From positions 1-32,848 of the forward strand of contig JAQBRQ010000015.1 in NCBI GenBank assembly GCA_028286385.1: a DNA stretch of 32,848 nt, read 5' to 3'. A model generated the notes under the pieces. That model saw only the letters and a program-made list of their open reading frames with translations, was not told the origin of the DNA and made no database searches. Made by a program: the position numbers and the translations under genes. Shown here one piece after another: positions 1-32,848 of the stretch (within the stretch, counting starts at the first letter, position 1; every line of letters begins with the position of its first letter). The DNA is from Candidatus Saccharimonadota bacterium (GTDB lineage Bacteria; Patescibacteriota; Saccharimonadia; Saccharimonadales; UBA4665).

Positions 1-39
1 CTAAATCACTCTTGAAAATTCCATGGTGTTAGCTACTAA

Positions 40-78
40 TATTTTACAGCAGTATTTTACAGCTAAGTAGTCTAAAAT
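40..78 (+). promoter_or_regulatory. Promoter region with an 11-bp direct repeat upstream of the KwaB-like gene
   Basis: The 11-mer TATTTTACAGC occurs at 40-50 and again at 53-63, a 13-bp period. A -10-like TAAAAT lies at 73-78, eight bases before the ATG at 87, so transcription would begin at or just before the start codon. No good -35 is visible at the matching distance. The paired repeat upstream of the -10 could be an operator, but no binding protein can be named. Confidence 0.4.
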
Positions 79-86
79 AAACCGAC

Positions 87-1178
87 ATGACTGAAGAAAC
101 ACACACCGTACCAGAGGCTCCGGCTGCGCCAGCAGTGCTGACCAGGCAAGAACAGCCCGAAGATATTTTGGGCGCCGAAAAGGCTGAGCTTGCGAACTAC
201 AAAGAAACCGATGTTTTTGCCTGGGCAAACAACCTGGTGCAGTTTAAGGACGAGCTCAAGATTGAGCTGTTTTTGATTAACAAAAATTACGTCGTTTATC
301 GAACGAACATGGCTAAGGAACTCGACAGGCAACTGGAGCCAATCTTTATTGATCAGATTTTGGAGTACGTGCTGGAAGGCGCGGCTGAAGGGCTGGTTGT
401 CCGCGGCTTTGAAGAAGCCGAAGAAGAAAAGAAAGTTCTGCAGCGCACGCAGTTGCCGAACGTCGATAAGGCCAAGGAAGTGCTCAACTGGCTCGAAACG
501 CAGGAGCACGAAATTGAACTATTCGTCGAAGAAGAACACGACTTCAAACGCATCAAGGGCATCATGGCCCGCGTGACGCACGACAAAATCGACAAGCCAT
601 TCTATGTTTTCAAAGTGCTGCCGCAATCACAAATTATGAAAGGAAAGCAGGGCTGGATGGTTCGCGGTGGTAAGTTCATGGCCTTTGACGCCGATGCCGC
701 GGTGCGCATTCCAACCGAGCCGCAGATGTTATTGCTCGACCAGGACCTCTACGTTTTTAACCAGACCAAACTCAAGCAGCTGTTTGGTTATGACGCCAAA
801 GAGTCATATATTGCGCAGCAAAAAGTCGCCGAGATTGAAGCCAATTTTAAACTAACATTCGACGCGGGCGTTAGCATGCAGACGCTGGTTAAAGACAAAA
901 AGAGTCTCATCAAAAAACTGCAAAAGATCAATCCGTATGGCGTGAAGCAACAAGCTTTGATGGACCACTCCGAAGAGCTCGGCATCGACCTGATGGAAGA
1001 TGATGGCGGCTCGATCATCATTATGGATACCAAAGATCTGACCAAATTTGTTAACTTGCTTAACGATGATTACATCGAATCAGCGCTCACCGGCCAACGC
1101 TACGAAATCGTCAAAAAGAAGCTGCTCAAACTCGACGAGGGCAGTGAAGAAAACATGCTCCTCAAGGAAGTGATGTAA
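87..1178 (+). CDS. KwaB-like DUF4868 domain protein
   Basis: A 363-residue soluble protein with an acidic, Ala/Pro-rich N-terminus. The central and C-terminal parts resemble the DUF4868 family, to which the Kiwa anti-phage protein KwaB belongs: a strand pattern around PFYVFKVL, a hydrophobic LLLDQDLYVFNQ segment followed by LKQLFGYDAKE, and a C-terminal LLNDDYIESALTGQRYEI stretch. Family assignment is from remembered pattern only. In Kiwa, KwaB acts with the membrane protein KwaA. No KwaA-like gene is visible here, but the window starts only 86 bases upstream. The stop overlaps the start of the RNase H gene by one base (TAATG), so the two are probably translationally coupled. The ATG at 87 has no Shine-Dalgarno site and sits eight bases after a -10-like TAAAAT. 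A housekeeping role in DNA or RNA metabolism is also possible. Confidence 0.65.
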   Translation: MTEETHTVPEAPAAPAVLTRQEQPEDILGAEKAELANYKETDVFAWANNLVQFKDELKIELFLINKNYVVYRTNMAKELDRQLEPIFIDQILEYVLEGAAEGLVVRGFEEAEEEKKVLQRTQLPNVDKAKEVLNWLETQEHEIELFVEEEHDFKRIKGIMARVTHDKIDKPFYVFKVLPQSQIMKGKQGWMVRGGKFMAFDADAAVRIPTEPQMLLLDQDLYVFNQTKLKQLFGYDAKESYIAQQKVAEIEANFKLTFDAGVSMQTLVKDKKSLIKKLQKINPYGVKQQALMDHSEELGIDLMEDDGGSIIIMDTKDLTKFVNLLNDDYIESALTGQRYEIVKKKLLKLDEGSEENMLLKEVM

Positions 1179-1606
1179 TGATAATTTACTACACCGATGG
1201 CAGTTGCGAACCAAACCCTGGTGCCGGTGGCTTCGCGGTTATCAAGGACATGAAACCGGCTGTTTTGGGCGGCGAACCGAGCGGGGCAGAGACCACCAAC
1301 ATCCGCATGGAGGGCTTGGCAATCGTTGCCGCGCTCAAAGACGCCAATGGCGAAGCTTGCCAGATCTATTCTGATAGTGAGTTTTGGATCAAAGTCATCA
1401 CTGTTTGGTCACTACCGTGGGAAGCCAATGGCTGGAAGAAAAAAGGTGGCCCTATCAAAAACCTCGATATCGTCCAAGAAGTTTGCCCGTTATACAAGGC
1501 CAGCAAAGCCGAGCTCATCTGGGTCCGCGGCCACAACAACGATCCCGGCAACGAACTGGCCGACCATTGGGCCAACGAAGCTCGCAAGCAACACGCCGGT
1601 AAATAA
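1178..1606 (+). CDS. rnhA: Ribonuclease HI
   Basis: A 142-residue RNase H-fold protein that should cleave the RNA strand of RNA-DNA hybrids. The catalytic set is complete: D7 in YTDGSC, E45 in RMEGLA, D66 in YSDSEF, H119 in RGHNND and D129 in ELADHW. Length fits a single-domain type 1 enzyme. Its ATG overlaps the TAA of the KwaB-like gene by one base, and a Pif1-like helicase follows after 41 bases, so the three form one probable transcript. A hybrid-removing nuclease beside a 5'-3' helicase fits R-loop or primer processing, but the KwaB-like partner makes a defence role worth testing. The family call is firm. Confidence 0.93.
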   Translation: MIIYYTDGSCEPNPGAGGFAVIKDMKPAVLGGEPSGAETTNIRMEGLAIVAALKDANGEACQIYSDSEFWIKVITVWSLPWEANGWKKKGGPIKNLDIVQEVCPLYKASKAELIWVRGHNNDPGNELADHWANEARKQHAGK

Positions 1607-1647
1607 GACTTTGGTGCGTGCCAAGTAAGCTGATACAGTAGGAGTCT

Positions 1648-3174
1648 ATGCGACAGAAACAAGCTTTGGCGGTAATGATGAGTGGGGCGAACGTCTTTTT
1701 GACGGGCGCGCCTGGTGCTGGTAAAACCTATGTGTTAAACCAGTTCATTAAACGCGCAGAACGTGCCGGCAAGCGCGTCGCGGTCACTGCTAGCACCGGC
1801 ATTGCTGCTAGCCACCTCGGCGGTACGACGATTCACTCGTGGTCGGGCCTCGGCATTATCGATTATTTATCACCGGAAGATCTGGAGCGATTTGGCACGG
1901 CCGACCGCTTAATCAAACGCTATAACAGCGTTGATGTGCTGGTCATTGACGAAGTTTCGATGCTGCACGGCCAGCGCCTCAACATGGTCAACCAGCTGGC
2001 TAAAATACTGCGCGGCAGCGAACTGCCATTTGGCGGCATGCAGGTTGTTTTGGTCGGGGATTTATTCCAGTTGCCGCCTGTCAGCCGCGGCCAGGGACCG
2101 GTCGACTTCGTACATTTGTCTGAGGCTTGGTCAGATCTGAGTCCGCAGATCTGCTACATTACCGAGCAGCACCGTCAGCAGGGCAGCGATCAGTTGCTAG
2201 AGTTCCTGGAAGCCATGCGTAACGATGACGTCAACGAAGATCGTGGCGAAGTCATCACCAATCGTATTGGCATGGTTCCTGGCGAAGACGAAGTCGTAAC
2301 GCGTCTGTACTCGCATAACGTCGACGTGGAAACCATCAACCAAAAACATTTGGCGGCCATCCCTGATCGCTCAAGGACATACGCTATGCAAACCAAGGGC
2401 TCCAAAGCCAAAATCGAACAGCTATTTAAGGGTCTGCTAACGCCTGAAACGTTAGAGCTCAAAGTGGGCGCAGAAGTTATGTTCGTCGCAAACAACTTTG
2501 GCGAAGGCTTTGTGAACGGCAGCCGCGGCCGAGTGATCGCTTTCGATAAAGCCAGCAATCCGATAGTGCGATTGACCAATAACCGCTTAATTACCGTTGA
2601 GCCACACAGCTGGAGCCTGAATGAAGATGGCCTGACGCGCGCCGAAGTTACGCAGCTACCACTACGTTTAGCCTGGGCGATCACGATTCATAAAAGCCAG
2701 GGCATGAGCTTAGACGCCGCCGAGATTGATCTGAGCCGGGCATTTACGCCAGGCATGGGCTACGTGGCTTTGTCTCGCGTTCGTAGCATCGACGGCTTGT
2801 ACCTGAAGGGCTTGAATAATATGGCCATGAATATGCACCCAGCGGTTCATGAGTTTGATGTGTACTTGCGCCAAGACTCAGAGCAGTTATCTAGCATAAC
2901 CGACGATGTCGAAGATGAAGCCGCGGCCGCACCAAAAGCTACACCAAACCTAGACGAAGAGTTACTCGAGAAGTTAAAGCGCTGGCGCATCCAGCGCGCC
3001 ACGGCCGACAAAGTAGCGGCATACATGATCGCGCACAATGCCGCGCTGGAAGCTGTAGCAACTGTTGCGCCAACCACCAAGCAGCAACTGCTTGGCATAC
3101 CCGGTTTTGGACCTAAAAAAGTTGATAGCTACGGTGATGACATCCTCAAAATTGTTGCGCAGCATACGTCTTAA
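1648..3174 (+). CDS. Pif1/RecD-type SF1 helicase with C-terminal HRDC domain
   Basis: A 508-residue superfamily 1B helicase. Walker A is GAPGAGKT at 20-27, with TASTGIAA and HSWSGLG as Pif1-type motifs after it. Walker B is DEVSM at 101-105. VLVGDLFQLPPV is motif III, ITIHKSQGMSLD and YVALSRVRS are the late helicase motifs. From about residue 435 a helical domain ending in LLGIPGFGPKKVDSYGDDIL matches HRDC, the RecQ/RNase D accessory DNA-binding domain. Pif1 enzymes unwind forked DNA, G-quadruplexes and RNA-DNA hybrids with 5'-3' polarity. The ATG at 1648 has a good ribosome site (TAGGAG, spacing about six). It follows rnhA closely. No recognisable terminator follows the stop. Confidence 0.9.
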   Translation: MRQKQALAVMMSGANVFLTGAPGAGKTYVLNQFIKRAERAGKRVAVTASTGIAASHLGGTTIHSWSGLGIIDYLSPEDLERFGTADRLIKRYNSVDVLVIDEVSMLHGQRLNMVNQLAKILRGSELPFGGMQVVLVGDLFQLPPVSRGQGPVDFVHLSEAWSDLSPQICYITEQHRQQGSDQLLEFLEAMRNDDVNEDRGEVITNRIGMVPGEDEVVTRLYSHNVDVETINQKHLAAIPDRSRTYAMQTKGSKAKIEQLFKGLLTPETLELKVGAEVMFVANNFGEGFVNGSRGRVIAFDKASNPIVRLTNNRLITVEPHSWSLNEDGLTRAEVTQLPLRLAWAITIHKSQGMSLDAAEIDLSRAFTPGMGYVALSRVRSIDGLYLKGLNNMAMNMHPAVHEFDVYLRQDSEQLSSITDDVEDEAAAAPKATPNLDEELLEKLKRWRIQRATADKVAAYMIAHNAALEAVATVAPTTKQQLLGIPGFGPKKVDSYGDDILKIVAQHTS

Positions 3175-3259
3175 ATCCTGCTTAAATCTTAAATAATTAT
3201 TAACTTTCGTAAAATAAACGGTCATTTTTTTGACACCTAAAACGCTGCAGGCGCATGAT

Positions 3260-3286
3260 GATCTCTACTAATCTAAGTAGGAGATC
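3260..3286 (+). promoter_or_regulatory. Hairpin sequestering the ribosome binding site of the TasA-like gene
   Basis: GATCTCTACT (3260-3269) pairs with AGTAGGAGATC (3276-3286) apart from one bulged G at 3280, leaving a 6-nt loop. The Shine-Dalgarno TAGGAG at 3278-3283 lies entirely in the 3' arm, seven to ten bases before the ATG at 3293. This could throttle translation unless opened. A TTGACA at 3230-3235 with a weak CATGAT at 3254-3259 would start transcription at about 3266 and remove half the hairpin, so which promoter is used decides whether the hairpin forms. Confidence 0.45.
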
Positions 3287-3292
3287 TCCCGC

Positions 3293-3874
3293 ATGAAACA
3301 AGTCGTAAACTTGAAAGCGCTTGCACGGGCAGTCGCCGTGGTCGCAGCCGTCAGCATTGTTGTGAGCGGCGTTACGTTCGCCGCTCTCCAGAGTCAAGCA
3401 GGTGTGTTAAAGGGCAATATCATCCAAACAGCAGTCGCCAGCCTGCAAGTCAGCCCCAACGGCGTCACCTACAGTAGCAGCATGGATGGCTATGTGTTTG
3501 GTAATTTAGTTCCGGGCGGCCAGTCATCGCCAAACAATGGCTATCCGGTATACGTGAAGAACGTCGGCACGACGCCGCTGGCGGTTAAGCTCAGCGTTAA
3601 AGGACTCGTCACTAACCCAGATGGCGTTGATCTAACCAAAGTACATGTACAGCTGACGCCAATAGCTGGTGGTGCGAGTCAAAATATCCTGCTGCAGGAT
3701 CTAATCGCTGCTGACACGACCGGAGGCATTGCACTTAATCTTGGAACCCGTCTCAATCAAGACCAATCTATCGTCTACTTGCTGCGGGTTTCGCTGGATG
3801 CCGATGCTGTTGTGGGTTCCAGCGCCACGCTCAGCAATGTTGACTTTAACTTTGGCGCCCTAGCCGTCAACTAG
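3293..3874 (+). CDS. TasA/camelysin-like secreted protein with SipW-type signal peptide
   Basis: A 193-residue exported protein. The N-terminus has a positive start, a hydrophobic stretch at about 10-30, and the sequence GVTFAALQSQAGVLKGN followed by beta-strand-like repeats, the pattern of SipW-dependent signal peptides in TasA and CalY/camelysin proteins. The mature part is rich in beta strand and Ser/Gly/Val, with no cysteine and no catalytic motif, fitting a self-assembling extracellular fibre subunit. A SipW-type signal peptidase follows after 15 bases and is the obvious processing enzyme. TasA forms biofilm fibres in Bacillus. In an episymbiotic or surface-attached bacterium such fibres could serve attachment, which is inference. 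Translation may be restrained by the hairpin at 3260-3286. Confidence 0.72.
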   Translation: MKQVVNLKALARAVAVVAAVSIVVSGVTFAALQSQAGVLKGNIIQTAVASLQVSPNGVTYSSSMDGYVFGNLVPGGQSSPNNGYPVYVKNVGTTPLAVKLSVKGLVTNPDGVDLTKVHVQLTPIAGGASQNILLQDLIAADTTGGIALNLGTRLNQDQSIVYLLRVSLDADAVVGSSATLSNVDFNFGALAVN

Positions 3875-3889
3875 CGATGCAATCTAGCC

Positions 3890-4435
3890 ATGAGTCAGCC
3901 GCTAACAACCAGGCGCGTCTTCGCCCTCGGCGCTCGCTCCGCAGCCTACATGCTGAGCAGTTTGTTGCTTGCGGCTGCTGTTGGCCTGGTGAGCCTGCAC
4001 CTTCGCGGTCAGCACCTAATGAGCGTCCAAAGCGCCAGCATGGCGCCAATCTTCGGCCCCGGCGACGCTCTGGTCGTCGAGCCAATCTCGGCAGCCCAGC
4101 TCCACGTCGGCGATATCGTTAGCTACCAAAGCCCACGCGATCCGGCAGTGATCATTTCCCATCGCCTGATCGCCATCAGCAAGCAAACTGGTTTCCTGAC
4201 GACTGCCGGCGACAGGCTACACGCCCCAGACCGTCCATTTCCGCCGGGCAGGGTAATCGGTCGGGCTGTGGCGGTCGCGCCAGCCTTAGGTAGCGTGATG
4301 AATTTTGCGCGCAGCCCGCTCGGTTTAGCCGTTTTGGTTTACGTGCCGGCGCTCTCTGTTTTGATTAGCGAGGCCCGGCACCTGATCCGTATTAGCCAAC
4401 GACCCACATACAGGCTCACAATGTACCGCCAATAG
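3890..4435 (+). CDS. sipW: SipW-type signal peptidase I (S26B, Ser-His dyad)
   Basis: A 181-residue membrane protease. One transmembrane helix lies at about 18-38, then the catalytic serine S50 in SASMAPIF, the GDALVV strand, LHVGDIVSY, and H91 in IISHRLI where bacterial type I peptidases have lysine. The Ser-His dyad marks the ER/archaeal-like S26B class, whose bacterial members such as SipW process TasA-type substrates. TTAGDRLHAPD is the conserved box D/E region. A second hydrophobic segment lies near residues 143-160. It follows the TasA-like gene directly, so the pair is a secretion module. Start at 3890 gives the normal cytoplasmic tail length. Confidence 0.82.
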   Translation: MSQPLTTRRVFALGARSAAYMLSSLLLAAAVGLVSLHLRGQHLMSVQSASMAPIFGPGDALVVEPISAAQLHVGDIVSYQSPRDPAVIISHRLIAISKQTGFLTTAGDRLHAPDRPFPPGRVIGRAVAVAPALGSVMNFARSPLGLAVLVYVPALSVLISEARHLIRISQRPTYRLTMYRQ

Positions 4436-4475
4436 GACTGTTTCTTGCAAACAGTGCTAAGATATAACTAGTCCT
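4434..4475 (+). terminator. Possible weak terminator after sipW
   Basis: AGGACT (4434-4439) can pair with AGTCCT (4470-4475), followed by TTTATA. Inside it ACTGTTT (4437-4443) and AAACAGT (4449-4455) form an alternative hairpin. The U-run is poor, so termination is uncertain. Confidence 0.3.
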
Positions 4476-4531
4476 TTATATATAAACGACCACTTATTAT
4501 CACAACCAATTACTCCTAAAGTATCGATCAT

Positions 4532-5143
4532 ATGAGAAGAAAAGCTAAAAAACCAATTGCTTACGCTTTTATCGACAGCCAAAACTTAAATCTTGGCACG
4601 CAGCGCATGGGCTGGAAGCTCGATTGGCGCAAGTTCCGTCAGTACCTCGCCGACAAGCACGGTGTTACGCACGCCTACATGTTCATCGGTTACATGGCCG
4701 AAAACGAAGCTTTGTACGAGTACATGTATGAGCTTGGTTTCCTGATTGTCCTTAAGCCGACCGTCGATATTTCCCACAATTACGATGGAGCCGAAAAGGG
4801 CCCTAAGACCGAAGAGCAAAAAGCCGACGATAAAGAAGCTAGAGAAGCAAAAAAAGATGAGCCCGCCAAAGAACACGAAAAGCCAACCATTAAAGGCAAT
4901 GTCGATGCCGAACTGGTGCTGTATGCCATGAAGGAAATGCCAAACTACGAACAGGCCATTATCGTCAGCGGTGACGGCGACTTCTTCAGCCTCGCCGAAT
5001 ATCTGGAAGAGCAGGGCAAACTGGCGCACATCCTAACGCCAAACTGGCAGTACTCGAGCTTGCTCAAGGTTTTCGAGCCAAAAATCATCCGCCTCGACCA
5101 AATGCGCAAGCAGCTAGCCTACCACGATCGCAAAAAGAAATAA
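4532..5143 (+). CDS. NYN-domain (LabA/DUF88 family) putative ribonuclease
   Basis: A 203-residue PIN-like NYN protein. Acidic metal-site residues are visible: D15 in AFIDSQNLN, D125 in KGNVDAELVLYA and D148/D150 in VSGDGDFFSL. The fold continues to a C-terminal VFEPKIIRLDQ. Family members are Mg-dependent RNases or RNA-binding regulators. Between about residues 88 and 118 there is a very charged Lys/Glu insert between the two halves of the active site, not usual in the compact family. A helical strut or a contact for RNA or a partner is possible. It stands alone, 96 bases after sipW and 98 bases before the next gene. Substrate is unknown. Confidence 0.8.
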   Translation: MRRKAKKPIAYAFIDSQNLNLGTQRMGWKLDWRKFRQYLADKHGVTHAYMFIGYMAENEALYEYMYELGFLIVLKPTVDISHNYDGAEKGPKTEEQKADDKEAREAKKDEPAKEHEKPTIKGNVDAELVLYAMKEMPNYEQAIIVSGDGDFFSLAEYLEEQGKLAHILTPNWQYSSLLKVFEPKIIRLDQMRKQLAYHDRKKK

Positions 5144-5205
5144 CCCCGAACACCGTCAGGTCAACGACTGAGTCAGTTTTTTCACAGCCCATACGACACT
5201 GTTAA

Positions 5206-5235
5206 TGCTATAACTTAGGGCATCCCACGGGAAGG
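5206..5235 (+). promoter_or_regulatory. Extended -10 promoter and ribosome site for the MBL-fold gene
   Basis: TGCTATAAC at 5206-5214 is an extended -10 (TG plus TATAAC). GGGAAGG at 5229-5235 is a ribosome site. It directly abuts the ATG at 5236 but lies six bases before the ATG at 5242, which decides the start in favour of 5242. Confidence 0.5.
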
Positions 5236-5241
5236 ATGTCT

Positions 5242-5880
5242 ATGAAAATCACCAAGTTTGTTCACTCGTGTTTGCTCGTCGAAATGCCCGCGCCCGTTAA
5301 TCGTACCGTGCTGTTTGACCCTGGCGTCATGAGCGAACAGGCTCTTGACGTCACCAATCTGGCCTACCTCGACGACATTATCATCACCCACGCACATAGC
5401 GATCACCTCAGTATGACCCTGCTCAGAATACTGGACTCCAAGTTCCCAAACGTGCAAATCACCGCCCCGAGCGAGGTGGTTGATCGCCTTGAAGCCGAAG
5501 GTATTACCGCCACCAACCAAGCCTCAGAGGGCATTACCTTTTTTGATTCGCCGCACGAAAGCGTCGAGCCCTTGTTCCCGCATCCAGAACAGATTGGCGT
5601 CCACTACCTCGACAAGCTGACGCATCCCGGCGACAGCCACAGTTTTACCGAAACCAAAGCCATTTTGGCATTGCCAATTGCCGCTCCTTGGGGCAGCACC
5701 ATTAAAGCGTTTAATCTGGCAGCGGAGCTGAAACCACGCTATGTACTGCCAATTCACGACTGGCACTGGCGTGATGAGGCCCGCGAGCAAACCTACGCTC
5801 TGTTCGAAGCAAGGCTAGCCGAGCGGGGCATCACTTTTCTAAAGCTCCAAACCGGGCAACCGGTAGTGGTGGATGTCTGA
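5242..5880 (+). CDS. Metallo-beta-lactamase-fold hydrolase (UlaG/UPF0173-like)
   Basis: About 212 residues from the ATG at 5242, chosen over 5236 because of ribosome-site spacing. The zinc motif HAHSDH is at residues 50-55 of this start, preceded by LFDPG and DIIITHAH. Later ligands are plausible in THPGDSHSF and LPIHDWHW. The compact domain without a cap resembles UlaG-like or YtnP-like proteins rather than RNase J or glyoxalase II. The substrate cannot be read from sequence. The last base of its TGA is the first base of the ATG of the aldo/keto reductase gene, so the two are co-translated and may act on related metabolites or in detoxification. Confidence 0.82.
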   Translation: MKITKFVHSCLLVEMPAPVNRTVLFDPGVMSEQALDVTNLAYLDDIIITHAHSDHLSMTLLRILDSKFPNVQITAPSEVVDRLEAEGITATNQASEGITFFDSPHESVEPLFPHPEQIGVHYLDKLTHPGDSHSFTETKAILALPIAAPWGSTIKAFNLAAELKPRYVLPIHDWHWRDEAREQTYALFEARLAERGITFLKLQTGQPVVVDV

Positions 5881-6701
5881 TGCTCGAGCCGCCCGTACTT
5901 AACACCGGTCGCACCATACCGCCAATCGGCTTTGGCACCTGGGAAATTAAACCAAATCAAGCCGCCAAGAAAGCCGTGCTAGCCGCCCTCAAGGCTGGCT
6001 ACCGCCTCATCGACACCGCCAAAATATATGGCAATGAACAAGGTGTTGGCGAAGCAATCCGAGAATCTGGCATCCCGCGTGAAGAGGTATTTGTTACCAC
6101 CAAACTCTGGAACGATGACCAAGGCTATAACCGCACGCTTGAAGCCTGCCGCACCTCTCTGCAAAACCTTGGCCTAGACTATCTCGATCTTTACCTCATC
6201 CACTGGCCAGCCAGCACCCGCCGCCATCCTAGCTGGGATGCTATGAAGCAGCTCAAAGAAGAAGGCCTGATTCTGGATGCTGGCGTCAGCAACTACACCA
6301 TTGACCACCTGCGGGAGCTCCAGGAGCGCAGCGACATGGTACCGGCCGTCAACCAAGTCGAGTTCCATCCCTTTATATATGAGCAACAACGGGAATTGCT
6401 CATATATTGCGCGGGGCAGGGCATCGTTGTCGAGGCCTACAGCCCCTTGAGCCGCATGGCACGCGAACCGCACCAGGCAATCCACAATATTGCCCGCGAA
6501 GTGGGCAAAACGCCGCAACAGGTCGTTCTGCGCTGGTGCATCCAGCACGGCACTGTCCCGCTACCGCGCTCAACCAACCCCAGGCACATTGAGGCTAATC
6601 TCCAAATTTTCGACTTCGAACTGTCCGACGCCCACATGAAAGTCCTCAACAGCCTGAGCGACGGCGAACGCATCACCTGGGATCCAGAAGGTATGGGATA
6701 A
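5880..6701 (+). CDS. Aldo/keto reductase
   Basis: A 273-residue NAD(P)H-dependent reductase of the AKR superfamily with the full catalytic tetrad: D45 and Y50 in LIDTAKIYGNE, K75 in TTKLW and H108 in YLIHWP. The cofactor-binding C-terminal part (YSPLSR, then PLPRSTNPRHIEANL) is present. Length is typical of the 2,5-diketo-gluconate reductase/YvgN-like branch that reduces methylglyoxal and other aldehydes. It overlaps the MBL-fold gene by one base. Substrate specificity cannot be stated. Confidence 0.9.
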   Translation: MLEPPVLNTGRTIPPIGFGTWEIKPNQAAKKAVLAALKAGYRLIDTAKIYGNEQGVGEAIRESGIPREEVFVTTKLWNDDQGYNRTLEACRTSLQNLGLDYLDLYLIHWPASTRRHPSWDAMKQLKEEGLILDAGVSNYTIDHLRELQERSDMVPAVNQVEFHPFIYEQQRELLIYCAGQGIVVEAYSPLSRMAREPHQAIHNIAREVGKTPQQVVLRWCIQHGTVPLPRSTNPRHIEANLQIFDFELSDAHMKVLNSLSDGERITWDPEGMG

Positions 6702-6703
6702 AC

Positions 6704-6732
6704 TTGACAAAATACATAATATTTGCTACAAT
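6704..6732 (+). promoter_or_regulatory. Consensus sigma-70-type promoter
   Basis: TTGACA at 6704-6709, exactly 17 bases, TACAAT at 6727-6732. It begins two bases after the stop of the aldo/keto reductase gene. Predicted start of transcription about 6739, giving a 24-nt A/C-rich leader without a clear ribosome site before the ATG at 6763. Confidence 0.75.
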
Positions 6733-6762
6733 GTTGTTTAGGTTCAAATAAAACAAAAAACA

Positions 6763-7053
6763 ATGCAAACAACAACCAAAACAACCACCAACAACTTTAA
6801 CATCGGCGAAGCAGCCCAGCACGCCGGACTCGTCATGATGACCCTAGCAGCAACGCTTGGCATGGTTGAGCTGCCCCACGAGTCAAGCAACTCAAAGGCA
6901 ATGGTTAACGCCCAGCCAGCATTTGTATTTGCAGCCGAAAATCAAAGCGCAGGGCACGAAAACCCCCAGCGCCGCGACAAAGAAGAGGTTCATCCTCACT
7001 CCGCAAGTTACAGCGCTACCCAGCGTACACCAGGTCGAACAGGCAAGATTTAA
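6763..7053 (+). CDS. Small unknown protein with one hydrophobic segment
   Basis: A 96-residue protein not recognised as any family. It has a Thr/Asn-rich start, one hydrophobic segment at about 21-38 (GLVMMTLAATLGMVEL), and a polar, charged C-terminus. The start is supported by the consensus promoter at 6704-6732. The leader carries no strong Shine-Dalgarno site. The stop lies just before a second copy of the same promoter type that drives the next small gene. A membrane-tethered or weakly exported peptide is conceivable. Without the promoter the ORF alone would be weak evidence. Confidence 0.5.
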   Translation: MQTTTKTTTNNFNIGEAAQHAGLVMMTLAATLGMVELPHESSNSKAMVNAQPAFVFAAENQSAGHENPQRRDKEEVHPHSASYSATQRTPGRTGKI

Positions 7054-7055
7054 AC

Positions 7056-7084
7056 TTGACAAAACTAAGTATAAAAGGTACAAT
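7056..7084 (+). promoter_or_regulatory. Consensus promoter producing a leaderless transcript
   Basis: TTGACA at 7056-7061, 17 bases, TACAAT at 7079-7084. The ATG at 7091 is six bases after the -10, so the expected transcription start coincides with the start codon. The design is nearly identical to the promoter at 6704-6732. Confidence 0.75.
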
Positions 7085-7090
7085 AAAATT

Positions 7091-7441
7091 ATGAAAAACA
7101 TTGAATCATCTGACAGAAACTATGCACAGGCAATCCTTTCACAGTCTGGTCGTAAAGAAGCTGAAGCAAAGGGCATTGACCCTAACGCTATTGACGGTGT
7201 CACTTTGCGCAGGAATGGTGCACGACGTTTTGGTCGACGCGCTGTAGCGACGGTCGCCTCTGTCGGAGTAGTTATGGGAGGCGGGGAATTACTCGGTTAT
7301 GCAATAGATAACTCCCCAACCACAAAGTATCAGAGGAGCATTCAAGAGCAGTCGCATGATGTGCCTAATGCGGCGGCCCAGCAATTGCCAGCTCCAGCAG
7401 AGCAGCCGCTAGTCAATCCTCAGTCTCACCTTGCTGAGTAG
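7091..7441 (+). CDS. Small unknown membrane protein, leaderless gene
   Basis: A 116-residue protein of no recognised family. The frame is open further upstream, but the start at 7091 is chosen because the promoter at 7056-7084 places the transcription start on this ATG. Residues 1-50 are polar and basic (RRNGARRFGRR), then one membrane segment rich in Gly/Val (VATVASVGVVMGGGELLGYAI), then a polar tail of Gln, Ala and Pro with PAPAEQP. The topology suggests a cytoplasmic N-terminus and an exposed Pro/Gln-rich tail. A strong terminator follows at 7449-7495, so the gene is its own transcription unit. Confidence 0.65.
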   Translation: MKNIESSDRNYAQAILSQSGRKEAEAKGIDPNAIDGVTLRRNGARRFGRRAVATVASVGVVMGGGELLGYAIDNSPTTKYQRSIQEQSHDVPNAAAQQLPAPAEQPLVNPQSHLAE

Positions 7442-7448
7442 TTATAGT

Positions 7449-7495
7449 AATAGCGCTATGTGAAGTGCAGCAAGCACCATATAGCGCTATTTTTG
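7449..7495 (+). terminator. Rho-independent terminator
   Basis: AATAGCGCTAT at 7449-7459 pairs with ATAGCGCTATT at 7481-7491, and GTG/CAC pairing extends the stem inward. A T-run follows. It ends the 7091 gene. Confidence 0.75.
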
Positions 7496-7517
7496 TGCCA
7501 AAACGGGGGTCTGTGGA

Positions 7518-7548
7518 ATAGTGGTGTCAAAAACACCACTATTTTTTG
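7518..7548 (+). terminator. Second Rho-independent terminator before the dcw cluster
   Basis: AATAGTGGTGT (7518-7528) and ACACCACTATT (7534-7544) form a perfect 11-bp stem with a 5-nt CAAAA loop, ending in six T. With the preceding terminator it insulates mraZ from upstream transcription. Confidence 0.75.
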
Positions 7549-7560
7549 CATTTGTAGCTT

Positions 7561-7672
7561 GCGTGGGGGTGAGTGTGGGTAGTACACTCTTGCTAGTGGG
7601 TAATGTTGGAACGACAAAACAAGCGTTTCACTCACAAAACAAAAACCACTAAGTAGTAAAACAAGGGTATCG
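7561..7672 (+). promoter_or_regulatory. mraZ upstream region with GTGGG motifs
   Basis: GTGGG occurs at 7563-7567, 7575-7579 and 7596-7600. MraZ proteins bind repeated TGGG-type boxes in their own promoter in Escherichia coli, so these may be autoregulatory sites, but the spacing (12 and 21) is not the regular 10-bp spacing known there. No convincing -35/-10 pair was assigned. A ribosome site AAGGG lies before the ATG at 7673. Confidence 0.35.
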
Positions 7673-8038
7673 ATGGCCACGGTAGACTACTTCGAACGTA
7701 AGCTGGACGATAAGCGTCGGTTAACCATACCGCCGGAACTTCGTGATAAGTTTGCAAGCGGAGCAGTTGTTACTCGCGGATTCGGCAAATACCTACACCT
7801 CTATCCAAAAGATGTGTGGGACAATTTGGTCGAACCACGGCTGGAAGGCGATATTCTCGACGAGCGTATAGCAGATCTGAACGTCCAATTTCGGATGGGC
7901 AAGATCGAACAATCGCCCGATGGCAAGCAAGGACGAATCACTCTTGAGCAGCATTTGCTCGACTATGCCGGTATCGGCAAAGAAGTGGTTGCAGTCGGCG
8001 TTGGCCGCTACTGGCGAATCATGGCTCCAAACGCCTAA
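7673..8038 (+). CDS. mraZ: MraZ transcriptional regulator / dcw cluster first gene
   Basis: A 121-residue MraZ with two AbrB-like repeats. The first carries the hallmark DDKRRLTIPPELR and the second GRITLEQHLLDYAGI. It is shorter than the usual 140-150 residues, mainly at the C-terminus. MraZ is a DNA-binding ring-forming protein that usually represses the division and cell-wall cluster it heads, and that position is kept here. GTGGG motifs upstream could be its sites. Unlike many genomes, 312 bases separate it from rsmH. Confidence 0.93.
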   Translation: MATVDYFERKLDDKRRLTIPPELRDKFASGAVVTRGFGKYLHLYPKDVWDNLVEPRLEGDILDERIADLNVQFRMGKIEQSPDGKQGRITLEQHLLDYAGIGKEVVAVGVGRYWRIMAPNA

Positions 8039-8350
8039 ACAGGGCGCGAAAGTCTAAGGTCGCTGTTCTTTAACAATTCGTCCGCAAAAACCGCCTATTA
8101 GATAGGACTGTTCGAGTCCACCTAATCGGCAATCAACAAAATGGAAAATTTTAGAAAACCATTCAAAAAAATCTCGCACCTTTTTAAAACACCTCCCAAA
8201 ACTCCACCTCACACATAAGTCTCTCAAACTTGGATTGGCAAACTGTATTCGTACAAATCGCTGATCCACCACAAAAACAAAAACGGAACAAACAAAAACA
8301 AAAGTTGATTGCTGATTAGGTGACCTTGCAAAAACAAAAACAAGATCAAG
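8039..8350 (+). other. 312-bp intergenic leader between mraZ and rsmH, A/C-rich
   Basis: No ORF was found. A two-part hairpin lies at 8097-8126: ATTAG/CTAAT outside, GGACT (8105-8109)/AGTCC (8115-8119) inside with a GTTCG loop. From about 8270 to 8350 the sequence is almost only A and C, with CAAAAACAAAAAC-type units repeated three times. No convincing promoter or ribosome site was seen before the rsmH ATG. A single-stranded, unstructured translational enhancer is a reasonable inference. Confidence 0.4.
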
Positions 8351-9247
8351 ATGCACCAAAACAAACACCAAAACACATACAAACAGCACGTACCGGTATT
8401 GCTCGACGAAGTTCTGCAGTATTTGGACCCGAAAGCAGGGGAATCATACCTCGATTTGACGGCCGGATATGCTGGGCACGCTAAAGCAGTTACGGAACGG
8501 ACTGGAAGCCTCACAACAACAGTATTAGTTGATCGCGATAATAACGCGATTAAAGTGCTTAAAGAGACATTTGACGGAACAGACATAGATCTACGTCAGC
8601 AAGATTTCTTGAGCGCAAGCGAGCAATTACTGGCTGAAGATCGGCGCTTTGACATGATTTTGGCCGATTTGGGCGTATCGTCACCGCACCTTAACGAGGA
8701 TAGCCGCGGATTTTCGCTGCAAGGATCGGGGCCACTCGATATGCGCATGGATCAGGAGCAGGTATTGACCGCCGAAATTATACTTAACACCTATAGTATC
8801 GACAAACTAACCGACATCCTGAAGCGCTATGGGGAAGAACCTAAGGCCCGTCAAATAGCTGCTGGCATAGTCCACGCGCGGCCGCTGACGAGCACCGATC
8901 AACTGGCCGAGATTGCCAAAAGGGCATGGCCAGGACACAGCAGAGTACACCCAGCAACCCGGACCTTTCAGGCCATCAGGATCGCCGTTAACGACGAACT
9001 GGGCATGTTAGAGAAAGGACTACCGATCTGGCTCAAACTATTAGCACCTGGTGGACGCATTGCGATCATCAGTTTTCATAGTCTGGAAGACCGTTTGGTC
9101 AAACAGGCGCTGAAAGAAGCTAGTGGTGAACGCTATGATGCTGAGCTGCGTTTGCTGACGAAACGACCCGTCGTCGCTACTCCCGAGGAAATCGTCACTA
9201 ATCCGCGAGCCCGGAGTGCAAAACTCCGAGCCGCAGTGAAAAAATAA
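8351..9247 (+). CDS. rsmH: 16S rRNA (cytosine-1402-N4)-methyltransferase RsmH
   Basis: A 298-residue SAM-dependent methyltransferase that modifies C1402 of 16S rRNA. Family marks: HVPVLLDEVLQYL at the N-terminus, SAM loop LDLTAGYAGHA at 34-44 (more often DGTFGxGGH), ILADLGVSS, FSLQGSGPLDMRMD, HPATRTFQAIRIAVN, IISFHSLEDRLVK and a C-terminal NPRARSAKLRAA. The N-terminal dozen residues are His/Asn/Gln/Lys because the A/C-rich leader runs into the coding region. Only this ATG fits the family N-terminus. It lacks a good ribosome site. Second gene of the dcw cluster. Confidence 0.95.
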   Translation: MHQNKHQNTYKQHVPVLLDEVLQYLDPKAGESYLDLTAGYAGHAKAVTERTGSLTTTVLVDRDNNAIKVLKETFDGTDIDLRQQDFLSASEQLLAEDRRFDMILADLGVSSPHLNEDSRGFSLQGSGPLDMRMDQEQVLTAEIILNTYSIDKLTDILKRYGEEPKARQIAAGIVHARPLTSTDQLAEIAKRAWPGHSRVHPATRTFQAIRIAVNDELGMLEKGLPIWLKLLAPGGRIAIISFHSLEDRLVKQALKEASGERYDAELRLLTKRPVVATPEEIVTNPRARSAKLRAAVKK

Positions 9248-9264
9248 AAAAGAAAGGGAAACGC

Positions 9265-9324
9265 ATGCCTATCCAGGTCAAAAGCAGCTCCCGCGCTTAC
9301 AAGATCCACGTCAAAGTGGTTTAA
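9265..9324 (+). CDS. 19-codon ORF between rsmH and the ftsL-like gene, candidate leader peptide
   Basis: An ATG at 9265 opens a 19-residue frame ending in TAA at 9322-9324. It begins MPIQVKSSSR and ends KIHVKVV. A strong ribosome site, GAAAGGG at 9252-9258, stands six bases before it, better than those of most real genes here. It lies 17 bases after rsmH and just before the hairpin at 9336-9371. A leader peptide controlling ftsL expression, or a small protein, are the two readings. No family is recognised, and chance cannot be excluded for so short a frame. Confidence 0.4.
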   Translation: MPIQVKSSSRAYKIHVKVV

Positions 9325-9335
9325 GTAAGTCCAAA

Positions 9336-9371
9336 TGGTTCAGTCTTAGCTTCACGGCCGGGGCTGAACCA
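9336..9371 (+). promoter_or_regulatory. Hairpin in the ftsL-like gene leader
   Basis: TGGTTCAG (9336-9343) pairs with CTGAACCA (9364-9371), extendable by T-G and C-G pairs inward. It is followed by an A-rich stretch, not a T-run, so it is not an intrinsic terminator. It sits between the 19-codon ORF and the ATG at 9398. Confidence 0.45.
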
Positions 9372-9397
9372 CCAAAAAATAAAAAGAAACAAAACAT

Positions 9398-9745
9398 ATG
9401 ACATACTCCAGCAGTCTCGCCACCAATCGCACCCGCTACGGTGGCCGCAATCAAAACTCGGTGAGCTTCCGCGCCCAAACACGTGTCCTCGGGCCAGTGA
9501 GCAACACTATTATTCTTATTGTCCTCGCTTGTTTGCTCGGCTTACTCTACCTGACGCAAGTCACCAAGACCAACGCCTACGGCTACCAGATTAACGGCCT
9601 ACAGCAGCAACAAACCAAGCTCCAAACGCAGCACGATGACCTTGAAGTTGCCTCCGCTCGGCTACAGGCTTTGAGCCGCACCCAAGACAGCACCGTCGCC
9701 AAGGGTCTCGTCTCTGTTGCGCCTACCGCTACCGTCCAAAACTAG
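9398..9745 (+). CDS. FtsL/DivIC-like cell division protein
   Basis: A 115-residue bitopic membrane protein: polar N-terminus of about 34 residues, one transmembrane helix at about 35-53, then a Gln-rich heptad region at about 60-95 that can form a coiled coil. Sequence alone is weak for this family. The topology and the position between rsmH and ftsI, where ftsL normally stands, make the call. FtsL partners FtsB/DivIC and FtsQ/DivIB to activate the FtsWI synthase. The upstream leader is A-rich with no clear ribosome site. Confidence 0.75.
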   Translation: MTYSSSLATNRTRYGGRNQNSVSFRAQTRVLGPVSNTIILIVLACLLGLLYLTQVTKTNAYGYQINGLQQQQTKLQTQHDDLEVASARLQALSRTQDSTVAKGLVSVAPTATVQN

Positions 9746-9791
9746 AACAAGTTAAGGCAAAAAGCGCGTGCTTTCAGCTCGCCCAAAAACA

Positions 9792-9838
9792 AGGGCACTT
9801 AGTTACTATGTGTTAACGATATAGTAACTAAGTGCCCT
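9792..9838. repeat. 18-bp perfect inverted repeat between ftsL and ftsI
   Basis: Arm 9792-9809 is an exact reverse complement of arm 9821-9838, with an 11-nt spacer containing GTTAAC. No T-run follows on the plus strand. On the minus strand the stem is followed by TGTTTTT, so as a terminator it would face the wrong way for the cluster. It may be a bidirectional processing site, a regulator site or a remnant of a small mobile element. Confidence 0.7.
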
Positions 9839-9920
9839 GTAAAATTGCCGACCAAAGTGCCGGGAGTGCCGGGCAAAATATCCGGGTGGCGGCGGGTTTG
9901 GTGTACGGACAACCCGTCGA

Positions 9921-9929
9921 TGATATAAT
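9921..9929 (+). promoter_or_regulatory. Extended -10 promoter of ftsI
   Basis: TGATATAAT at 9921-9929 is a perfect extended -10. The ATG at 9938 begins eight bases later, so a transcript from here would be leaderless or nearly so. No strong -35 is visible, as allowed for extended -10 promoters. Confidence 0.6.
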
Positions 9930-9937
9930 AAGCGCTA

Positions 9938-11713
9938 ATGGCAATGCCAAATACAAACACAAACAATGTAACGCAAGCAGTCCTGCGGATCCGTATCTGG
10001 TACGGGTTGTTGTTATTGGTGGTTGCTATCTTTGGCGCCCGGCTGTTTTATGTGCAAGTTATTCGGTATGACCACTATAAAACGGCGGCGCTGGGCGGTC
10101 AGCTCAAACAATACGAAATCCCGGCTACGCGAGGCACCATCAAGGCCTATAACGGCAGTGAAGTGTTGCCCGTCGTGCTCAATCAGCAGCTGTATACGCT
10201 ATACGCCGATCCAGTCTATATAAAAAACGCCGATGTCGTGGCTGCTAAAATCGTGCCGATTGTTGGTGGTGATGCAGGGAAGTATGCCAAGCAGCTCAAA
10301 ACCAAGAAAACGCGTTACGTTGTACTGGCCAAGAAGCTCACTCCCGAGCAAAAAGATAAAATTGCCAAGCTCAAATACCCTGGATTGGGCACCCAAGCTC
10401 AAAACTATCGGACCTATCCGCAATCGACGCTGGCATCGCAGGTACTGGGCTTTGTGAACGATAGCGGGACAGGCAAGTACGGTATAGAGCAGGCCCTCAA
10501 CAAGGAATTAACAGGGAAGCCGGGCGAGCTGAAGGCGATTACCGATGTTAGCGGTGTGCCGCTGGCGGCCAGCAAAGATAACATTCGGATTGCGCCCCAA
10601 AATGGCAAAGATCTTATTTTGACGATCGATTTGGCGATGCAGCAGCAGATGGAGACGATTCTAAAACAAAGCGTTAAGGACACCAAGGCCAGTGGCGCCA
10701 GCGCGCTGATTATGGACCCGCGCACTGGTGCTGTGAAGGCCCTGGCAAATCTGCCTACCTATGACCCGGCCAAGTATTTTGATGTAGAAGACGCCAAAGT
10801 TTTTGGTAATGCGGCGGTAGCTCATCCGATCGAGATTGGCTCAATCATGAAGCCGCTCACAACGGCCGCGGCCCTTGACCAGGGTGTAATTGGACCGACA
10901 ACGACGTATTACGATCCGGCATCATGGAAAGTCGACGAGTTTAAAATCACCAATATCGAAGAGGATGGCGGATCAGGTACGCGCAGCATTGCCGACATAC
11001 TGAATCTGTCTTTGAACACCGGCGCTACCTGGGAATTAATGCAGATGGGCGGGGGAGAGATCAACACCAAAGCTCGCAATGCTTGGTATAGCTATATGGC
11101 TGATCACTTCAGATTTGGTAAGGAGACGGGCATTGAGCAGGGCTACGAAGACCCGGGATTTGTGCCGGAGCCGAAGGATAACGGGGCAGGCATCGATTTG
11201 ACCTACGCTAACACCACGTTTGGCCAGGCTATGACTGCCACACCAATTCAGTTTGCTGGCGCGCTGTCGGCCGTAGTGAACGGCGGCACGTACTATCAAC
11301 CGCATCTGATCGACAAGACGGTTGATGGCAATGGGAACACGACGCCGACCAAGCCGAAAGTTTTGAAAGCCGGGGCGGTCAGCGCCAAGACTTCGGCGGC
11401 GATGATCCCACTCATGGAATACGTCGTGAAGAAACATAATTTCTCGCCAGCCTTCGACCAGAACGCCTACAGCGTCGGTGGTAAAACCGGCACGGCGCAG
11501 ATTTCTAAGCCCGGTGGTGGCTACTATGACAATTTGTTTAATGGTACCTACGCTGGTTTCGTCGGAGGTGACCAGGCGCAGTACGTGATCGTCGTGTTTG
11601 TTGATAAGCCAACGAATGGCGGCTATGCCGGTACTGCCGCTGCACAGCCAATCTTCGGTAAGTTGGCCCACATGTTAATAAATGACTCCTACGTTACGCC
11701 AAAACGACAATAA
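9938..11713 (+). CDS. ftsI: Penicillin-binding protein 2/3 (FtsI-type peptidoglycan transpeptidase)
   Basis: A 591-residue class B penicillin-binding protein. A short cytoplasmic tail, one transmembrane helix at about 20-42, a PBP dimerisation domain (TRGTIKAYNG onward) and a transpeptidase domain with all three active-site motifs: S302-I-M-K305, S358-L-N360 and K516-T-G518 in GGKTGTAQ. It crosslinks septal peptidoglycan and works with FtsW. The SxxK motif has EIGSIMK where EPGSTFK is more usual. No PASTA domain follows. It likely has its own promoter at 9921-9929, making the 3' part of the cluster separately controllable. Confidence 0.94.
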   Translation: MAMPNTNTNNVTQAVLRIRIWYGLLLLVVAIFGARLFYVQVIRYDHYKTAALGGQLKQYEIPATRGTIKAYNGSEVLPVVLNQQLYTLYADPVYIKNADVVAAKIVPIVGGDAGKYAKQLKTKKTRYVVLAKKLTPEQKDKIAKLKYPGLGTQAQNYRTYPQSTLASQVLGFVNDSGTGKYGIEQALNKELTGKPGELKAITDVSGVPLAASKDNIRIAPQNGKDLILTIDLAMQQQMETILKQSVKDTKASGASALIMDPRTGAVKALANLPTYDPAKYFDVEDAKVFGNAAVAHPIEIGSIMKPLTTAAALDQGVIGPTTTYYDPASWKVDEFKITNIEEDGGSGTRSIADILNLSLNTGATWELMQMGGGEINTKARNAWYSYMADHFRFGKETGIEQGYEDPGFVPEPKDNGAGIDLTYANTTFGQAMTATPIQFAGALSAVVNGGTYYQPHLIDKTVDGNGNTTPTKPKVLKAGAVSAKTSAAMIPLMEYVVKKHNFSPAFDQNAYSVGGKTGTAQISKPGGGYYDNLFNGTYAGFVGGDQAQYVIVVFVDKPTNGGYAGTAAAQPIFGKLAHMLINDSYVTPKRQ

Positions 11714-11727
11714 AAACGCGCAATAAA

Positions 11728-11736
11728 TGCTATAAT
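11728..11736 (+). promoter_or_regulatory. Extended -10 promoter of mraY
   Basis: TGCTATAAT at 11728-11736 lies just after the ftsI stop. Transcription would begin near 11743, giving a leader of about 23 nt rich in A and C and free of a Shine-Dalgarno site before the ATG at 11766. Confidence 0.6.
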
Positions 11737-11765
11737 ACTTGGTACTAGCTCAAACACTAACACCT

Positions 11766-12803
11766 ATGAACACACTTACTCTCGCCATCACCGCTCACAA
11801 TCTGATTGTCATGTTGTCACTCGGATTTTTCAGCTTTGCGCTGAGTATGTTGATCACGCCGATTTACACCAAGGTTGCCTACCAACATCAGTGGTGGAAG
11901 CGCCAGCGTACCGATGCTTGGTCGGGTGGCAAAGCCCTCGTTTACCAGAAGCTGCACGCCGAAAAACACAAGCGCAACATCCCAACCATGGCCGGCCTGA
12001 TTTTTGTAACTGCCATTGCACTCGTCACGCTTATTGCTAATCTAAACAGGGGTGAAACCTGGCTGCCACTTGCTGGTCTGCTGGCTGCTGGGGCGATCGG
12101 CCTGGTTGACGATACTATGAACGTCAAGAGTAACGGCGGCGTGGCCGGCATGAGCGCTCGCGCTAAATTCGGCCTATACAGTATCGTCGTATTGGCTATG
12201 GGGTGGTGGTTCTACGCTAAGCTTGGCGTGAACACGGTGTTCATACCTGGTATTGGCGATTTGCACATCGGCATTCTGACTATCGCGCTTTTCTGGCTCG
12301 TAGTGATTGCCACGGCTAATTCGGTTAACATTACCGATGGCCTCGATGGTCTGGCCGGTGGGCTCCTAACGTCGTCGTTTATGGCCTATGCGATTATCGC
12401 GGTGGTTGACCATAAATTCGCACTGGCAGGTTTCTGTTTGACAGTGATCGGCGCTCTTCTTAGCTACACTTGGTTTAACATCTTTCCGGCTCGCTTCCTG
12501 ATGGGTGATGTTGGTTCGTTTGCCCTCGGCACAGCGCTCGGTGTTATCGCGTTGCAAACCGACACTGTCTACGTACTGCCAATTATCGGTGCGGTGTACG
12601 TTATGGAGACAGGCTCAGTTATCATCAATCGTTTATCCCGCAAACTGCGCAATGGCAAAAAGGTGTTTTTATCGTCACCAATCCATCATCACTTCGAAGC
12701 TATTGGCTGGCCCGAAACCAAAGTTACGATGCGTTTCTGGATCTTAGGACAGGTTTCGGGCGTACTCGGTTTAATTGTTTTCCTGATGGGGAAGCAGGGC
12801 TAA
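11766..12803 (+). CDS. mraY: Phospho-N-acetylmuramoyl-pentapeptide-transferase MraY
   Basis: About 345 residues from the ATG at 11766. An upstream in-frame TTG at 11739 is rejected because it would precede the predicted transcription start. A polytopic enzyme (about ten helices) that transfers phospho-MurNAc-pentapeptide to undecaprenyl phosphate, forming lipid I. Signature parts: KRNIPTMAGLIF, GLVDDTMNVK, TANSVNITDGLDGLAGG, the FLMGDVGSFALG loop and SPIHHHFEAIGWPE. It acts at the inner face of the membrane, directly before MurG, which is encoded two genes downstream. Confidence 0.95.
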   Translation: MNTLTLAITAHNLIVMLSLGFFSFALSMLITPIYTKVAYQHQWWKRQRTDAWSGGKALVYQKLHAEKHKRNIPTMAGLIFVTAIALVTLIANLNRGETWLPLAGLLAAGAIGLVDDTMNVKSNGGVAGMSARAKFGLYSIVVLAMGWWFYAKLGVNTVFIPGIGDLHIGILTIALFWLVVIATANSVNITDGLDGLAGGLLTSSFMAYAIIAVVDHKFALAGFCLTVIGALLSYTWFNIFPARFLMGDVGSFALGTALGVIALQTDTVYVLPIIGAVYVMETGSVIINRLSRKLRNGKKVFLSSPIHHHFEAIGWPETKVTMRFWILGQVSGVLGLIVFLMGKQG

Positions 12804-12807
12804 ACCT

Positions 12808-14037
12808 GTGCCACCGCGCCGCCGCGTAGCAACTAGGGAATCGGCACTGACGTTAGGCCGCAAACATCGACCAGATTATTGGCTGCTTATTTTATGCTCC
12901 GCTTTATTAGCCACCGGCTTGATCTTGGTTTATGCCATTAGTCCGGCGCTGACTACTGCCAACCACGTAAAGGGCGCTTATTATATCGATAAGCAGTTGA
13001 TCGCCATCGGTCTCAGCATTGTTGCTTTTTTGATTACCTCACAAGTGCCGCTTAGGTGGTGGAAACAGGCTTACAAGCCGTTGCTGGTCGTTGCCGGACT
13101 GGCTACGCTTCTGGCGTTGCTGCTGCCGGTTAATCCGGCGTATCCGGCGCATCGTTGGGTCAGGCTCGGCAGTTTTTCGTTCCAATCGGTAGAGATTGTG
13201 AAATTTGCGGTTATGCTGTGGCTGGCTGGCTTTTTATCGGAGCGCATCAAACAGGGGCTGATTAGCGATAGTAAAGCTACGCTGCAGCCGATTCTAATAG
13301 CCTTAGGCGTGATTGGCGTGGTTATTGCTGGTGTTCAGAGCGATCTCGGCTCTACGGGCGTTATGGTGGCTATGATGGCCACGATGGCCTTTGTGGCCGG
13401 GCTGCCCATGCGCCGCATTCTACTGATTGCAGCCATTATTGGGATTGGCTTGGTGTTGGCTGTCTCGGCAACGCCGTATCGCCGCGATCGACTACAAACC
13501 TACCTAAACCCTGAAGCCAACTGCCAGACGACGGGCTACCAGGCATGTCAGGCGATGATTGCGGTTGGTTCGGGCGGCATTATCGGGCTGGGCCTGGGCA
13601 GCAGCGTCCAGGCCTACGGCTACTTGCCAGAGGCAGCCAACGACTCCATCTTCGCCATCTACGCCGAGAAGTTCGGTTTTATCGGGAGTATAGCTCTGGT
13701 TGCAGTGTTTGTGGCCTTTTTTGCGCGTCTCAAGAACATTGCGGAGCGCTTACCGGACGATTTTAGTCGGTTGCTGGTCGTCGGTGTACTGGCGTGGTTG
13801 AGCATACAGGCACTGATTAACATCGGTGCTATGATAGGATTACTGCCGCTAAAGGGCATCACCCTGCCATTTATTAGTTACGGCGGCACCAGTGTTGTCT
13901 TTGTGGCTGCGGCTGTCGGCTTGGCCTTCCAAGCTTCGCAATTTGCCGGCTTTAGCGCTCCCCGGGTAAGTTCGGCCGCCAGCGGTGGTAAACGAAGTTT
14001 CAAGGATAATACATTACGTAGGACAAATCATTCATGA
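12808..14037 (+). CDS. ftsW: FtsW/RodA-family (SEDS) peptidoglycan glycosyltransferase
   Basis: A 409-residue SEDS membrane protein with about ten helices that polymerises lipid II at the septum with FtsI. Family marks include HRWVRLGSFSFQ, the VEIVKFAVMLWLA helix, VQSDLGSTGVM, LPEAANDSIFAIYAEKFGFIG and LPFISYGGTS. The start is GTG at 12808, four bases after the mraY stop, with GAAGCAGGG as a distant ribosome site. FtsW rather than RodA is chosen from position beside murG and ftsI. Its end overlaps murG by four bases (ATGA). Confidence 0.92.
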   Translation: MPPRRRVATRESALTLGRKHRPDYWLLILCSALLATGLILVYAISPALTTANHVKGAYYIDKQLIAIGLSIVAFLITSQVPLRWWKQAYKPLLVVAGLATLLALLLPVNPAYPAHRWVRLGSFSFQSVEIVKFAVMLWLAGFLSERIKQGLISDSKATLQPILIALGVIGVVIAGVQSDLGSTGVMVAMMATMAFVAGLPMRRILLIAAIIGIGLVLAVSATPYRRDRLQTYLNPEANCQTTGYQACQAMIAVGSGGIIGLGLGSSVQAYGYLPEAANDSIFAIYAEKFGFIGSIALVAVFVAFFARLKNIAERLPDDFSRLLVVGVLAWLSIQALINIGAMIGLLPLKGITLPFISYGGTSVVFVAAAVGLAFQASQFAGFSAPRVSSAASGGKRSFKDNTLRRTNHS

Positions 14038-15233
14038 GCAAGACAATCGTAGTAACCGGTGGCGGATCAGGCGGACACATTACGCCTATCTTGGCTGTTG
14101 CGGCCGAGCTAAAAAGCCTACAGCCTGACACCCGCATTGTTTACATCGGTCAAACCGGCGATAAGTTGGCCGACATCCCAGCCGGTGATCCGAATATCGA
14201 CGAAGTATTCACGGTCCGAGCCGGCAAGTTTCGCCGCTATCACGGCGAAGGCTTCTTTCGGCAGCTATTTGACGTGCCAACGGTTGCCAAAAACCTCCGT
14301 GATATCGGCTATATTCTGATCGGCACCTGGCAAAGCTGGCGCTTACTGCGCAAGCTCAAGCCTAGTGTTATTTTTAGCAGAGGCGGTTTTGTGAGCGTGC
14401 CTGTTGCTCTCGGCGGCGCGCTGCAGCGGATACCGTACATTACGCATGATTCCGATAGCACGCCAAGCTTAGCCAACCGTATTATTGCTCGCTGGGCTAG
14501 CCTGCACGCCGTGGCATTGCCCGCAGAACTTTACCCGTACCCACCGGATAAAACCGTGACCGTCGGCGTGCCGATCAGCGCTGATTACAAGCGAGTCACT
14601 CCAGCACTTTTGCACAAATATCGTGACGAAATTGGCCTAACCAAAGCGCATCAAGTATTGCTTATCACCGGTGGCGGCAATGGTGCTGATCAGCTCAACA
14701 GGGCAGTGGTCGCCAATTCGGCTTATTTGTTACAGCGCTATCCGGGGCTACACATTGTGCATATTGCTGGTCGGGCGCTGCACAAATCGGTGGCAGCCGC
14801 GTACGACAACGAATTACCGGCCGACGCTAGAGCGCGAGTAGTGGTGAAGGGCTTCATTGGTGATTTGTACCGCTACAGTGGCGCGGCCGATGTGGTGATC
14901 GCCAGGGGAGGGGCTACCAACCTGGCTGAGTTTGCGGCTCAGGCTAAAGCCTGCATCATCATCCCCTCCAAGCAGCTTATTTGGAATATTAAGAATACCG
15001 AAGCGCTCCTGGACCGCCAAGCAGTCGTTACGCTTACGGAAGCCCAGTCTGAGCAAGAGCGACGCTTAGCCAGCGTGGTCAGCGATCTGTTTGACCACGT
15101 ATCCAAGCGTGAGGCTCTCGGCGCGGCGTTGGCAAGCCTAGCGCGCCCGGATTCGGCCAAGGAGTTAGCCGTGCTTATACTTGATGAGGCCAAAAGCAGT
15201 AAGGTAAAAAGTCGTGAAAAGACTGTTTCGTAA
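14034..15233 (+). CDS. murG: Undecaprenyl-PP-MurNAc-pentapeptide GlcNAc transferase MurG
   Basis: A 399-residue GT28 glycosyltransferase that adds GlcNAc to lipid I to give lipid II. The N-terminal glycine loop is GGGSGGHITP at about 9-18. The second Rossmann half has LLITGGGNGADQLN, VVVKGFIGDLYRYSGAADVVIARGG and AEFAAQAKACIIIPSKQL. Slightly longer than the usual 355-370 residues because of the C-terminal part. ATGA overlap with ftsW implies translational coupling, and the ftsQ-like gene starts 20 bases before its stop. Confidence 0.94.
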   Translation: MSKTIVVTGGGSGGHITPILAVAAELKSLQPDTRIVYIGQTGDKLADIPAGDPNIDEVFTVRAGKFRRYHGEGFFRQLFDVPTVAKNLRDIGYILIGTWQSWRLLRKLKPSVIFSRGGFVSVPVALGGALQRIPYITHDSDSTPSLANRIIARWASLHAVALPAELYPYPPDKTVTVGVPISADYKRVTPALLHKYRDEIGLTKAHQVLLITGGGNGADQLNRAVVANSAYLLQRYPGLHIVHIAGRALHKSVAAAYDNELPADARARVVVKGFIGDLYRYSGAADVVIARGGATNLAEFAAQAKACIIIPSKQLIWNIKNTEALLDRQAVVTLTEAQSEQERRLASVVSDLFDHVSKREALGAALASLARPDSAKELAVLILDEAKSSKVKSREKTVS

Positions 15234-16155
15234 ATCCGCTGCGGTACCAACTCGACGTCAGCGCCTTCAGGCTGACGATAGTCTTAAGAAGTCGGCTTCG
15301 TTTTCGTATCACGCCCGTCGCTCCGATATTGAGCTGAATGTTGGCCGCCAGGAGCAGCGAGAACCATCATCGCGGCTCAAGGACAGTGGTCGATTCGGTA
15401 ATTTCTGGCTCAATCGCTTTGGCGCGGTTATCTTGCTGATCGCGCTTGTTATCTCGGCAGTCAACGTCCTCAGCCTGTCTAATAGTGTTAAAATCATGCC
15501 GCTGGCAAATGATGCCAGCACGCCGTTACTGCATGATACCGCCACCTATGAAGCGGCAGCGCAAAAAATCCTGGAAGGCTCAGTCCTCAACCGCAACAAG
15601 CTGACGCTGGATAGCGCCAAACTCAGCCGCGACCTTAAGAAGCAATTCCCGGAACTCTCAACCACCAGTGTGACGGTACCGCTGTTAGCCCATCGCCCGA
15701 TAGTCTATATCCAGACAGCCAGGCCCGCCCTAGTACTGGCTGCCAGCAATGGTTCATTTGTTCTGAGTAACACCGGTCGCGCCCTGGTGCCGAGTACCCA
15801 ATTACCCACGTTAAGTAGCCTTGATTTGCCGTTGGTCGGTGACCAGAGTGGCATCTCTGTTGCTGTCGGTAAACAGATTTTAACCTCCGAAAACGTCAAT
15901 TTTATAGAGGTCATAGCCGCTCAATTAGCCGCAAAAAACATTCCCACTGCCGCTATGACGTTGCCGGCGGCTGCCAGTCAGCTCGATGTGCAGCTAACAG
16001 GGAAGCCCTACTTCATTAAGTTTAATCTTCAGAGTAATAGCGCCCGCCAGCAGGTAGGGACGTTCCTAGCCACCAAGGCGCAGCTCGAGAAGCAGAACAT
16101 TGCACCAGGCAAGTATATAGATGTGCGGGTTGATGGCCGCGCGTACTACCAGTAG
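15214..16155 (+). CDS. ftsQ: FtsQ/DivIB-like division protein
   Basis: A 313-residue bitopic protein: a long basic cytoplasmic tail (about 1-66), one transmembrane helix at about 69-87, then an extracellular alpha/beta region starting with a POTRA-like unit (YEAAAQKIL, SRDLKKQFPEL, then VPLLAHRPIVYIQ). Weak in sequence identity as is normal for this family, but topology and position after murG fit FtsQ/DivIB, the bridge between FtsL/FtsB and FtsWI. The start is GTG at 15214 inside murG. It is the last gene of the cluster. No murC, D, E, F, ftsA or ftsZ follows. Confidence 0.8.
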   Translation: MKRLFRKSAAVPTRRQRLQADDSLKKSASFSYHARRSDIELNVGRQEQREPSSRLKDSGRFGNFWLNRFGAVILLIALVISAVNVLSLSNSVKIMPLANDASTPLLHDTATYEAAAQKILEGSVLNRNKLTLDSAKLSRDLKKQFPELSTTSVTVPLLAHRPIVYIQTARPALVLAASNGSFVLSNTGRALVPSTQLPTLSSLDLPLVGDQSGISVAVGKQILTSENVNFIEVIAAQLAAKNIPTAAMTLPAAASQLDVQLTGKPYFIKFNLQSNSARQQVGTFLATKAQLEKQNIAPGKYIDVRVDGRAYYQ

Positions 16156-16809
16156 CCATTCGGCGATCAGGCTATTCCCCCTGTTCTGCTGCCCCGCTAG
16201 TTCGCATTCTGTTCAGTATTTTGTATAGTGTGGTGGTTTCAAAAAAACTATATAAACATACAGAAAAGGGCATAAGTCAAATAATTAACAATAAATGTCA
16301 AAAGTAGGGGACTAAAATGTTTTTTAATAATATGCAAGAAAAGCAATAGTTTCACGGACAAACTGTGGAAAAGTCAAATTGTGTTGTAAATCACATTGGA
16401 GCGCTAGGCTGTTTTGGGGCTCAGAAGCGTGTGAGGTATAGGCCTAGTAGAAGCGTTAATACGTCAGTGCATTACGTAGAGCGCGCAGCACTAAAAGGAC
16501 CGCACAAGCCCGCAACTCGTGAATAGTCCCCTGTAGCAGGGGTATCTGTAATCATCTATGAATCAGATATTCGAGTCGCAAAATATACATTGTGCGACAT
16601 GATGTCTTTGTCTCGATCTTCGTGTGTTTGCGCACCCTGCTTGACTGAATTGTATTTTAAAAATGGCCTGCTTGTATGTTGCTCGTTTGTTTAATGCCTG
16701 CATTGCCTGTTCATCACGCTTATCGTTATGCGTTACCCATATTGCTTATGTTTGAATATATCCTAAACCATTATTGAGTTCGCCTAAATGTTCGTATTAT
16801 GTCTAGTTT
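16156..16809. other. 654-bp convergent intergenic region without genes
   Basis: Lies between the plus-strand ftsQ-like gene and the minus-strand gene ending at 16810. No ORF or RNA family was recognised. It is A/T-rich around 16230-16380. A small hairpin CCCCTG/CAGGGG lies at 16528-16542, and a dif-like dyad at 16573-16600. One TGTGGAAAA (near 16365) resembles a single DnaA box, which alone means little. No clear terminator follows ftsQ. Confidence 0.6.
16573..16600 (-). other. Candidate dif (XerC/XerD recombination) site
   Basis: On the minus strand this 28-bp site contains CGCACAATGTATATTTTG, which matches 16 of 18 positions of the core of the Escherichia coli dif site (CGCATAATGTATATTATG), including the central TGTATA. 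The plus strand shows the dyad GTCGCAAAAT-ATAC-ATTGTGCGAC with one mismatch between arms. The outermost bases differ from known dif sites. Its place in a gap where plus-strand genes meet minus-strand genes is where a chromosome terminus would be expected. XerC/D genes are not in the window. Confidence 0.5.
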
Positions 16810-17460
16810 CTAGCGATTGCGCTTTCGGCTGTGTTTCTGGGCCTTGCGCGCTTGTGCGCGCTGTTGGCTGCTGCTGCTCGTCTTCGTTGCCTTAGGTGTT
16901 GGCGTACGATGATTAGGCACGGAAGTCGTTTCAACAGGCACCAAGTCGGTTTTTGACGTTGAGACACTATGACTAAGTGGGGCTTTCAACTCTGCGCTGA
17001 GTTGCCGAAGCTCACGATTACGAATTCGCGTATACAGAAAAAGTGCTAAGCTAGTTGCGCCAATGCCGTACCCTGCATCAACGGGGTCGTGCGTCCCTGC
17101 ATCAAACGTTTCAGCGTAGATCGACGCTAATGTACCGACTAACATAGTCGTACCAATGTACATTCGTTGTACAAAGCGTAGGTCGTCGATATAATTATCC
17201 ATTTTTTTGTCATATTGGCTTTCGGTATCTTTTGCGAGATTATGTCTAGCAAAAGCGACGCCGCCCAGTTCATTGATGAAGATGCCACCCATCATTACGG
17301 AGCCAAAAGGTACTCCTACATTTCCCAGGTGCTGTAAAGGCTCAAAGTCTTCTCGCCCCGGCGCGCCTGCTAATTGCCACTGTATTTCACCAACGTACGG
17401 CGTAATGCCCAGCCCTACCTTGAGCGCACTGGATACAATGGCTTCTTTAGGATTTGGCAT
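16810..17460 (-). CDS. Unknown membrane protein with basic C-terminal tail
   Basis: A 216-residue protein of no recognised family. Hydrophobic segments lie at about 45-70, 98-118 and 130-145, suggesting two or three membrane helices. From residue 165 on, the sequence is low in complexity, rich in Ser, Thr, Lys and Arg, and ends very basic (KHSRKRNR), a possible nucleic-acid or ribosome contact. It starts three bases after the stop of the sigma-4/HARE-HTH gene, so the two are one transcript. Membrane anchoring next to a transcription factor gene may be meaningful or merely adjacency. Confidence 0.75.
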   Translation of the reverse strand: MPNPKEAIVSSALKVGLGITPYVGEIQWQLAGAPGREDFEPLQHLGNVGVPFGSVMMGGIFINELGGVAFARHNLAKDTESQYDKKMDNYIDDLRFVQRMYIGTTMLVGTLASIYAETFDAGTHDPVDAGYGIGATSLALFLYTRIRNRELRQLSAELKAPLSHSVSTSKTDLVPVETTSVPNHRTPTPKATKTSSSSQQRAQARKAQKHSRKRNR

Positions 17461-17463
17461 ATG

Positions 17464-18504
17464 CTATTCGGCGAGGGCGTAAGTGGCTTTGGCGACGCGT
17501 TTGAACTGTGGCTTGCCCTGGAGGTTTAAGAGGATGGTGGTTTCTTTGACGAAACGGCTCTTGAGGACGCGCTTGACGATTTCGTCGCGGTGGAGAGGTT
17601 CGTTTGCCTCTTTGAGGACTTCGGTGATGATGTCGGCAACAGTGCCCTTTTCGTAGCCCCATTCTTTGAGTGCGTAGATGCCACGGCCGATGAGCACGAA
17701 GCGCTTATCTTTGATGAGTTCGTTGTGGATTGCCTGGGTGGTAACGTCTTTACGCTTGAACTCGCTATCTTTGATAGCTTCGGCGATTTCGTTAAAGTGG
17801 AGGTGCTTGCCGTGTTCTTTAAGGATAACGTAGATTTTGTCGCGGATGTTCTTAGGGTTAACCATTGGCCACTTAATGAGGCCCCAGCGACCGTTGAGGG
17901 TTGCTAGGTGCTTGGAGATGCTAGCCAGTGCTTCGGTTTGCTTAACGTTGTCGCTGCCAGCGGCTGCAGCGATTTCTTCGATGGTCTTTGGCTCGCCGAG
18001 CTCTTTGATGACGTTAATGAGGTGGCCGACCTTGTTTTTGAGGGCCTTTTCGTCGAACGTAGCTTTGACGCCAACGCTGTAATAGAAGTGATCGTCTTCC
18101 TGAACGGTGGCAAGATCGGGGCACAACTGGCTTAAGAAAGCGATGCGGGCTTGCTCTTCCCTGTTTGGCTTGTCGCTCATGTGACTGGCGATTTGGCTAA
18201 CACGGGCTACATCGCCTGAGGCCTGGAGCAATTCGAGGGTTTTTGCCTGGAAATCGGCGATATGAGGAATAGTGCCCTGCTCTGCCGCAGCACGGAGACG
18301 AGTAACAACTGATTTTTCGAGCTGACGAACGCGTTCACGGGTGATGCCGAGCATCTCGCCAATCTGTTCGAGGGTTTCTTTTCGGTCAAATAGACCAAAA
18401 CGACGAGCAACGATTTCTCGTTCGCGTTCACGATCGATGGTAGCTAGAACGTCAGTAACGAGCTGTTCAGTGGTTAATTCGGTTGCAGTAGCGGCTTGGG
18501 TCAT
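17464..18504 (-). CDS. Sigma-70 region 4 / HARE-HTH fusion transcription factor
   Basis: A 346-residue DNA-binding protein. Residues about 36-71 are a sigma-70 region 4.2: RKETLEQIGEMLGITRERVRQLE, the -35-reading helix-turn-helix, without sigma regions 2 or 3. A middle winged-helix-like part (about 85-150) follows. At about 215-282 comes a HARE-HTH domain (HFNEIAEAIKDSEFKRKDVTTQAIHNEL cut around its core, then GRGIYALKEWGY), the fold of the RNA polymerase delta subunit. A further winged-helix-like unit ends the protein. It may bind the polymerase beta flap and promoter -35 DNA at once, acting as a global transcription modulator rather than a sigma factor. A consensus promoter lies upstream. 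Confidence 0.85.
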   Translation of the reverse strand: MTQAATATELTTEQLVTDVLATIDREREREIVARRFGLFDRKETLEQIGEMLGITRERVRQLEKSVVTRLRAAAEQGTIPHIADFQAKTLELLQASGDVARVSQIASHMSDKPNREEQARIAFLSQLCPDLATVQEDDHFYYSVGVKATFDEKALKNKVGHLINVIKELGEPKTIEEIAAAAGSDNVKQTEALASISKHLATLNGRWGLIKWPMVNPKNIRDKIYVILKEHGKHLHFNEIAEAIKDSEFKRKDVTTQAIHNELIKDKRFVLIGRGIYALKEWGYEKGTVADIITEVLKEANEPLHRDEIVKRVLKSRFVKETTILLNLQGKPQFKRVAKATYALAE

Positions 18505-18545
18505 ATATTCGACTCTTCCCTGTTATTATTAAAAGATTACTTAGT

Positions 18546-18574
18546 ATTATAAAACTATAATTTTTAAAAGTCAA
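18546..18574 (-). promoter_or_regulatory. Consensus promoter of the sigma-4/HARE-HTH gene
   Basis: Read on the minus strand: TTGACT (18569-18574), 17 bases, TATAAT (18546-18551). Predicted transcription start about 18539, leaving a leader of about 35 nt with AGGGAAGAG as a ribosome site. It shows that this gene is not simply read through from topA. Confidence 0.78.
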
Positions 18575-18714
18575 CACATTTTTGAATTACAACTTATTGT
18601 AGCATAATCCTGACAGCAATGCGTAGTCTATGTTGTAGGGATATTACTTGTCCACAGGCTTTACGCTAACGCAAAATAACACTCTTAGAACCCGTTTTTG
18701 CTTACCTGTTTGCC

Positions 18715-18767
18715 GGAAGTGTACATACTTTGTACACATAGTGTGTGTACAAAGTATGTACACTTCC
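18715..18767. repeat. 24-bp perfect inverted repeat with TAGTG loop (copy 1)
   Basis: Arms 18715-18738 and 18744-18767 are exact reverse complements, separated by TAGTG. The central 21 bases (18731-18751, TGTACACA-TAGTG-TGTGTACA) recur exactly at 25739-25759. It lies about 60 bases downstream of the topA stop, in the 323-bp gap 18505-18827, which otherwise holds only the promoter at 18546-18574. No T-run follows on either strand. Confidence 0.85.
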
Positions 18768-18827
18768 CCGAGGAGGGTGACCATTACTTAGTGCATGTAC
18801 GTGCATGAACGCGTTTTGAGAAGGGGG

Positions 18828-21182
18828 CTAAGCAGGTTTTTTGGTAGACTTGCGTGCAGTTTTCTTCTTAGGAGCGGCTTTTTTGGCGCCAGCTTTGGCT
18901 CCACCGCGGCGGAAGCCTCCGCGCTTTTTAACAGGGGCGGCAGCCAGTAGCTTCTTGGCTTCGGCCTCATCAATAGTGGTTGGGTCGACGTCTTTGGCGA
19001 TGCGGGCGTTCTTCTTGCCGTCGGTAATGTATGGGCCGTATGGACCGTTGAGGACTTTGATGCCACCTGGGAATTCGTTGATGTGTTTGGCGGCGTCTTT
19101 GGCGAGCTTTTCGGCGTACTTTTCGCGGGCTTCGGCTTCGGTGATAGTGTGCGGGTCGAGCGGCTTAATAGATACGAATGTCTTATCGATGATGATGTAT
19201 GGGCCAAATCGACCGATGTTAGCTTTGATTTCTTGGCCGTCCTCGGTTGTGCCCACTAGGCGCGGAAGCTTGAACATTATGAGCGCTTGTTCGAGGGTGA
19301 CGGTATCGATGGTGGTGTCTTTGGGCAATGGGGCAAATTGGAGCTTCTTCTCTTCGTCGGCGGAGTCACCAAGCTGGAGCATCGGGCCATAGCGGCCAAA
19401 ACGGGCAAAAATTGGTTCGCCAGTCTTGGGGTCGGTTCCGATTTCGCGGGCCTGGGAGACTTCGGCACGTGAGACATCGGCTGACTTCTCTACTAGCGGG
19501 TGGAAATCTTTATAAAAGTCAGCGATCATATCTTCCCACTTCTGTTTGCCCTCGGCAATGTTGTCGAAATCGGCTTCGACATTGGCCGTAAAGTCATAGT
19601 CGACGACGGCATAGAAGTGGTTGACTAAGAAGTCGGTGACCACTTCGGCGATGCCGGTTGGAACGAGCTTATTGCGATCGGCGCCATAGATGGTTGGCGT
19701 GGTGGTTTCTTCGATCTTGCCGCCGGACAAGCTGATCTCGGTGACCGGGCGCTCCTTGCCTTCTAGATCGGTCTTTTCGACGTAGCCACGGGTCTGAACG
19801 GTGGAAATAGTCGGCGCGTAGGTGCTTGGGCGGCCAATGCCGAGTTCTTCCAGCTTTTTAACGAGGGCGGCTTCGGAGTAACGAGCCGCTGCCCTGCTAA
19901 AGGTTTCGGTAGCTGTAACTGTCTGAGTGTCGAGTTTTTGGCCAATGGTGACCTCTGGCAAGATGGTGTCGTCTTTGCCGCCGCCGTAGACTTTCATAAA
20001 GCCGTCAAAGCGCATGATTTCGCCCTTGGCGACGAACTTCTCTGGCTGCGTGCTGATGTCGATGGTTACTTCGGTGCGCTCCAGCTTAGCCTCAGACATT
20101 TGTGAGGCTAGGGCGCGCTGCCAGATTAAGGAGTAGAGCTTTTTTTGGCCGTCTTCTTCACCGGCGCTTAAGCGGCGAAAATCGGTTGGGCGGATGGCTT
20201 CGTGAGCCTCCTGTGCGCTGGAATTCTTGGTCTTGAACTGACGGAATTTATGATAATTGTCGCCGTATTCACCCCTGATGTATGTCTCGGCAGCATTCAG
20301 CGCTTGGGTAGACAGAATGGTGCTGTCGGTACGCATGTAGGTGATGTGACCAGCTTCGTAGAGGCGCTGGGCCAGCGTCATGGTCTGTCGGACGCTGAAG
20401 CCTAATCGGCGGCTGGCTTCCTGCTGCAGCGTACTGGTGGTGAACGGCGCGCCAGGGTTACGGGTGCTTGGCTTGAGCTGGATGTCGCCAACGCTGTAAT
20501 TGGCTTCTGTCAGCTTTTCGAGCCAGGCACGAGCGTCTTTGGCATCACCGAGTTTTACGGTGAGTTCGGCTGGGATCTCTTTGCCATCAGCAGTAAAGAC
20601 GGCGGTGACCTTAAATGAGCTTTTGGCTTCAAAGTCACGGATCTCGCGTTCGCGTTCGACAATAAGTCGAACGGCGACCGATTGCACGCGGCCAGCGCTG
20701 AGGCCAGTACGAACCTTTTTCCAGAGAACGGGTGATAATTCATATCCAACCAGGCGGTCGAGGATACGACGGGCCTGTTGGGCGTCTACCAGTTGCACGT
20801 TAACGGTGCGCGGGTTCTTGATGGCCGCTTCGATAGCCGTCTTGGTGATTTCGTGGAAGACAATGCGCTTAGTTTTGGTCGGGTCTAGTTTGAGGGCGTG
20901 CGCCAAGTGCCAGGCAATTGCCTCTCCTTCGCGGTCTTCGTCAGATGCCAGCCAGACTTCAGCGCCTTTGGCGGCTTTACGCAGTTCGGCAACGACCTTT
21001 TTCTTGTCGGCACTGACTTCGTAATGAGGCTCAAAATTCTTGTCGATGTCGATGTTGAGGCCCTTTTTTGGCAGATCACGAATATGGCCAAAACTGCTTT
21101 TGACGACGTAATCAGACCCAAGAAATTTTTCAATTGTCTTGGCTTTGGCGGGGCTTTCTACGATAACGAGATTCTTGGACAT
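18828..21182 (-). CDS. topA: DNA topoisomerase I
   Basis: A 784-residue type IA topoisomerase that relaxes negative supercoils. The TOPRIM domain has E9 in IVESPAKAKTIE and the acidic triad D81-E82-D83 in ASDEDREGEA. The nicking tyrosine is Y282 in HITYMRTDST. LSAGRVQSVAVRLI and the GIGRPSTYAPTISTV stretch are also typical. The C-terminus has three topo-C repeats (FGRYGPMLQLG, IGRFGPYIIID, NGPYGPYITDG) instead of cysteine zinc ribbons, then a Lys/Ala-rich tail like that of actinobacterial enzymes. Ribosome site AGAGG before the ATG. Downstream of dprA and a 57-codon gene in one probable operon. Confidence 0.96.
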   Translation of the reverse strand: MSKNLVIVESPAKAKTIEKFLGSDYVVKSSFGHIRDLPKKGLNIDIDKNFEPHYEVSADKKKVVAELRKAAKGAEVWLASDEDREGEAIAWHLAHALKLDPTKTKRIVFHEITKTAIEAAIKNPRTVNVQLVDAQQARRILDRLVGYELSPVLWKKVRTGLSAGRVQSVAVRLIVEREREIRDFEAKSSFKVTAVFTADGKEIPAELTVKLGDAKDARAWLEKLTEANYSVGDIQLKPSTRNPGAPFTTSTLQQEASRRLGFSVRQTMTLAQRLYEAGHITYMRTDSTILSTQALNAAETYIRGEYGDNYHKFRQFKTKNSSAQEAHEAIRPTDFRRLSAGEEDGQKKLYSLIWQRALASQMSEAKLERTEVTIDISTQPEKFVAKGEIMRFDGFMKVYGGGKDDTILPEVTIGQKLDTQTVTATETFSRAAARYSEAALVKKLEELGIGRPSTYAPTISTVQTRGYVEKTDLEGKERPVTEISLSGGKIEETTTPTIYGADRNKLVPTGIAEVVTDFLVNHFYAVVDYDFTANVEADFDNIAEGKQKWEDMIADFYKDFHPLVEKSADVSRAEVSQAREIGTDPKTGEPIFARFGRYGPMLQLGDSADEEKKLQFAPLPKDTTIDTVTLEQALIMFKLPRLVGTTEDGQEIKANIGRFGPYIIIDKTFVSIKPLDPHTITEAEAREKYAEKLAKDAAKHINEFPGGIKVLNGPYGPYITDGKKNARIAKDVDPTTIDEAEAKKLLAAAPVKKRGGFRRGGAKAGAKKAAPKKKTARKSTKKPA

Positions 21183-21241
21183 AAGCCTCTATCTAAGCGC
21201 AGAACCGCCGAGAATGCAACCTAGATATAAGAATAACCTGC

Positions 21242-21415
21242 CTAGAAACCGAGGTTCTGCCCCGCCTTATAGCCGGCCCACAGCCCGACGAACGACCCAA
21301 CGGTACTCAGTAGAATTCCCCATACGCCGAACAGGTTGCCGTGATCAAACGAGGACCCGAGCCAAGCACCGAGGCTGCCCCCGACAAAGATGCCAATAGT
21401 AATCATAAGCTTCAT
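21242..21415 (-). CDS. 57-residue membrane protein between dprA and topA
   Basis: A short frame starting at ATG 21413-21415 (an internal ATG three codons on is possible) and ending at TAG 21242-21244. Two hydrophobic, glycine-rich segments, MITIGIFVGGSLGAWLG and WGILLSTVGSFVGLWAGY, are joined by a short polar loop with SSFDHGN, so a helical hairpin in the membrane is likely. Gly spacing resembles glycine-zipper pairs. It lies 34 bases after dprA and 59 before topA, all minus strand. Coding bias and the fit of the two helices support it. The function is unknown. Confidence 0.7.
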   Translation of the reverse strand: MKLMITIGIFVGGSLGAWLGSSFDHGNLFGVWGILLSTVGSFVGLWAGYKAGQNLGF

Positions 21416-21449
21416 AACTTTAGTCTAGCACGCCACGTCGCCCGGACTG

Positions 21450-22313
21450 TTAGTGTAGGCCCCAGTGGTTAGCGCCGAGCGCCCGGATTTTGCCGCTTAG
21501 TTCTAGCATGGTGACTGATTGATTAAACATGCTTGCTGTTAAGCCGCTGCGCTCCAGTAGTTGATTCCCGTCGGCGATGCCGCTAAAAAGCAAATCAAGC
21601 AACAGCTGCTCAGGTTCATTGGCTCCCTTGACCGCTGGAGAGCTGCTATGGGGCGCGCTTATGCCTAACATGTGCATAACATCCACATATGATGTTGCAG
21701 GCGCCGCACTGGTCTTAAGCAGGTTGTTGGCGCCCACCGAGACGGTACTGGTTATGTTGCCGGGAACCGCCATGACATCTTTGCCCTGCTCCAGTGCAAA
21801 TCTGGCAGTGTGTAAGCTGCCGCTGTTAACAGCGGCTTCGGTTATGAGGAGGACGTCGGCCAGACCGCAAACCAACCGATTACGCTCAATAAAATTGAGC
21901 TTATACGTTTCTTCCCCGGCGCCGTATTCGGTGATAAGCCCTCCCCCGTTATCCAAAATGCGCCGTGCCAAATATTGATTAGTTGCCGGCGCGATGCGCT
22001 CCAGCGGGCTGGGCAGAACGGCTAACGTAAGCCCGCCAGCATCCAGCGCTGCCTGGTGAGCCAGCGCATCTACCCCAATGGCCAGGCCACTAATAATCAC
22101 AATGCCCTGCTCTGCCAGCTGCCGGGCGAGCATCATAGTCACCTGTTTGCCATATGGCGTGACGCTGCGGCTGCCGACGATGGCCACTCGAGGTCGTGCC
22201 AACAATTCTTCTAGTGGTATGCCGCTGTAATACAGCTGTTCAGGCGGCTGTGGAATATGCCGCAAAAGTTCTGGAAACAGGGGTGAGTTAAGCGTGAGCT
22301 TGTTGATCTTCAT
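21450..22313 (-). CDS. dprA: DNA-processing protein DprA/Smf
   Basis: A 287-residue DprA, which binds incoming single-stranded DNA and loads RecA during natural transformation. The Rossmann-like core shows GSRSVTPYG at 47-55, SGLAIGVDALAHQAAL at 75-90, and RNRLVCGLADVLLITEA with the following SGSLHTARFALEQGKDVMAVPG. The C-terminus (about 225-287) is a winged-helix DML1-like domain. The N-terminal SAM-like domain is nearly absent, so the protein is shorter than the 360-residue type. A -10-like TAAAAT (22322-22327, minus strand) lies eight bases before the ATG, suggesting a leaderless message. Head of the dprA-small-topA unit, divergent from the structured RNA. Confidence 0.94.
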   Translation of the reverse strand: MKINKLTLNSPLFPELLRHIPQPPEQLYYSGIPLEELLARPRVAIVGSRSVTPYGKQVTMMLARQLAEQGIVIISGLAIGVDALAHQAALDAGGLTLAVLPSPLERIAPATNQYLARRILDNGGGLITEYGAGEETYKLNFIERNRLVCGLADVLLITEAAVNSGSLHTARFALEQGKDVMAVPGNITSTVSVGANNLLKTSAAPATSYVDVMHMLGISAPHSSSPAVKGANEPEQLLLDLLFSGIADGNQLLERSGLTASMFNQSVTMLELSGKIRALGANHWGLH

Positions 22314-22332
22314 AGGTAATTATTTTAAAGTA

Positions 22333-22361
22333 TTGACACTAAGTCACTTATTTGCTAGAAT
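22333..22361 (+). promoter_or_regulatory. Consensus promoter of the structured RNA
   Basis: TTGACA at 22333-22338, 17 bases, TAGAAT at 22356-22361. The expected start of transcription is near 22368. It is among the best promoters in the window. Confidence 0.8.
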
Positions 22362-22367
22362 AGCAAG

Positions 22368-22775
22368 TCGTGAGTTCATATATTGTTCTCAGGTACCTTT
22401 TACCCCCAAATACTAACATCGTATGCCTCTCAGGCGTACGAAATACTGTTAGATTGTTTTAGAGTGAGCTTCGCGAAAAAGTTGTTACCCTCCACTTATC
22501 CTTTGCACGTCAGGCATAAAGTCTGACACGCTCTAAAGCATACTAACCCCTTTAACTAGATTCCTCGATGACTTGCTCGCAAGGCCATCCCGGGGTCCCC
22601 GTTCAAAGTGAGCCTAAATGGTAATCGCCCCTGTTACAGGAGTGGTTGGCACGAGTCATTAATTTTAGACATCGATGCTTCACTGGGGTGGGTTGAAGGG
22701 TTCTGGGGATGATTTCGGTCGTCCCCTAAAACAGGCCAACGAGCGGTGCCCACCCCCTCTCGTTGGCCTTTTTTA
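22368..22775 (+). ncRNA. Candidate structured non-coding RNA, about 405 nt, family not recognised
   Basis: Bounded by a consensus promoter and a strong terminator (22733-22774), with no ORF of note between. Several hairpins can be read: CTAACA/TGTTAG enclosing CGTATGCCT/AGGCGTACG (about 22413-22452), TTTAGAG/CTCTAAA enclosing GTCAG/CTGAC (about 22459-22537), CTTGC/GCAAG near 22573-22583, and GGGGATGA/TCGTCCCC with a TTTCGG loop (about 22705-22726). GGGGTGGG at 22685-22692 is complementary to CCCACCCC at 22749-22756, in the terminator loop, so a pseudoknot or competing structure is possible. Size fits tmRNA or RNase P RNA, but their hallmark sequences were not found. Could be a divergent form of one of them or a new RNA. 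Confidence 0.68.
22733..22774 (+). terminator. Strong Rho-independent terminator of the structured RNA
   Basis: AGGCCAACGAG (22733-22743) pairs perfectly over 11 bp with CTCGTTGGCCT (22759-22769), followed by a run of six T (22769-22774). The 15-nt loop contains CCCACCCC. Confidence 0.88.
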
Positions 22776-22807
22776 TGCTAAAATATCGCATTATAAGGTA
22801 ATGAGAC

Positions 22808-22826
22808 TTCATTAAAGCTTAATGAA
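22808..22826 (+). promoter_or_regulatory. Inverted repeat upstream of the 22837 gene
   Basis: TTCATTA (22808-22814) and TAATGAA (22820-22826) form a 7-bp dyad around AAGCT, ending ten bases before the ATG at 22837. A helix-turn-helix operator or a small hairpin covering the ribosome site are possible. No regulator can be assigned. Confidence 0.35.
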
Positions 22827-22836
22827 ATAGACGGAT

Positions 22837-23133
22837 ATGAAATATAAGAAGCCAGAATTTATCATTTGGCCGCATGAAGCAGAATTGCTTGAATTGCCAA
22901 AAGACGAGATTTATCATCATGACCAGGTTGATTTGTTGCATGTTGCAATACAGCAAGCCGGCTTAAAGTTAGCAGAACGATATGTTCAAAACTTCGACGG
23001 TTTGCGCCAAGAGGGTCAGGATGTGGACTACGCATTCGATATTTTTGATCATGTGGAGTCGCGGGCAGGCACGCTGATGAGTATGGGGATTATCGTTAAA
23101 AGTGTCATCTTGGAGCAAGCCGCGCAGCAGTAG
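22837..23133 (+). CDS. Unknown 98-residue acidic protein
   Basis: No family recognised. A soluble, mostly helical protein with an acidic bias and a His-rich patch near the middle (DEIYHHDQVDLLHVA). It ends in Gln/Ala. It follows the structured RNA terminator by about 60 bases and has a dyad just upstream. The next gene starts 17 bases after its stop, so they form a pair. Ribosome site is poor (ACGGAT). Confidence 0.6.
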   Translation: MKYKKPEFIIWPHEAELLELPKDEIYHHDQVDLLHVAIQQAGLKLAERYVQNFDGLRQEGQDVDYAFDIFDHVESRAGTLMSMGIIVKSVILEQAAQQ

Positions 23134-23150
23134 CGGAGTACAATAAAGCT

Positions 23151-23471
23151 ATGGAAGATATGATTGGCAGTATGGCGTATTTTACTCCTGCGGAAAGAGA
23201 GCTAACTGGCTTTGATGGTCCAAGGTCGATCGAGGATGTCGATATGAGAGTGCATCATGAAAGAATACGTGGCCGACGAGCATTCGTCCAAGGAAAGTTA
23301 GCAGAACTTAATGGCGACTATGAGCAGTATCACGCTCGAACTGCTGAGCTTGAACAACTTGAGTGGGACGAGGCCACCCTTATGGATATTGAATTCGACA
23401 TTACTAAACAACGATCTGCCATCGCTGACGCCTTATTTGATAAGCAGCTCAATTTATTTGGCCAAGAATAA
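23151..23471 (+). CDS. Unknown 106-residue helical protein
   Basis: No family recognised. A charged, Glu/Arg-rich protein whose middle and C-terminal parts (HERIRGRRAFVQGKLAEL, then YHARTAELEQLEW) look like one long helix or coiled coil. TACAAT at 23139-23144 stands six bases before the ATG, so it may have its own leaderless transcript, and CGGAG could also serve as a ribosome site. It converges on pth with only 21 bases between the stops and no visible terminator. Confidence 0.55.
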   Translation: MEDMIGSMAYFTPAERELTGFDGPRSIEDVDMRVHHERIRGRRAFVQGKLAELNGDYEQYHARTAELEQLEWDEATLMDIEFDITKQRSAIADALFDKQLNLFGQE

Positions 23472-23492
23472 GCCCGGCTGGACGACGGCTAC

Positions 23493-24134
23493 TTAGACGA
23501 GGAAGTTGCGCGTGTCGTTCGGCAGTTCGCTGCCGAAGATGTATTCGGTGAGGATGGCGTTTACTTCGCGGCTGAGGTTTGGCAGCTGTTCCTGCTCTTC
23601 GGCGGAGAATTTCTGGAGGACGAAGTCTTCACTCTTCATGCGAGCTGGTTTTTTGGGGCCGATGCCGATGCGGATGCGGCCGTAGTTCTCGCCAAGGTGT
23701 TGCGATACCGATTTAATGCCGTTGTGCCCGGCTGCCGATCCACTCAAGCGCAGGCGGATTTGGCCGAAATCGAGGTCTAGCTCGTCTTGGATGACTACGA
23801 TGTTGTCGAGGCTGATCTTATAAAAATGTACTGCCGCTTGAACGGCTTCCCCGCTGAGGTTCATAAAAGTCGTCGGTTTGATGGCTATTATCCGGTTTTC
23901 GCCGACGATGCCACTACTCATCAGGCACCTGAGGTCTTTTTTTTGCACCCAATCTTTCATTTCATTGGTCTTGTCGACGAATTCATCTAAGGAGTAAAAA
24001 CCGACGTTATGGCGTGTGAGATCGTATTCTTTGCCCGGGTTACCGAGTCCAACAAAAAGCAGCGTTCGGTTTAACCCGACGGTGTAATAATTGGTGGGAT
24101 CGCTGGTTTGCGGTCGCTGAGTAAGCCATGACAT
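23493..24134 (-). CDS. pth: Peptidyl-tRNA hydrolase
   Basis: A 213-residue Pth that frees tRNA from peptidyl-tRNA dropped by ribosomes. Key residues: N32 in GLGNPGKEY, catalytic H42 in LTRHNVGF, the aspartate of VIQDELDLDFG, and GHNGIKSVSQHLG. FMNLSGEAV is also conserved. Compared with the Escherichia coli enzyme the N-terminus is about 20 residues longer, and since the ATG lies only 44 bases after der the extension may be real or the true start may be internal. Likely co-transcribed with der. Confidence 0.94.
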   Translation of the reverse strand: MSWLTQRPQTSDPTNYYTVGLNRTLLFVGLGNPGKEYDLTRHNVGFYSLDEFVDKTNEMKDWVQKKDLRCLMSSGIVGENRIIAIKPTTFMNLSGEAVQAAVHFYKISLDNIVVIQDELDLDFGQIRLRLSGSAAGHNGIKSVSQHLGENYGRIRIGIGPKKPARMKSEDFVLQKFSAEEQEQLPNLSREVNAILTEYIFGSELPNDTRNFLV

Positions 24135-24178
24135 TACATTAGTTTGTCATCAGAGGCGAGGATTGTCCAGCACGGAGC

Positions 24179-25612
24179 TTACTCGGTGACGGATTGCTCG
24201 GCTTTGTCGGCTTTTGCCTGGGCCTCGTTTTTGAGCTTGCGGGCGGCGGCAGCTTTGGCGTTGGGGTGCGATGGCGAGGAGCCATTGCGGTGCGTGACAT
24301 GCTTTTCTATGAACCACAGCTGAAGCGGCGTGCCTTCGTAGCCGTATGATTCGCGCATTTTGCGCTCCAGATAACGGCGGTAACTCCAGTGAACAAAGCC
24401 GGTGTGGCTACCAAAGATCTTGAAGGCTGGAATAGGATTGTCGGTTTCTTGCACCATGTAGTTGAGCTTTGGATTGCGGTTTTTGAGGCCGGCTGGTGGA
24501 TGAGCGTCAACCGCTTGGCGTAGCCATTTGTTGAGTTCTGGTGTGGCAATGCGCTTGGCGCGTTCTTTGTCGATGTCGAAGGCTAAGTCGAAGAGCTTGG
24601 TAACGTTTTGGCCGCTGACCGAGCTGGTAAAGATGAGGGGTGCCCAAGGCACGAAGTCGTAGTTACGGGCAATTTTAGGTGCAAGTGAGTCACGGGTGAA
24701 GGCGTCTTTATCTTCGACGGAATCCCACTTGCTGACGACCAAAATTAAGCCCTTGCCAGCTTCTTTGACCATACCGGCGATCTTTTGGTCGAGCTGCACG
24801 TTGAGTTCGTTGACGTCCATTAAGAGTAGGCAGACGTCGGACTGTTCGATGGCAGCCAAGGCGCGAATAACGCTAAAGCGTTCGATGCCGACTTCGATTT
24901 TGCCGTTTTTGCGGATACCGGCGGTGTCGAGTAGTTCGACTTCGCGGCCCATGTACTTAACGACCGTGTGGTTGACGTCGCGGGTGGTGCCGGCGCGGTC
25001 GGCGACAATCGCCTGTTGCTTCTTGGCCAACGTGTTGAACAGCTGTGATTTGCCAACGTTTGGGCGACCAACAATAGCGATGCGGAAGCGGTCATCGTCT
25101 TCGGTGGCAACGGCTTTTGGAATAATTTCGACGAGTTGGTCGAGGAGCTGTTCGATGCCTCGTCTTTGGGTGCTGCTGGTCCGAATAATCGGCTTAATGC
25201 CCAGCCGATCAAAGCCAGCCAGGTCCTGGCCTTTGGCCTTGTCGAGCTTGTTGATAATCAGGAAAACCGGCTTTTTAGACCGCAGGGCCATCTTGGCAAC
25301 GCGGCGATCTTCTTCGGTGATGGGCACATCGGCCTCCACAACGACCCAGATAACATCGGCGCTATCGGCGGCTTGAGTGACCTGTTCCTGAATGGTGAAT
25401 TCAAAGTCGTCTTCCGGGTCTTTGATGCCGGCGGTGTCGACCAGCCAGAAGTTCTGGTCTTTGTATTCGGCCTTGCTCATGATGGCGTCGCGGGTGGTGC
25501 CGGCTTCGCGGGCGACAATCGCCTCTTTGGTATCCAAAATCGCGTTGAACAAGCTAGACTTGCCAACATTGGCACGTCCAACAATCGCTACAATAGGTAA
25601 TTTTTTTGCCAT
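24179..25612 (-). CDS. der: GTPase Der (EngA), ribosome assembly
   Basis: About 477 residues from the ATG at 25610-25612. A GTG 14 codons upstream is also in frame but lies ahead of the likely transcription start. Two GTPase domains in tandem: GRANVGKSS at about 12-20 with DTAGI and NKLD, and a second GRPNVGKSQ with DTAGIR and SKWD. A C-terminal KH-like domain follows (PPAGLKNRNPKLNYMVQ, FGSHTGFVHWSYRRYLER) and a Lys/Ala-rich tail. Der acts in late 50S subunit assembly. TATAAT at 25622-25627 on the minus strand, with an upstream TG, supports this start. Confidence 0.96.
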   Translation of the reverse strand: MAKKLPIVAIVGRANVGKSSLFNAILDTKEAIVAREAGTTRDAIMSKAEYKDQNFWLVDTAGIKDPEDDFEFTIQEQVTQAADSADVIWVVVEADVPITEEDRRVAKMALRSKKPVFLIINKLDKAKGQDLAGFDRLGIKPIIRTSSTQRRGIEQLLDQLVEIIPKAVATEDDDRFRIAIVGRPNVGKSQLFNTLAKKQQAIVADRAGTTRDVNHTVVKYMGREVELLDTAGIRKNGKIEVGIERFSVIRALAAIEQSDVCLLLMDVNELNVQLDQKIAGMVKEAGKGLILVVSKWDSVEDKDAFTRDSLAPKIARNYDFVPWAPLIFTSSVSGQNVTKLFDLAFDIDKERAKRIATPELNKWLRQAVDAHPPAGLKNRNPKLNYMVQETDNPIPAFKIFGSHTGFVHWSYRRYLERKMRESYGYEGTPLQLWFIEKHVTHRNGSSPSHPNAKAAAARKLKNEAQAKADKAEQSVTE

Positions 25613-25621
25613 AACACTTAC

Positions 25622-25630
25622 ATTATAACA
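25622..25630 (-). promoter_or_regulatory. Extended -10 promoter of der
   Basis: On the minus strand, TGTTATAAT (25622-25630). The der ATG follows nine bases later, implying a 5' leader of only two or three nucleotides. Confidence 0.6.
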
Positions 25631-25729
25631 GATAAGCGCTATTGACGAAAGCACAAAACGTTGATGAAGTTAGTTTTAGCAAATTCTGACAGGTATTTAT
25701 GCACCCAAAACCTACTTTTCTCTGCCACA

Positions 25730-25768
25730 TTTCAAAAGTGTACACATAGTGTGTGTACACTTTTGAAA
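25730..25768. repeat. 17-bp perfect inverted repeat with TAGTG loop (copy 2)
   Basis: Arms 25730-25746 and 25752-25768 are exact reverse complements around TAGTG. The core 25739-25759 is identical to 18731-18751. Both copies lie just downstream of a minus-strand gene (here rluB, stop at 25793) and before the next minus-strand gene. Confidence 0.85.
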
Positions 25769-25792
25769 CCAAGGCCTCTGAGAAGCCGAGGC

Positions 25793-26452
25793 TTAGGCTT
25801 CGCGGACTTGCGCGGCTTTGAGGTCGCCCAGGGCGTAGTTGCCAAAACTGGTGCGGTGTAGTGTTTTTACTTCGTAGCCAAGTGAGCTAAATGTCCGGCG
25901 GATTTGGCGATTGCGGCCTTCATGCATGGTGATTTGCCAGCTTAGGCCGGTATCGTCGAGCTTTTGGAGTTGCAGTTTGCTGGGGCCGTCTTCGAGCATA
26001 ACGCCATTGTCGCTGACCATCTGTTGATGGAGCGGTTGCAAGGCGGTATCGAGGCCAACTTCATAGATCTTGGTTTTGACAAAGCTGGGATGAGTTAGTT
26101 CGTTGGCCAGGTCGCCGTCATCGGTCAGCAGAATCAGGCCGGACGATTCTTTGTCGAGGCGGCCAACTGATTTGAGGTTTTGGTAGCGTTCGGGGAGCAA
26201 ATCATAGATGGTGCGGCTGCCCTGCCCCTTACGAGAGCACACAAAACCTGCCGGTTTATGCATGATAATGGTTGTGGTCTTGACAGGGGGTGTAATACGC
26301 CGGCTGTCAAGGGTCACGATGTCATCTGTCCCGACCTGATCGCCCGATTCGGGCAAAAGCTGGTTTACGAGGACCCTACCGTCAGCGATTGCCTGATCAG
26401 CGGCGCGCCGGCTGAGGCCGGTCGACTGGGCGACGAATTTATTTATGCGCAT
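25793..26452 (-). CDS. RsuA/RluB-family rRNA pseudouridine synthase
   Basis: A 219-residue pseudouridine synthase. An S4 RNA-binding domain occupies about 1-48 (MRINKFVAQSTGLSRRAADQ). The catalytic domain has MHKPAGFVCS and the active aspartate D100 in GRLDKESSGLILL, then EVGL and HEGRNRQIRRTFSSLGYEV. RluB (23S U2605), RluE, RluF or RsuA specificity cannot be separated by eye. RluB-like is the usual single copy in small genomes. It starts eight bases after the response regulator gene stop, in the same transcription direction. A TATAAT (26460-26465, minus) overlaps that stop and could give a leaderless start, though no -35 is visible. Confidence 0.9.
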   Translation of the reverse strand: MRINKFVAQSTGLSRRAADQAIADGRVLVNQLLPESGDQVGTDDIVTLDSRRITPPVKTTTIIMHKPAGFVCSRKGQGSRTIYDLLPERYQNLKSVGRLDKESSGLILLTDDGDLANELTHPSFVKTKIYEVGLDTALQPLHQQMVSDNGVMLEDGPSKLQLQKLDDTGLSWQITMHEGRNRQIRRTFSSLGYEVKTLHRTSFGNYALGDLKAAQVREA

Positions 26453-26460
26453 AAGGCCTA

Positions 26461-27522
26461 TTATAGGGCAATACTATTGGGATCGATGCCACCAGGGGTT
26501 GTTGGCGGCGTCGCCGGGGCGGCTGGAGTCGTGGGTGTTACGGTGGTGCCGGCTGCGATGTCTTTGGCTTCTTCCTTGGCGAGCAGTGCTTGCAGATCGG
26601 GCTTGGCTTGACCGCTGCTGACAGGACTAATCACTTTTTTACCGTTGATCGCGACGCTGCCTGAGTCGGCTGGGGCCTTGGCGACGGGCGCAGCTTCTGG
26701 AACGGCTGGCGGCGTGGTGCCTTCGGTGTTGGCAACCAGAGCGTCGACGGCGTCGGACATGAGTTTATCGTCGCTGGCGGTGACTACTTCGGCTGCTGTC
26801 TGAGGGGCTGGCGTTGGCTCGACGGCCACTTCTGGCGTTGGACTGGTGACCGTTTCGAAGACAACGGCGTCAGGTTCCTCGGCTGATGCTTCAGGCGCAG
26901 GAACGGCTTGCTGGCCGCTGGCGCCGGCAACAAAATCTTCGATCTTAGCTTCGATAGCGGCTTCTTCTTGGGCGGTTGACTGGGCGGCCGGATCGTCCGT
27001 GCTGTCAGTCGCGGGGGCAGCGGTTGGTTCGGGTGCGACAGCAACCGGCTCAGCGGCTACAGGCTCAGCAACCGGTTCGGCTGGCGGTGCCGGCACTGCG
27101 GGCGCAGCAGCAACTGGCTCGGGCGCTGCGGCTGGGGTGGCAGCTGGGGCGGCCTCGCCATCGATCAGTTCTTTGGCGACGGTGACGATGTCTTCTAGGG
27201 TAACTTGTGATTTTACGAGGTAGCGATCGGCACCGAGTTTGTCGGCGCGGGCTTGGTCATCGCTTTGGCCGAGAGCGGTTAGCATGATGACTTTAACATC
27301 TTTGAGGCCATCGGTGTTGCGCAGAATGTCGAGCATTTCGAAGCCGCTGATTTTGGGCATCATCACATCGGAAATAACTAATTCGGGTTGGTGTTGCTTG
27401 GCAAGAACGAGGGCTTCTTCGCCGTCTTTGGCTGCGACAATGTCGTAGCCTTCGGCTTGTAAGCGCGCTTCGTAGATCTCGCGTAGGTTGTTATCGTCTT
27501 CGACCAGCATTACTTTTGTCAT
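26461..27522 (-). CDS. Response regulator with long Ala/Pro-rich tail
   Basis: A 353-residue protein. Residues 1-120 are a standard receiver domain: acidic pocket E8-D9-D10, phospho-acceptor D52 in VISDVMMP, T82 in MLTALG and K104 in YLVKSQ. From about 125 to 340 the chain is low in complexity, built of Ala, Pro, Glu, Val and Thr, with no DNA-binding or enzymatic output domain recognised. It ends with PATPPTTPGGIDPNSIAL. It stands 51 bases after the histidine kinase gene, its natural partner. Output may be through protein contacts of the disordered tail. Confidence 0.88.
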   Translation of the reverse strand: MTKVMLVEDDNNLREIYEARLQAEGYDIVAAKDGEEALVLAKQHQPELVISDVMMPKISGFEMLDILRNTDGLKDVKVIMLTALGQSDDQARADKLGADRYLVKSQVTLEDIVTVAKELIDGEAAPAATPAAAPEPVAAAPAVPAPPAEPVAEPVAAEPVAVAPEPTAAPATDSTDDPAAQSTAQEEAAIEAKIEDFVAGASGQQAVPAPEASAEEPDAVVFETVTSPTPEVAVEPTPAPQTAAEVVTASDDKLMSDAVDALVANTEGTTPPAVPEAAPVAKAPADSGSVAINGKKVISPVSSGQAKPDLQALLAKEEAKDIAAGTTVTPTTPAAPATPPTTPGGIDPNSIAL

Positions 27523-27573
27523 GAGTGGTGCCCTTTTATGGTTTTGCTTATGGTTAGGTTTGAGTTCATTGTA

Positions 27574-28836
27574 TCACGACGTCGCTAAAGAGTTAATCGG
27601 TTTGAGCTCGGTGCTGCTATTGGCGGTGTTCTGCAGCTCGGTGGCTTTTTGGGTGCTCAGGCGCGGCAGGTTGATATAAAAGGTGCTGCCCTTGCCCACT
27701 TCGCTCTCGGCCCAGATACGGCCGTTGTATAATTCGACGATTTTACGGCAGATGAATAGCCCGAGGCCAGTGCCGCCGATGGTGCGGGTCGCCGAGTTGT
27801 CGACGCGGTAGAACTTCTGGAATAAGTGCGGCAAATCATCGGCCGGGATGCCTGGGCCGGTATCTTTAATGTAGCACTGCGCCACCTGGTCGTTGCCGGT
27901 TAAACCGATCATGATTTTGCCCTCCGGTGTGTACTTAACGGCGTTATCGAACAGATTGGTGATGACTTCGCGCAAGCGATCCGGGTCGACGTGGACGTAG
28001 TAGAGCGGACGAATGACGTGCTCGCCGGCTTTGGTGGCGTTGATTGTGCTGCTGGTGCCGGTGGTGAAGTCCATAAATAAGCCCTTTTTTTCGGCGACGA
28101 AATGTAGTTCGGTGGTTAATTGCTCCAAGAAGGCTCCGAGTTCAACAACTGAAGGGTGGCTCGTTAGGCGGCCATCGGCAGCCTTGGCACTGGTAAGCAA
28201 GTCCTGAAACAGTTTGCCGAGGTGCTGAGTGGAGGTGTGGGCCTTTTCGAGGTAATCTCGGGCGCGGTTGTCGATGGTCGAGACTTTGTCGTTTAAGGCT
28301 AATGATAAATAGCCCTCGATGGCGGCGACTGGCGTGCGCATTTCGTGGCTGGCGGTGCTAATGAAGTCGGCGCGCTGCTTTTCTTCGGCGCGTTCTTGGC
28401 TGACATCACGAAAAACGGCCACCGCGGCAGTGACTTCGTTAGCTTCGTTTAACAGCGGTGAGAGGCTAAGGTTGATCGGCACCTGCGTCTTGCTGCGCGT
28501 TAGGACGTAGGCGCTGTTATCGCGAAGCGTCTGATCGGTGTGAAATACCTTGGTGAACGGATTATCGGCCGCTTCGTAAGGCTCACCCTTTTCGTTGACC
28601 AGCGGCATGACCTGCGCGATGTTGATGCCACTGGCTTCATCGACCGGCCAACCGCTGACTGCTGCCGCACCGGGGTTAATCAGCTGAATAGTGCCCTGCG
28701 GATCAATCAGGATAACACCGTCTTCGATACCGTTAATAATGATCTCAAAGCGCAACTGCTGATCCTGCAAATTGGCTGCCAGGTGCTTAATACCGGCTGT
28801 GCCTTTTGGCTCCGTGGATTTCTTGCGGCCAAACAT
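27574..28836 (-). CDS. Soluble PAS-domain sensor histidine kinase
   Basis: About 420 residues from the ATG at 28834-28836, preferred over an upstream TTG because AGGG lies six bases before it. No membrane segment. A PAS domain at about 33-150 (INGIEDGVILIDPQGTI, FRDVSQERAEEK at its end), then HisKA with phospho-acceptor H164 in STASHEMRTP, and HATPase_c with NLFDNAVKYTPEG, DTGPGIP and GGTGLGLFICRK. It should sense an internal signal and phosphorylate the adjacent receiver protein. Ligand is unknown. It heads the kinase-regulator-RluB operon. Confidence 0.92.
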   Translation of the reverse strand: MFGRKKSTEPKGTAGIKHLAANLQDQQLRFEIIINGIEDGVILIDPQGTIQLINPGAAAVSGWPVDEASGINIAQVMPLVNEKGEPYEAADNPFTKVFHTDQTLRDNSAYVLTRSKTQVPINLSLSPLLNEANEVTAAVAVFRDVSQERAEEKQRADFISTASHEMRTPVAAIEGYLSLALNDKVSTIDNRARDYLEKAHTSTQHLGKLFQDLLTSAKAADGRLTSHPSVVELGAFLEQLTTELHFVAEKKGLFMDFTTGTSSTINATKAGEHVIRPLYYVHVDPDRLREVITNLFDNAVKYTPEGKIMIGLTGNDQVAQCYIKDTGPGIPADDLPHLFQKFYRVDNSATRTIGGTGLGLFICRKIVELYNGRIWAESEVGKGSTFYINLPRLSTQKATELQNTANSSTELKPINSLATS

Positions 28837-29125
28837 CAACAACCCTGCCCTGACTGATTACGTCTGGCCCACCCGCTATGACTAGTCAAGAGTCTTTCTG
28901 GCATTTCTGTTACCTATTATCGAGGTTAGACGGCTTTATTGCAATGCTTATGGTTGTTTCCCTGTTCTGGACGAGCGCTAACAGATGTGGTAGGATATGT
29001 TTTGATGTTTCTGCTGCCCTTTTGGCGCTGAATATATCATGGTTCGTTGGCCTCATATGCTGCGCATATGGCGGCCTCGCTCGCAACAAACAGATATGCA
29101 AGCACATCTGTCTCATTGCTCACTC

Positions 29126-29200
29126 GGCCTCATCGTCTAACGGTTAGGACGCCAGGTTCTCATCCTGGCAATCGGGGTTCGATTCCCCGTGAGGTCACCA
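29126..29200 (+). tRNA. tRNA-Glu (anticodon CTC)
   Basis: A full 75-nt cloverleaf. Acceptor GGCCTCA pairs with TGAGGTC (one G-U pair). The anticodon arm is CCAGG-TTCTCAT-CCTGG with anticodon CTC at 29159-29161. The T arm is CGGGG-TTCGATT-CCCCG. The 3' CCA is encoded (29198-29200). A terminator follows at 29208-29232. Its 3' end serves as one border of the island to 31784. Confidence 0.95.
29184..29200 (+). repeat. Island border, left direct repeat in tRNA-Glu 3' end (attL-like)
   Basis: TCCCCGTGAGGTCACCA, the last 17 bases of the tRNA gene. It recurs at 31768-31784 with one mismatch, as expected for site-specific integration into a tRNA gene. Confidence 0.7.
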
Positions 29201-29207
29201 CGTAAAT

Positions 29208-29232
29208 AGCTCACCGTAAGGTGGGCTTTTTT
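29208..29232 (+). terminator. Terminator of tRNA-Glu
   Basis: AGCTCACC (29208-29215), loop GTAA, GGTGGGCT (29220-29227), then a run of six T. It lies inside the island just after the tRNA. Confidence 0.8.
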
Positions 29233-29254
29233 CGTGGTAATTGTCACGGGAAGC

Positions 29255-29281
29255 GAACCCCGGCAGCGAAGCTGCGGGTTC
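29255..29281. repeat. Two-part hairpin between tRNA-Glu and the island gene
   Basis: GAACCC/GGGTTC outside and GCAGC/GCTGC inside with a GAA loop and a 2-nt bulge. It lies 63 bases beyond the stop of the minus-strand island gene. There is no T-run, so it may protect the mRNA 3' end rather than terminate. Confidence 0.45.
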
Positions 29282-29343
29282 GAAGATCGAGGACGCGCAC
29301 AGGTGCATGCACCGAGCACGCCGCAAGATCGCAAGCCAAAGGC

Positions 29344-30903
29344 TTATTTGCCGATAAAAAGACGATTCTGTGAGCCGTCTGCTATCACCTTGAAGTTATT
29401 TTCGAGAACAGTTAGCTTGCCGTATGAGCGCGAGTTTTCGCTCGATATTGTATAGCCGTACTCATCCATTTCGGTGTGCAATTCTGCGAACCTGTTCGAT
29501 AGAGTGTGATCGGCGGATGCGAAGAACTTGCCAGTCTGTTCAATTGCTCCGCCAAGGTGGTCGAGTGCTGTACCGTTAGCATGTACGCCACTGCCCAGCT
29601 CAACAACTACTGATGCGTTTGAGCAGTGGCTGTAATCTAATTTGTAGCCTCCACCTTGAGATGATGTTAAGTGGGCGCTATAGAGCAAGATATAGCCTTC
29701 GTTTGCTGGGTCGCGGTTAAATTTATCGAGCACCAACACGTCGTCTGGATTGCCACACTCAACAAGCTTTGTTGCATGTTTTTCACCGTGCCCGACGATG
29801 TTATTTCCGATAATGAGCACTTGTTCTGGCAGGCTTGCTTCTAACTCTGCGTGGGGGCTAGCGTCTACTGGCGCAATCTGAACAATATACGGCATGACGC
29901 CGCTATCAGCGAACTTAGTAGCCCACTCGATATACAGCGGGTAGCCTGCAATATCTTCCATGCGTTGCATAGCATCCATGAGTTCCCCCGGCTCGAAAGT
30001 TTTGAAAGCTGAGCCAAAGAGGGTGTCGACGTCAACGATATTTGATGTTAAACGTTCACCTGCAGCAATAGCAGCATCAATTTCCTGATCGGTAAGATAG
30101 GTATAGTCGCGTAAGTAGAGGCCCGTCCACTGAGGTGCGGTTGAGTCGCCGGCTAAGGCAAAGCCGCTTACTCTGTCTAAATCGTTATGGCGTAACATCG
30201 GGCGTTGGTCTCTAAAATCGGTCTGTGGCGTGTCTGCATAACCAAAGAGCTCATCATGGCGTAATCCCTTAATGTAGGCTGCTAAGCTCATTGGCCCGTC
30301 AAGATCTTCGTAGTGGTGCCGTCCTGCTTGGGCGAGGCTGGCGCGTGTAACTTGCTCTCCGCCGTCACGGCTGACGCCACCTCCAAGGCCAGCTACGACA
30401 TTGATCATGCCGTCCGGATCAAAGCGGGTTTTGGTATAGCCGTATCCAGAAAACGATGGCGCAAACATTGCACCGTCATGTCGGTCTTCATGCACATCTC
30501 CAATCACAGGCTGTGCCATAACAGCAAACCCACGGCCTAGGCCGGCTTGTCGACGAAAATCATCAGCGTGAGGGGTTTTGGCGCTGTCAGTAACTGAGGT
30601 AATTGCGTTGGCGACCGCTGCCTCATTGGTTGGCGCAAATGCACTATTGAAAACACCAATGCCTCGCCCGTCTCCTTCGGCGCTTGAGCGCAGTGCAATA
30701 TATGTCTCTGCTCCAAAACGTTGGAGGGCTTGTGCGGCAAGCTCTCGTGGGTCAATGCTGGCAGATATGAGTTCACTCGCGAACACCGTCGTGGCCGGTA
30801 CCGCTAATCCAGCTTCTTTGATTAAAGCTTCGTGCTCAATTAAGTAGGCGGCTTTCTCGCCGACGTTTTTTCCACCTACAACATCTATAGACGACTGTTT
30901 CAT
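29344..30903 (-). CDS. PPDK/PEP-synthase-like ATP-grasp protein with swivelling phosphohistidine-like domain
   Basis: A 519-residue soluble protein. The N-terminus resembles the pyruvate phosphate dikinase/PEP synthase ATP-binding domain: GGKNVGEKAAYL near 10-21, AGLAVPATTVF, ALRSSAEGDGRGIGVFNS at 70-87, FAVMAQPVIG, VAGLGGGVSRDGGE, and the closing YPLYIEWATKFADSGVMPYIVQIAP at about 321-345 (read in two parts). A C-terminal region around H426 in DYSHCSNASVVVELG looks like the swivelling histidine domain. The PEP/pyruvate barrel is missing, so it resembles the two-domain part of rifampicin phosphotransferase and is unlikely to make PEP. The substrate is unknown. It is the larger cargo gene of the tRNA-bounded island. 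-35 TTGCAT and -10 TAAATT (30915-30943) imply a very short leader. Confidence 0.72.
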   Translation of the reverse strand: MKQSSIDVVGGKNVGEKAAYLIEHEALIKEAGLAVPATTVFASELISASIDPRELAAQALQRFGAETYIALRSSAEGDGRGIGVFNSAFAPTNEAAVANAITSVTDSAKTPHADDFRRQAGLGRGFAVMAQPVIGDVHEDRHDGAMFAPSFSGYGYTKTRFDPDGMINVVAGLGGGVSRDGGEQVTRASLAQAGRHHYEDLDGPMSLAAYIKGLRHDELFGYADTPQTDFRDQRPMLRHNDLDRVSGFALAGDSTAPQWTGLYLRDYTYLTDQEIDAAIAAGERLTSNIVDVDTLFGSAFKTFEPGELMDAMQRMEDIAGYPLYIEWATKFADSGVMPYIVQIAPVDASPHAELEASLPEQVLIIGNNIVGHGEKHATKLVECGNPDDVLVLDKFNRDPANEGYILLYSAHLTSSQGGGYKLDYSHCSNASVVVELGSGVHANGTALDHLGGAIEQTGKFFASADHTLSNRFAELHTEMDEYGYTISSENSRSYGKLTVLENNFKVIADGSQNRLFIGK

Positions 30904-30914
30904 TAATTGGGATT

Positions 30915-30943
30915 AATTTACCATGTTTGCTAACTTCATGCAA
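30915..30943 (-). promoter_or_regulatory. Promoter of the PPDK-like gene
   Basis: On the minus strand TTGCAT (30938-30943), 17 bases, TAAATT (30915-30920). The ATG at 30901-30903 follows 11 bases later, so only about five leader bases are expected. Confidence 0.55.
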
Positions 30944-30957
30944 GTTCCACGTACTAA

Positions 30958-30989
30958 CTCACCACCTTTTAGGTTGCGAAGGTGGTGAG
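30958..30989. repeat. 11-bp perfect inverted repeat between the divergent island genes
   Basis: CTCACCACCTT (30958-30968) and AAGGTGGTGAG (30979-30989) with a 10-nt spacer. It sits between the two divergent promoters and could be a shared operator. No T-run on either side. Confidence 0.6.
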
Positions 30990-31003
30990 CCACTACGTCG
31001 TAG

Positions 31004-31032
31004 TTGTTAAACATAACTATTTGTGTTATATT
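31004..31032 (+). promoter_or_regulatory. Promoter of the 31042 gene
   Basis: TTGTTA (31004-31009), 17 bases, TATATT (31027-31032) with TG two bases ahead of it. The ATG at 31042 follows after nine bases, so the message is nearly leaderless. Confidence 0.65.
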
Positions 31033-31041
31033 AAGTAAATT

Positions 31042-31767
31042 ATGGCTAGTGGACACGAGCTCACACCTCCCGATGATACTGTTATGCTTGCTACCCTATT
31101 GCAGTCTCATATTGAAGAGATGTATGTAGACGGCGTTGACGAGAGTAGTCGCAGCATGGAGGACATTGAGGCTATGGTTCCCGCCTCACTTATAGGTCGA
31201 GCGTCATTGGCACTTACAGGTGAAACTGATATACAAGCTGCAACTAAAAAGTTATTAACAGACCCAGAGCTTAAAGATCGTGTGCTTGAAGATTTGTCTG
31301 AACTTGTCAAAGGCGCAGGCGCTGTGTCCATTGCTTTAGCCGAATATAGGAAGAGCGTAAAAGTAGCATCTAAGGGTAGCTTTGATATTCGTAATATGGA
31401 GCAAGGCGAATTGTACACACTTGAGTACGAAGGAAGATTTAGACCAGCTCGCTTAACGGTAATGAGAGACAAAAGTGGGGGTGATAAAGATGATTTGTCA
31501 GTAACAATTGTGGAGCGGAACGGCGGCCTGATACATAAAAGATTTGATAGGTTAGCGGCGGGAGTAGTGACGTTTTTAGGCTATACGTCTTCCAAAGCAT
31601 ACTACGATTCCAAGTTACAGAGAGGAGCATACCCCGCCTGGACGCACAAAGTGTATAAGAATGATAAGGGAAACTGGATACATGGCGGCTTAAAAGTTGA
31701 TAGTAGCTTTAGACTGCGCCAAATGTACTTAGGAGAAGACACTAAACTCCCGCTATTTTCTGCTTAA
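31042..31767 (+). CDS. Unknown 241-residue island protein
   Basis: No family recognised. N-terminal half (about 1-105) is acidic and helical. The C-terminal half (about 115-241) looks beta-rich with many aromatic residues: GELYTLEYEGRFRPARLTVMR, then LSVTIVERNGGLIHKRFDRL and YPAWTHKVYKNDKGNWIHGG. No signal peptide or membrane segment. Codon use is more A/T-rich than the neighbouring core genes. Its stop is immediately followed by the right tRNA-Glu repeat at 31768. It faces away from the PPDK-like gene with a shared control region, so they may work together. Confidence 0.68.
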   Translation: MASGHELTPPDDTVMLATLLQSHIEEMYVDGVDESSRSMEDIEAMVPASLIGRASLALTGETDIQAATKKLLTDPELKDRVLEDLSELVKGAGAVSIALAEYRKSVKVASKGSFDIRNMEQGELYTLEYEGRFRPARLTVMRDKSGGDKDDLSVTIVERNGGLIHKRFDRLAAGVVTFLGYTSSKAYYDSKLQRGAYPAWTHKVYKNDKGNWIHGGLKVDSSFRLRQMYLGEDTKLPLFSA

Positions 31768-31784
31768 TCTCCGTGAGGTCACCA
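31768..31784 (+). repeat. Island border, right direct repeat (attR-like tRNA fragment)
   Basis: TCTCCGTGAGGTCACCA matches the final 17 bases of tRNA-Glu with one mismatch (14 consecutive identical bases plus CCA context). It is not part of a second tRNA, because no cloverleaf precedes it. Confidence 0.75.
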
Positions 31785-31789
31785 ATTTT

Positions 31790-32053
31790 TCAGATTTTTG
31801 TGAAGCGTGGCACTTGTTTGCCGTCTAACTCAGCTGCTTCAAGCCAGCTCTGTAATGGTCGTACGAAAATGAGGTTACTGCCATACTGCGCTTGATAAAT
31901 TACACACAGCTCGTCATCCGCCTCTGTAATTGCAATATTAATTACTTTGTAGGCTTTATCCCTGCTTTTGTAATGAGCGTATAGCGTTCCGACTTCAACC
32001 TTTTGTTTTGCGTTTTCTATTCGCTCTAATAGTTCATCTTGGGGTATATGCAT
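31790..32053 (-). CDS. DUF1653 domain protein
   Basis: An 87-residue protein. After about 18 helical residues comes the DUF1653 pattern: GTLYAHYKSRDKAYKVINIA, then LCVIYQAQYGSNLIFVRPLQSW and the ending GKQVPRFTKI. The family is a small beta domain of unknown function, common in bacteria and often isolated. The substrate is unknown. It lies just outside the island border, on the opposite strand to the genes on either side. Confidence 0.85.
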   Translation of the reverse strand: MHIPQDELLERIENAKQKVEVGTLYAHYKSRDKAYKVINIAITEADDELCVIYQAQYGSNLIFVRPLQSWLEAAELDGKQVPRFTKI

Positions 32054-32127
32054 GCACTCAGTGTACTAAATGCCACGATCTCGTGCTTATGTTGGTTCCA
32101 ACTCAGTCCAGTTCCCTTCACCGGACG

Positions 32128-32156
32128 TTGACAGCTCTAAGTATTAGTTATACTGT
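32128..32156 (+). promoter_or_regulatory. Promoter of the cytidylyltransferase-like gene
   Basis: TTGACA (32128-32133), 17 bases, TACTGT (32151-32156). The ATG at 32163 is six bases after the -10, so a leaderless start is expected. Confidence 0.6.
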
Positions 32157-32162
32157 ATATCT

Positions 32163-32630
32163 ATGATCGTTCGACTCGAAAACCTGGCAGACATTCGTAG
32201 TCAACACAAAGACGAAAAAATAGCACTTACCAGTGGTACCTTCGACATGCTCCATGTAGGTCATCTGCGTTACCTCGAAGCAGTTAAGGCTTTAGGTGAT
32301 GTCGTGGTAGTCATGTTGAGCGGTGATGACAGGACCAAAGTCAGAAAAGGCCCAAGTCGACCAATTATTCCAGAGAATGACCGAGCGCAGATGCTCGATG
32401 CCTTACAGATTGTTGATTATGTGTTTATTGACCCTGCCAAAAGCGCGCCCGATGCGATTGACCCGATACACGCAGAGATAGTCAGATGCTTAGATCCTGA
32501 CGTCTACGCTACAGACGGTGAGGATCCCAGATTCTTTAGCATTATGGATAAGTCGAAATTACTTGTGCTGCCGCGTACCGATGAGCAAGTTTCAACTTCA
32601 GCTATTATTGATCGCATTGCTAACCTGTAG
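32163..32630 (+). CDS. Cytidylyltransferase-like nucleotidyltransferase (RfaE2/TagD type)
   Basis: A 155-residue single-domain enzyme of the nucleotidylyltransferase superfamily. The HxGH motif is H31-V-G-H34 in GTFDMLHVGHLRYL. A DDRTKVRKGPSRPI segment, DALQIVDYVF and the closing TSAIIDRI (the ISSTxxR equivalent) match the family of HldE C-terminal domain, TagD and related enzymes. They transfer a nucleotide to a sugar phosphate or polyol phosphate, usually for surface polymers. The acceptor cannot be told by eye. Monocistronic by its own promoter. Confidence 0.85.
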   Translation: MIVRLENLADIRSQHKDEKIALTSGTFDMLHVGHLRYLEAVKALGDVVVVMLSGDDRTKVRKGPSRPIIPENDRAQMLDALQIVDYVFIDPAKSAPDAIDPIHAEIVRCLDPDVYATDGEDPRFFSIMDKSKLLVLPRTDEQVSTSAIIDRIANL

Positions 32631-32680
32631 CATATGGTGACTAAAATTTATTAGCTCAAGCTTGACTGGGCTTAATTAAA

Positions 32681-32848
32681 CTAAAACTCAAAAGTTGCTG
32701 GGCCGTAGTGATTCTGGATATGAGTGAGCGCATCAAGGGGGGCTTCCTTGATCGCCTCTAAAAGCGTTTTGCCGACAAGCCCCTCATTCATCTCTGCGGC
32801 ATTTGTGATCGGTGTGCCCATTGCAGTTCCAACCTGCTCGGGCGAGAG
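32681..32848 (-). CDS. 3' end of an unknown gene, cut by the window edge
   Basis: An open frame enters from the right edge and runs 55 codons to TAG at 32681-32683. It reads LSPEQVGTAMGTPITNAAEM at first, then LLEAIKEAPLDALTHIQNHY and ends in ATFEF. No family is recognised from this part. It converges with the cytidylyltransferase-like gene across 50 bases. Confidence 0.5.
   Translation of the reverse strand, partial: LSPEQVGTAMGTPITNAAEMNEGLVGKTLLEAIKEAPLDALTHIQNHYGPATFEF

Follow-up and report, generated by a model that had tools for sequence, protein, structure and literature searches.

A stretch of DNA next to dprA, taken in a preliminary description for either a very divergent housekeeping RNA or a new class of structured RNA, raises the questions of whether it is an RNA gene at all, whether it belongs to a known family and what it may do. 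It was analyzed within the window, by which we mean the whole stretch of 32,848 nt, a contig belonging to a draft genome of 832 kb.

An RNA gene with its own promoter and terminator

Positions 22368-22774 almost certainly hold a real, new structured RNA gene. The noncoding RNA is about 407 nt long and lies on the + strand, as do its promoter and all the elements described below; its 5′ end was estimated from the position of the -10 box and its 3′ end from the T run. Homologues were 253-504 nt long (median 367 nt). The promoter originally proposed, TTGACA-N17-TAGAAT, was present at 22333-22361, with the -35 box TTGACA at 22333-22338, a spacer of 17 nt, the -10 box TAGAAT at 22356-22361 and an extended -10 (TGC). 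A -35/-10 pair was found in 140 of 141 non-redundant homologues, at a spacing of 17 in 127. The -10 region TTTGCTAGAATAGCAA (22351-22366) is near-palindromic and largely conserved among homologues, which may reflect a regulator site or chance. None of the three + strand frames was open across the RNA stretch, in agreement with the preliminary description, and a protein-coding reading was rejected given this result and the many indels between homologues. The fold energy was -147.6 kcal/mol for a 408-nt stretch compared with -110.5 kcal/mol for shuffles (z = -6.4, 0/100); the mean fold z of 15 homologues was -6.1.

The RNA adjoins dprA (minus strand, 21450-22313), on whose far side lies topA, and is followed downstream by two small ORFs (22837-23133 and 23151-23471) and then by pth and der, both encoded on the minus strand. 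The two small ORFs showed no Pfam match, and tblastn searches of the remaining homologous loci gave no match to them. Among the 141 non-redundant homologues, dprA was divergent and upstream of the RNA in 103, and pth was convergent and downstream in 105, often right behind the terminator. There was no dprA match near the RNA in 28 loci having room for dprA. Because pth is convergent in 105 loci and 28 have no dprA match nearby, the RNA is not the leader of one neighbor; because it lies between divergent and convergent genes and has its own promoter (140/141), it is an independent gene.

Distribution

Saccharibacteria (TM7) are tiny host-dependent cells, of which cultured members exist. A blastn search of 40 near relatives, which represent 17 families, detected the RNA in 39. 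Model R1, a covariance model covering the P3/P4 domain, gave matches in 23 of 380 phylum genomes, all of the same order; the broader covariance model R2, under strict filters, gave matches in 203 of 393 class genomes and 108 of 153 genera, the order being the same in all, among the matches listed. Under laxer filters, weak matches were obtained in 15 of 21 order members (a set that includes ten weak matches of the strict R2 search), and all 15 had a promoter match and the terminator loop GCCCACC; five genomes from other orders of the class gave no match under these filters. No match was found in several genomes of genus g45 or in genomes G006, G205 and G405. Outside Saccharimonadales there was none in the class (393) or phylum (380) samples, among the matches listed, and our working statement from these samples is that the RNA is confined to this order, throughout which it is probably present with few exceptions. 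It is retained in genomes down to 0.6 Mb. The preliminary description had made a functional RNA depend on conservation and covariation in relatives; homologues across the order retain the RNA far beyond chance.

The records carrying homologues were labeled Candidatus Saccharibacteria, Saccharimonadia, Patescibacteria, TM7 or bacterial MAGs, and one was labeled Chloroflexi. The homologue in this Chloroflexi-labeled MAG (L111, SEAL01000024.1) reflects either a mislabeled bin or a real transfer. An intact-looking copy was also observed on a contig classed as viral (L110:7940-8370, IMGVR_UViG_3300049064_000004), where its neighbors are phage-type genes (DNA methyltransferases, RecT-like, exonuclease/FtsK-like); it is either a phage copy or the result of prophage insertion next to the gene of the host. 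The phage records searched for the RNA gave no match.

Conserved helices

The 5′ hairpin P1 (22372-22390) is variable in sequence, with alignment columns 6-12 pairing with columns 20-26 and some double changes. Beyond it, the homologue comparison revealed a near-invariant strand, ACCUUUUACCCC (ACCUUAUACCCC in many), at 22395-22406. Pair counts among homologues define a long helix, P3, with the 5′ strand GUUAG-AUU-GUUUUAGAGUG (22448-22466) and the 3′ strand CGCUCUAAAGC-AUA-CUAAC (22529-22547). Element a, CUAAC at 22413-22417, can also pair with GUUAG 22448-22452, for which it competes with CUAAC 22543-22547; P3 is supported because in homologue L069 the two CUAAC-type elements have separate partners. 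The hairpin P4, AAGU[UGUUACCCUCC]ACUU (22479-22497), has a nearly invariant loop core, and this loop was predicted to be unpaired at 0.85-1.0 in 15 homologues. In the MFE fold, a variable hairpin, P5 (22509-22527), lies inside P3.

The alignment underlying R1 showed too much conservation to be informative. In alignment A3 (47 sequences), to which divergent families were added and which was fitted to the R1 structure, so that the pairing figures are favored, 98.6% of cells in P3 and P4 were paired compared with 88.4% in shuffles (0/500), and compensatory, both-side changes were observed at 15 of the 20 pairs (5.9 when shuffled) and in 76 cells (11.7 when shuffled; 0/500). Slid versions of the A3 helices were 30-49% paired. 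In the raw sequences, whole P3 helices were visibly swapped for other complementary ones. Since P3 is self-complementary, the antisense strand scores weakly with R1, and antisense-strand rows of this kind were taken out ahead of pair counting.

The 5′ strand of P6, CCCUUUAAC (22548-22556), pairs with the 3′ strand GUUGAAGGG (22692-22700); across 130 distinct sequences its pairing was complete (100%), and three of its pairs together showed 13 double changes, a result that 0/500 shuffles matched. The variable domain has an inner hairpin, P7 (22560-22596), which is a family-level feature with several double changes, and a remainder (22597-22684) that was folded with RNAalifold from close homologues. 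P9 pairs AGUGA 22607-22611 with UCACU 22680-22684, and P8 can form between the strands CCCC 22597-22600 and GGGG 22685-22688. For nine close homologues, RNAalifold gave 91 pairs, 29 of them with double changes. A penultimate hairpin (22705-22726) is optional and missing from many homologues.

Terminator hairpin and possible pseudoknot

The RNA ends in a terminator hairpin (22733-22774) with the loop CGGUGCCCACCCCCU (22744-22758) and U6. An 11-bp stem with T6 had been described correctly: AGGCCAACGAG (22733-22743) pairs with CTCGTTGGCCT (22759-22769), and the T6 is at 22769-22774. Nine terminator-stem pairs counted in 130 distinct homologues were 99.8% standard (63.9% shuffled), 8 of them with double changes. 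The loop was almost fixed, being CGGTGCCCACCCCCT in 80 and TGATGCCCACCCTTA in 36. In an ordinary terminator, one would not expect the stem to change while the loop stays fixed. As judged from sequence comparison, the promoter, the terminator, P3, P4, P6, the terminator stem and the C-rich loops are conserved.

The complementary strands on which a pseudoknot had been suggested, GGGGTGGG at 22685-22692 and CCCACCCC at 22749-22756 in the terminator loop, were both found in place. The first strand (GGGGUGGG in the RNA) is conserved in most homologues. For the pseudoknot together with ALTERNATIVES, we observed that both GGGUGGG and the terminator loop are conserved, and that the two complement each other. 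The pseudoknot GGGGTGGG/CCCACCCC is plausible, as both strands are conserved across the order; the core hardly varies, so that covariation cannot prove it. In the window's family, CCCC 22597-22600 offers GGGG an alternative partner, a pairing for which one compensatory change (in L007) was observed.

Comparison with known RNA classes

None of the Rfam 15 families reached its gathering score at the locus. With lax thresholds, the window stretch together with eight homologous and twelve divergent loci gave chance-level matches or none, so the Infernal search suggested earlier assigned neither the locus nor the 20 homologous loci to any family. MIR4378, TEG147, isrD and AaHKsRNA82 were rejected, their matches being far below gathering scores.

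The tmRNA (RF00023) and the RNase P RNA (RF00010) are like the new RNA in size and in their housekeeping-like distribution, and the length of the new RNA would fit a divergent form of either, but they differ in that this genome carries genuine copies of both at other sites. At this locus, there was no match with the covariance model of RNase P RNA class A or, for tmRNA, with either the covariance model or ARAGORN. The RNase P RNA was found on another contig (G000:C10:20264-20627, 254 bits) and in 38 of 40 relatives, and the tmRNA was found on a further contig (G000:C13:4105-4496, 61.5 bits, above the cut-off). The presence of both elsewhere in the genome and in nearly all relatives argues against this identity, which is vanishingly improbable. 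Of the two original possibilities, the new class stood, whereas tmRNA and RNase P RNA fell.

The 6S RNA model (RF00013) and the SRP RNA models (RF00169 and RF01854) gave no match at the locus or in the window's genome. In 21 order genomes, neither the small nor the large SRP RNA model gave a match above the cut-off; all 21 also lacked the Ffh M domain (PF02978), which was present in 14 of 14 controls; missing SRP subunits in many CPR bacteria were already reported (PMC8080830). The raiA/ModT model (RF03072) had no match at this locus and none above the cut-off in 21 genomes, where its two weak matches both fell outside the homologous locus.

The family is new in that no RNA family known so far matches it. 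In its general type, it is comparable to further orphan structured RNAs, among them the raiA motif/ModT, whose function long remained unknown. Both are stand-alone, compact RNAs a few hundred nucleotides in length that have their own promoter, are widespread in a lineage and contain a pseudoknot, which in the present RNA is a plausible one. The known hosts of raiA/ModT are Bacillota and Actinomycetota (PMC11706538), whereas those of the present RNA are Saccharibacteria. OLE, ROOL and GOLLD are also large structured RNAs of unclear function (PMC12286853), but differ in that there is no Rfam match here. No earlier description of the RNA was found in the literature outside bioRxiv, most subscription journals and supplements, and an unnamed listing is possible. 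Thousands of candidate RNAs were predicted in human microbiomes in a report whose text does not name Saccharibacteria (PMC8040213), and only 2 ncRNAs were reported for one complete oral Saccharibacteria genome (PMC8830319). Standard annotation would not name the RNA because it has no Rfam family.

Proposed function and alternatives

The most likely function, which we infer from the conserved elements, is that of a housekeeping-type trans-acting RNA within an RNA-protein particle. Once the 3′ terminator hairpin is completed, its loop CCCACCCC would dock on GGGUGGG beside P6; docking would close the pseudoknotted core, so that only complete transcripts would mature. P3 would keep the hairpin P4, with its exposed loop UACCCUCC, away from the pseudoknotted core, and the exposed loops may be where a conserved partner, either a protein or an RNA, makes contact. 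RNA and protein would together form a particle of the housekeeping type, not a cis-regulator. Counting against the particle, loops that hardly vary would be just as compatible with an RNA target. We give the model as a whole (a new family and a trans-acting RNA in a particle) a probability of about 0.5.

LhrC and RNAIII are C-rich-loop regulators, and the present RNA is like them in its exposed C-rich loops, the terminator loop among them. As a trans-acting regulator, it would use these loops (UACCCUCC in P4 and CCCACCCC in the terminator) to bind Shine-Dalgarno or other G-rich sites in mRNAs. Both loops are near-invariant and predicted to be unpaired, and the P4 loop is UACCUCCAC in some divergent members, which is close to an anti-Shine-Dalgarno sequence. 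The conserved fold is a different one, however, and complementary sites were not common near 449 ORF starts obtained by simple ORF calling in the window and homologue loci L111-L190: upstream of these starts, GGAGG was seen 3 times compared with 4.6 expected and GGAGGG once compared with 0.8. The weak Shine-Dalgarno signal was AAGGAG, and -10-like boxes lay close to the starts, as with leaderless mRNAs. An anti-Shine-Dalgarno role is thus disfavored, and such a regulator is unlikely. In the same set of starts, TATAAT/TATACT was strongly enriched just upstream of the start codons and Shine-Dalgarno motifs weakly (AAGGAG, 13 compared with 1.8), which suggests that many mRNAs may be leaderless.

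A functional counterpart of 6S RNA, binding RNA polymerase, would by analogy account for a discrete RNA with a strong promoter in a genome without a 6S match, but the supported structure lacks a long single hairpin whose central bubble resembles an open promoter, and the near-invariant loops are located elsewhere, so that we consider this role very unlikely. The preliminary description had also suggested an antitermination switch. In such a cis switch or attenuator, P8 (CCCC/GGGG) and the pseudoknot would compete with each other and thereby control termination into the downstream gene, and GGGG 22685-22688 is indeed able to pair with either strand. However, pth lay downstream and on the opposite strand in all 105 loci where it was found; the small ORFs next to the RNA in the window have no match in the other loci, and outside the window's family no P8 strand was observed. 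A switch of this kind is highly improbable.

The trans-acting RNA in a particle thus remains the preferred reading. The RNA is kept order-wide, in genomes as small as those noted above and with a nearly unchanging core, and is likely to have a basic role. More tentatively, and at somewhat less than even odds, this order-wide, probably essential RNA would be the core of a Saccharibacteria-specific RNA-protein machine. If so, such a machine would belong to a lineage where the search for an SRP detected neither its RNA nor Ffh, and where no 6S RNA was found in the window's genome.
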